Positions 1 to 47,676 of a stretch of 47,676 nt of DNA are shown here, in pieces. The DNA lies in the NCBI GenBank assembly GCA_018607135.1, contig JABBCA010000101.1, positions 1 to 47,676 of the forward strand, given 5' to 3'. Made by a program: the position numbers and the translations under genes. The stretch comes from Opitutales bacterium (GTDB lineage: Bacteria; Verrucomicrobiota; Verrucomicrobiia; Opitutales; Coraliomargaritaceae). Under the pieces are notes generated by a model that was not told where the DNA came from, made no database searches, and saw nothing but the letters and a program-made list of their open reading frames with translations. How positions within the stretch are numbered: position 1 is the first letter of the stretch; each line of letters starts with the position of its first letter.

Positions 1-47
1 TGGCCTTCAGAGTTGCACTGATTGGATGGTATATAGTCATGATCACA

Positions 48-884
48 CTAGCGCGCGACCGCATGATCGCTTTCAGCTGTTTTCAGGGTGTTGGCATGTT
101 GGCGGATAATGACGAGACGTTCGAGTTGCGCTCGCAGATCCCTTAGTTCGCGGTTGTAACTTTCGAAGTCGCGGTAACTTGCGACGACGTCATCGACCGG
201 GACTGCCTCTCCGGGGAGAACGAAACGGCGACAGAAATCGTCGAAGCTCTTCAAGTTCGTAAATGACATTGCGCTGGGCAATAGGCGTTCAAGCACATCT
301 TTATTGAAATTTAGGTGGCTCCCGTTGGCCATGTCGCGCAAGTATTCACGCGAGGAAGCGAAGGTTCGTCCACCTCGGGCTTCGGTAAACGCACGAAAGT
401 CCGACTGCGTGCGTGGACGTGATTTCCCATCTTCCGGTGATACGGCAAGGAAATCCTCGCGGTCCAGTGCGCCAGGGCAAAAGAATGGAGTCGTTGTGCC
501 GTCATTTTCCGCTGAATTGCGAAATTCAAATCGCAGGCCCCAAGTTTCGACCTTGGAATCATCCGGCCAAGTGAATTCCGCAGCGATATAGGTCGTGACA
601 CCTTTGTCGTGAAAATATTGCGGCTGCCCGTTTTCCTCCCGCTTGGTGTCGAGAAGACAGTAGCCTTTGATTGTCCGGTCACTTCGCGATCCTGTGGCAC
701 TTCGATTGAAATGGTGGTGGGCTTTTTCCGGCCCGACCAGAACCAGCATCAACAGATCCATTAAAATCGATTTTCCAGAACCAGTGACACCTGCCAGCAC
801 GAGGTTTCCTTTAATTGGTAGGGAATCACGGTAGCCATACCAGTTGAGTGCATGGATCTTAGAAAGTCGTATCGCCCGGCTCAT
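48..884 (-). CDS. jetC: Truncated JetC-like SMC ATPase (Wadjet, N-terminal fragment)
   Basis: This is the N-terminal part of a condensin-like ATPase of the Wadjet anti-plasmid system (JetC/MksB type). A Walker A motif, GVTGSGKS, lies near residues 32-39, preceded by the typical opening in which an N-terminal strand describes the bound DNA-loop ATPase head. The start codon overlaps the jetB stop as ATGA, so translation is coupled. The family is normally about 1,100 residues with long coiled coils and a second ATPase half. Here a TAG ends the frame after 278 residues, just as the coiled coil would begin. The signature motif, Walker B and hinge are therefore missing. The remaining 47 bases to the window edge do not restore the frame, although a frameshifted continuation outside cannot be excluded. 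Without the rest, ATPase-driven loop extrusion would be lost. Identity rests on order jetA-jetB-jetC plus motif; I am fairly sure. Confidence 0.75.
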   Translation of the reverse strand: MSRAIRLSKIHALNWYGYRDSLPIKGNLVLAGVTGSGKSILMDLLMLVLVGPEKAHHHFNRSATGSRSDRTIKGYCLLDTKREENGQPQYFHDKGVTTYIAAEFTWPDDSKVETWGLRFEFRNSAENDGTTTPFFCPGALDREDFLAVSPEDGKSRPRTQSDFRAFTEARGGRTFASSREYLRDMANGSHLNFNKDVLERLLPSAMSFTNLKSFDDFCRRFVLPGEAVPVDDVVASYRDFESYNRELRDLRAQLERLVIIRQHANTLKTAESDHAVAR

Positions 885-1573
885 ACTTCCTCCTCTGTTT
901 CTGTAGATCCCTCGTGCGCGTCGTTAGTATCATCAATCGGTGGGTTGAATGCGGCAGCTGCTTCCGCCCATGCCGTCAGGTCACGAAACGGAATAATACG
1001 TCGAATCGTAGGCAACACTTCAATGCCAGATTCTTCGAATGGCTCGGCCAAGGAAAATCGGATCAGATTAAATCGTGCTGCTTGTCGCAGGATCGTTTTC
1101 AAACGTCCTTTTGCGAGGGGTTGACCAATAACGTCGGGCAAGAGTTGATCGCTGAGGAGCGCATTGAGTTCTTCAACCGAGAGAAAAGCTTGCGCTTCGC
1201 CCTCATCGCGCCAGCGCACATCGCCCGCATACCATAAGGCCAGCCAGACCAAGGTTGCATCCTGACGCAGATTTAGGCGCAGTGCCGATACCCTGGGGAT
1301 TGCTTGCACTAATCGTTCTTCGTGCAGCAAGGTTACATCTAGGCCCAGTAATGTCGCCGCTTCGCGTAACCATTCTAAATTTTGTCGACACCAACGGTAG
1401 AGGGCTGATTGCCCCGCCGTTCCGATGATGGATCCATGAGCGAGCAGTTCTTGCAAAGCTTCTGCCAGTTGAGCCTTCTCGCTTTCTGGCAAAGAAATTA
1501 GTCCGGCAGGTGCGGTTTCACCATGATGGTTTAGGTCTACGTTTGATTCGGATGTGTTTGAGGAATCGATCAT
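881..1573 (-). CDS. jetB: Wadjet protein JetB (DUF4194/MksE-like)
   Basis: A 230-residue protein matching JetB (DUF4194), the MksE/KITE-like subunit that bridges the kleisin and the SMC ATPase in Wadjet complexes, which recognise and cut small circular DNA. Its length fits the family. The body is helical with winged-helix character (residues about 30-200), and both termini are acidic and probably disordered. ATGA overlaps join it to jetA upstream and jetC downstream, so the three genes are one translationally coupled operon. No nuclease gene (jetD) is visible after the truncated jetC, so even with an intact JetB the system here lacks its cutting subunit within the window. The call rests on length, position and general similarity; there is no catalytic motif to check. 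Confidence 0.75.
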   Translation of the reverse strand: MIDSSNTSESNVDLNHHGETAPAGLISLPESEKAQLAEALQELLAHGSIIGTAGQSALYRWCRQNLEWLREAATLLGLDVTLLHEERLVQAIPRVSALRLNLRQDATLVWLALWYAGDVRWRDEGEAQAFLSVEELNALLSDQLLPDVIGQPLAKGRLKTILRQAARFNLIRFSLAEPFEESGIEVLPTIRRIIPFRDLTAWAEAAAAFNPPIDDTNDAHEGSTETEEEV

Positions 1574-3000
1574 TTTTTAATCACAGAAAATCGTTCGATA
1601 AGGCAACCGGGTATCTGGTCTACCTCTGGTTCTATTGATTCCTCTTTAGTGCGGTCGACATCTACTCGGTAGCGCGCTTCGGATGACTGGGCATGTAAAA
1701 GTAAGGCGATCACATCCGATAACGCGCTCGCATTCTCCATAGGAAGGTCCGCGCTTGAAATCGATGTGCCTTTGCCTCCGGGGAGTGCTTTGACAAAAGT
1801 ATTCGCTCGTTGAACGGAGAGGGATTCGCGCAATGCACGTTGCATATCACGCAGCCCCGCCGCCCGGTCGCCGTCATCTGCGGAGTCTTCAAACGCATCC
1901 TGCTCCACAGGAGCTTTTCTTATCGGCGGGGAATAGAGCGAGTCTAATCCGGATGGCAAACGAGCTTCGGGGAGACGCAGCGAGGGTAGGTCGGGGAAAT
2001 CCGAAATGTGCGATAACCGCCTTCCGGCTAGAGCGGAGTTGATCGCTTCAAAAAGCGTTCTCACCTCGTCTCGGCGTTCACCAGTCACATCTTGAAGATA
2101 TCGAAAACGAGATAAAGACCGTCGAGTAAAGTCCGCCGTCCGCCTGTCTATTTCATCCGCCATCGGTAGCACGTTTTCCAGCAAAATCACTAGGTCGTTC
2201 AGCGCAGCTCCCACTTTGGCGCGCGCGCTCTCTGCACTTATGGCCGGATTGCGGCGGAGCACTTCGTTTTGCATTTCCGCAATAGCGCCAGCGTCATCCG
2301 AAAGCCGCTCCCAAATTCGACGCACCGCTTCCGGTAGGCGTAAGGGCAATCGTGCCCGCACTAACTCGCCATAACAGGCGTGGGAGATCTGTTTCGAATA
2401 ATCATCGAAAACGACAGTAAGGTTACCCTTTAGGGTATCCTCTTCTAGTTGCCTGCGGGTCAAGCGTTGCACTGATTTTTGCATCGCACGAAGCTCATTG
2501 AGTCCTTCTTTAACGTTCGCGGTACACGCTTCGACGATTTGCCACGGGCGGCTCGACAATTCGACTTCATCGGCCAACATCGCGCATACGGCTACTAGTT
2601 TATCAGTGAACACAGCTGCGTCAGGCCACGCGATCTTTCGTAGGGCGGCCATCATGGTAGAGCCATGAGCATCAAACTGAACAGTTCGCCGCCAATCCCG
2701 ACGTGCGGGCTCTTCTAGCCATCGGCATCGGATCAAATACCCAAGCAGTATTCGTGCACGGTCTTGAGGTGTTGCGCCATGAGCTTCCGGCGCTTCCTCA
2801 AAATCGATGCCGGGATGGCATTCTAAGATTTCCGCAATGATTTGAATCGCTTCTTCGCGAGCAATTCCGTCGGCACGCTCTGCAGTTTCGCGTTCCAATA
2901 CATCTAGCGCGTCCACGTAAAACGGCGCATTTTTCCCCGCAAGTACGCGAAAGAATGCAGTACCTCTAGTTTCCTTCAGAAGTGATGAAGATAAAAACAC
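1570..3000 (-). CDS. jetA: Wadjet protein JetA (kleisin-like subunit)
   Basis: A 476-residue protein of the JetA type, the MksF/kleisin-like component of Wadjet, expected to link the JetC ATPase heads and recruit JetB. The N-terminus opens with the LLKETRGTAFFRVL and FYVDALD blocks I associate with this family, then a winged-helix-like region (about 1-120) and long helices (about 130-330). The start is a GTG at 3000; no better start is seen inside the conserved N-terminus. It is the first gene of a coupled jetABC operon transcribed away from the mobilisation genes, with a 388-bp intergenic region between its start and that of the relaxase. The gene looks intact, whereas jetC downstream is cut short. 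Confidence 0.78.
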   Translation of the reverse strand: MFLSSSLLKETRGTAFFRVLAGKNAPFYVDALDVLERETAERADGIAREEAIQIIAEILECHPGIDFEEAPEAHGATPQDRARILLGYLIRCRWLEEPARRDWRRTVQFDAHGSTMMAALRKIAWPDAAVFTDKLVAVCAMLADEVELSSRPWQIVEACTANVKEGLNELRAMQKSVQRLTRRQLEEDTLKGNLTVVFDDYSKQISHACYGELVRARLPLRLPEAVRRIWERLSDDAGAIAEMQNEVLRRNPAISAESARAKVGAALNDLVILLENVLPMADEIDRRTADFTRRSLSRFRYLQDVTGERRDEVRTLFEAINSALAGRRLSHISDFPDLPSLRLPEARLPSGLDSLYSPPIRKAPVEQDAFEDSADDGDRAAGLRDMQRALRESLSVQRANTFVKALPGGKGTSISSADLPMENASALSDVIALLLHAQSSEARYRVDVDRTKEESIEPEVDQIPGCLIERFSVIKK

Positions 3001-3388
3001 TTGATTAGAGCCTGCCGAAGCTTCGCTTAGTAAGTCAAGCCGAGGTAATCAATCTTTGAGATTTTAACCGAAATGAGCCTTCTGGAAGTACAAATTCTTT
3101 CGATACGTGGTCCGATACCAGCGAGTGAGTGATGTCGCGTTGGAATAAAAGCGACAAGATATTGGTAGGTGAGGTGGATGACGGGGCACGTGCCCCAATA
3201 TAGTTGACTGCTGAAAGAATCTTTTCATCGGCCTGAAAATGGGAAACCGCGTCTTTGCTGGTTTCCCTATTTCTTGTACGAGCACCGCGCTAGTATAGCC
3301 TTATTCCATAAGGGGTAAGGCGTCCCCCTCCTAAAGAAACGCCAAATGCGTTTCAGAAATAGAAAATGACAACGGGGAATCCCGCTAA
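3001..3388. promoter_or_regulatory. Divergent jetA / relaxase intergenic region
   Basis: This gap of 388 bp separates the divergent jetA and relaxase genes, so promoters for both should lie here. I see no convincing coding frame. Its right half (3183-3313) is crowded with inverted repeats, described separately as a candidate origin of transfer. The left half, nearest jetA, shows no strong structure. Confidence 0.5.
3183..3313. other. Candidate origin of transfer (oriT): inverted-repeat cluster
   Basis: Four inverted repeats lie within about 130 bp just upstream of the relaxase gene. They are: a perfect 14-bp palindrome GGGGCACGTGCCCC (3183-3196); TTTTCA/TGAAAA around a 6-nt centre (about 3222-3239); GGGAAACC/GGTTTCCC with an 11-nt loop (3241-3267); and CCTTAT/ATAAGG with a 3-nt loop (3299-3313). 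MobF relaxases bind a hairpin beside the nic site, and oriT is usually next to the relaxase gene. TATAGCC at 3294-3300, 27 nt past the third repeat, resembles the R388 nic region as I remember it. This is inference from position and structure. Confidence 0.5.
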
Positions 3389-6187
3389 GTGATGATCAGT
3401 CCAAAGGCACAGTATAACCTCAAGAATGCGAAAGACTACTTTCGCGAACACCTACAAGTAGGGGATTACTACGCACAGGAGAATGCAGTCCAGGGTGAAT
3501 GGTTTGGTCACGGTGCAGAAAGTCTGGGGCTACAAGGTGTCGTGATTGAAAAAGATTTTGTGGCCTTATGTGAGGGAAATAATCCGGCTACAGGTGAGCG
3601 TTTAACTCTGCGTCGAAATACGACGCGCTTTGCAGACGGTAAGGAACAAGCGAACCGAAGAATCTTTTATGACTTTACGATCAGTCCACCGAAAAGCGTC
3701 TCCATCGTAGCACTGTATCAGGATGAGCGGATTGTGAAAATTCATGATGAAGCGATCAGAAAATCCATTCAAGAAATGGAAAAATTTGCGGCAACTCGTG
3801 TCCGTAAAAAAGGCCGCACTGATGACCGCGAAACGGCCAACGTAGTTGGCGCGTCCTTCCGCCACGATACGAGTAGGGCGCTTGATCCGCATCTGCATAC
3901 CCATTGCATTGTCATGAATGCGACCTTCGATCCAGTCGAGAAACGGTGGAAGGCTTTGCAAAATTTCGAGATGCTCAAAGCGCAGAAGTTCGTCGAAAAT
4001 CTCTACTATCACGAGTTGGCCAAGGGGCTCAAAAAGATGGGCTATTCGATTGAGAACAATGCGCGTGATTTCGAAATCAGAGGAATCTCTCCCGATCTGA
4101 TAGGGAAGTTTTCCAAGCGTCATCAGCAAATCGACGACGCGGTTAAGGCGCATTTATCGGACGGAAAATTCGTTCGAAATGTGAAAGAATTTCGGGCACA
4201 AATCGCTCACGAAAAACGGGATCGTAAAATCAAGGAATCGACTGCAGACAAACTGCGCTCTTATTGGGACGAACAAATGACCGATGAGGAACGCGCGTTT
4301 TTGGCGACAAAAAGCGCGTCAAATTCTGGCGAGAAAACGAAGCCCGATCTGAAGGCGATTGTGAGTTGGGCGGATGAGCATCTATTTGAACGCCGATCAG
4401 TCATCGAGGATTACCAGTTGAAGGCGGCGGCTCTGGTGCGTGGCCGGGGTGAGGATTTTATCCTCGAAAAACTCAACTACGAAATCGCCAAACGAAACTA
4501 CCTTCGGGGCGAACGTGGTCACAAGATCACGTCACAACTCACCTTGGGGCGTGAACTTCAGATTGTCCAGGCCGCGCAAAATGGCCGATGCCAATACGCT
4601 CCATTTTGCGAGAATTACACGCCTTCAATTGCCAGCGTAACTGGCGAGCAAAAAGCTGCAATCGAGCGAATTCTAGGGAGCCGTGATTACGTCACGCTTT
4701 TTCGCGGCGGTGCGGGCACTGGCAAAACCTTCGCGCTACAGGAAGTAAATAAAGGGCTCCGAGCATCGGGCTTTGAGGTAATCGTCTTGGCTCCGCAAAG
4801 ACAGCAGGTGATCGACTTACAGAAGGACGGTTTCAGGGCGCAAACTGTGGCGCACTTTTTGGCCAAAAAGGAAGTGCCGGATAACGCCGTCGTCATCATT
4901 GACGAGGCGGGGCAAATCGGAGGTAAGCAGATGTATGATTTGTTCGATACGCTGAAAGCGAAAGAAACACGTATGATTCTTTCGGGTGATACGCGGCAGC
5001 ATGGCGCAGTCGAAGCATCGGACGCACTGCGGGCGATTGAAAAACACGCCAGGCTGAAGGCGGCGGAATTGAGTGAAATTCGCCGCCAAGATCCTAGAGT
5101 AGGGAAGGACGGAATCGAGCGTGCGTTTATCGGTAAGTATCGCGAAGCGGTGAAAGCCGCTTCTTCCGGTGAGATTTACGAGTCGTTTGAGCGCCTTGAT
5201 TCACTCGAATGCGTGAAAGAAATCGATCAGGAAACTCGCAAGCAAGTCTTGGCTGAAGATTACTTGCAGGCCAAGTTGGCCGGAGAGAAGACCCTGATCG
5301 TCGCGCAAACGTGGGATGAAATCCATGTCGTCAATGATGCGATCAGGAAGCGTCTCAAAGACGAGGGTCTGCTCGGCGAAGATCGGAAGCTGGCTTTCTA
5401 TGAAAGCCGCGATTTCGATAACGCGCAAAAGCGGGATGCGCGCTTTTACGAGCCGGGCGACTACGTTTACTTCATTAAACGCTATGGCCGTTTCCAGAAA
5501 GGCGAATTGGTCAAGGTAGCCCATGCCGACTCAAAAGGAGTCGCTTTTGAGAAGGATGGCAAAACCACGACGATCGGTTTCAAGCAGTCGAAACATTTCG
5601 TTGTCGCACGCAAACGTGAGATCGCCCTTGCGACGGGGGATCGACTGCAATTGAAGTTCAATGGGGCGACCCTGGATGGTAAGCCAATCGTCAACGGAGA
5701 ACTGGTCACCGTGAGTCGGATTTTTAAGAATGGAAGTATTGCTATCCTAGATGACTGTGGTATCTACAAAACGCTATCTCCTGAGCAGCGCTTGGGCAAT
5801 CTGGGATATGCCGTCACGTCTTACGCTTCGCAGGGAAAGACGGTGGATACGGTTCTTTTCAGTGATTCGCAGAACAGGGCCGCGACAAACCGCAACCAGT
5901 GGTATGTTTCGATTTCGCGGGCGCGGAAGAAGATTAAAATCTACACAGAGGATAAGGAAGCCTTGCGCGAAAATCTGCTGCGCTCCGGTGAGCGGGAATT
6001 GGCGATGGATTTCACCGGGCAAAAAGTCCCGAAGCCCTCCGCCATCAGCAAAGGAATGAAGCATGCGAATTTGGTAAAGGAAAGAGTCCTGCTCGCGGCC
6101 AAGCATCTGATGTTGGCGTCAAGATGGGGTATCGGTCGTTCTGTCCGAAGCTTCCACCGACATAGTAAGAGAAACTTGAAAATCTAA
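3389..6187 (+). CDS. MobF-family conjugative relaxase with helicase domain
   Basis: A 932-residue TrwC/TraI-type relaxase that should nick one strand at oriT, stay covalently bound to the 5' end and unwind the transferred strand. The N-terminal relaxase domain (about 1-300) has candidate catalytic tyrosines (Y17; Y27-Y28) and the metal-binding three-histidine motif DPHLHTH near residues 166-172. The helicase half is RecD/TraA-like, with Walker A GGAGTGKT (about 440-447), Walker B IIDEAGQ (about 503) and a late YAVTSYASQGKT motif near 810. The start may be GTG 3389 or ATG 3392. The length suits the compact single-helicase form (TrwC about 966) rather than F TraI. It leads a plus-strand module with the coupling protein downstream, and the oriT-like repeats lie directly upstream. 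Confidence 0.9.
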   Translation: MMISPKAQYNLKNAKDYFREHLQVGDYYAQENAVQGEWFGHGAESLGLQGVVIEKDFVALCEGNNPATGERLTLRRNTTRFADGKEQANRRIFYDFTISPPKSVSIVALYQDERIVKIHDEAIRKSIQEMEKFAATRVRKKGRTDDRETANVVGASFRHDTSRALDPHLHTHCIVMNATFDPVEKRWKALQNFEMLKAQKFVENLYYHELAKGLKKMGYSIENNARDFEIRGISPDLIGKFSKRHQQIDDAVKAHLSDGKFVRNVKEFRAQIAHEKRDRKIKESTADKLRSYWDEQMTDEERAFLATKSASNSGEKTKPDLKAIVSWADEHLFERRSVIEDYQLKAAALVRGRGEDFILEKLNYEIAKRNYLRGERGHKITSQLTLGRELQIVQAAQNGRCQYAPFCENYTPSIASVTGEQKAAIERILGSRDYVTLFRGGAGTGKTFALQEVNKGLRASGFEVIVLAPQRQQVIDLQKDGFRAQTVAHFLAKKEVPDNAVVIIDEAGQIGGKQMYDLFDTLKAKETRMILSGDTRQHGAVEASDALRAIEKHARLKAAELSEIRRQDPRVGKDGIERAFIGKYREAVKAASSGEIYESFERLDSLECVKEIDQETRKQVLAEDYLQAKLAGEKTLIVAQTWDEIHVVNDAIRKRLKDEGLLGEDRKLAFYESRDFDNAQKRDARFYEPGDYVYFIKRYGRFQKGELVKVAHADSKGVAFEKDGKTTTIGFKQSKHFVVARKREIALATGDRLQLKFNGATLDGKPIVNGELVTVSRIFKNGSIAILDDCGIYKTLSPEQRLGNLGYAVTSYASQGKTVDTVLFSDSQNRAATNRNQWYVSISRARKKIKIYTEDKEALRENLLRSGERELAMDFTGQKVPKPSAISKGMKHANLVKERVLLAAKHLMLASRWGIGRSVRSFHRHSKRNLKI

Positions 6188-6193
6188 GATCGA

Positions 6194-6571
6194 ATGAAAA
6201 ACCTGGAGAACAATTTGGCGAAGAGAAATGATCCGCAGTGTCCGGATGAACCTGTCGGTATCATTTGCGCTTCGTTTCGTGAGGGTGCGCCTGCGCTGGT
6301 CATCATTACTTTGGAAGGCAAGCGATGGGTTATGCCTTGGGTTCATTTTCTGTATGCCTGGCATGAGACGCGTCAGGAGCTTGAGCAAATAAGTCTCCAG
6401 TATAACTCACATAAAGTATTGATTGAAGGTGTCCGACTGGAATCCTCGATCCAGCAATTTTCAAAATTTGGGGTCGAATGGATTAGGAGCTATGACAAGC
6501 GCTACTTGCCGCTTTGCCCCAAAGACTCCCCTTTTATCGAAAAGATCCTTATTGAAGAGAAGTCTGAGTAA
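6194..6571 (+). CDS. Hypothetical protein between relaxase and coupling protein
   Basis: I do not recognise this 125-residue soluble protein. It starts 6 nt after the relaxase stop, so it is almost certainly co-transcribed with it. The N-terminal half is rich in hydrophobic and aromatic residues (ASFREGAPALVIITLEGKRW, then a PWVHFLYAWHE segment) and looks like a small beta-sheet followed by a helix. The C-terminal half is charged. No signal peptide or membrane segment is present. Its position between relaxase and coupling protein suggests an accessory mobilisation factor or a regulator of the module, but that is only inferred from context. Confidence 0.7.
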   Translation: MKNLENNLAKRNDPQCPDEPVGIICASFREGAPALVIITLEGKRWVMPWVHFLYAWHETRQELEQISLQYNSHKVLIEGVRLESSIQQFSKFGVEWIRSYDKRYLPLCPKDSPFIEKILIEEKSE

Positions 6572-6640
6572 CCAGCTTTTGATCAGGCTTGTATTTGAGG
6601 CCGTGAAGTCGTATAAAATTAACGTCTATTCTATTTTGAC

Positions 6641-8161
6641 ATGCCTTTTGGAAATCTAGTTTTGAGCCTGATCAGCACGACGACGGCTTATTCATTACTG
6701 TGGAGTTCACGGCCAGTTCTCTCCTATGCGGCCTATGTCTTCGGCGTTCTCGGCGTGTGGCAGTTCTATTGCGAATGCCAGAGGCTGAATACGAAAAAAC
6801 GTAATACGGATAACAATCCAGTCGTTTTTCAGTTCGGCCGTTTTGCCTGGCGGCAGTCGGAGGCTTGCCGCCATTGGTTCGTTTCGGGTGAAACCGGAAC
6901 AGGAAAAACCTTTTTTTTCAGGCGCATGATCTGGCAGTTATGTGCCAACGTGCCGAATTGGGGTGGTTTGGTCTTGGACGAAAAAGGTGTCTTCATCGAT
7001 ATACTGAGGGGCATATTCAGGAACCACCCGAAAAAGGGCGAAGAGGATCTGATCGTTCTCGAAGTACGCTCGGATCAAATGCCTGCTGACTGGAAGCCAG
7101 CGGTGACGTTTAACTTTTTGGATGTGCCGGGTATTCCGTATTCCAACCACGCCAAGACGATTGTCGATGTGGCCAGTGCTTTGCTGAAGAAGGGCGGGGA
7201 GAACCCCTTCTTCCCACAACAAGCCGCCATTCATATCGAATGGGGATTCAAGTGTCTGAAAGCCATCGATGAGCCTGTCACGTTGAAGAATTGCCATGAT
7301 CTGCTGACTTCGGATTCTCTGCTGGCAAAAGTCATGGAGCTGCTGGCTTCGTTGGACACTGAAGAGGCCAATACTGTTAAAAGCCACTTCGAGCATAACT
7401 ACCTCGGCTTAAACGAAGAAACGTTCAAGGGGGTTCAATCGACGATTTCGGGATACCTCAGTTACTTCACCAGTCCCGAAATCGCGGAAGTCTTTTGCCC
7501 CGAAGAATCTTCCACCTTCAAGTTTTCCGATCTGGATAAGGGTAAGGTTGTCAGTCTGTCCATTCCACAGAAGTTCTCGGTCGAACGTAGATACATCTAC
7601 ACCTTGCTGAAACTGAGCCTCTACAACCACGGACTACAGCGTTTCGACCAAACCCCAGAAGCCCGCAAAGGGCATAACCTGCTTGTCGGTCTCTTTGATG
7701 AATTTCAGAAGACCGCGACGGCCAGCGAAGCCGGACTCAGCGATTACAACACCGCAGACACGCTGCGCGAAGCGGGCATGATGATCGTGGCGGGAACGCA
7801 ATCAACACAAAGTCTGATTCCTCCAATGGGGAGTCGTGATAAGGCTCAGGTCTTTATCGCGAATATGGCGAACCGAATTATTTTCAAAGCCGCCGACGAA
7901 GAAAGTGCGAAGTCTGCCGCCGACTGTATCGGCAAACGAGAAGTCTGGCGGAAATCACATGGGATTTCTGGCGGCAAGCGTTCCTACAACAAGCAGCGAG
8001 AGGATCGATATATCATCCAGCCTTATGAATTCCGAAAACTGCGTAAATTCCAATGTGTCGTCCAGCACTGTGAACTAGGTTGGCAAAAAATGATCCTACC
8101 TCCCATTGGGCTCGACGGGGAAATCTGCGAGTGGTGGAAGCAGGCGAAACGAAAGAGTTAA
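6641..8161 (+). CDS. Type IV coupling protein (TraD/TrwB/VirD4-like)
   Basis: A 506-residue membrane-anchored ATPase that would deliver the relaxase-DNA complex to a type IV secretion channel. One or two hydrophobic segments lie at about residues 5-45. The AAA/FtsK-like core follows, with Walker A SGETGTGKT (about 82-90) and a Walker B-type strand LLVGLFDEFQK near 350. The GTQSTQSL segment near 388 matches the sensor region of coupling proteins. The start ATG at 6641 gives the N-terminal membrane anchor. The gene follows the relaxase and the small unknown gene in the same direction, which is the expected partnership. No VirB/Tra channel genes lie in the window, so transfer would need a helper system or genes beyond the left edge. 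Confidence 0.88.
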   Translation: MPFGNLVLSLISTTTAYSLLWSSRPVLSYAAYVFGVLGVWQFYCECQRLNTKKRNTDNNPVVFQFGRFAWRQSEACRHWFVSGETGTGKTFFFRRMIWQLCANVPNWGGLVLDEKGVFIDILRGIFRNHPKKGEEDLIVLEVRSDQMPADWKPAVTFNFLDVPGIPYSNHAKTIVDVASALLKKGGENPFFPQQAAIHIEWGFKCLKAIDEPVTLKNCHDLLTSDSLLAKVMELLASLDTEEANTVKSHFEHNYLGLNEETFKGVQSTISGYLSYFTSPEIAEVFCPEESSTFKFSDLDKGKVVSLSIPQKFSVERRYIYTLLKLSLYNHGLQRFDQTPEARKGHNLLVGLFDEFQKTATASEAGLSDYNTADTLREAGMMIVAGTQSTQSLIPPMGSRDKAQVFIANMANRIIFKAADEESAKSAADCIGKREVWRKSHGISGGKRSYNKQREDRYIIQPYEFRKLRKFQCVVQHCELGWQKMILPPIGLDGEICEWWKQAKRKS

Positions 8162-8272
8162 TCTGTATGCTTTTTTGTTTTCTTGGGCGCAAAACTATTT
8201 TTAAGGCTTTGACGCTTAATTTTGTAAGATTCTTCAGTGGTATTCGAGTTGGCCATATGATTCTCTAGAAAT

Positions 8273-9496
8273 ATGGCACGCGAAAATTTCACCGCTAAGG
8301 TTCGTAATCAGATTGAGAAAAGTGCAGGCCACCAGTGCAGTTTTCCGGGATGCAATCGAAGGACAAACGGGCCTGGGCCAGCGAAGACAGAATATATTTC
8401 GGCCAGCGGTTATGCTGCTCATATATATTCAGCGTCAAAGGGCGGCCCAAGGGGACAGGGAGGATTGGATTCGACTGAACTTAAGATGGCTGAAAATGGA
8501 ATCTGGTTGTGCGGTAATCATGCGAAGTTAATAGATAATTGCAATGGAGAGAGATACCCTTCGGAAACGCTACATAGCTATAAGGCTCTTCATGAGGCAC
8601 GGGTGCTACTAGAACATGAAGGCCTTTATCCGCCAGTGGGGTGGATACATGAAGTTTCTTTGATTCAGAGCCCTCTATTTCATGCCCGACAGACGCTGCA
8701 GCTTTCAAAATTGAACCTTATCTATGGAAAAAACGGAACGGGTAAGACTGCAATCATTGAATGGATTCAAAGTTTGTTTGATTGTGAAAAAATCGAGCGC
8801 TGGATACCTGCCGATAAGTCCATGCTAAATTTGCAAATGACTTTGTTGAACCCAGCAATTCAACATTTAGAAATGAGGGTTGAGGGCAAAGAGATTAAGT
8901 ATTTTATAGGAGGCAACCAGATTCCCTTTGTGCCTATTGGATTCAGAATATTCAAACCAACTCCTTTCGACTACTCAATCGTGGATGATTCTGAGATGAT
9001 AGCAAAGGCGTTAGGTTTGCCTATTCCGACCATCGATGCATTGATTGAAGAGGTGAACCGATTTCCTCACGCTAAAGCGAAGAATCTGCGATTTGAATTT
9101 GATACTGATGATGAAGGTAACACTCTGAAGGAACGAGTTTTATTCGCCGATATCATCGGCACGCGTCCGAACTTGGTTTTGCGAGGTAACTTAAGTGGCT
9201 CTGAAACTGAAAATATATTGCTAGAACTTGCGACTGCGGCTGCAAGGCTTTCAGGCAAGTATTGTCCAACTTTACTAATCCTCGACGAATGTATCCGTTG
9301 TATTTTTGACGGATTTTTTGATTTTTACTCGAATCATTTGTTAAACCCATTGAATCAGTTTCAGACACTAATGTGTATACCTGAATATCGGTTGGATTTG
9401 GATAATGTGCGGTGGAATGGTTGGCAAGTTATCCGAACGCATGGAACACCTCCTAATGCTTCGCTCAGTCAAGACTTGCGAACTACCCAGACATAA
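8273..9496 (+). CDS. HNH nuclease-ABC ATPase fusion, candidate defence effector
   Basis: A 407-residue fusion. Residues about 1-95 form an HNH-type nuclease module: HQCSFPGC (about 20-28), a GYAAHI...GGPRG block (about 46-62) and NGIWLCGNHAKLID (about 77-90), which together supply the Cys/His pairs and catalytic histidine usual in this N-terminal domain. Residues about 125-400 are an SMC/RecF-like ABC ATPase with Walker A YGKNGTGKT (about 149-157), ABC signature LSGSE (about 307) and Walker B LLILDE (about 333). The combination recalls Septu (PtuA ATPase plus PtuB HNH) but in one chain and with the nuclease first. The gene stands alone beside mobilisation genes, in noticeably AT-rich DNA, and is followed by a likely terminator. 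A role in anti-phage or anti-plasmid defence is inferred, not shown. Confidence 0.75.
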   Translation: MARENFTAKVRNQIEKSAGHQCSFPGCNRRTNGPGPAKTEYISASGYAAHIYSASKGGPRGQGGLDSTELKMAENGIWLCGNHAKLIDNCNGERYPSETLHSYKALHEARVLLEHEGLYPPVGWIHEVSLIQSPLFHARQTLQLSKLNLIYGKNGTGKTAIIEWIQSLFDCEKIERWIPADKSMLNLQMTLLNPAIQHLEMRVEGKEIKYFIGGNQIPFVPIGFRIFKPTPFDYSIVDDSEMIAKALGLPIPTIDALIEEVNRFPHAKAKNLRFEFDTDDEGNTLKERVLFADIIGTRPNLVLRGNLSGSETENILLELATAAARLSGKYCPTLLILDECIRCIFDGFFDFYSNHLLNPLNQFQTLMCIPEYRLDLDNVRWNGWQVIRTHGTPPNASLSQDLRTTQT

Positions 9497-9552
9497 TCGA
9501 AGAATTGCTTCTTAAGAGCTAGAGCTTGACCAATAGTTATTGGTTTAGCCGT

Positions 9553-9580
9553 GAGCAATCTAACTGCTCTGTTTTTTTTT
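9553..9580 (+). terminator. Probable intrinsic terminator after the HNH-ATPase gene
   Basis: GAGCA (9553-9557) pairs with TGCTC (9565-9569) across a 7-nt loop, and the hairpin is followed by G and nine T (9571-9580). The stem is short, but the T tract is strong. It ends plus-strand transcription from the HNH-ATPase gene and overlaps the last codons of the convergent minus-strand gene, where the T tract encodes lysines. Confidence 0.5.
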
Positions 9581-10351
9581 CTTAGGTGCACCCGGTGAAG
9601 AATCTAAGGCGATACCCTGCGAACGGCAAAATTTCCTAATCGTTTTCGTCGTTGGCATTTCGTTTGATCCGACTTCATCTGTGAAATAGCTGACGAACTC
9701 GCGCATAGCATATTTTTCTTTTGGATACTCTAAAATGTAGAGTAGTAAGTTAAATTGCCACCATTGGCCGGGATCGTGATTCCATTGTCCTTCGTCTTGA
9801 TACTCTTCGTTTTGTAGAAAACGAAGAGTATCAGCAATATCGTTGAAAAAATCTGATCTGTTCTCCGTGATTGCTCGACTGAAACAGTCGAGGGTTAGCT
9901 GTTTGAGGCGAACGTCCGCTAAACAACTTTTAGCGGAGGAATGCCTTTTCCATGCGCGCACTAACATGTAAGTCCCAAGGCTCCGTTTGCCTGCCTTGAA
10001 CTTATTCAGGAGAACCAGCAACTCTTTTCGGCTGAGTCCTCCATAGGATAGGCTAAGCTTCTCGGTCAGCATCGACGGTGAAAGGGTTCCTTGGGCTATG
10101 AGTGATTCGATTACCTTATTTTGCTTTGAAAACGCTTTTGTGATGATTGGATGTATTTCTTCTTCCTTATAGGAACTACTCGTGTCTCTTGAGACGGAAG
10201 GATCACTTGCTACGGCCTGGCGAATCAAAAGCCGTAAGCTTTCGGATGATTGCCACAAGTTGAGAAATTCCTCGAACCCAGCTTGGCATTCGTTGCGCAT
10301 CGAATTACCAAGAAACTCGTCAGGTGTTATATGGTCGTGTTCAGACGGCAT
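9560..10351 (-). CDS. Hypothetical protein downstream of an XRE regulator
   Basis: I do not recognise this 263-residue soluble protein. It is helical and charged, with a middle region (about 100-165) rich in Lys and Arg. An aromatic cluster, GQWNHDPGQWWQFNLL, lies near residue 190. The C-terminal stretch MPTTKTIRKFCRSQGI with a lysine-rich tail could be a small DNA-binding helix pair. No catalytic motif is seen. The gene lies 21 bp after the XRE-type regulator gene in the same direction and is probably co-transcribed with it. The pairing resembles regulator-plus-effector modules of mobile elements, but toxicity or immunity cannot be claimed from sequence alone. Confidence 0.65.
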   Translation of the reverse strand: MPSEHDHITPDEFLGNSMRNECQAGFEEFLNLWQSSESLRLLIRQAVASDPSVSRDTSSSYKEEEIHPIITKAFSKQNKVIESLIAQGTLSPSMLTEKLSLSYGGLSRKELLVLLNKFKAGKRSLGTYMLVRAWKRHSSAKSCLADVRLKQLTLDCFSRAITENRSDFFNDIADTLRFLQNEEYQDEGQWNHDPGQWWQFNLLLYILEYPKEKYAMREFVSYFTDEVGSNEMPTTKTIRKFCRSQGIALDSSPGAPKKKKQSS

Positions 10352-10372
10352 TCAATGGACAGGGTTTATCCT

Positions 10373-10603
10373 CTATCGGTTTGGCCTAGGGGCCTTCTTG
10401 TGAACCTCTTCAATAAACTGAGCTGGTGAAATTCTTAGCGCGTAGGAGATTAGAAAAAGTGAATTTACGTTTGGTAGCTGCTGTCCTCTTTCACAAAAAG
10501 AAATGAAGTTTTTTGATAGACCAGATGCCTTGGCCAAATTGCTTTGAGTGAGTCCATAGCTTTTGCGATAGGTTCGTAAGACGTCCCCGAAAGCTTCCTC
10601 CAT
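10373..10603 (-). CDS. XRE-family helix-turn-helix regulator
   Basis: A small transcriptional regulator with a Cro/C1-type HTH. The pattern RTYRKSYGLTQSNLAKASGLS...ISFCERGQQLPNVNSLFLISYAL covers almost the whole protein. I place the start at ATG 10603 (76 residues) because conserved XRE proteins begin about here. An in-frame TTG at 10633 or GTG at 10627 would add 8-10 residues of poor conservation. It is followed after 21 bp by the unknown 263-residue gene, and it diverges from the small plus-strand gene at 10905, with about 300 bp of AT-rich DNA between them where its operators may lie. It probably represses its own operon. Confidence 0.8.
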   Translation of the reverse strand: MEEAFGDVLRTYRKSYGLTQSNLAKASGLSKNFISFCERGQQLPNVNSLFLISYALRISPAQFIEEVHKKAPRPNR

Positions 10604-10904
10604 ACTCGGCTGATTTTCTTTTTCCACCCGCAAGATATTGCTTTGTTGATCTTAATAAATAGCTAGGCTTATTGCATTCATAAATTAAACTAATGCATCA
10701 TTAAGGATCAAGCCATTTTGCTCTATCCATAGATAGCTCCTTTACTGACTAAAGGATACTTTATTGGGTCCTGAAATTAGTCGAATTCCCTAATTTTGGG
10801 CGTTAGGAGATCGTTTCACGTTTAAATTTCTAACAAGATGTGAGTTTGTAAGTGGGTGAATATCACTACTTTTTGTAAATAAACGAAATTGAGAGGGTGC
10901 CAAG
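10604..10904. promoter_or_regulatory. AT-rich divergent regulatory region
   Basis: This stretch of about 300 bp lies between two divergent small regulator-type genes and has no credible coding frame. It is clearly more AT-rich than the flanking genes. It holds one copy (10852-10871) of a 20-bp motif repeated upstream of the gene at 11812. Confidence 0.4.
10852..10871 (+). repeat. 20-bp shared upstream motif, copy 1
   Basis: GTGGGTGAATATCACTACTT lies 33 bp before the GTG start at 10905 and matches a second copy at 11737-11756 in 18 of 20 positions. Both copies have the same orientation relative to the downstream gene. A shared operator or promoter element is likely. Confidence 0.55.
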
Positions 10905-11168
10905 GTGTTAGGCATATTGGAGAATATGCCCTCCTCATTCTGCCAGATGCTAAAAACCCACCAAGCTCGCTTGGGGTGGCGTCAAAAGGAGATGAGGACA
11001 TGGCTGGGTGAAATCCCGCTCGGGACTTATCAAAGTTGGATCAAACACCAATCTGAACCACCGCCCTGGACTCAATTCCTGATCGAAGAAATGCTCAAAA
11101 CCGCAAAGCCAAATTCAATGGTTTACACTAAGCCGTCAGCCAGACAGTCCCGCCTGCAAAAAAGCTGA
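10905..11168 (+). CDS. Small putative DNA-binding protein
   Basis: An 87-residue basic protein. The segment FCQMLKTHQARLGWRQKEMRTWLG, followed by the short phrase GTYQSWIKHQSEPPPWTQFLIEEML, has the spacing of a helix-turn-helix like those that choose substrates in phage and plasmid regulators. The C-terminus is a basic tail. The start is taken as GTG 10905, preceded by GAGAGGG about 7 nt upstream. ATG 10926 is the alternative and would remove 7 residues. It diverges from the XRE gene at 10603 and is preceded by one copy of a 20-bp repeated motif. A regulatory function is plausible but not proved. Confidence 0.55.
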   Translation: MLGILENMPSSFCQMLKTHQARLGWRQKEMRTWLGEIPLGTYQSWIKHQSEPPPWTQFLIEEMLKTAKPNSMVYTKPSARQSRLQKS

Positions 11169-11267
11169 TTTTCGCTGCAAAAATAAAACTTTTAATTTTT
11201 GGCCTCTTTGGATAGATGAAGAGAAAATTTTGCTTAATCTGCCTTCGTTACATCTAGCATCATAGGA

Positions 11268-11522
11268 CTAGGGCTTCTTTTTAGTTTTTGATAGTTTCTT
11301 AGAGAGTTCAGGGTCTATCTCTATATCAAAAAGCGTCTTGAGCTTTATTTGCAGTGCTTGCGCTATTCTTGCGCATCCTTCGACGGATGGAGAGTAATGG
11401 CCACGCTCCACGAGACTAATGAAATCGACGGAATAATCAGAGAGTTCCGCCAACTTTTCTTGGGAAAGCTTTCGCTGTTTCCTGTACCGATAAATCTGTT
11501 TTCCTAAACTCTTTTTTAACAC
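11268..11522 (-). CDS. XRE-family helix-turn-helix regulator
   Basis: An 84-residue Cro/C1-type regulator. The HTH spans about residues 5-60: QIYRYRKQRKLSQEKLAELS, then a recognition helix with VDFISLVERGHYSPSVEG. A lysine-rich C-terminal tail follows. The start is GTG 11522, since no ATG lies near the beginning of the domain. It stands alone on the minus strand, convergent with the small gene ending at 11168 and divergent from the secreted-protein operon starting at 11812. Those 289 bp contain the second copy of the 20-bp motif, so this protein is a candidate regulator of the RHS cassette. Confidence 0.8.
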   Translation of the reverse strand: MLKKSLGKQIYRYRKQRKLSQEKLAELSDYSVDFISLVERGHYSPSVEGCARIAQALQIKLKTLFDIEIDPELSKKLSKTKKKP

Positions 11523-11736
11523 GTAGTTATACTACGACTTAAAAAGCTTGAACACCACCGAGCTCAACTACGGAAAAAGCTTTACACAGCGAATTGAATA
11601 ACGCATATACGAAGATGTTGTGAATATCCTATTCCTTGGTCAAAGGTTCGCTCGGAAAACGTTAACCATAAAATTAATAAACTACTAACTGTTAGCTATT
11701 TAAAAATCCTTTAAAGCGAAGGCCTTGAAAATGAGT

Positions 11737-11756
11737 GTGGGCGAATATCGCTACTT
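11737..11756 (+). repeat. 20-bp shared upstream motif, copy 2
   Basis: GTGGGCGAATATCGCTACTT lies 55 bp upstream of the first gene of the secreted RHS cassette. It matches the copy at 10852-10871 with two transitions, in the same orientation. It may be the operator of one of the adjacent XRE regulators. Confidence 0.55.
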
Positions 11757-11811
11757 ATGGTTAACCTCTATTCGCGACTACAAGGCACTAATTTCTAATC
11801 TTCTATAATCT

Positions 11812-12651
11812 ATGAGAGTTTTATTTATTTCCTCCTTCGCCCTGACTTTTTTACTTTCGGTTGTTAACGCTTCTCTTTCAGAGGCGGATGTCAGGCCAAT
11901 TTCTAAAGCTGAGGCGATTGCCACTGTGCAAGCCCAAGAAGTGGCTAAAAAAAAGGCGCAAGATGAGCGCGAAGCGAAACTTCTCAATGCGCGTATCACT
12001 GGCACAGCCATAATAGACATGGGACACAAAAAAGTGATAATGAATCGTGTTCGCCCCGAGCAAGCCGAAGTTGCGCAAGGTAGTGCCGAAGCTAATAGTC
12101 AGGTAAAAGCGGACTTCGATGAAGCCGCTTTTTTTAGTGTCGCAACAAAAGAACAGAGGAATTTCACTCTATCGGGGACAGTCCGCAACGGCATCTCTGA
12201 ACTTTGGTGGAAATCTGGAAATTACGATTTCAAGATATTCACAAACGCCAATTTTCTCTATTTTTCTGGTGTCGGCGAAAACTTCGAGGACGAAGTTACT
12301 ATATATTCTGCATTCCCCATAATTGTGGAAGGGAGCAATCGACCAGTCATTGAGTCAAACAGTGGCACATGGTATCCGACCAGAGCAGATTTCACTAAAG
12401 GACAACTCGAATACTATGTCGTTAAGTCCAGTGGTATCGAAGAAATAGATACGGAAGCGCTCAAGCCTATCACTCTGATGCTTGAGTACTACCGCGACAA
12501 CCTCGGGAGCATTAAAGTATCTTACGAAAACGCCCAAAAGATGCGTATTGCACGCGATGCCTACCTCGAAGCCAATCCGCGCAAAAAACGAGATGTAATC
12601 ATCAACTCGGCTCCAATCGACAAGAGCACACGTAACGCCACCAGCGAATAA
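11812..12651 (+). CDS. Exported hypothetical protein, first gene of the RHS cassette
   Basis: A 279-residue protein with a clear signal peptide (MRVLFISSFALTFLLSVVNA, cleavage after about residue 20-23). A charged helix (about 25-60, rich in Ala, Lys and Glu) follows, then a mixed alpha/beta domain of unknown family (about 100-240) and a basic C-terminus. It starts the plus-strand run that leads through a second exported protein into the RHS gene 20-23 bp apart, so the three are probably one operon. I recognise no enzymatic motif. A surface or periplasmic role in exporting or displaying the RHS protein is plausible from context only. Confidence 0.7.
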   Translation: MRVLFISSFALTFLLSVVNASLSEADVRPISKAEAIATVQAQEVAKKKAQDEREAKLLNARITGTAIIDMGHKKVIMNRVRPEQAEVAQGSAEANSQVKADFDEAAFFSVATKEQRNFTLSGTVRNGISELWWKSGNYDFKIFTNANFLYFSGVGENFEDEVTIYSAFPIIVEGSNRPVIESNSGTWYPTRADFTKGQLEYYVVKSSGIEEIDTEALKPITLMLEYYRDNLGSIKVSYENAQKMRIARDAYLEANPRKKRDVIINSAPIDKSTRNATSE

Positions 12652-12670
12652 TACCTAATCCCTAAAACCT

Positions 12671-13351
12671 ATGAATAAGAAAATCGTAGCACTCACTTTA
12701 GGCATGATTTCCAGCGTCGGACTTCATGCTCAAACTGCAACTGATGAAAACGAAGGACTGGCCATAAGCCAAGATGCTGCGGCCTTTCCGACACTTCCCT
12801 TCGAACTGACTTGGTGGGCACGTCCCAATTTTTACTATTTTGTGCTTCAAACCAGTGACCTTACGGAGGACTGGAGCTATCATGACTACGCCGTTAAAGG
12901 CAGTTTTGGGGTAGGGGGGCTTGGCGATATTGAAGGATTTAGGTTCGATAGCTCATCATCGAAGTTATTTTTCAGAATCGAATTCACAGACGACCCGTCC
13001 GCCCCAGTTTTACTGGCTGATTTTGACGGGGATTTCGTTCCAAATAAAGCCGAATTAGACTTAGGGACGGATGTTTTTAATCTGCTTTTTTCTGACCCCG
13101 ACCTAATGGCCGATGAGTGGGAACTATTCTTCTTTGGCGATCTTGATCAAGTGGATACAGGCAACGACGACGCAGATTACACAAATAATCTGGAGGAGTC
13201 TCAGCTCGGGCTTGATCCGACGGTGGATGAACGGCCATCAGCATCTAGTTATACTTACGATCTTCTTGGACGGCTAACTGGAGCAAGCAACGACGTTGTG
13301 ACAGTTTCGTACACACTTGATGCGGAAGGGAATATCCTCACCAAAAACTAA
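12671..13351 (+). CDS. Exported protein with degenerate calcium repeats and a C-terminal YD repeat
   Basis: A 226-residue exported protein (signal peptide about 1-20, cleavage near HAQTA). The first half is a small domain with aromatic residues. Residues about 110-180 resemble the thrombospondin-3/EF-like repeats common in verrucomicrobial secreted proteins, degenerate here: DFDGDFVPNKAELDLGTD, then DADYTNNLEESQLGLDP. The last 35 residues (YTYDLLGRLTGASND...YTLDAEGNI) are a single RHS/YD repeat. It lies 20 bp after the previous gene and 22 bp before the RHS gene. The orphan YD repeat may be a docking piece or the scar of an earlier RHS gene end. Confidence 0.72.
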   Translation: MNKKIVALTLGMISSVGLHAQTATDENEGLAISQDAAAFPTLPFELTWWARPNFYYFVLQTSDLTEDWSYHDYAVKGSFGVGGLGDIEGFRFDSSSSKLFFRIEFTDDPSAPVLLADFDGDFVPNKAELDLGTDVFNLLFSDPDLMADEWELFFFGDLDQVDTGNDDADYTNNLEESQLGLDPTVDERPSASSYTYDLLGRLTGASNDVVTVSYTLDAEGNILTKN

Positions 13352-13373
13352 AGCACTTTCAAACCAATTTAAA

Positions 13374-16300
13374 ATGAAGCTTTCCTCAAATACCTTTCTA
13401 GCCTCAACACTAGTTCTGGCTTACGCGTTATTTCTAAATGTGGCAAATGCGCAGTTAAAACCCGGATGGCACAATTCTGCCATTGATCCCGCAGCGGCGA
13501 ATACATGGATTTCAGGGGCTTCCCAAGGAGGCTCGCTAGTTGCCCCACAGCAGCAATCTCTCCAAGCGCCAGCCGCAAGTTCTTCTTCAGCTTCGGATGC
13601 CGATTTTATTACTGAGGAAATTCAGGCCTTGGCTGATGGACTACAAAATGATGCTGCACGAATCTTTGAGTATTGCCGCAACCACATCGAATTTGAAGCT
13701 TATTGGGGCTGCAAAAAAGGTGCGACACTGACCTATCTGGAAGGGAGCGGGAATGCTTTTGATACGTCGGCGTTGATGGTTGCCTTGCTGAAAGCCTCAG
13801 GCTACCAGAATGTCGAATACCGCTACGGCTTTATCAATGTATTTGATTTTAATGTGCAAGATTGGCTGGGCACAACCAGCGTCTTTGGTTCAGTAGCTCC
13901 ATTTCCTGAATATGCAACCGACCAGGATTTTGTTAATGATTTTGGGCCGCCGCCAACCGGTATGACCGTCAAAACATATCGCCACCTGCTTTGGGATATT
14001 ACCTATTTGCTCAAACAAGGCTATCCAGGGTTTGTGCCAGACTCGTTTGGCGGTGATTTCTACGATCTTGGCATCCCGCACGTGTGGGTACAATTTGAGG
14101 ACACAGGCGGCACCGTTTATGAAATGGACCCGACTTATAAATCGCGGGAAGAGTTTGTGGAAGACGTCGATGCCGGAGCACTCAGCGAAAGCGGATACGT
14201 TAAAAATACGTTTCTCAGTGCGATTGGCGGAACCACCGGAAGCAACTACGTTGAAAGCATCAATGAAACGACTCTTGAGACAGAATTGGAGCAGTATACC
14301 AGCTCGGTGTTGAGTTGGTTCAAAGATGATAAAACCAACGCGGACGCACGGGAATTCATTTACGACGGAAGGCCGGAGCAAATTGACCGTGACCGTGGAC
14401 TGGCCGCCAACGACATCAACCCTTTCGATTACTTCGGAACTTCATGGCTTCCGCTGACAACGTGGAATACGATTCCCGACCAATGGATGGTTAAATTGGA
14501 AGTGACTTTCGGAAGCAACTACGATGATGACTCAGATTCTTTTTCATCGACCTTTGCTTCCGACGTGATCAACACCGCAGCTCTTTGCGGTCAGAAATTC
14601 TCATTACGCTTCGACGGTAACACGGCTACCAGTTACTTTGACGAGACCATTCATGAGACGTTTAATCTGTCGGATTCGACGGTTGATATTCGGTTTAAGT
14701 TCGACCATCCGCACGGGGAATACAACACCAGCAATGGTGTATGGACGAACACCGATAAAAACGATCAAGTCGAAGGTAAGGCCTATGTAAAGAACGATGA
14801 CTACGGCTATGCCTTTCTCTATGGTTTTGATCCGTCAGGGCGGCATCTACGTAAACGTCAAGGCGTCTTGGAAACTTACAAAAAGCAGGGCTTGCCTGAT
14901 TCGGACTGGCGCGTCCGCACTGAATTGCTGAACACGATGGGGCTGACATGGCTACATCAGCTCAATATGGCCGACGAAATAGTCGCCTCCCGCATGGATG
15001 GTATTCAGGTGCAGCATCATGCATTTGGACGCATGGGACAAGAAGGCGGCTTCTACGTCGATGTGGGCTTGGCGCTCTCCGCGTCGTCTTCTTTTGAAGG
15101 AAGTGAAGAAAAAGGGCTAAACATCTTCCATACAAGTTCGCTGTTTGGAAGTGCTCTGGAACATGCCTTGATTGAGCAGATGCAAGGCTCCGATAAACGG
15201 GCGACCTCAACGGTTAAGATCATGCAGCTTGCCAATGAAGAAGGTATAAGGGTCTACCGCGCAACGCCCGGCAACTGGAATAGCATCCGCTCCACACTGG
15301 CTGGTAACGGATACGTTGATGACGACCTCGACCGCATTGCCAGCTTTATAAACGATCCTGATAGCACTCAGGAAACGGCTTTGATCCCCGCCGATCCTGA
15401 GATTGAGCTGAATTCATGGATTGGCACAGGGTATGCCACGCTTTCAAGCACGTCCAACGGTATGTTTATTTCAGGTGGCTTCAAAGGGGGCTTTCTGTCC
15501 ACACCAGACGATGTGGCCTACGATCCGATTCAGGACTATTTCTACAGTGATGCGGGCTTTTACGATACCGCAGGTCTTGACCTGAGCTATGCCCACGAGG
15601 CAGTCACGACACCCGAAGTTTTCGGCCTTGATCCGGTGGATATGGCCTCGGGCGCATTCACTCTGGATAAGGAAGACCTTCAATGCGGCCTGCCTATGCC
15701 GCGAGGTTTGTCGTTTAGCAGGCATTACAATTCCAACCGCAATACGGATAATGAGAAGGGACTTGGTTTCGGCTGGACGCATAATCTGGACATTACAGCC
15801 ACCGAACGCAGCGCGATACGAGCAGGCATGGGGCAAACGACTATCCGGCAGATGGCTCCCTATTTTACGGGGATTCAGGTCGCCGCCGATCTAATGGACG
15901 GTCAAAGCAACGCCAAAGAGTTTCAAGCCGCGATGCTGGTCACAAAATGGGCGACTGACCAACTGCTCTACAAGGGCGTGTCCATCACGATGGGTAACAA
16001 AACCATCGAATTCGTTCAAATGCCCGATGGTAGTTTCGAGCCTCCTGCTGGCATTAGTATGACGCTCACGAAGGTAGGCTCGATCTATACCCTCGTGGAA
16101 CGCCACGGCAGCACCTACGTCTTTAATAGCGACGGCAAGATTGCCACCATCACTGATCAGCATAACAACACCGCCACCTTCGCTTACTCTGGCGAGCAAC
16201 TGGATACGGTGACGGATAGCTATGGCCGCGATTTGGAGTTCACGTGGACGGGCGACAAGATCACCAAAGTAACTGAAAATGCGGGGACTTTAGTTCGCGA

Positions 16301-19300
16301 CGTTGATATCGGCTACACGGGTGATGTGATGACTTCGTTCACCGATCCCGAAGGTAAGGTGTATGCTTACGAATATAATGCCGACAATCGTATTACCCAT
16401 CTGCGCGACCCTGACAATCGCGTCATTATTCGAAATGAATTCGATAGCTTGGGGCGTGTTCAACATCAATACCCGCAAGACGACTCCAACAAACAGTGGT
16501 CACTCTTTTTCTCTGGTTATTCCAATATTGAACAAGACCCGCAAGGCGGTGGAAAAACGTTCTTATTTGACGAACGCGGAAGATCGACTGGGATTATCAA
16601 TCAAACGGGCGATGCCTCCTTACGCTCATACAATGGAGAAGATCACATTGTTTCAACGACCACACCTAAAGAGGAAACCACGCTCTACACCTACAATGGT
16701 GATAATAATCTTCTGACGATCACTGATCCGCTCGGCTTCTCGATTATGCACACATATGACAGCCAAGAGCGCCTCGATACCACCACTGATAAAAGGGGCA
16801 ACGTTACCACGTTCACCTATAAACCGACCCATTTGATCGAAACGGTCTCTGACCAACTCGGTCATGTGACGACCTACGGCTATTACTCCGACGGCTTGGT
16901 TCAAACCGTTGAGGATGCGGAAAATAAAATCATGACCACGGCCTACGATGCCTTCGGTTTGATTAACCGCGTAACACTGCACGATGGCACTTTTCAAACC
17001 TTCGTGAACAATTCGCGAGGCGACACTCTCACTAGCACCGATGCGGAAAACCGCACGATCACGAACACATGGAACGAAAGACGGCAACTTCTGACGACGA
17101 CCGCTCCGACCATTCCTGGCCAGCCTGCTGCTGTCCTGACCAATACTTACGATAATTCGGCTAACCTTGCGACAATTACCGACGCTAATGGCAACACTGC
17201 TACTCACGTTTGGAATTCGATTGGCAAGCCTGTTACGTCGACACATCCAGCCTTACCCGCTGGCTCGAACACGATCACTACAAACTATGATTCACGTGAC
17301 TGGATCGCCAATACAACGAATTCGGTCGGGCATGTCATGGCTCGCGAATATGACGCTGCGCAACGGATGACGGCTCTCGTCGATCCCCTCAATCGTCGCA
17401 GCGAAAACTCCTACGATTCCAACGGGCAAGTGCTTACTAGTACTGATCCGTTGGATCGTGTTGCAGAAAACAGCTACAATGATCGTGGTGAAATGGATAT
17501 GGCGACTGATCCCGCCGATGAAGACACGAGCTATCTGTACGACAATAACGGAAACCGCACCCAGCTCACCGATAGGCGCGGGAAGATTTACACATTCGCG
17601 TATGACATCGCCAATCGTCTGACTTCTTCGACCACGCCGACAGGCAAAACCACGTTAATGACTTACTTTGATAACAATCTAGTCAAAACAATTGAAGAGC
17701 CCTCCACTCAGACTACGACCCTTGCTTATAATGGACGCAATCTCGTTTCTTCCAAAGCAGACCCGACTGGGACGATTACTTACGAATATGATGATAGCGG
17801 TTTACTCGAAATCGTGACCGAGGCCAGCGACACGATCACCCGAACTCACGACGAGCGAGGAAAGGTCAAAAGCTATACCAACGGAGACGGGGAAACCCTC
17901 CAATACCTCTATGATGGAAACGGGAATTTGACCCGCCTAACCTATCCCGATGGTAAAGAAGTCACCTATACATACAACGCTCGGAACCTGCTCAAAACGG
18001 TCACTGATTGGTCTGCAAGAGTGACTACGTATAATTATGACCGTCTCGGACGCTTAACTGGAATCACTCGGCCAAACGGCACAAGTTCGGCAATTGAGCG
18101 AGACGACGGGGACCAAATTCTTTCTATCAAAGAATCCGCCAACGCGAAGCTCTTTTCGCTTCTGCGCTTTGATTACGATTTGGCAGGGCAAATCACGAGC
18201 CGTTTCCACGCACCTATTCCAGACGCTTCATTTGTCCACTCCACTTTTGCCGGAACATACGATGATGATAATCGCTTACTCACAGTCAATGCAGCCTCAG
18301 TCGTCCACGACGACGATGGCAACATGACATCTGGAGCAATTACCTCAACTTCGGGCATTGTCCCGCTTGCGTATAATTCTCGCAACCAGCTCACCTCCGC
18401 CGACGGTGTCAGCTACACCTACGATGCGGAGGGGCACCGCCGCACGATGATCGATTCGAGCGGCACAACCCGTTTTGTCACCGACGCGAATGCGAACATG
18501 AGCCGCCTCCTAGTGCGTCACAATTCCGACGGCTCAGAGACTTATTTCGTCTACGGCTTAGGGCTGCTTTATGAAGCAGACGAAGCCGACAACACCAAGA
18601 CATACCACTTCGATCAAGTTGGTAGCACTATCACTAGAACGGACGATAATGGCGAAGTCATCGGACGCGCTGAGTATTCGCCCTATGGTCTCGTGACGAT
18701 GGAGACAGGCGATATGGACACACCGTTTCTTTATAACGGGCAATGGGGTATTCAGACAGATGCAAATGGCCTGCTCAACATGCGTGCGCGCTACTACAGT
18801 CCTTATCTGATGCGCTTTTTGAACGCCGATCCAATTGGCTTCTCTGGCGGGCAGAATTGGTTCGCCTATGCGAATGGAGATCCTATTTCAGCGCTCGACC
18901 CATTCGGTTTATGGAGTTGGAGAAACAGTCTTTCACTCGCCTTGGACTTTATTCCAGTGGTCGGAACAGTAAAAGGTGTAGTCGAGTTAGCTGCTGGCTA
19001 CGATCTTATCGCGGGTGAGGATGTTAATCGTGCCGTTGCGGCAGCAGGCGTCGCAGCAAGTTTGATCCCCGGAGGAAAAGGAGCTGTTAAGGCAACAGCT
19101 CGCATTGCTCGTGCAACGAGAGTTTCGAGCGATTTGCCGCTCAGGCAAGTCACGAATCTAAACCGACCTGCGCTCACAAATGAACTGAGGGAAACCGTGG
19201 TTCAGAGAGCCTCAACGAATACAAATGGTAATTTCCTCGATCCTAATACAGGTCGAGAGCTTTTAGATGGTTTTGACGTTGGCCATATTGCAGGGAGAGA

Positions 19301-19544
19301 AAATCGACGGCTCCTGAGGGAAGCTGAAATTCGAGGGTATGACAATTCGCAGACTGCCCAGTGGGTGAACAGTAATCCTAAATGGTTTCAAATAGAAGGT
19401 ATTGCAGAGAACCGAGCTGGTCGCTTCGAGTTACCAGGTAATTCCCTCGCGTTAGATAGAATCATCGGACATGATGCTCTTTTAGAGTTAGGTGCGAGCG
19501 GAGCCGCGAGTGGTGCATTTGGTGCTGTAAACAGGTTCAAATAG
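13374..19544 (+). CDS. Secreted RHS/YD-repeat polymorphic toxin with GH-E nuclease C-terminus
   Basis: A 2,056-residue exported toxin. I start it at ATG 13374, which gives a clean signal peptide (about 1-25). Residues about 85-255 are transglutaminase-like: H near 236 (PHVWVQF) and the YEMDPTY aspartate near 251 are kept, but the usual catalytic Cys position reads GNAFDTSAL, so it is probably inactive. A DUF6531-like start of the RHS shell lies near 755-805, then many YD repeats (about 920-1,780) that build a hollow cage. The RHS core ends in DPIGFSGGQNWFAYANGDP...LDPFGL near 1,845. The variable tail (about 1,850-2,056) carries GH (1970-1971) and E (2008) in the pattern of GH-E/ENDO VII nucleases. 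The downstream SUKH protein is the likely antitoxin. Confidence 0.9.
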   Translation: MKLSSNTFLASTLVLAYALFLNVANAQLKPGWHNSAIDPAAANTWISGASQGGSLVAPQQQSLQAPAASSSSASDADFITEEIQALADGLQNDAARIFEYCRNHIEFEAYWGCKKGATLTYLEGSGNAFDTSALMVALLKASGYQNVEYRYGFINVFDFNVQDWLGTTSVFGSVAPFPEYATDQDFVNDFGPPPTGMTVKTYRHLLWDITYLLKQGYPGFVPDSFGGDFYDLGIPHVWVQFEDTGGTVYEMDPTYKSREEFVEDVDAGALSESGYVKNTFLSAIGGTTGSNYVESINETTLETELEQYTSSVLSWFKDDKTNADAREFIYDGRPEQIDRDRGLAANDINPFDYFGTSWLPLTTWNTIPDQWMVKLEVTFGSNYDDDSDSFSSTFASDVINTAALCGQKFSLRFDGNTATSYFDETIHETFNLSDSTVDIRFKFDHPHGEYNTSNGVWTNTDKNDQVEGKAYVKNDDYGYAFLYGFDPSGRHLRKRQGVLETYKKQGLPDSDWRVRTELLNTMGLTWLHQLNMADEIVASRMDGIQVQHHAFGRMGQEGGFYVDVGLALSASSSFEGSEEKGLNIFHTSSLFGSALEHALIEQMQGSDKRATSTVKIMQLANEEGIRVYRATPGNWNSIRSTLAGNGYVDDDLDRIASFINDPDSTQETALIPADPEIELNSWIGTGYATLSSTSNGMFISGGFKGGFLSTPDDVAYDPIQDYFYSDAGFYDTAGLDLSYAHEAVTTPEVFGLDPVDMASGAFTLDKEDLQCGLPMPRGLSFSRHYNSNRNTDNEKGLGFGWTHNLDITATERSAIRAGMGQTTIRQMAPYFTGIQVAADLMDGQSNAKEFQAAMLVTKWATDQLLYKGVSITMGNKTIEFVQMPDGSFEPPAGISMTLTKVGSIYTLVERHGSTYVFNSDGKIATITDQHNNTATFAYSGEQLDTVTDSYGRDLEFTWTGDKITKVTENAGTLVRDVDIGYTGDVMTSFTDPEGKVYAYEYNADNRITHLRDPDNRVIIRNEFDSLGRVQHQYPQDDSNKQWSLFFSGYSNIEQDPQGGGKTFLFDERGRSTGIINQTGDASLRSYNGEDHIVSTTTPKEETTLYTYNGDNNLLTITDPLGFSIMHTYDSQERLDTTTDKRGNVTTFTYKPTHLIETVSDQLGHVTTYGYYSDGLVQTVEDAENKIMTTAYDAFGLINRVTLHDGTFQTFVNNSRGDTLTSTDAENRTITNTWNERRQLLTTTAPTIPGQPAAVLTNTYDNSANLATITDANGNTATHVWNSIGKPVTSTHPALPAGSNTITTNYDSRDWIANTTNSVGHVMAREYDAAQRMTALVDPLNRRSENSYDSNGQVLTSTDPLDRVAENSYNDRGEMDMATDPADEDTSYLYDNNGNRTQLTDRRGKIYTFAYDIANRLTSSTTPTGKTTLMTYFDNNLVKTIEEPSTQTTTLAYNGRNLVSSKADPTGTITYEYDDSGLLEIVTEASDTITRTHDERGKVKSYTNGDGETLQYLYDGNGNLTRLTYPDGKEVTYTYNARNLLKTVTDWSARVTTYNYDRLGRLTGITRPNGTSSAIERDDGDQILSIKESANAKLFSLLRFDYDLAGQITSRFHAPIPDASFVHSTFAGTYDDDNRLLTVNAASVVHDDDGNMTSGAITSTSGIVPLAYNSRNQLTSADGVSYTYDAEGHRRTMIDSSGTTRFVTDANANMSRLLVRHNSDGSETYFVYGLGLLYEADEADNTKTYHFDQVGSTITRTDDNGEVIGRAEYSPYGLVTMETGDMDTPFLYNGQWGIQTDANGLLNMRARYYSPYLMRFLNADPIGFSGGQNWFAYANGDPISALDPFGLWSWRNSLSLALDFIPVVGTVKGVVELAAGYDLIAGEDVNRAVAAAGVAASLIPGGKGAVKATARIARATRVSSDLPLRQVTNLNRPALTNELRETVVQRASTNTNGNFLDPNTGRELLDGFDVGHIAGRENRRLLREAEIRGYDNSQTAQWVNSNPKWFQIEGIAENRAGRFELPGNSLALDRIIGHDALLELGASGAASGAFGAVNRFK

Positions 19545-19563
19545 TAGTTTTTATGTTAGAATT

Positions 19564-20388
19564 ATGTTCAAATTCCTGAAAAAGCGGAAGCTGCAGGCAA
19601 TTCAAGAAGGTCGATTGCCGTTCTACAGTTACCCAGACAAACACAAGCAGACGGCAAAAAAAACGCTGGCTTCAATCATTCCAGTTATTTTGGCATCGCA
19701 AAAACCTAGCTTGATTAAGGCAAAAGCTCCGGATTCTCATAACAATACTGTCGTGATTCTCAAGATGAGTAAGACTTGTCTGTTTGTTACAAGGCCAGAA
19801 CTATTTGATAGAACCGAACTGTCCCTTTCATCTTTAAGAGAAGGTCCATCGAAGAATGAGTTTTTAATCCATTCTGAGGATTCGAAAGGTTTGGCATCAG
19901 ATCTCGACAATTTAATATGTTCATTGCTTTCTTCGAAAGTTGATTACCAATTCGAGTGCTTTTGGAGTTCTGAAAGCACAGGGTCGGAAAGGCATTTCGC
20001 CAACACGGAAGAACAAGTAATTGGAAATGAAGCTATTGCTTTATTAGAAAAAAAATACGGATTAGTAATTCCATGCTCCTTAAAAACATTTTTCGAAGAT
20101 GCTCGAAGAAAAAAATCCACCCGAAGTAGCGAGCATCTTGATCGAGTCTTTATGACGGAAAGTGAACTGATTTCCGCAAATGACAGGGTCAGAAATAATT
20201 CCCCCTATAGCGAGGTATGGGATGCCAATTGGCTTGTGATTGGAACTGACGGCTCGGGCAACGACTATTTTATTGTCACTGGATCTAATGACGTTCGTAT
20301 ATACGAACTAGATCACGAGCAGGTGCTTGATGAGCAATACGACCCATTGTTCTCTCCTCGCTTTAACACTATTTTGGAACTCGAATAA
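19564..20388 (+). CDS. SUKH (SMI1/KNR4)-family immunity protein
   Basis: A 274-residue protein that begins 19 bp after the RHS toxin stop. The C-terminal half (about 155-270) fits the SUKH fold: ALLEKKYGLVIPCSLKTFF at the start, DANWLVIGTDGSGNDYFIV in the middle and IYELDHEQV at the end. The N-terminal half (about 1-150) is not recognised and may be a second, unrelated domain. SUKH proteins are the commonest immunity partners of nuclease toxins, so this one probably neutralises the GH-E domain in the cytoplasm. It lacks a signal peptide, which fits that role. Binding to this toxin is inferred from order. Confidence 0.8.
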   Translation: MFKFLKKRKLQAIQEGRLPFYSYPDKHKQTAKKTLASIIPVILASQKPSLIKAKAPDSHNNTVVILKMSKTCLFVTRPELFDRTELSLSSLREGPSKNEFLIHSEDSKGLASDLDNLICSLLSSKVDYQFECFWSSESTGSERHFANTEEQVIGNEAIALLEKKYGLVIPCSLKTFFEDARRKKSTRSSEHLDRVFMTESELISANDRVRNNSPYSEVWDANWLVIGTDGSGNDYFIVTGSNDVRIYELDHEQVLDEQYDPLFSPRFNTILELE

Positions 20389-20515
20389 AATGGATTCCAA
20401 GCGGCAATCGCGGGCAAAATTCAGGAAGTTGAGAATTTGATGTCAGCTTTAGAACTAAGATGAATGCTCAAGCTTATATTTACGCCGTTTTATACTTTAG
20501 GATGCCCTTGATTTT

Positions 20516-21814
20516 ATGGTGCGTAATTCAAATACACCTCGAAAAGGGAGGATGTCCTTCCGTCGCTTTTCGAAAACAGATCAGGCGCGCTTCATCGCAC
20601 TCTTAAAACGCTACAAACGCGCAGAAGGAGATAGGTTCAGCGCAGATGACTACAGGGCTACTGATCCTGAATTTGTTGGGTGGTATATTCACATCCAAGC
20701 CAATCTTGCTAAAATGCCTTGGGGCGATGTAGACAAATTGATTCGCTCTGGCTTTTTTAACAAGAATGAGGAACGCTGGCTGGCAAATTTCCACCGCTTG
20801 ATGATTTTCAAAGAGGTCATGGGGCACACGCGGGTTCCCGCCCGTTGGAACAAAAACCCCGAATTATCCCGTTGGGTGCATGGGCATAGGAGTCCAAAAA
20901 GCAAAACCCCCGATTACTTCCGCCGTATGCTGGACGCAATAGGCTTTGAGTGGAAACTACGGGATCGTAGCCCAAATACCGCATGGGATCATCGCTACGC
21001 CCAACTCGTCGCCTACAGGCAGCGCTTTGGCGATTGTGACGTGCCGGCCAAATGGGCGGAAGACAAAGCCTTAGGCTCATGGGTGAGCACACAACGGCTT
21101 AACAAGACGATGCTGACCGATGCCCATATAAAGAAATTGGACAAGCTTGGCTTTGATTGGGATATTCTCGGCAACCGATGGAATCAGCGCTATAAAGAAC
21201 TCGTTCGGTTTCATGCCGAGCATGGACACAGCCAAGTCCCGATTCGCTATCAGAAGAATCCCAGTCTGGCCTTGTGGGTTGCCAACATCCGACACCGGCC
21301 TCAAAGCCAAACAAAAGAGAGGCTGCGCAAGCTCAAAGCATTGGGATTTCACTGGGAGCCTTTTGCGGAAACTTGGGAGGAGCATTACCAAAGCCTAGAA
21401 AAATACGCTAAACGATACGACGATACGCTGGTTCCGGCGAAGTGGTCGAAAAATCCGACTCTTGGCGGTTGGGTAGTAGGGCAGCGGCAAGCACGTAAAT
21501 TCGGAAAATTGGATGAAGATAAAATCCAGCGGCTGGATGAACTGGGATTCGTCTGGGATGTTGTCGAATGGCAATGGGAGCAACGCTTTGCCGAATTGAA
21601 GGCTTTTAAGGAACGTTTCGGACATTGCCGCGTTCCGGCAAAGAACTGGCCGGAGAATCCTGCACTTGGCACATGGCTGAGCACTCAACGAATTCGCTGG
21701 AATAAACTGCCAAAGGCGAAGTTGAAACGCCTCAAAGCCTTAGGTGTTTCCAAGACTTTCCCTGGAAAGCTGCCGGAGAATGTGAGGGTATATCTGGAAG
21801 AACTGAGCAGATAG
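20516..21814 (+). CDS. Helicase-associated (HA) domain repeat protein
   Basis: A 432-residue basic protein built from about five helicase-associated repeats (PF03457 type), spaced by 65-75 residues. Each has the pattern W..R...L..F....G...VP..W..NP.LG.WV..QR and ends in L..LGF.W; examples lie near residues 85-140, 160-220, 225-280, 285-345 and 350-410. In other proteins such repeats follow SF2 helicase motors, but no motor is present here and none lies upstream. The repeats are likely to bind nucleic acid. It is the last gene of the accessory block and is followed by about 120 bp with short direct repeats, then a terminator and tRNA. Function is unknown. Confidence 0.75.
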   Translation: MVRNSNTPRKGRMSFRRFSKTDQARFIALLKRYKRAEGDRFSADDYRATDPEFVGWYIHIQANLAKMPWGDVDKLIRSGFFNKNEERWLANFHRLMIFKEVMGHTRVPARWNKNPELSRWVHGHRSPKSKTPDYFRRMLDAIGFEWKLRDRSPNTAWDHRYAQLVAYRQRFGDCDVPAKWAEDKALGSWVSTQRLNKTMLTDAHIKKLDKLGFDWDILGNRWNQRYKELVRFHAEHGHSQVPIRYQKNPSLALWVANIRHRPQSQTKERLRKLKALGFHWEPFAETWEEHYQSLEKYAKRYDDTLVPAKWSKNPTLGGWVVGQRQARKFGKLDEDKIQRLDELGFVWDVVEWQWEQRFAELKAFKERFGHCRVPAKNWPENPALGTWLSTQRIRWNKLPKAKLKRLKALGVSKTFPGKLPENVRVYLEELSR

Positions 21815-21820
21815 AAGAAA

Positions 21821-21880
21821 AAAACTTGGGTCAAAACTTGGGCTTGGGTTCAACAAATTCCAACTTGTTTCAAAATGTTT
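21821..21880 (+). repeat. Short direct repeats near the tRNA end
   Basis: AAAACTTGGG occurs at 21821-21830 and again at 21833-21842, followed by a CTTGGG variant (21843-21848) and partially inverted pieces such as CCAACTTG. Arm-type integrase binding sites look like this, and the tRNA 3' end is about 100 bp away. This is a weak, context-based suggestion. Confidence 0.35.
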
Positions 21881-21932
21881 CATGAGTTTTCTGGCGTTTC
21901 CGAAATTCTCATCAATCGGCTTCAATCCGCAT

Positions 21933-21965
21933 AAAAAAGCCTCTAGCGGTGAACTAGAGGCTTTT
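21933..21965. terminator. Bidirectional intrinsic terminator
   Basis: GCCTCTAG (21939-21946) pairs perfectly with CTAGAGGC (21954-21961) across a 7-nt loop. An A6 run on the left and T4 on the right make it usable from both sides. It ends the tRNA transcript (minus strand) and the HA-repeat gene (plus strand). Confidence 0.8.
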
Positions 21966-21972
21966 AAATTGG

Positions 21973-22046
<74 letters not shown>

Positions 22047-22062
22047 ACAAAGTGAAGGCGGG

Positions 22063-22091
22063 AATAAAGGTGGAAGTGAGCACACTGTAAA
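22063..22091 (-). promoter_or_regulatory. Promoter for the tRNA
   Basis: Reading leftward, TTTACA (-35) and TTTATT (-10) are 17 bp apart, with the likely start a few bases later and about 10-15 nt before the tRNA body. Spacing is ideal; the -10 is imperfect. Confidence 0.5.
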
Positions 22092-22235
22092 GTGATTTCT
22101 TTCAGAATATGAATATTTATTTACTGTGACTGTGTTAGCCAGGTGGCTTTGAATAATTTACTGACTACATAGTTGTCTTGACGCAGTATCTTCTACACTC
22201 TGTCAGCGAGCATAGGTGCAACCAAATGATAAGTG

Positions 22236-22721
22236 ATGAATATTCTATTTATTGAAGACGAAAAAGAACTGCTGGAAATTGCGATTTCTCAATTGGTGCG
22301 TCTTGGACACGTTGTTTTTCCTGCATTGGATATCGCTGAGGCTCGTGAGGTCTTGCATGATCCCTCCAAGAACATCCAAATGGTAATCACCGATCATCGA
22401 TTGCCGGATGGTCGAGGTATACAATTCGCCGTGGAGCTTAAAAAGACCTATCCGCAAGCTCGCTTAGCAATCGTTTCTGGCTGTTTAACTGATAGCGACA
22501 TTGCCGAATTGGAAGCCCATGAACTTCTGTATTTCAGAAAACCCTTACTCTACGGGAAAGTGGTGGAAACGGTTCGCAAGCACTATTCGATGAAAGCAAA
22601 TATTGTGCAGCCTGTTTCTGTTGATGAGTTTGAGGAAGAAGGAGTCGAGCTGGCGGAAGTGGAGGAGGTGAAGAAGAAGAAATTATGGAGCTTATTTAAT
22701 AAAACACCTAAAAGTTCTTAA
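22236..22721 (+). CDS. Single-domain response regulator with acidic/basic tail
   Basis: A 161-residue protein with a receiver domain (about 1-118): acidic pair EDE near residues 7-9, phospho-acceptor D53 in ITDHRLPDG and the conserved lysine in YFRKP near 101. A short tail follows, acidic then basic (EEEGVELAEVEEVKKKK), with no DNA-binding domain. I prefer ATG 22236 over GTG 22233. It may act by protein contact in a phosphorelay. The gene stands alone, convergent with the cupin gene. Confidence 0.85.
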   Translation: MNILFIEDEKELLEIAISQLVRLGHVVFPALDIAEAREVLHDPSKNIQMVITDHRLPDGRGIQFAVELKKTYPQARLAIVSGCLTDSDIAELEAHELLYFRKPLLYGKVVETVRKHYSMKANIVQPVSVDEFEEEGVELAEVEEVKKKKLWSLFNKTPKSS

Positions 22722-22735
22722 GGTATTCAAATCGA

Positions 22736-23092
22736 TCACTCTAGTCTTTGTGTATCTACCAAAGCACCAAGGAAGACGAGTTCAGTTTCCCCTGTATTCC
22801 GTATTGCTTGAGTGCCCCCATCGCGAGTGATTTGCAAGGTCCCTGGGGTAAATGGGTGTTCGATACCGTCATCAATTACAATTCCTGCGCCTGACAAGCA
22901 GTAATAAAAATCTTCATCTCCAGTATGAGAATGATCGCCTACACTTGCCCCTGGTTCTAGGCGAACAACACCGACGCTTTTTATCGCGCTACCAGGATAG
23001 AGGTCTAAAAGTTTATGCGCGTGAACTGTGCCAATCCCTCCACGAACGTTCTCGGCGGCATCCGCGGGGACATTTTGTAAATTGATAACCAT
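22736..23092 (-). CDS. Cupin-domain protein
   Basis: A 118-residue single cupin barrel. The first motif is present in VGDHSHTGDEDFYYCLSGAG (about 51-70; H53, H55 and E59 as metal ligands), and a second motif-like stretch follows in PGTLQITRDGGTQAIRNTGE. The length fits small metal-binding cupins. The usual second-motif histidine is not obvious, so its metal and substrate are uncertain. It converges on the response regulator gene with a 14-bp gap. It may bind a small ligand or have dioxygenase/isomerase activity; the family is too broad for more. Confidence 0.8.
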   Translation of the reverse strand: MVINLQNVPADAAENVRGGIGTVHAHKLLDLYPGSAIKSVGVVRLEPGASVGDHSHTGDEDFYYCLSGAGIVIDDGIEHPFTPGTLQITRDGGTQAIRNTGETELVFLGALVDTQRLE

Positions 23093-23357
23093 CTTGAAAA
23101 GCTACTCAAGTGCGTGAGGATTGTCATTCTTTTTATCTATCTTTGTCGTTACTGGTGCGCTCATTTATGCGGGGTAACATTTGCTTCATCTCAGGTTCTG
23201 AAGGGACGACCTTAGGGCTACGCGATTGAGAGTGTTGTCGCTTCGGCCGCACTGTATATTCTTTCTGCGTATTACCCATTGAGTTGATTACATTCGTATA
23301 TTGTCTCGCTCAGAAATGTGTCGAATTTCGCGCAAGATGACTTAAGTTATCGCGTTT

Positions 23358-24464
23358 ATGTCTCGAATTTATTTATCACCACCGGATATCAGTAAAAATG
23401 ATCACATTTCAGTGAGTGATGTGCTCACTTCGAATTGGGTCGCGCCGGTTGGGCCGCATATCAATGCATTCGAGGCTGAACTTGCTAAGGTGGCAAATCG
23501 TCAACAGGCAGTTGCTTTGAATTCAGGCACCGCAGCTTTACATTTAGCTCTGATGCTCTTAGGAGTCAGCGCGGGAGATCAGGTGATTTGTCCAACCTTG
23601 ACCTTCGCCGCGAGTGCAAATCCGATTTGTTACTTGGGAGCCGAACCAGTCTTTGTTGATAGTGAACTGGAGACTTGGAATTTAGATCCAGAACAACTCG
23701 AGCAAGCTTTAAAAAATGAAGATCGAGTGAAGGCGGTCATCGTCGTTCATTTATACGGGCAATGCGCGAACATGGAGCGGATCTGTAGCCTTTGTGAGCA
23801 CTACAATGTTCCGCTGATTGAAGATGCTGCCGAGGCGCTTGGAGCGAGTTACCAAGGGAAACCTGCTGGTTCTTTTGGTGCGTTCTCATTTTTTTCTTTT
23901 AATGGTAATAAGATTATTACCACTTCTGCAGGTGGTGCGTTGTTATCCAATGATAAGGTGGCCATCAACCGTGCATCTTACCTTGCGACTCAGGCGCGCG
24001 AGCCTGTCGCACATTATGAACATAAAGCAGTCGGTTATAATTACCGTATGAGCAACGTCTTGGCAGGCCTTGGGTGCAGTCAGTTGGCGGATTTGGGCCG
24101 CCGAGTCGCGGCACGTAAAGATCATTATGAGGCGTATACAAAGGCTTTTTTGGAGATTCCACAAATTGTGATGATGCCGATCAGCGAGGATGGGCAAAGT
24201 AACTACTGGCTTTCTTGCCTCACATTGGATTCCGAAGAAGTGACACCTGCTCAGCTATTAGAGGCCCTAGAAGCTGCCAACATTGAGGCACGCCCGTTGT
24301 GGAAGCCATTGCACCTACAGCCTGTTTTCGAAAGAGTTAAAACTTATGGCGGTCAAATTGCGGCTGACTTGTTTCAACGCGGACTTTGCTTGCCTAGCGG
24401 ATCGAGCTTATCAAAAGCGGACCGGGATCAAGTGATCTCCGTAGTCCGCTCCTGTTTTTTATAA
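23358..24464 (+). CDS. DegT/DnrJ/EryC1/StrS-family PLP aminotransferase
   Basis: A 368-residue PLP-dependent sugar aminotransferase. LNSGTAALHLAL (about 54-65) contacts the cofactor phosphate, IEDAAEALGA (about 154-163) supplies the ring aspartate, and K185 in FNGNKIITTSAGG forms the Schiff base. C-terminal substrate residues follow in ARPLWKPLHLQP. The enzyme probably transfers an amino group from glutamate to a nucleotide-linked 4-keto sugar, as in bacillosamine (PglE/PilC-like) or pseudaminic acid pathways. No neighbouring sugar genes are present, so the exact sugar is not known. It is convergent with the 465-residue gene, with only 9 bp between. Confidence 0.88.
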   Translation: MSRIYLSPPDISKNDHISVSDVLTSNWVAPVGPHINAFEAELAKVANRQQAVALNSGTAALHLALMLLGVSAGDQVICPTLTFAASANPICYLGAEPVFVDSELETWNLDPEQLEQALKNEDRVKAVIVVHLYGQCANMERICSLCEHYNVPLIEDAAEALGASYQGKPAGSFGAFSFFSFNGNKIITTSAGGALLSNDKVAINRASYLATQAREPVAHYEHKAVGYNYRMSNVLAGLGCSQLADLGRRVAARKDHYEAYTKAFLEIPQIVMMPISEDGQSNYWLSCLTLDSEEVTPAQLLEALEAANIEARPLWKPLHLQPVFERVKTYGGQIAADLFQRGLCLPSGSSLSKADRDQVISVVRSCFL

Positions 24465-24473
24465 ACGATTTGG

Positions 24474-25871
24474 CTACAGGCGTTTGTATTGGCGCTTCAC
24501 CATTTCAAGGGCTTCTTGAGGCACCCATTCTTCCCAGCCGGCAGCACCTGTTTCAATTAGCTTGAGAGTCTTGCGCCCAGTCATGGAGAGTAGGGCTGGA
24601 TTGCCCACACCAATCGCATGTATGCGTTCGTTTTCGATTAGGTGTTGATAAAAATGTTGCCATTTCTCAGGGGCTTTAAAATTAGAAGCGGTCACCAATT
24701 CTTTGCTCTGCGAGTTATGCCATGGATAGACGAACAATTGAACGCGATTTTTAAATAAGCGACCAAAAGACTCAAGGATTCCACCAGGTAAGTTCGCTGA
24801 CCACTTTTCTTTAAATAGCTCATTGAGCAGACCAATGCTTAGAATAATTGCAATCGGCTCGGCAGTGTAGCGACTTAAGTAGGTCGCGATTCTATGAAAC
24901 TCGGCGCTTCGTGAAATGAGCACAGTTTTACCAAGAGCTTGTAAGGCATCTGCACGGTTGATGAAATCCTCATGATCGACCGATCCATCACGTAAAAGGT
25001 TGTTTGTGCTGATTTCACACAATTCCATTGAACGGTCCATTTGCTCATTTGTAAGCACATTTGAATACACCGCTCTTGATTGTTCTATCATATCGAGGTG
25101 TAGCTTTAAGACTGGGTTGAAGCTGCCTCTTAGAAGCATGATGGGGCGCTTATAGAGTGCATCGGCAGCTTGGACAACTTCGCCGTCTTCGTTAAACATT
25201 GCAGCATCAGTGAGTCCGCTCTGAACCAGTTGTAGAGCACAGAGTCGATTGTCCACATAGCGAAAGCCTTGACCGGAGAAGCGCAGCATGTCTACTTCGA
25301 CACGACCTGAAACGATGTTTTCGGCGAGAGATTCAACGAACTTTTGTAAGCTGTCTCGGTAGTAAAATGCGGCATAGATTAAATTCACTCCAACTGCGCC
25401 AAGAGCTTCCATCTGATCGGCGTTGGTTTCATCCAAGAGGCGGACATGTAGCACGATTTCACACGGTGCGCCTTGTGGTTTGAGCTGGAAACGGACCCCC
25501 AACCAACCATGACATTCTCCTTGGTCTTTGTAGCCTCTAGCGCGAACAGTATTACAAAAAGAGAAAAATGTTGTTTTGCTACCGCGGGCTGGAGCGAGTC
25601 GCTGATCGAGTAAATCATACTCATATTTGAGCATGGCCTGTAGTCGGCTTTCTGAAACGTAGCGATTGGCTTTGCCATACAGCGCATCACTCATGGTCAT
25701 GTCATACGCAGAAATCGTTTTTGCTACTGTGCCAGCACTTCCTGAAGCTCGAAAAAAGCAGTTTGCAGTTTCTTGTCCTGCACCAATCTCAGCGAAGACG
25801 CCGTATTTTTCAGCATCTAAATTGATGTCGAGTGCTTTTTGATACGTGTTTTGAATTTTCGTTTTGGACAT
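24474..25871 (-). CDS. Conserved protein of unknown function (KYGVFAEIGAGQE family)
   Basis: A 465-residue cytoplasmic protein without a signal peptide or obvious membrane segment. It carries the conserved opening KYGVFAEIGAGQETANCFF (about 22-40), then GTVAKTISAYDM (about 47-58), and later RPIMLLRGSFNP near 245. I have seen this family annotated as a TonB-dependent receptor or nicotinamide mononucleotide adenylyltransferase, but nothing here supports the receptor label. The RGSFNP motif faintly resembles the nucleotidyltransferase GxFxPxH site, but its histidine is not seen at the expected place. I leave the function open. It is a stand-alone gene between the aminotransferase and the PAS kinase pair. 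Confidence 0.7.
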   Translation of the reverse strand: MSKTKIQNTYQKALDINLDAEKYGVFAEIGAGQETANCFFRASGSAGTVAKTISAYDMTMSDALYGKANRYVSESRLQAMLKYEYDLLDQRLAPARGSKTTFFSFCNTVRARGYKDQGECHGWLGVRFQLKPQGAPCEIVLHVRLLDETNADQMEALGAVGVNLIYAAFYYRDSLQKFVESLAENIVSGRVEVDMLRFSGQGFRYVDNRLCALQLVQSGLTDAAMFNEDGEVVQAADALYKRPIMLLRGSFNPVLKLHLDMIEQSRAVYSNVLTNEQMDRSMELCEISTNNLLRDGSVDHEDFINRADALQALGKTVLISRSAEFHRIATYLSRYTAEPIAIILSIGLLNELFKEKWSANLPGGILESFGRLFKNRVQLFVYPWHNSQSKELVTASNFKAPEKWQHFYQHLIENERIHAIGVGNPALLSMTGRKTLKLIETGAAGWEEWVPQEALEMVKRQYKRL

Positions 25872-25987
25872 AGTGCGTAGTGTCTAGTGCACAGATGGAA
25901 AGAATGTTCATGAGCAAACCGCAAGCCAGATACTGAACTATAACCAATTCAGCTGAGCCACTAAAGGCTGCGTTGGTAAGGCGCTTA

Positions 25988-26383
25988 CTAAGCGTTTAAC
26001 ACTTGGTGGATTGCGTCTACTAGTAAATCTGAACTGACAGGTTTTGCTAAGAAGTATTCACCACCGCTTCGATAAAGCCCTCTGTGTGACTCCTTTCGAG
26101 AGACCATGGCAGAAACAAAGATGATGGGGATGTTTTTGGTTTGCTCGCTTTCGCGCAGGGTCGTCGCGACGTCACCACCATCTGCTTCTGGCATGACGAC
26201 ATCTAGTAAAATGATGTGTGGCTTAAATTGTTTTGCTACCATGCGTGCTTGAAGGCTTTCGTTGAGCGTTTCAACGACGTAGTTGCCGGCATTTTGCATA
26301 TTGAGTTTCACCATGCGTGTGAATGAAGCCTCGTCATCTATGATGAGTATGCGCGTTGGTTCTGTATCTGGGGTATCGTTCAT
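25988..26383 (-). CDS. Single-domain response regulator
   Basis: A 131-residue receiver domain with the acidic pair IDDE (16-18), phospho-acceptor D61 in ILLDVVMPEADGG and the conserved lysine in YFLAKPV. It starts 6 bp after the stop of the 659-residue PAS kinase gene in the same direction, so the two are one operon. This is probably the phospho-acceptor of that kinase. No output domain is present, so signalling is by protein contact. Confidence 0.92.
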   Translation of the reverse strand: MNDTPDTEPTRILIIDDEASFTRMVKLNMQNAGNYVVETLNESLQARMVAKQFKPHIILLDVVMPEADGGDVATTLRESEQTKNIPIIFVSAMVSRKESHRGLYRSGGEYFLAKPVSSDLLVDAIHQVLNA

Positions 26384-26389
26384 TTTATT

Positions 26390-28369
26390 TTATGCTTTAT
26401 CTGCAGTTGGAAAAAGAATTCGCGCGCAAGCGCCTACTTGGTTTTCTCGATTTTCTAGGGTAATCATACCTCGATGCATATCAACAATACTTCTAGTTAC
26501 CGACAGTCCTAGGCCTGTGCCTTCGCCTGTGGTTTTGGTCGAGAAGAAGGGGTCGAAGACTTTATTTTGATGATTGTCGTCGATCCCTGTTCCTGTGTCT
26601 AAAATCTCGACGACAACGATGGTATCGCCAATACGAAAGTGCTCAGTCATCTCGCTGGAAACATTAGCGCCTGTTGCGTTCATTCGCTTCGTGTAGGTTT
26701 TGACGATGAGTTCACCTCCTTTGGGCATTACCGAGATCGCATTGAGGATAAGATTGATAAAGACTTGGTCGATTTTTGAGGCATCAATATAGACTTTAGG
26801 AAGTTCCTGACTGCGTTCATCAATCAATGTCACATGCGCTTTGCGAAGATTGTGGCGCATTAATGTCAGCACGTGTTCGATGGTTTCATTGATGTTTGCT
26901 GGAACCAAGCTTACTTCATGTGGGGAGGAATAATCGAGTAGTTCAAATACCACTTCATTTGCTTTCAATGCAGCGTTTCGCATATCTGTAAGCATCGAAG
27001 TGATGTCTGGATCTAGTTCGCCTTGCGACAACAGAAAGTCTACGCCTAAGAGGACTACAGATAGTGGATTCTTTACTTCGTGCGCGACTCCAGCAGCAAG
27101 GCGACCGACTGTTTTAAGCTTCTCGGCTTCGATGAGCTGTAGCTTTGTCTCTTCAAGTGTTTGAATCGTCGACTTAAGCTGAAGTTCGTTTTTCTTTTGT
27201 AGTGTGATGTCTTGCGAGATACCAACAAGGCCTATGCAGTTGCCCTTGTCATCACTGAAAGGGACTTTACTCGTGAGTAGCCATGTTTTTTCGCCATTCG
27301 GTAAGGTGCGTTGGTCAACCATGTTCTCAAGGCCTTTATTTGTCTGCATGATTTCTTCGTCAAAGCGCATGGCTCGGTCGGCATCTTCAGGTGAATAAAA
27401 GTCACGTAGTGTTTTTCCGACACATTCCTTAGACGTTTTTGCACCGAGATTGTTGGCGTGTCGTTCGTTGATGACTAAGTAGCGTCCTTCGCGGTCTTTT
27501 ACGTAAATGCCCGCGAGGGCATGTTCGATGATCGTTTTTAATAGAGCAGTTTCTCTGGCGAGTGCTTCTTGTGCGTTTTTGAGTTCAGTCACAGAACGTG
27601 AAATGCCCATGGTTCCAATGATCGTGCCCATGTTGTCCTTAAGTGGCATTTTGGTCGTGGTGACCCACTTAAAAGTGCCGTCTGGCATCGTTTCTTTTTC
27701 GATGATGCCGATCAACGGTTTTCCAGTCTTAATAATTTCTTGTTCATCGTCATACGCGCGTTGCGCGTGCTCATGAGTGAACAGATCGAAATCACTTTTC
27801 CCGAGGATTTCTTCAGGTCCAGAATGGTCGTATATACGAGCCATTGCTGTATTGACCTTGATGAACTGACTATTGGTATTTTTAAAATAAATCGCGTCAG
27901 GAATATTATCGAGGAGTTCTTTGAGTAAGTTCTGCTCTGACAATAGTTCGTATTCCTTTCGGCATCGGCGAATTGAGTGAGCAATTCGTGTTGAAAGTTC
28001 ACCCTCAGGTAAGAATTCTGCTAGGATATAGTCATCGACAGAATGCATGACCTCTCGAAACTGTCTAAGCTGCGTATGATTTTGACACAAACAGAGTAGT
28101 GCGACTGAACCCTTTTGCCGAGAGAGGTATTGGATCGCTTCTTCTGCTAATGGCTTCTCTATACGTATATCCAGCAGGACCGCATCGCAAAGTGATTGAA
28201 TTTCAAATTGTTTCAGCTGTTCCAGTGTTTCAATACAACGAAGCGTGCAGCTAAATTCCTCGGTAGGTTGTAAATGATGATTTAAAACTGCCTCCTCTGC
28301 TGGATCGGGGCTGAGCAAAACCAAGTTGTAGCGGGAATTGTGGCGCAAAGTGGGGGTAGACTCTAACAC
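26390..28369 (-). CDS. PAS-domain sensor histidine kinase
   Basis: A 659-residue soluble kinase without transmembrane segments. Order: receiver-like domain (about 12-135), two PAS domains (about 150-270 and 280-400), a coiled linker, HisKA with phospho-accepting H430 in AAGVAHEVKNP, and a HATPase domain with N box (INLILNAI), G1 (DTGTGI) and G2 (GEGTGLGLSV). The receiver-like part keeps an Asp (VLLDI) but has lost the conserved lysine-proline, so it is probably a pseudo-receiver. The start is GTG 28369. It is in an operon with the adjacent single-domain regulator. The signal sensed by the PAS domains is unknown. Confidence 0.9.
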   Translation of the reverse strand: MLESTPTLRHNSRYNLVLLSPDPAEEAVLNHHLQPTEEFSCTLRCIETLEQLKQFEIQSLCDAVLLDIRIEKPLAEEAIQYLSRQKGSVALLCLCQNHTQLRQFREVMHSVDDYILAEFLPEGELSTRIAHSIRRCRKEYELLSEQNLLKELLDNIPDAIYFKNTNSQFIKVNTAMARIYDHSGPEEILGKSDFDLFTHEHAQRAYDDEQEIIKTGKPLIGIIEKETMPDGTFKWVTTTKMPLKDNMGTIIGTMGISRSVTELKNAQEALARETALLKTIIEHALAGIYVKDREGRYLVINERHANNLGAKTSKECVGKTLRDFYSPEDADRAMRFDEEIMQTNKGLENMVDQRTLPNGEKTWLLTSKVPFSDDKGNCIGLVGISQDITLQKKNELQLKSTIQTLEETKLQLIEAEKLKTVGRLAAGVAHEVKNPLSVVLLGVDFLLSQGELDPDITSMLTDMRNAALKANEVVFELLDYSSPHEVSLVPANINETIEHVLTLMRHNLRKAHVTLIDERSQELPKVYIDASKIDQVFINLILNAISVMPKGGELIVKTYTKRMNATGANVSSEMTEHFRIGDTIVVVEILDTGTGIDDNHQNKVFDPFFSTKTTGEGTGLGLSVTRSIVDMHRGMITLENRENQVGACARILFPTADKA

Positions 28370-28435
28370 GAGTAAAAAGCATGTTATATTCTACAGGGAT
28401 AACAAGGCATTTATGTCTAATCAAGTCTCACGATA

Positions 28436-29104
28436 CTAGTCGGGACTCATGCCTAGCAGACTCTTGATCCAGTCTTTTACGCTCTCTGCTGCCTCAGGGC
28501 CTTTGGTATAAAATAAATACACAATACTGCCCGAAACTCCAGCTGCCACTACAGAGCAAAGTAGTGCGCCGATTGCAATGAAGCCATCTTCTTCAGCCAT
28601 GCTGACACCGATGATGAAGATGGCCATTGCGGGCAGTGTGTTTGTCCCTGGTATGGGTATCATCATGAATAATGACATCGTGAGAATTATAATAGAAAGT
28701 AGGGAATGTCCTGCCTTGGAGTGAATCCACCTCATTCGAGGTTTGATTAGTTTTTCGATGCGTCTCAGAAAGGCAGCTCCGGTGCCGACCATTTTATTCG
28801 CAAGCCTGGGGTGGACGCGAATCGCTAGGATCCGTTGTGGAAGCCAGACGGTTTCACGGCCAAACATGATTTGTGTTGCTATGATCGCCATCGCAATACC
28901 GAAGGGTATACTGTAGCCAGGTGCAGGAATAGGTAAGGCACTGGGTAAGGATAAGAGCATTAACAAGACTCCAAAACCCCGGTCGCCGACCGCTTCGGTT
29001 AATTCGCGTATCGATGGACCCACGCTGTCTGTGTCTTTTAAGACACTTTCAAGTGTTTCTGCGAGTGAGTGGGGCTTTTCTTGTAAATCGGAGTTGAGTT
29101 GCAT
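28436..29104 (-). CDS. ExoD-like exopolysaccharide synthesis membrane protein
   Basis: A 222-residue inner-membrane protein of the ExoD family. The phrase DRGFGVLLMLLSLPSALPIPAPGYSIPFG (about 46-73) is characteristic, followed by a polar loop with WLPQRI and then two to three hydrophobic segments (about 130-200). ExoD is linked to exopolysaccharide production in rhizobia; its biochemical role is unclear. The gene is divergent from nadD by 77 bp. No other polysaccharide genes adjoin it except the aminotransferase about 4 kb away. Confidence 0.87.
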   Translation of the reverse strand: MQLNSDLQEKPHSLAETLESVLKDTDSVGPSIRELTEAVGDRGFGVLLMLLSLPSALPIPAPGYSIPFGIAMAIIATQIMFGRETVWLPQRILAIRVHPRLANKMVGTGAAFLRRIEKLIKPRMRWIHSKAGHSLLSIIILTMSLFMMIPIPGTNTLPAMAIFIIGVSMAEEDGFIAIGALLCSVVAAGVSGSIVYLFYTKGPEAAESVKDWIKSLLGMSPD

Positions 29105-29181
29105 GCGTCAAGTAAAGTAGTCACTATTGCTACCAATATGCGGAAGAAAAGGTCAAAACGAATCCATATCGCTCTACGACT

Positions 29182-29790
29182 ATGAGCGGACAAAATGCAG
29201 AAATACAACGAATGGCACTCTTTGGTGGGTCGTTTGACCCTGTGCACAACGGCCATTTGACGATTGCCCGCTATGCGCTCAAGCAAGTTGGGCTCGATCG
29301 TATCGTCTTTATGCCTGCAGCCTGTTCACCTTTGAAAGGTCAAGAGACTCGCGTCAGTGATGATGCTCGAGCGGAAATGCTTGAGCTCGCAACTCATGGA
29401 GAATCCAGGTTTAAGGTCGATACCTATGAGCTAGAAAGGGGTGGGGTGAGTTACACCATCGATACCGTAGAGTATTTTCGTGCGAATTATCCCAATACGG
29501 AGTTGTATTTCATGATCGGAGCGGATCAATTTGAGCTACTCGATCAATGGCGCAGGATTGAGGATCTAGCGCAATTGGTGACTTTTCTGGTGTTTGGAAG
29601 GCCTGGTTCTTCAGTTCAAGCATGTGCAGTCGCGGGTCTACATTATTTAGAGGTGGATGCTCCATTAATGGAGGCTAGTTCCAGTGAGATAAGAACCAGG
29701 TGTCAGAAAAAACAGTCTATTCAAGACTTAGTGCCACCCGCAGTTGAGGCTTTCATTTCGGACGAAGGTCTTTATACCGACTTGGATTAA
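29182..29790 (+). CDS. nadD: Nicotinate-nucleotide adenylyltransferase
   Basis: A 202-residue enzyme that couples nicotinate mononucleotide with ATP to form deamido-NAD in NAD biosynthesis. The nucleotidyltransferase motif GGSFDPVHNGHL (about 12-23) holds the T/HxGH ATP-binding histidines. The second motif, SSSEIRTR, lies near residue 165 (the ISSTxxR-type site). The length fits NadD. It starts at ATG 29182; ATG 29212 would remove 10 residues of weak conservation. It is followed by rsfS 7 bp downstream, the usual nadD-rsfS pair. Confidence 0.93.
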   Translation: MSGQNAEIQRMALFGGSFDPVHNGHLTIARYALKQVGLDRIVFMPAACSPLKGQETRVSDDARAEMLELATHGESRFKVDTYELERGGVSYTIDTVEYFRANYPNTELYFMIGADQFELLDQWRRIEDLAQLVTFLVFGRPGSSVQACAVAGLHYLEVDAPLMEASSSEIRTRCQKKQSIQDLVPPAVEAFISDEGLYTDLD

Positions 29791-29797
29791 TTTAACT

Positions 29798-30163
29798 ATG
29801 TCGAATCCTAAGAATACAAAACAACTTTCTACTCTAGATGAAATTCGAGTGGCCGTCACCGCGATTGAAGATAAAAAAGGTGAATCCATTCGTATTTTAA
29901 ACGTAAGTGGCAAGTCCTCGATTACCGATTATCTGGTCTTAGCGACTGGAACATCGGACCCTCACTTGAAAGCACTTAAAGCATCGCTAGACCGAGCACT
30001 TAAAGAATCTGGAGTTCAATTGATTGGTGAAGACCGCGAAGTAGGCAGTGGCTGGGTCGTTGTCGATGCTTTTGATTTTATGGTCCATTTGCAAACTCAG
30101 GAAATGCGCGATTTGTATCAACTGGATCGATTATGGCGCGATGCTGAAGAGGTGACTTTGTAG
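29798..30163 (+). CDS. rsfS: Ribosomal silencing factor RsfS
   Basis: A 121-residue RsfS/Iojap protein that binds L14 on the large ribosomal subunit and blocks subunit joining when nutrients are scarce. The conserved block ITDYLVLATGTSDPHLKAL and the C-terminal segment GWVVVDAFDFMVHLQTQEMRDLYQLDRLW are present. I begin at ATG 29798, 7 bp after the nadD stop, because that gives the family length; an upstream ATG within nadD would only add nonsense residues. It is the second gene of the nadD operon. Confidence 0.93.
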   Translation: MSNPKNTKQLSTLDEIRVAVTAIEDKKGESIRILNVSGKSSITDYLVLATGTSDPHLKALKASLDRALKESGVQLIGEDREVGSGWVVVDAFDFMVHLQTQEMRDLYQLDRLWRDAEEVTL

Positions 30164-30231
30164 GCACTGCAAATTCTACACAAGATTACGCCCAAAGGCG
30201 ATGCGGCTGCTGTATAATCCATGTTTTTAAT

Positions 30232-32088
30232 GTGAGTAGAGAATCGAATCAGTCCATCTTACAGCTGTTTTTGCTGCGCGCATGTTTACCGATCATATTG
30301 GTGATGGTGCTACTCGCAACCTGGTTGGCAGTGGTGAGTTATAAGGATTATTCAAAGACTTATTACGACGCGCATACTGATTTTGAGCGTTCCTATAGTT
30401 CGGGTAACTATGCAATGGGTGAGCTCGAATCGACTCGCGAGAGTGCGATTCGAGCGGCTCGTTTAAAGTTGAATCAGTATTGGGTGTCTTGCTTGTTTCT
30501 TGTTTTGGCAGGGGTGAGTGCGCCTTTGCTGACGGCGCGGCACTTGACTAAACTTTTGCAAAGAAATTTGGATTTGCTCAATCTTTGTATTACTCATCCA
30601 GAGTCGGATTGCGAGGAATTGCAGACACAACGCTTCGATTTAGATGAATTTGATCAAACTTACCAAGTTGTAAAAGAGTCGGGTCGTATTCAAAAGGAAG
30701 CAGAACTGCGCAGTCGAGAAGCGGAGGCGCAACTCGTTGAAGCAAATGATCGATTGCAGCGACGCGCAGCAGAACTAAATCAAAAAAGTTCCGACGCACT
30801 TAGCATGATGAAGGAGGCAGAACTTGCTCGGGCTGAGCTTGAGCGAGTCAATAATCGTTTGAATTTAGCTATTGGGCACGCCAAAGAGTCGGCTCGCCAA
30901 GCAGATACGGCAAGCAAGGCAAAGAGTGATTTTCTTGCGACCATGAGCCATGAGATTCGCACTCCATTAAACGGAGTCATCGGGTTTATGGAAATGTTGA
31001 ACATGACGGAGCTGAATGAAGAGCAACGTGAATATGCAGAATCGGTTAAAACCAGTGGTGAAGCATTAATGGCACTAATTAATGATGTTCTTGATTTTTC
31101 AAAGATCGAGTCAGGCCACTTAGATTTAGAGGCTCGTCAGTTTGATTTAGTGGCGACGATTCGTGACACGGTGTCTGTATTTACTTCAAGCTGTGAAAAA
31201 AAGGGCTTAAAGTTGATCGTTGATATCGAAGACGGTGTGCCCGCGCAGGCGGTAGGAGATGAAAATCGTGTTCGACAAATCTTAAACAATTTACTCGCGA
31301 ATTCAGTGAAGTTTACCGCTTCAGGCAGCATCACTGTAAAAGCCTCGAACTGCAGCGATGCAAGTGCCCCGCGTTGCGATATTAAGCTCGAAGTCACTGA
31401 TACTGGTATCGGTATGTCTGAGGCACAATTGCATCGACTGTTTCGTCCTTTCGCCCAAGGAGACTCATCTATGACTCGTAAATTTGGTGGCACGGGTCTA
31501 GGTCTTGCCATTACCAAACGCTTAGCTGAAGCAATGGGTGGAGATATACAAGCGATGAGTTCCGAGGGGCAGGGCGCGACTTTCAGTGTGCGTCTGAACT
31601 TATCCAACTCGCTGTTAGAGGGGACTAAAGCAGGAACAGTGGCACCGTTCGAACTGGAAGTCTCACCAGAGCGTAAGATTGGAGAAATCTATCCGTTAAG
31701 AATTGTAGTTGCGGAAGACAACGCAGCGAATCAGCGAGTCTTGATGATCATGCTCAAACGCTTGGGTTGGACTGCTCACTTTTTCGATAATGGTATCCCG
31801 CTACTCAAACACATGCGCGAGCACACCGTAGATTTAGTCTTCATGGACTTACAAATGCCGATCATGGATGGCTTTGAGGCGACTGCGAAAATTCGTGCCG
31901 GTGAGGCTGGTGACCATCACAGCAAAGTAACGATCATAGCACTCACCGCCAACGCGCTGCAGGGCGATGAAGACCGGTGTTTGCGCTCTGGTATGAATGC
32001 TTACCTCAGTAAGCCTATAAAACTAGATGTATTGAAGCAGAAGCTTTCCCAGCTGATTCTTTCCATGGGTCTAAAAGCTACGATTTGA
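30232..32088 (+). CDS. Hybrid sensor histidine kinase / response regulator
   Basis: A 618-residue membrane kinase. Two hydrophobic segments (about 10-37 and 85-103) bracket a short periplasmic loop. A long helical linker with charged coiled-coil character (about 145-225) leads to HisKA, with H240 in MSHEIRTPLNG. HATPase follows with N box (ILNNLLANSVKFT), G1 (DTGIGM) and G2 (GGTGLGLAI). A C-terminal receiver carries D539 in VFMDLQMPIMDG and the YLSKPI lysine. The start is GTG 30232. It overlaps the convergent truC-like gene by 11 bp. A phosphotransfer partner is not adjacent; the signal is unknown. Confidence 0.92.
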   Translation: MSRESNQSILQLFLLRACLPIILVMVLLATWLAVVSYKDYSKTYYDAHTDFERSYSSGNYAMGELESTRESAIRAARLKLNQYWVSCLFLVLAGVSAPLLTARHLTKLLQRNLDLLNLCITHPESDCEELQTQRFDLDEFDQTYQVVKESGRIQKEAELRSREAEAQLVEANDRLQRRAAELNQKSSDALSMMKEAELARAELERVNNRLNLAIGHAKESARQADTASKAKSDFLATMSHEIRTPLNGVIGFMEMLNMTELNEEQREYAESVKTSGEALMALINDVLDFSKIESGHLDLEARQFDLVATIRDTVSVFTSSCEKKGLKLIVDIEDGVPAQAVGDENRVRQILNNLLANSVKFTASGSITVKASNCSDASAPRCDIKLEVTDTGIGMSEAQLHRLFRPFAQGDSSMTRKFGGTGLGLAITKRLAEAMGGDIQAMSSEGQGATFSVRLNLSNSLLEGTKAGTVAPFELEVSPERKIGEIYPLRIVVAEDNAANQRVLMIMLKRLGWTAHFFDNGIPLLKHMREHTVDLVFMDLQMPIMDGFEATAKIRAGEAGDHHSKVTIIALTANALQGDEDRCLRSGMNAYLSKPIKLDVLKQKLSQLILSMGLKATI

Positions 32089-32770
32089 GCTCCAGTGAGT
32101 CTACAAGTGCTTCAAATGTAGCTTCGTAATTAGCGTTTGCCTGAATGATCTTATTTTTTTTGAAATGTTTGAATTCTAACTGGCAGGCGTGTAGTAGCAG
32201 CCGATTACATTGAAAATGCATGCGAATAAATGTATTTTGCACTCCATCACCATGACGAGTGTCACCCAGTATTGGATGCCTTAAATGGGCGAGGTGCCTT
32301 CGGAGCTGATGCTTTCTACCTGTAGTGGGGCGAAGTTCAGCGAGGGTAAATCGCGCATTCAAGTAGCGCCCCACGGGTAGTGGGAGTTCACTCCTACGGA
32401 GCGAACGATAATCGGTTTGAGCTTCGAATGACCGTTCGGGCCTATCTTCTGAGCGAAGAGGGTAGTCTATATGGCCTATATCTTTCAACCAGCCACGAGT
32501 GATTGCATGGTAGACCTTCGACACTCTTCTTTCTGCAAACTCATGTTGCGCATGACGCAGCGCGTCTGCGTTAAGGGCAAAGAGTAGCACGCCGCTAGTG
32601 GGACGATCTAAACGATGGCAAGGGAACACTTCTTGGCCGATCTGATCCCGCAATAATTGCAGTGCAAATTCAGTGGCATGTTTATCTAGAGAGGTTCGAT
32701 GCACCAGTAAACCTGAAGGCTTGTTGATTGCTATGTAGTCATCGTCTGCATATATAATTTCAAGCGGCAT
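32078..32770 (-). CDS. truC: RluA-family pseudouridine synthase, TruC-like
   Basis: A 230-residue enzyme that isomerises uridine to pseudouridine. Catalytic D55 sits in CHRLDRPTSGVLLFA, and the family also shows NKPSGLLVHR near residues 16-25 and LRPTTGRKHQLRRHL near 150. TruC modifies U65 of tRNAs; the single catalytic domain without an S4 domain and the HRLDRPTSG motif favour TruC over RluA/C/D, so the symbol is probable. Its 3' end overlaps the hybrid kinase gene by 11 bp on the opposite strand. Confidence 0.85.
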   Translation of the reverse strand: MPLEIIYADDDYIAINKPSGLLVHRTSLDKHATEFALQLLRDQIGQEVFPCHRLDRPTSGVLLFALNADALRHAQHEFAERRVSKVYHAITRGWLKDIGHIDYPLRSEDRPERSFEAQTDYRSLRRSELPLPVGRYLNARFTLAELRPTTGRKHQLRRHLAHLRHPILGDTRHGDGVQNTFIRMHFQCNRLLLHACQLEFKHFKKNKIIQANANYEATFEALVDSLELKS

Positions 32771-32888
32771 AGTGTGATTGAGGCGTCCTAGCCGAATTGC
32801 GCAAGATTACAACCACCCGATTGGAGTGCCTTTTAAATCGTTTTCGATTCAATTTTACATTGATGAGTCGAGAGCCTAACTTCTAGTG

Positions 32889-33302
32889 GTGAAACTTTCC
32901 CATAAACTTGAATATGCGTGTCGCGTGCTCGCTCAGCTTGCCCGGACTTTTGGCCAAGAAAAAATGGCTCATATCGACGCTTTAGCGGATGCGGAACAAA
33001 TTCCGGCCAATTATTTGGTGCAGATTTTGAATGAGTTGCGCAACGCAGGCTTGATTATCAGCAAGCGAGGAAAACAGGGTGGGTATGCCCTCGCAAAAGC
33101 GCCCGAGAGTATTCATCTAAACGACATCGTAAAGGCTGTAGAAAGCGAGCTACTGGAAGGTAATTTTCAAGACGACGGTCAGTCTGGTCCTAAAGTGGCT
33201 GAAATTTGGAATGAAATTGGTGCCGAATTTGAAAAGAAAATTGGCACTTACACCTTAGATCGGTTTGTTGTCGATGACCCGGGTGAGATGTATTACATTT
33301 AG
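32889..33302 (+). CDS. Rrf2-family transcriptional regulator
   Basis: A 137-residue winged-helix regulator. The opening MKLSHKLEYACRVLAQLA is the classic Rrf2 start, and the recognition-helix/wing segment GLIISKRGKQGGYALAK lies near 55-71. The start could be either GTG 32886 or 32889; the latter gives the usual MKL. The three cysteines that bind an iron-sulphur cluster in IscR/NsrR are absent (only C12), so this is a cluster-free member, like CymR. Its targets are unknown; it lies between the truC-like gene and the permease. Confidence 0.88.
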   Translation: MKLSHKLEYACRVLAQLARTFGQEKMAHIDALADAEQIPANYLVQILNELRNAGLIISKRGKQGGYALAKAPESIHLNDIVKAVESELLEGNFQDDGQSGPKVAEIWNEIGAEFEKKIGTYTLDRFVVDDPGEMYYI

Positions 33303-33409
33303 GCTGACCCTTCTTAGTGGAGACAATCTATGCCTCCACACCTTGCGCCATCACTAGAGGCATTGGGGTTATAGCCATTCTCCTAGAATTGCTAGCTTTT
33401 GAGATGCGA

Positions 33410-35227
33410 TTAAAACTCCCAAAACATGGGGACTACGGTCACTGTAACGATGAAGCAAATGATGTTCAACGGTAGGCCAACCTTGGTGAAGTCGGAAAAT
33501 TTATAGCCTCCAACACCATAGACGTATGTGTTGGTCTGATAACCAATAGGTGTCGCAAAGCTAGCAGATGCCGCAATGCAGCTGCCAACGACAAAAGGCC
33601 GAGGGTCGACCCCAAGGGTCGCAGCAATTCCTAAGGCGATAGGCACCATGAGTGCGACGGCCGCATTATTGGATAGAAACTCAGTAAAGGTTGAGGTAAT
33701 GATGTAGATAAACGCAAGCATCGCGACACTCTGTAGATGCTCGGGTGCCACACCACGAACGAAACCAGTCATCGTTTCGGCAATAAGTAGGCTGGCTCCA
33801 GTCGAATCCATCGCCTGCCCAAGGGCAAGCATGCCAAAGATGATAATGAGGATACTCCATTCGACCGATGCGTAGGCGTCTTTAGGCTTTAAACAACCAC
33901 TGAGCAGCAAGATCGCGACACCCAACGCAACTGCGGAAAAGATTGGAACGATATTGAGCGACGCCATCGTCACAATACCGACAGTTGTGCAGATCGCTAC
34001 GGGCATCTTCACGCGCACACTGCGCGTGGGCACACGCGGGCGATCTAGAATGATGATTTCGTCGCTGTTCGCTAGCGAGTCGATTGCATCCGTTGATCCC
34101 ATCATTAATAACGTGTCACCTTCTTGGATATGTAGGCTGCTGAGTCGTTCGCGTTGATTCGTGCCTTTACGATGCACGGCTACCACGACCATGCGGAAGC
34201 GCTGGCGGAAGTTAATTTCGCCGAGTGTCTTGCCTGTAATTGAGGCGTGCGGTGCAACTACACCCTCCACGATGGCACCCTCGTCAGTGGCGATGGTTTC
34301 AAGGCCTTCGGTCAATTCAGGTTGTATGGTAATGCCTTTCATCGTGTTGGCTTCAGCCACACCCGATGGTCGGCACGCCAGCACCAGCCGATCACCGTAT
34401 TGTAGTTTAATCTGCTTAGCATCTCCTGTGACAGCGATACCGTGACGCACGATTTCGAGTAAGCGGATGCCACGTCCTTTGAGCATGCCACTGTCGGCTG
34501 CGGTCTGTCCGTGCAAATCAGAGCCGGCTTTGACGAATGCTTCTGTGATAAATTCTTTGCGTTCTTCGTCGCTCAAGATCGAAGTAAGCGTTTCCCGATG
34601 TGGGAGGAGCTTGTTACCAAAGAGCACCAGATAGACGCTGCCAAAGGCTAGTATTGGTAATCCGACAGCTGCGAGCTCAAACATTCCAATTGGCGCGTGT
34701 CCCGCGTCGAGTAGGATGCCGCTTGCGAGTAGATTGGTGCTGGTTCCTAACAGTGTGCAGGTGCCACCAAATATCGATGCGTAGGACAATGGGATCAGTA
34801 ATTTAGACGAAGCTACGCCCATTTCGCGCGAGAGCGAGAGTATGACCGGCATTAAAACAATGACGACTGGCGTATTATTGACGAACGCAGAGACTGCTGC
34901 TACCCCGATAACCATTACGAAAATGAAGCCCTTGTAGGGCAGCTTTACTAGTTTCCTCAAATACGAAGTAATTAGGTCGATCGCGCCCGTGCGCTCTAAG
35001 GCACCACTGACAATGAACATTCCAGCAATGGTCAGTGGTGCAGAATTACTAAACACACTCAGCATTGCCTCTAGGTTGGGCAATTGATCACTCTTTGTAA
35101 GCATACTTACAAAGAGGAGCACCCCGAAGACAGTCAGTGCCGTGAGGTCCGCAGAGATGCGTTCCCAAATAAAGCTACCAATCGCGAGAACGAGTAGTGC
35201 AAAAACAAAGAAGATTTCCCAAGTCAT
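33410..35227 (-). CDS. SLC13/DASS-type anion permease with TrkA-C domains
   Basis: A 605-residue inner-membrane transporter of the divalent anion:sodium symporter type. The N-terminal membrane half has about six helices with the helical-hairpin segments [14 protein letters not shown] and [16 protein letters not shown]. Two cytoplasmic RCK_C/TrkA-C domains follow (about 215-290 and 305-385), then a second membrane half with the [14 protein letters not shown] hairpin (near 525). Members carry sulphate, thiosulphate or dicarboxylates; the substrate cannot be told here. It lies 29 bp after ctaG on the same strand, so read-through is possible. Confidence 0.88.
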
Positions 35228-35256
35228 TATGGAGCAGTTGTCGGTAAACGATGGAA

Positions 35257-36066
35257 TTATTGAGTCAAAGTGGTGAGCTTAGCATCTGGTTCTGGATCGG
35301 ACTCCTCACTTTTTGACCAAGCATAAAAGGTTGTTCCTAGAATTGTAAGCGAAAAGCCCATGTTAATCACTTTCATAATAATTCCTCCGAGAATCTGGTC
35401 ATTCAATGGATCTAAATCGATGATTCGTGGTGCCCAGATATACGTTGGGTAGATGGCTTCTCCTGCCAATGTGAGAAAGGCAAACACAGGCAGTTGTCCA
35501 ACCATGAGTAGAAAAAGACCCAACATACGGATTCCGTAAGCGCGCCGCGGCACTCGCTGCGATAATGTGAGATAAGGCCAAAGCATCAAGATACCCAAGC
35601 CAAACATTGTCCAGTGCTCTAGTATGTGCATTCGTTTGTCACGAAGTGCGAGTTCGTAGAGGCCTGGCACGTGCCATGCCGTATAGACCACAGTAAACAG
35701 TAGGCCGCCACAAGCAGGATGCGTGAGCACAGACACTATCTTGCGAACGGCTTCTGGCTTTAAGAGATGATCAATTAACCAGCTAGGCGTGCCAAAGATA
35801 AAAAGTGTCGTTGAAAAATAGATCAGCAACATGTGCTGCACCATGTGAGCGGAAAAAAGAAATTGTTCACCCAATTGATCCAGCGGGGAGCCGACCGCCA
35901 AATAGGTTATGATCAGACCACTATAAAACAGCAGCGCTTGGCCTAGTGGATACTTTTCTGTTGGCGCAATTTTTTGACGTAGAGGGCCCGTTCCAAGCGC
36001 ATACAGCCAGCCAATTAGCAATAAGCTAATGAGTAGGAGTGGTTCGGTGTGCCAGTGTAGTTGCAT
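35257..36066 (-). CDS. ctaG: Cytochrome c oxidase assembly protein CtaG (caa3 type)
   Basis: A 269-residue membrane protein with about seven transmembrane helices, matching the CtaG_caa3 family (the Bacillus-type CtaG, unrelated to Cox11). The conserved [21 protein letters not shown] and PSWL stretch lies near 72-98, and a conserved [11 protein letters not shown] near 125. It is required for assembly of the caa3 oxidase, probably for copper insertion into CuB. It follows ctaF after a terminator in the same orientation, so expression may be partly separate from the oxidase subunits. Confidence 0.85.
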
Positions 36067-36069
36067 TAC

Positions 36070-36104
36070 AAAAAGAAAGGACGACGAATTTACTCCGTCG
36101 TCCT
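36070..36104 (-). terminator. Intrinsic terminator between ctaF and ctaG
   Basis: AGGACGACG (36078-36086) pairs with CGTCGTCCT (36096-36104) over a 9-nt loop. Reading leftward, the hairpin is followed by TTTCTTTTTGT. It should reduce transcription from ctaCDEF into ctaG. Confidence 0.75.
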
Positions 36105-36127
36105 CTAATTGCTAGTAATTTAATCGA

Positions 36128-36484
36128 TTACATGCCTGGAATCTCTGGAGGAGCGACGTAGCTTCTCGAGAAGAGAAAGAGTAAGGCGGTGTAGGTGCCC
36201 GCAGCGATCACTAGGCCAGTGCCAAACGCAAGCGTCAGAAGTAGCTTATCGTAGATTAAGTGCATGAACCATGCGATGACGGCTACAAATTTAAATGCCG
36301 AGAGGCAAATAAGAACCGTAAAGATGAAGGTCGTATTAAATGGTAGGTATACCAATACCAATTCGACACCTGTAATCGCGGCCAGCACGAGCGCAAGGTT
36401 GACGAATACGTGATATTTTTCGTTTTCGCCGCTGTGATCCGTATCTGGTGAAACGGGTAAAGGATGATAATCTGCTTCAGACAT
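36128..36484 (-). CDS. ctaF: Cytochrome c oxidase subunit IV
   Basis: A 118-residue membrane protein with three helices (about 27-45, 50-75, 85-110) and the [14 protein letters not shown] motif of prokaryotic subunit IV (CtaF/CoxD). It is non-catalytic and stabilises the oxidase. It is the fourth gene of the oxidase operon (C, D, E, F), starting 22 bp after ctaE. Confidence 0.85.
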
Positions 36485-36505
36485 GATAATAAAAATGGGT
36501 TACGA

Positions 36506-37117
36506 TCAGGTTTTGCCGATGAATTCGATCAAGTAAACGACGGTGAAAATGATAATCCAGACAATATCAACAAAGTGCCAATACAGACCTGCGACTTCGA
36601 CATCGACCGCGCTTTCATGCGCGTCCATTTTACCCGTGTAAGAATAGAAGAGCATGCATATCAGCCAGAATACACCGATAGCAACGTGCACACCGTGCGT
36701 TCCCGTCATCAGGTAGAAGGTCGACCCGAAGGTTCCACTTTCTAGCGTGAGTCCAAGGTGTGCGAATTCGGTGAACTCATACACTTGGCAGCCGAGGAAG
36801 ATCAAGCCGAAGAAGATAACGCCCACTGTATTGCGGCGGAAGCTCTTTAGCTGCCCCTTATGCATCGCGGAGACTGCGAGGGCCATCAAGAACGAAGACA
36901 TCAAAAGGATGAAGGTCGAAAATGATGTGAGTTCTAGGCTGAATAGAGAGGTCGGTTCAAACTCTTGAGGATAGATCTTACGGTAGATCAAGTGAGTCGA
37001 AATCAGTGTTCCGAAGAACATACAGTCCGAACCGAGGAAGAGCCACATCAGTAGCTTTTTGTTTTCGATGATCAGACTTTTGTGTCCGTCTTCGTGGTGT
37101 GTCGCAGAATCGCTCAT
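36506..37117 (-). CDS. ctaE: Cytochrome c oxidase subunit III
   Basis: A 203-residue subunit III, the five-helix form found in many bacteria. Conserved features are the FLGSDCMFFGTLISTHLIYR start near 27-46, the TGTHGVHVAIG histidine helix near 137 and the C-terminal GLYWHFVDIVWIIIF. It stabilises the catalytic subunit and the proton path. It lies 37 bp after ctaD and continues the operon. Confidence 0.93.
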   Translation of the reverse strand: MSDSATHHEDGHKSLIIENKKLLMWLFLGSDCMFFGTLISTHLIYRKIYPQEFEPTSLFSLELTSFSTFILLMSSFLMALAVSAMHKGQLKSFRRNTVGVIFFGLIFLGCQVYEFTEFAHLGLTLESGTFGSTFYLMTGTHGVHVAIGVFWLICMLFYSYTGKMDAHESAVDVEVAGLYWHFVDIVWIIIFTVVYLIEFIGKT

Positions 37118-37154
37118 TATAAAAATGATTAGATATTAAAAATAGTAGTCGAGG

Positions 37155-39137
37155 TTACTTCGCTTCTTCAGGGTGTAGGTGATAACCACCTGGGCCTTCG
37201 ATCGCCCAAAGCGCTACGCCCAGTGCGATCATAAAGAGTCCAAAGATCGCGACATAGCCCATAAAAGCGACACCTGCTTGCATCAACGAGAGACCTAGCC
37301 CTAGTGGCACAAATCCAAGCGATGCGATCATTGGCATCCAAGATTGGCTTGGCATGTGAATGCCGTGACCGTCGTCTTCCTCATATTGAATACGGCGATT
37401 TTCGGGGCCATGTTTGTGCTCCCAGAGGGCATCACGAGCTGGAATGATTGGTGTGCGTCCGAAGTTATAAACTTGTGGCGGGGAAGTGGTCGCCCACTCA
37501 AGAGTTCGTGCATCCCAAGGGTCATCACCTGCAGGCTCTCCACTACGGAAGCAACGAATGATATCCACCACGAGAAGGAAAATGCCGAAGGCCAAGATGT
37601 AAGAGCCGATGGTGCAAACTAGATTGTATGTTTCCCAGCCAAACCCTTCAAGGTAGGTGTGTGTGCGGCGAGGCATGCCAAGCAATCCGAGGAAGTGCAT
37701 CGGGAAGAAAGTGACATTGAGGCCAATGGTTGAGAACACGGCTACCCAAATACTGAGATTGCCCTTCCACATTTTTCCTAGAATTTTTGGCAACCAAAAG
37801 TAGATGCCAGACACCACTGCGAGGAAAATACCGCCAATCGCCACATAGTGGAAGTGCGCGATCACGAAATAGGAGTCTTGCTGCTGTGCATCCGCCGGAG
37901 CTGATGAGTGCATGATTCCTGAGAACCCCCCCATCATGAACATCCAAACGAAACCAAGCGCAAAAATCATCGGTGCGGAGAAGCGCACGCGGCCGCCCCA
38001 GAGTGTGCCAACCCAGTTAAAAATCTTAACACCCGTCGGCACCGCGATCGCCATGGTAAGCAACGAGAACGCTGCGGTGGCGACCTTACCTAGGCCAGTG
38101 GTGAACATGTGGTGTGACCAAACGGCGAATCCAAGGAAACCAATTACCGCCCCTGAGAAGACCACAATTGCGTAACCAAAGAGTGGCTTTTTAGAGAAAG
38201 TCGGAAGGACCTCAGAAACAATACCCATGGCCGGAAGCACAAGGATGTAAACTTCTGGGTGTCCGAAGATCCAGAAAAGGTGTTGCCATAAGATCGGCTG
38301 ACCACCCCCAGCGGTGACGAAGAAGCTGGTGCCAAACACACGGTCAAACATGAGTTGGGCGAGGGCGATGGTGATCGCAGGGAATGCGAACACAATTAAA
38401 AGGGACACGACAAGCGTCATCCAAGTGAAGACGGGCATGCGCATCATCTTCATCCCCGGAGCGCGCATGTTAATAATGGTGACCACGAAATTCATGGCTG
38501 CAGAAAGCGAAGCTACACCAAGAATCTGCAGACCCATGATCCAGAAATCGGTGCCCGCACCAGTAAATTCTTTACCCGTAATCGGTGCATAGCCGAACCA
38601 ACCCATGGATGGCACAAAGTCATTCATGCCCGCGGTTGGCCCAGACGCGGAAAACAGCCCCATGACTTCAAGTGCTTGAAGCACCCAGCCGAAGTTGATG
38701 ACGAGTGCGCCTGCAACGAATGCCCAGAGGCTGAAACTGTTGATACGTGGAAAGGCCACGTCGCGTGCACCGATTTGCAAGGGCACGAGGAAATTGAAGA
38801 ACGCAGCATTGAGCGGCATGATCGCGAGGAAAATCATCGTCGTGCCGTGCATGGTGAAGAGCTGATTGTAGCGCTGGGCTGAAATCAAGTCGTTCTCAGG
38901 AAAGGCAAGCTGTGTGCGGATGATCAAGGCCTCTAAACCGCCGACTAGCAGAAAGAAGAGGGCGATCGCGCCATACATGATACCGATCTTCTTGTGGTCA
39001 ACGGTGGTCAACCAGTCAATGATGACGCTTTTGCTGTGATCGGGGCGCATCAGTCCAAGGTTACTACGCTCTGGCTTGAGAACGTGGGGCTCCTTGGAAT
39101 GTGTCGAGGGTTCGTGCGTTTCTGTAACCGTGCTCAT
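37155..39137 (-). CDS. ctaD: Cytochrome c oxidase subunit I
   Basis: A 660-residue catalytic subunit with 12 or more helices. Haem and copper ligands are all present: HGTTMIF near 95, the CuB/proton-path motif GHPEVY near 290-295 (the Glu marks an A1-type oxidase), the HH pair of WSHHMF near 343, and AHFHYV near 420. It reduces O2 to water at the haem a3-CuB site and pumps protons. The C-terminal 100 residues hold a further two hydrophobic stretches. It lies 9 bp downstream of ctaC. Confidence 0.96.
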   Translation of the reverse strand: MSTVTETHEPSTHSKEPHVLKPERSNLGLMRPDHSKSVIIDWLTTVDHKKIGIMYGAIALFFLLVGGLEALIIRTQLAFPENDLISAQRYNQLFTMHGTTMIFLAIMPLNAAFFNFLVPLQIGARDVAFPRINSFSLWAFVAGALVINFGWVLQALEVMGLFSASGPTAGMNDFVPSMGWFGYAPITGKEFTGAGTDFWIMGLQILGVASLSAAMNFVVTIINMRAPGMKMMRMPVFTWMTLVVSLLIVFAFPAITIALAQLMFDRVFGTSFFVTAGGGQPILWQHLFWIFGHPEVYILVLPAMGIVSEVLPTFSKKPLFGYAIVVFSGAVIGFLGFAVWSHHMFTTGLGKVATAAFSLLTMAIAVPTGVKIFNWVGTLWGGRVRFSAPMIFALGFVWMFMMGGFSGIMHSSAPADAQQQDSYFVIAHFHYVAIGGIFLAVVSGIYFWLPKILGKMWKGNLSIWVAVFSTIGLNVTFFPMHFLGLLGMPRRTHTYLEGFGWETYNLVCTIGSYILAFGIFLLVVDIIRCFRSGEPAGDDPWDARTLEWATTSPPQVYNFGRTPIIPARDALWEHKHGPENRRIQYEEDDGHGIHMPSQSWMPMIASLGFVPLGLGLSLMQAGVAFMGYVAIFGLFMIALGVALWAIEGPGGYHLHPEEAK

Positions 39138-39146
39138 TGGAAATGC

Positions 39147-40469
<1,323 letters not shown>

Positions 40470-40693
40470 GGGTGTTGTTTGTTAAATAAGTAGTAAGAGA
40501 AATAGGGACCTTTATTAGAAATCCAAAAGGTATGGATTAAGGAGCGTAATCCTAGCTGACAAGTATATCTTCTAAATAAGGCGTCAATCAGTAGAACTAA
40601 AGTAGGGTATTAGGCATTTTAATTTCGAGAATAAGCGCACATTTCCTTCCCCAGTGCCATTGCCATACGCCTTAAGATCTTTATGTAAGTGGT
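40470..40693. promoter_or_regulatory. Divergent ctaC / azurin intergenic region
   Basis: This 224-bp gap between divergent genes must hold promoters for both. On the minus strand, TATACT near the TTGACG at about 40583-40588 is an option, but the spacing of 14 bp is too short, so I call no specific promoter. No operator palindrome stands out. Confidence 0.3.
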
Positions 40694-41215
40694 ATGAAAG
40701 CCGCACATTATCTACCATTGTTTACAGTTTTCTTAGTCACTGCTTGTGGCCCTCAGCCGAGCGAGGGGACTGGAAGCTCTGCCGAAAGTGTGCAGGCTAC
40801 GGTTGAAAAGCCCGCCGTCGAGACTGTTGAAGGCGTGACCACGGTGCGAATTGATGGCAATGATCGTATGCAGTTTACGTTGACAGAATTTACCGTCAAA
40901 GCAGGCGATACGGTGCGAATCATTTTTGAAAATAAAGGACGCATGCCAAAAACTGCGATGGGACACAATGTCGTGGTGCTAAAGAAAGGGGTCGACGCCA
41001 ACGCTTACGCTGGCAAAGCCGCACTCGCCCGCGATACTGACTTTATACCCGCAAGCGAGGCCGATTCAGTGATTGCTCATACGAAATTGCTTGGCCCTGA
41101 GGAGTCAGATACGATCGAATTTACCGCTCCCGAGCCCGGCGACTACGTGTATCTATGTTCCTTCCCCGCGCACTGCTTTGCGGGCATGCGCGGAATCATG
41201 ACCGTGAAGGAGTAA
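40694..41215 (+). CDS. Azurin-like cupredoxin lipoprotein
   Basis: A 173-residue type I copper protein, exported as a lipoprotein (lipobox VTAC, C18). A linker rich in Ser, Glu and Val leads to the cupredoxin barrel (about 45-173). Ligands are visible: His in AMGHNVVVL, then Cys, His and Met in LCSFPAHCFAGMRG near 152-165. The azurin-type arrangement suggests a periplasmic one-electron carrier. It is divergent from ctaC, so an electron donor role to the caa3 oxidase is a fair inference, though not demonstrated. Confidence 0.9.
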   Translation: MKAAHYLPLFTVFLVTACGPQPSEGTGSSAESVQATVEKPAVETVEGVTTVRIDGNDRMQFTLTEFTVKAGDTVRIIFENKGRMPKTAMGHNVVVLKKGVDANAYAGKAALARDTDFIPASEADSVIAHTKLLGPEESDTIEFTAPEPGDYVYLCSFPAHCFAGMRGIMTVKE

Positions 41216-41801
41216 CGATTTGGGAGCGCGGACCTCTGTGTCCGCATACATACTATCGGGCCGCCTAGATCACTGCTTGTCGGAACGGAGCCCGCCTTTG
41301 TCCAAATCTTCTTTATGATGCAAGCTGCTGCTAATGTGGTATGCGAGCTTGGAAACGGTCTCAAAAATACGAACTTTTCAAAAAAGTTAGATGCGTTTGG
41401 ATGTATCGATAGCGAATGCCTTAATCTTACCCCTAATCGAGTCGCTGATAGGTAAATACTTGCGGGATTATGATTCGCGTAAGATTACGATTAATACCGA
41501 ATGAAAAAATGTTTGATCGGGTAGCGCTGAGTGGCCCAGTCAGCACGATTGAAAGCTTCAGGCGCGTCGAATGAATGCGCTGTGGGCCACACCGCACTAC
41601 CGATTACGAACGTATAAGGATCAAGCTTTACTGAATTTGGTGTAAGAAATAAATACGCAGGTATCATGGGAGGCGCTTTTTCTTATTGAGACAGTCTCCT
41701 TGCGCGGTCCTCAGGAAGAAAGTTGCACGGTCCCGACCCTTGCTCCCGTAGTCGCGTTACCTCCACTCTGTCCAATAAAACCTGCGGATAGATCACCCGC
41801 T
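41216..41801. other. Gene-free stretch with REP-like hairpin and inverted repeats
   Basis: No credible gene is seen in these 586 bp. The left end holds a 26-nt REP-like hairpin (41222-41247). Further in lie a long-range inverted pair (TAATCTTAC 41422-41430, GTAAGATTA 41479-41487) and a 16-bp imperfect inverted repeat (41523-41538 with 41583-41598). The right part has no structure I recognise. Confidence 0.5.
41222..41247 (+). repeat. REP-like palindromic repeat, copy 1
   Basis: The 26-nt unit has GCGGAC and GTCCGC arms around a 6-nt loop and lies just after the azurin stop. A second copy with one mismatch is at 44289-44314. It has no T tract, so it is more REP-like than a terminator. Confidence 0.65.
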
Positions 41802-42230
41802 CTAGAACCACTGATACAAAAACATATAAACCAGCACACCAGTCACCGATACGTAATACCAGATTGGAAAAGTCCATTTCGCCCAAGCTTTGTGTTTTTC
41901 GCGCTTATCTTTGAGTGCTAAAATCAGAGTGGTTAGAACGAGAGGCACGATGGCCATGGCAAGCACGATGTGCGTCGCGAGCATGATGTAGTAAACATCA
42001 CGCCATAGACCATCACCCGCAAAGCTGGTATGCACCCCTTTCACGAGGATCTTGTGCAATACATAGAAAAAGAGAAAAATGACCGATACCGAGAACGCTG
42101 AGACCATGCAGCCACGGTGCGCCTTTTCTCTGCCAGACTTAATGCAGATGAATCCTGCAGTCAGTAGTAATGTTGAACAGCCGTTGAGGCAGGCATTCAG
42201 TGTCGGTAGAAATTCTGTAAATGAGGACAT
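41802..42230 (-). CDS. DUF420 membrane protein linked to oxidase assembly
   Basis: A 142-residue protein with four predicted helices (about 8-30, 43-60, 78-105, 118-140), matching DUF420 (YozB/CtaM type). The conserved His of THIVLAMAIVPL and the HKAWAKWTFPIWYYVSVTGV segment are present. Members sit beside ctaA/ctaB genes and are needed for aa3-type oxidase maturation in some firmicutes. Here it is the last gene after ctaA and ctaB in the same direction, 15 bp after ctaB. Confidence 0.8.
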   Translation of the reverse strand: MSSFTEFLPTLNACLNGCSTLLLTAGFICIKSGREKAHRGCMVSAFSVSVIFLFFYVLHKILVKGVHTSFAGDGLWRDVYYIMLATHIVLAMAIVPLVLTTLILALKDKREKHKAWAKWTFPIWYYVSVTGVLVYMFLYQWF

Positions 42231-42245
42231 TTCAGAGCAGCCTAG

Positions 42246-43187
42246 CTAAATCAACCAAAGGTCAAGCACCAGTGGAAATAAGAGTGCTGGCAAATAAAAG
42301 ATTGAAGCGAAAAACAACTTGCGGGCTGCAGCATCACGCTTGGATTCATTTAAAAATGCAATCGATGGCTTCAAAATGTAAATGCCCGCTACACCTGCGA
42401 TCACACCATACACCCAACTCGCATAGCCCAAAATCGCAGGAAGTAGGGTGCTGATTACCAAGGCTAGACAGAAAACGAAGGCCTGCACCGCTACTTTTCG
42501 GCCATTTGCATCCGCGTTGGACAGCATCACAAAACCACCCTGTGCGTAGTCTTTGCGGTGTGTCCAAGCAATCGCGAAGAAGTGAGGCATTTGCCAAAGA
42601 AAGAGAATCGCAAATAGAATCCAGCCAAGTGTGCTGATTCGGCCCTCCGCTGCGGCCCAACCGATTAGAGGTGGTAAAGCACCTGGAATGGATCCCACCA
42701 ATGTATTCCAAGTAGTTAGTCGTTTTAGCGGGGTATATAAGAGCACGTAAGATGCGATGGTTGCCGCAGTCAAAGTGCCAGCGAGGAGGTTCGCCCCCGC
42801 ATAAAGCAGGTAACAGCCGAGCACACTGAGGCACAGGCCATAAATAAAAGCGTGCAGTGGGCTCACACGCCCCGCAGGAATCGGGCGACTTTGTGTGCGC
42901 ACCATTTTCGCGTCAGCCTCACGTTCGAGCCATTGATTCAATACTGCTGCGCCGCCTGCTGCCAATGAAGTGCCGATGAGCAGACTGATCAAGACACTGA
43001 AATTACGTGATGGATCCGCCGCTAAATATCCAACAACTGCGGTAATGACCGAGAGGAAACTGAGGCGTGGTTTGGTGAGCTCGTAAAAGTCCTCTAAGCG
43101 CGCGCGCAGCGACACAGCAGATCCCGTGGAATCTGAGTAGCTCGAAGTGTCTGTAGATTGTGGACTCAAGAGTGATGAACGTAGCAA
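42246..43187 (-). CDS. ctaB: Protohaem IX farnesyltransferase (haem O synthase)
   Basis: A 313-residue UbiA-type prenyltransferase that adds farnesyl to haem B to give haem O. The aspartate-rich motif is visible in NQWLEREADAKMVRTQSRPIPAGR (about 84-107), and about nine hydrophobic segments follow. The only long start is TTG 43187. A GTG near 43115 would remove a poorly conserved, Ser-rich head of about 24 residues, so the true start is uncertain. It lies between ctaA and the DUF420 gene. Confidence 0.92.
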   Translation of the reverse strand: MLRSSLLSPQSTDTSSYSDSTGSAVSLRARLEDFYELTKPRLSFLSVITAVVGYLAADPSRNFSVLISLLIGTSLAAGGAAVLNQWLEREADAKMVRTQSRPIPAGRVSPLHAFIYGLCLSVLGCYLLYAGANLLAGTLTAATIASYVLLYTPLKRLTTWNTLVGSIPGALPPLIGWAAAEGRISTLGWILFAILFLWQMPHFFAIAWTHRKDYAQGGFVMLSNADANGRKVAVQAFVFCLALVISTLLPAILGYASWVYGVIAGVAGIYILKPSIAFLNESKRDAAARKLFFASIFYLPALLFPLVLDLWLI

Positions 43188-43213
43188 GTGCGCCCGAAAA
43201 GTAAATGGGTAGA

Positions 43214-44188
43214 TTACTCAGATTTAAGCGGACGGTGGGCTAGCAAAGTAAGCGCCCACGTGCTGGCAAGTAGAAAAGCGCCAATCAAGGCGTGCATGGT
43301 TGCTACATATGGGTTCTTAACGGTCCATATAGTCAACGCCCCTAAATATATTTGAATCACTAATACTAGACCGATGAAAATCGCAAAGCCTCCGAGCGCC
43401 TTGCGTGTGCTCGCGTGCCCCCAGATTTTTCCAAGTAGAATCATCAAAATTCCTAGCACTGCGACCGCCCCAACACGGTGCGTAAAGTGTATACCCACAT
43501 CAAAGTTCCAATATGCAGGTAACAGACTGCCCGGTTGCGCCATGGGAAATTGCGCAATCGCAAGTCCGGCATCGGCGTGTCGCATGATCGCACCTATCAA
43601 GATTTGCAGAAAGATACTGATGCACGCGATGATTCCCCAGCGTTTAATAGAAGCAGGCACTTCCGCTATCAGTCCACCTTGATGTTCGATCCAGCGACGA
43701 GTGCTCATCAATGTGAGCGCGACCAGTAGTCCGAGCACGATTTGCGCGCCGCAGGCATGTGCCACGGCAAAAGTCTGCGCGACCAGATTGTGATCGCTCA
43801 TAATGTTCAATTGATCAAAGCGCACACGCGCGCCACCGAGCACTCCTTGTAAGACCACGACAAGCACCAGCAGACGTGCAAGTGTGCGCACCGCAGGCCT
43901 CGCTTCACGCAACCATGTCCAAAGCAGTAGTCCAATCGATAGTAGACCAATCTTCATACCTAATAAGCGATGGCCATGCTCCGCCATTTTATCTGATTCC
44001 GTAAGCCAACCCTCTGGATTCACAGAGCCATTTGAGAGCGGCCAATCCAAAAAAGCCATGCCCGCTTTAATACTGGTCGTAAATCCCCCCGCAAACAGCA
44101 GTAGGGTGATCCAGCAGAGTGCGAAGATGCAAAAGGCGAGCAGCAGCGGTTTATAGTCTGAGGTGCGTTGTGATGTCAGCGAAGCCAT
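43214..44188 (-). CDS. ctaA: Haem A synthase
   Basis: A 324-residue CtaA/COX15 protein with eight helices. It oxidises haem O to haem A for the oxidase. The two halves carry histidine pairs: MAEHGHRLLG near 70, DHNLVAQTFAVAHACG near 130-145, and the second half with GAIMRHADAG near 210 and FTHRVGAVAVLG near 242. I choose ATG 44188 because the longer reading starts at TTG 44197. It leads the ctaA-ctaB-DUF420 operon. Confidence 0.92.
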   Translation of the reverse strand: MASLTSQRTSDYKPLLLAFCIFALCWITLLLFAGGFTTSIKAGMAFLDWPLSNGSVNPEGWLTESDKMAEHGHRLLGMKIGLLSIGLLLWTWLREARPAVRTLARLLVLVVVLQGVLGGARVRFDQLNIMSDHNLVAQTFAVAHACGAQIVLGLLVALTLMSTRRWIEHQGGLIAEVPASIKRWGIIACISIFLQILIGAIMRHADAGLAIAQFPMAQPGSLLPAYWNFDVGIHFTHRVGAVAVLGILMILLGKIWGHASTRKALGGFAIFIGLVLVIQIYLGALTIWTVKNPYVATMHALIGAFLLASTWALTLLAHRPLKSE

Positions 44189-44635
44189 GAAATTCAATCA
44201 AAACGCAAAACAGTGCCAAGTTTGCCCACTAATTCAACCCAAAGTAGCGAACAATCTCAGAGTGCATGCATCAAATTGAATGATTAAAGGGAGCGCGGAC
44301 CTCCGTGTCCGCATCCGTGCATGCTTGTAAGTTAAGCGCTATGTGTCCAAGCCGTGCTGGGCACTACGTTTAGCTAGATCCGTAGGTCCAGCGTTGCCAT
44401 AGGTAAATGATGTTTCAGTGTGGTGAAACGTAGGGCCTTTACTCGTAAAGCGTCGCCGTAGAATTCACAGGAGATGCTGTATCCTTTCAACCGTTTCCAC
44501 GCTCGACCCGTCTTTTGGTGGTCGTTTCAGGTGGGTCCATCGCTGCAAGCGCACCCCTTAGCAACCACCTCAACGCTACATGAATGATTTCGTTTGAACT
44601 CTCTGTATAGCTGTGAATGCTAAAAGGCTTACCCC
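44189..44635. other. Gene-free stretch with second REP-like copy
   Basis: No gene is seen in 447 bp between ctaA and the GreA/B-like gene. It holds the second REP-like hairpin (44289-44314). Further right is a GTTTCA/TGAAAC hairpin near 44410-44427. The rest shows no pattern that I can name. Confidence 0.45.
44289..44314 (+). repeat. REP-like palindromic repeat, copy 2
   Basis: The same 26-nt unit as at 41222, with a C for T change in the loop and the GCGGAC/GTCCGC arms intact. The two copies are in the same orientation 3 kb apart and flank the haem A gene group. Confidence 0.65.
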
Positions 44636-45106
44636 ATGGACAAGACACGCTTTTTTAACGCTCTGATCGAGACACTACGTGAAGAATTAATACACGCAGT
44701 GAATGCGTCAAAGGATGCCGCTGAATATGCAACCAACGAGGAATCGCGTGCGGAATCGCAATGGGATACTCAAGGGCTCGAAGCGTCTTACCTCGCTGCG
44801 GGTCAAGCAGGCCAGGCTAAGCAATGGGCCGAGGCGATCGAGGAGCTCCAGTCGGAGCGTGAAGATTTACTCAAGACAAATAACACTGTCTCGCTGGGGG
44901 CCTTGTTTAAATGCGATATTGGCGGCAGCGAAGAAATCTTCTTTTTCGCCGGCGTCGCTGGGGGCCAAGTAATCGATGTCGACGAGATGCAAGTTACCGT
45001 CCTCAATTCGCATTCGCCCTTAGCCTCACGAGTCTTAGGCCGCAAAGTAGGTGACTCTTTTGTGCTGCCCAATGGCAACACCGGTGAAGTGCTGCATATT
45101 GAGTGA
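44636..45106 (+). CDS. GreA/GreB-type transcription elongation factor-like protein
   Basis: A 156-residue protein. The N-terminal half (about 1-80) is a long coiled coil with acidic residues at the turn (NEESRAE), and the C-terminal half (about 82-156) is a GreA/B FKBP-like domain (VSLGALFKCD..., VTVLNSHSPLASRVLGRKVGDSF). GreA and GreB insert a coiled coil into the RNA polymerase secondary channel to rescue backtracked complexes. The head differs from canonical GreA, so it may be a Gfh- or Rnk-like relative. It stands alone. Confidence 0.78.
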   Translation: MDKTRFFNALIETLREELIHAVNASKDAAEYATNEESRAESQWDTQGLEASYLAAGQAGQAKQWAEAIEELQSEREDLLKTNNTVSLGALFKCDIGGSEEIFFFAGVAGGQVIDVDEMQVTVLNSHSPLASRVLGRKVGDSFVLPNGNTGEVLHIE

Positions 45107-45518
45107 GTTTTTCGCTCGTTAAGAGAGGCAGCTAAAGTCCCTAGCTTGCTGTGTGTAACTACCCATCAGTCGCTTAGGGTAAGACACGCCTCGTTTCGAA
45201 AGCGAGTTCGCATCGTTTGGGTTTCAACCCTGATTATGCAATAGGATGAGCAAGGTGCTCGGCAACTGACGAAGCTCGGCAGAGCGAAGATGGTGCACCT
45301 CTTGAGGTGTGCCCGAAGGGAAGGCGAAACGGGTGCCCTTTGGGCGGTTTCAACGAACAAGGCCGATGGAGCGTATAAACATACGTGACTGCTGGCCTGA
45401 CAGGTAGCCATGTGCCTTGGTCGCCTAAGGAATTTTTGAGCACCCTCTTGGTGAGCACATTTCTAATGCGATGCATTAGAAATGTGCCTTATATAGAGAA
45501 ACTTACAAATTGAATCGC
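45107..45518. other. Hairpin-rich non-coding region
   Basis: No credible gene is seen, but hairpins follow each other closely: GAGCA/TGCTC (45248-45260); GCTC/GAGC (45274-45285); a 10-bp stem GGTGCACCTC/GAGGTGTGCC (45292-45313); CGTAT/ATACG (45372-45385); and a long arm pair of 15 nt around GAT (45454-45487, one A bulge). Earlier CTCGTTT/AAAGCGAG and GGGTT/AACCC stems lie at 45190-45230. Such density suggests a structured RNA or a repeat family; strand is not known. Confidence 0.45.
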
Positions 45519-45542
45519 GGTTCTTCGCTATTTTTAGTGGAT
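45519..45542 (+). repeat. 24-bp terminal inverted repeat, left copy
   Basis: These 24 bases begin GGTTCTTCGCT and end TTTTTAGTGGAT. They are a perfect reverse complement of 46231-46254 and lie outside the GxxExxY gene on its 5' side. Confidence 0.9.
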
Positions 45543-45705
45543 AACGCGTTCGCTTGCCTTCGAGTTTTTAACTGATGATTTGTCACAACCGCTAGCGCTA
45601 GAGTTGCCCTTCCTCCTTCGTCTTTCAGGCTACGGCGGACGAGTCGGGCGAGTATGGGGAGGAAATGATTGTCCTTGAATCACGAAGCAGGCAGGCAAAG
45701 CGCTT

Positions 45706-46086
45706 ATGGATGAATATACTGAACTCACGGGAACGATTATTGGGGCGGCCATGGAAGTGCACAGCCATTGGGGACCTGGGCTGATTGAAAGTATTTATGA
45801 GAAAAGCCTGGCACATGAGCTTCAACTGCGTGGCGTTAAGGTGCAAAGGCAAGTGAAGCTTCAACTCAAATACAAGGATCTCGAATTGGACGACGATTTC
45901 ACGCTCGACCTCATCGCGGATGGAAAAGTCATCGTTGAGCTGAAAGTCGTGAAAGAACTTGCTCCAATACATCAGGCTCAACTGATGACCTATATGAAAC
46001 TGACAGACTGCAAAATTGGGCCATTAATCAACTTCAATGTCGTCCACCTCAAAGAAGGTATCCGGCGATTGACACTTCCAAATTGA
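45706..46086 (+). CDS. GxxExxY protein
   Basis: A 126-residue protein of the GxxExxY family, named for G25-x-x-E28-x-x-Y31 in the stretch GPGLIESIYEKSL. The centre (about 60-95) with DDDFTLDLIADGKVIVELKVVKEL has the D...ExK order seen in PD-(D/E)XK nucleases, so a nuclease-like fold is likely. Its biological function is unknown. The gene is the only one inside a pair of perfect 24-bp inverted repeats. Confidence 0.85.
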   Translation: MDEYTELTGTIIGAAMEVHSHWGPGLIESIYEKSLAHELQLRGVKVQRQVKLQLKYKDLELDDDFTLDLIADGKVIVELKVVKELAPIHQAQLMTYMKLTDCKIGPLINFNVVHLKEGIRRLTLPN

Positions 46087-46230
46087 GACAAACCTGTCTC
46101 CCTTCTTGTCCGCCGTAGCTCGAAGAGCGTAGGAGGAAACCTCCCCCCTCTAACCCGCGTAGCGGGTGGTTGTGAAACTTAATACGCTATGGCCCGTCTC
46201 TGCAGTCATTGCCATTTTAGTTTTTGATTG

Positions 46231-46254
46231 ATCCACTAAAAATAGCGAAGAACC
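46231..46254 (-). repeat. 24-bp terminal inverted repeat, right copy
   Basis: The exact reverse complement of 45519-45542. It lies 144 bp after the GxxExxY stop codon and about 50 bp before the end of the convergent esterase gene. Confidence 0.9.
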
Positions 46255-46305
46255 TGAATCCTATTGCTCAGAAAGTCCGTTTGCATAGTTCGGGTTAAAA
46301 GAAGA

Positions 46306-47193
46306 TCAACGATTAAGGACGGACTCACATTCGTTCGACCCGAGTTTTTTTCCGACGGTCAGCTGCATCCATGCTTCACATAGCTTTGGCCACATTTCAG
46401 CAGCACCATTTCCAGCTCGCATGCCAAAACCATGGCCTCCTACAGGCAATATATGTAATTCAAATGGAACGTTTGCCGACTCTAGGGCAGAGCCCATTAC
46501 TAAACTACTCTTCACAAATCGGTCATCCGAGGCCACAAACAAAAACATTGGCGGAGTCTCCTCATCCAACTTCAGCTCTGGAGTCAGTGAGCCATTCGTT
46601 CCTCGATCCAGATATGCTGGATAGATTAATATCGTGAAGTCAGGTCGTGCAGATTCCGCATCCAATCGATCTACGGGTTCGTAAAGTGCTTCAGCATAGC
46701 GTGTGCTCGCGCGAGCACTCAAACTACCTCCTGCCGAAAAACCTAAGATCCCAATTTTGTCCGAATCAACATTCCAAGTTTCTCGCAAACCTCTCACGCA
46801 ACGAATTGCACGCAGTGCATCCTGCAATGCGCCAGATTCTTTCTTGGGAACGCGGTAGTGTAAAACAAATGCAGTATATCCTAAATCACTCAACCAATCA
46901 GCAACCTCGTAGCCTTCTTTATCCACCGCTAAAATGTTATAGCCACCACCTGGACATATAATTACGGCAGCACCATTCGCATTTTCTGGATTCGCTTCAT
47001 AAACGATCAGTTTCGGGTCAGTCACACGCTCGATACGAGTGACATTTCCTGTGTTGGTTGCAGAAATTAAAGGTGGGCTTTTCGCTTCGGATTCCCCAGG
47101 GACCGCATTAGACCACAGTTGAATCTCTTTATAGTTACTGGCATGGAGTTGCATCATTGAGATCAATAAGAATAAAATGAGAGATGTTTTCAT
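46306..47193 (-). CDS. Exported alpha/beta-hydrolase (acetyl esterase/lipase-like)
   Basis: A 295-residue hydrolase. I choose ATG 47193, giving a signal peptide MKTSLILFLLISMMQLHA; a longer reading from 47283 adds 30 residues with no signal. The oxyanion motif PGGGYN is near 81-86, the nucleophile S153 sits in GFSAGG, and the catalytic Asp (ASDDRFV) and His (VGGHGFGMR) follow. It probably removes acetyl or other short acyl groups from polysaccharides in the periplasm. The family is BD-FAE/axe-like; the substrate is inferred only. The gene stands alone, its stop facing the GxxExxY cassette. Confidence 0.85.
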   Translation of the reverse strand: MKTSLILFLLISMMQLHASNYKEIQLWSNAVPGESEAKSPPLISATNTGNVTRIERVTDPKLIVYEANPENANGAAVIICPGGGYNILAVDKEGYEVADWLSDLGYTAFVLHYRVPKKESGALQDALRAIRCVRGLRETWNVDSDKIGILGFSAGGSLSARASTRYAEALYEPVDRLDAESARPDFTILIYPAYLDRGTNGSLTPELKLDEETPPMFLFVASDDRFVKSSLVMGSALESANVPFELHILPVGGHGFGMRAGNGAAEMWPKLCEAWMQLTVGKKLGSNECESVLNR

Positions 47194-47676
47194 AGCTACA
47201 TTGCTTGAGGCGAAGGTGGATCGCAGACTCGGCACGTTAACGACCTTACTCCGTATATGTCGATAGACTTTCGATTCGTCCACTTGGTTAAATCTGAAAG
47301 GTTAGCGAGGTGCTATTCGTTCTTTAGTAGAGTAGTGAACACCAAGCCTGTTTGTGTCAAAAAAGTTGGCTACACGGAGTCCATCTGAGTTGCCGCCTAT
47401 CATCTTAAAAAGCTACAAGCTCAAGTGTATCATCAAGATCATCGGTATGAGTGATCTGATAGAAGCACTGCGTGCAGGTTTTGCAGAGCGAATCCGTGCC
47501 CCAACTCAGAAATGCCTCTCAAGCCCTTCGGCAGACAGAATAGGAAGCCCCATAAAATAAGTATCGAAAAAATAGATACTCAAAGAGCCCGCAAGATGGT
47601 GGCTGAGCGCTCGTTTTTTTTTAACGCTCCCCGAGCTGGGGCACGAGTGATGGAACTGGAGCAAGCTTGCTTGCGC
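47194..47676. other. Unresolved right edge
   Basis: I see no convincing gene here. A 68-codon frame at 47354-47560 has no recognisable features and is probably chance. A second plus-strand frame opening at ATG 47596 runs through the window end and cannot be judged. The end has a T9 tract near 47614-47622 and a perfect 12-bp palindrome AGCAAGCTTGCT (47660-47671). Confidence 0.35.

Follow-up and report, generated by a model that had tools for sequence, protein, structure and literature searches.

Genes of the GxxExxY family are widespread, their function is unknown, and they are mentioned in passing in the literature consulted. The window analyzed here, a 47,676-nucleotide stretch of an Opitutales genome (GCA_018607135.1, contig JABBCA010000101.1), contains one such gene in a unit at 45519–46254 that is bounded by inverted repeats. 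This locus poses the question of what kind of element the unit is, what moves it and how the gene is connected to its movement. An earlier note on this DNA had suggested that the gene is carried by a non-autonomous mobile element or, alternatively, by a retron-like or self-folding cassette.

Results

Architecture of the unit and its target site

The two 24-bp ends at 45519–45542 (forward strand) and 46231–46254 (reverse strand) are exact reverse complements, for which our own arithmetic gives a chance expectation of about 1e-9 in 736 bp. The earlier note had described these perfect ends, pairing arms further inside, a GxxExxY gene, the absence of a transposase and the motif TGAATC beside both ends, and all of these features were found again. 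The inner arms at 45610–45651 and 46097–46138 comprise 42 nt and are 76% complementary, and the unit additionally contains TCACAACC at 45583–45590 and GGTTGTGA at 46168–46175. On the left, TCACAACCGCTAGCGCTAGAG and the bases following it (45583–45609, forward strand) are common to the close homologues G002:C63 and G004:C127. They are followed by a REP-like hairpin sequence, TTCCTCCTTCG..CTACGGCGGACGAGTC (45610–45645, forward strand), which is missing from G002:C63 and from the copy of the element on contig C28 and is an insertion into the left arm. The right arm consists of a REP-like part (GTCCGCCGTAGCTCGAAGAGCGTAGGAGGA, 46097–46138, forward strand), to which related sequences exist in other genomes and a solo copy on C93, and a part that terminates in GGTTGTGA (46139–46175, forward strand). 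Between the arms, the gene at 45706–46086 (forward strand) encodes an intact protein of 126 amino acids, and no transposase is encoded within 45519–46254.

The unit is located in an intergenic repeat, and its flanks at 45222–45516 and 46255–46299 (both forward strand) are themselves the two parts of an interrupted dispersed repeat with inverted ends of the type TTNAACCC..ATGCAA, starting near TTCAACCCTGATTATGCAA on the left and ending with TTGCATAGTTCGGGTTAAA on the right. This outer repeat represents a third dispersed family of approximately 330 bp with many copies in the genome, for example at C93:19314, C13:7296, C26:30425 and C94:55383 of G000; the C87 copy of the element adjoins a related repeat as well. 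At the left border (45511–45518, forward strand) the target reads TGAATCGC, in which GC separates TGAATC from the unit, and at the right border (46255–46262, forward strand) it reads TGAATCCT. Six of the eight positions match, the left copy deviating in its last two bases. In uninterrupted copies of the outer repeat, on C93, C13, C26, C94, C49, C52 and C77, the junction has the sequence TTGAATCCTATTGCTC or a close variant of it, with a single occurrence of the target TGAATCCT. The earlier expectation of empty sites with a single target was thus confirmed, but the duplicated sequence is the 8-bp TGAATCCT and not the 6-bp TGAATC.

Further copies in the genome

Allowing up to two mismatches, the end sequence matched 11 genomic sites (two within the window unit and nine elsewhere), and a reversed control pattern matched none. 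The sites outside the window belong to copies on C87 (395 bp), C50 (404 bp) and C28 (273 bp), to one copy divided between the contig ends of C102 and C2, and to a truncated end on C91. Four of these copies, with the same ends in different flanks, each have their own exact 8-bp direct repeat: GCTAAAAT on C87, TGTTCTGT on C50, AAAGGATT on C28 and AAAAAAGA on C102/C2. An identical stretch of 332 bp, covering three quarters of the gene from its start, is missing from the copies on C87 and C50, which reside in different targets, indicating that a deleted derivative transposed again. Hence the unit at 45519–46254 is a non-autonomous transposable element, as shown by copies in other flanks, 8-bp duplications and empty sites with a single target. 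It has the properties of a MITE: it is multicopy, has paired ends, lacks a transposase and occurs in varying flanks.

The ends belong to the ISL3 type

When 84,980 genomes were screened for a degenerate version of the ends, 14 stretches were returned. Among them is an insertion sequence of 1273 bp from Phaeodactylibacter xiamenensis, which has closely related ends (3 and 5 mismatches per 24 positions compared to the ends of the window unit), an 8-bp duplication (AATTTTTT) and an open frame of 406 amino acids that matches DDE_Tnp_ISL3 (PF01610, E=2.7e-68), and which contains no GxxExxY gene. The end GGCTCTTC also adjoins an ISL3 transposase in G011. In accordance with ISL3 elements, the window unit has terminal inverted repeats of the form GGYTCTTC..., and its family generates 8-bp target duplications (four exact cases, and in the window six of eight positions together with the empty sites). 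The PF01610 transposase of autonomous ISL3 elements is found neither in the unit nor in the genome, whose draft assembly breaks at such repeats. The two congeners did not yield an ISL3 transposase either.

The encoded protein is a predicted nuclease

The window gene matched PF13366 (PDDEXK_3; E=9.4e-42) and TIGR04256 (GxxExxY; E=8.6e-42) over its full length and above the curated cut-offs. The protein retains the GxxExxY motif and D68, E78 and K80, the residues that we take to be catalytic from the PD-(D/E)XK superfamily. Its structure was predicted with a pLDDT of 94.8. The nearest solved structure was the Cas4 protein SSO0001 (Z 9.7, rmsd 4.4 over 102 residues), with many PD-(D/E)XK enzymes close behind in score. 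Judged by this model, the protein is a predicted PD-(D/E)XK nuclease with a fold nearest to Cas4. Holliday-junction resolvases were considered as nearest relatives and rejected: T7 endonuclease I was the top match in a sequence search with a non-significant E of 0.22 and SSO0001 ranks above Hjc by structure, and therefore we do not claim kinship with resolvases.

Gene and inner arms form a module of their own

Decayed GxxExxY genes lie inside the same ends in Opitutia UBA7441 (L200, L203 and L205, with a short tail in L201), in M30B33 (L199, the locus G019:C1) and in the degenerate C6 copy of the window genome, and the inner arms of all these elements are unlike those of the window unit. In total, the majority of elements bounded by such ends contain remnants of the gene, and they represent at least three genera; the only intact gene found is that of the window unit, and no gene lies between the ends of L204 and of the copy on C28. 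The homologues G002:C63 and G004:C127 possess inner arms of the window type and no ISL3 ends. Since such arms occur without the ends, and other elements with the ends contain different arms, gene and arms constitute a separate module, which is nested in an ISL3-type shell that in turn lies inside the third repeat. The recurrence of remnants across genera makes the gene look like an old component of the element and not a recent hitch-hiker.

GxxExxY genes in general lie between inverted arms

Most other GxxExxY genes of the window genome are located between inverted repeats as well, with a different sequence at each locus. Using an inverted repeat score of at least 14 between 450-nt flanks as threshold, 82% of 62 loci from the same order had inverted arms, while the controls gave 1.9% (pseudo-cassettes placed nearby) and 7.4% (flanks combined across genomes). 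Among 65 further loci from the whole phylum the proportion was 88%, compared to 5.4% in the control, and of six plasmid records of other phyla three passed the threshold (two from Bacteroidota, one from Gemmatimonadota). In Sphingomonas parapaucimobilis (L306), a GxxExxY gene is located between fabD and fabG, and its arms are of a shorter form, recognized by eye; these short arms, CACGCGAAG..CTTCGCGTG, overlap the 3' end of the gene.

A typical arm consists of a T-rich sequence, AAC and three copies of a heptamer (for example CGCAGAT, CGTTAAT, CACGAAA or CACAGAG) at a spacing of 8–11 nt. Within a locus the two arms share their heptamer and, in most cases, its spacing, and heptamer repetition in 82% of the arms exceeds the 95th percentile of shuffled arms. 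Heptamer similarity was correlated with protein similarity (Mantel r 0.34, reached in 0 of 2000 permutations), a correlation to which common descent of gene and arms could contribute, and between nearest protein neighbors from different genomes the heptamers agree at 5.9 of 7 positions, compared to 4.7 of 7 for all pairs. In the inner arms of the window unit the three-heptamer form is not clear, and therefore the general pattern accounts for the origin of the module and not for its present arms.

Around ordinary GxxExxY cassettes we detected neither a target duplication nor an insertion boundary; the commonest short flank match, in 9 of 71 cassettes, probably reflects the symmetric TTAA of the arms. 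In a search for an empty site of a cassette in G084, from the genus Akkermansia, the flanking genes matched different contigs in relatives. In phage records tblastn gave no match to GxxExxY, and in viral contigs, searched with a few peptide patterns only, none was confirmed. Related cassettes of the CGCTTAT type are present in G000 on C18, at the start of C28 and on C33 together with the end of C28; C18 and the start of C28 have a homologous upstream coding sequence in common, and the gene on C33 contains an internal stop. Long direct repeats (scores 77 to 246) flank GxxExxY genes at G036:C22, G027:C73, G018:C40 and G026:C16, and at least some of them contain arm-like repeats, as if entire gene-less units had been duplicated on both sides.

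Inverted arms as such are not unique to GxxExxY, because genes of PF05635 (23S_rRNA_IVP, a four-helix-bundle family; L273–L302) are also enclosed by them at 80% of 30 loci. The repeat grammar differs between the two families: across the phylum, PF05635 arms are built from tandem units roughly 7 nt long (TCAGCGATCAGTATTCAGC, AGGAGTCAGGAGTC) instead of three heptamers.

Arm pairs without a gene

A generic arm pattern with 10-nt spacing was searched in 115 genomes and matched in 41, while the reversed control matched in none. Arms were present in 38 of 52 genomes that encode GxxExxY versus 3 of 63 that do not (Fisher p 5e-15, phylogeny being ignored), amounting to 831 versus 3 arms, and among 32 genomes with PF05635 and without GxxExxY only two contained an arm. 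In one genus, the single gene-bearing species has 22 arms and nine other species have none, a contrast that only partly meets the objection from phylogeny to the Fisher test. Of 31 cases in which neighboring arms lay within 600 bp of each other, 30 were inward pairs, and the distance between the arms was 12–25 nt (hairpins), 68–170 nt or 374–415 nt, the latter being gene-sized; L183, L187 and L179 are examples of pairs without a gene. G016, G012 and G003, in which no GxxExxY gene was found, contain single CACGAAT arms or gene-less pairs, perhaps left behind after gene loss. A literature search that left out most subscription papers and all bioRxiv preprints found no description of a link between GxxExxY genes and arms and nothing relevant on the typical arm sequences.

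Discussion

The window unit is very probably a non-autonomous, MITE-like ISL3-type element that carries a GxxExxY nuclease gene and is moved by an ISL3 transposase acting in trans, the latter because the window genome lacks such a transposase. It shares the GGYTCTTC terminal repeats, the 8-bp duplication and the multicopy short derivatives with ISL3 insertion sequences and MITEs, and differs from the ISL3 family in lacking the transposase and in containing a PD-(D/E)XK gene with inverted arms of its own. We infer that an ISL3-type transposase mobilized the whole element family: supplied in trans, it would recognize the 24-bp ends, mobilize the element and reinsert it elsewhere with an 8-bp target duplication.

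Considering that most elements bounded by such ends contain the gene or what is left of it, and that inverted arms accompany GxxExxY genes at other loci, the nuclease itself might be suspected to move the element. We regard this as very improbable, since ends and duplication fit an ISL3 insertion sequence in which GxxExxY is absent, ordinary GxxExxY cassettes have neither these ends nor a target duplication, and the gene is missing between the ends of L204 and of the C28 copy. It is also rather unlikely that a MITE captured the gene in a single event without further meaning; the finding of one intact gene among decayed copies would fit such an event, whereas remnants with different inner arms in end-bearing elements of other genera argue against it.

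A functional hairpin RNA or a retron-like cassette, as considered in the earlier note, is hardly credible. As a giant hairpin, the unit is indeed predicted to fold better than shuffled sequences (z −3.2), but inverted repeats produce such a fold, which is for this reason no evidence of function; compensatory evidence is absent, and copies with large internal deletions have transposed. The retron-like proposal finds no support: retrons comprise a reverse transcriptase with msr/msd, and all open reading frames of the unit are too short to encode such an enzyme, only the 126-aa gene having a family match.

Two known systems resemble parts of what we observed. In 23S rRNA intervening sequences, a small open reading frame (S23/IVP) is enclosed by inverted repeats and mobility is suspected; these sequences reside in rRNA genes and are excised by RNase III (PMC4990558). 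The window unit likewise has a small enclosed frame, but its gene belongs to PF13366 and not PF05635, and it lies in an intergenic repeat; dispersed PF05635 genes have arms of 7-nt phase. In RAYT/REPIN systems, a gene lies between inverted repeats and gene-less inverted doublets are dispersed in the same genomes (PMC3116915). GxxExxY arms in general, though not those of the window, also occur as dispersed inverted doublets tied to the presence of the gene. The enzyme differs from RAYT in being a PD-(D/E)XK protein instead of an HUH tyrosine transposase, and the arms are composed of three phased heptamers.

Because the pattern of gene-less arms resembles RAYT/REPIN, we propose that the nuclease acts on or mobilizes its arms. 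GxxExxY genes and three-heptamer arms could then form a widespread two-part mobile repeat system, in which the nuclease would recognize its own heptamer and spread both the cassette and gene-less pairs, much as RAYT/REPIN does with an unrelated enzyme; we consider the chances of this proposal to be about even.

The window unit itself is a non-autonomous ISL3-type element and was correctly recognized as non-autonomous and mobile by the earlier note. In contrast to most GxxExxY genes, which lie directly between heptamer arms, its gene resides inside such an element and provides a concrete case of a GxxExxY gene within a transposable element. Of greater interest is the general connection of GxxExxY nucleases with their arms, which goes beyond this element. 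It gives the whole family a testable role, as the arm heptamer tracks the protein and the multiplication of arms is almost confined to genomes that possess the gene. Should the nuclease act on its arms, such action would constitute a new mechanism of repeat spreading and would explain a class of intergenic repeats in several phyla.
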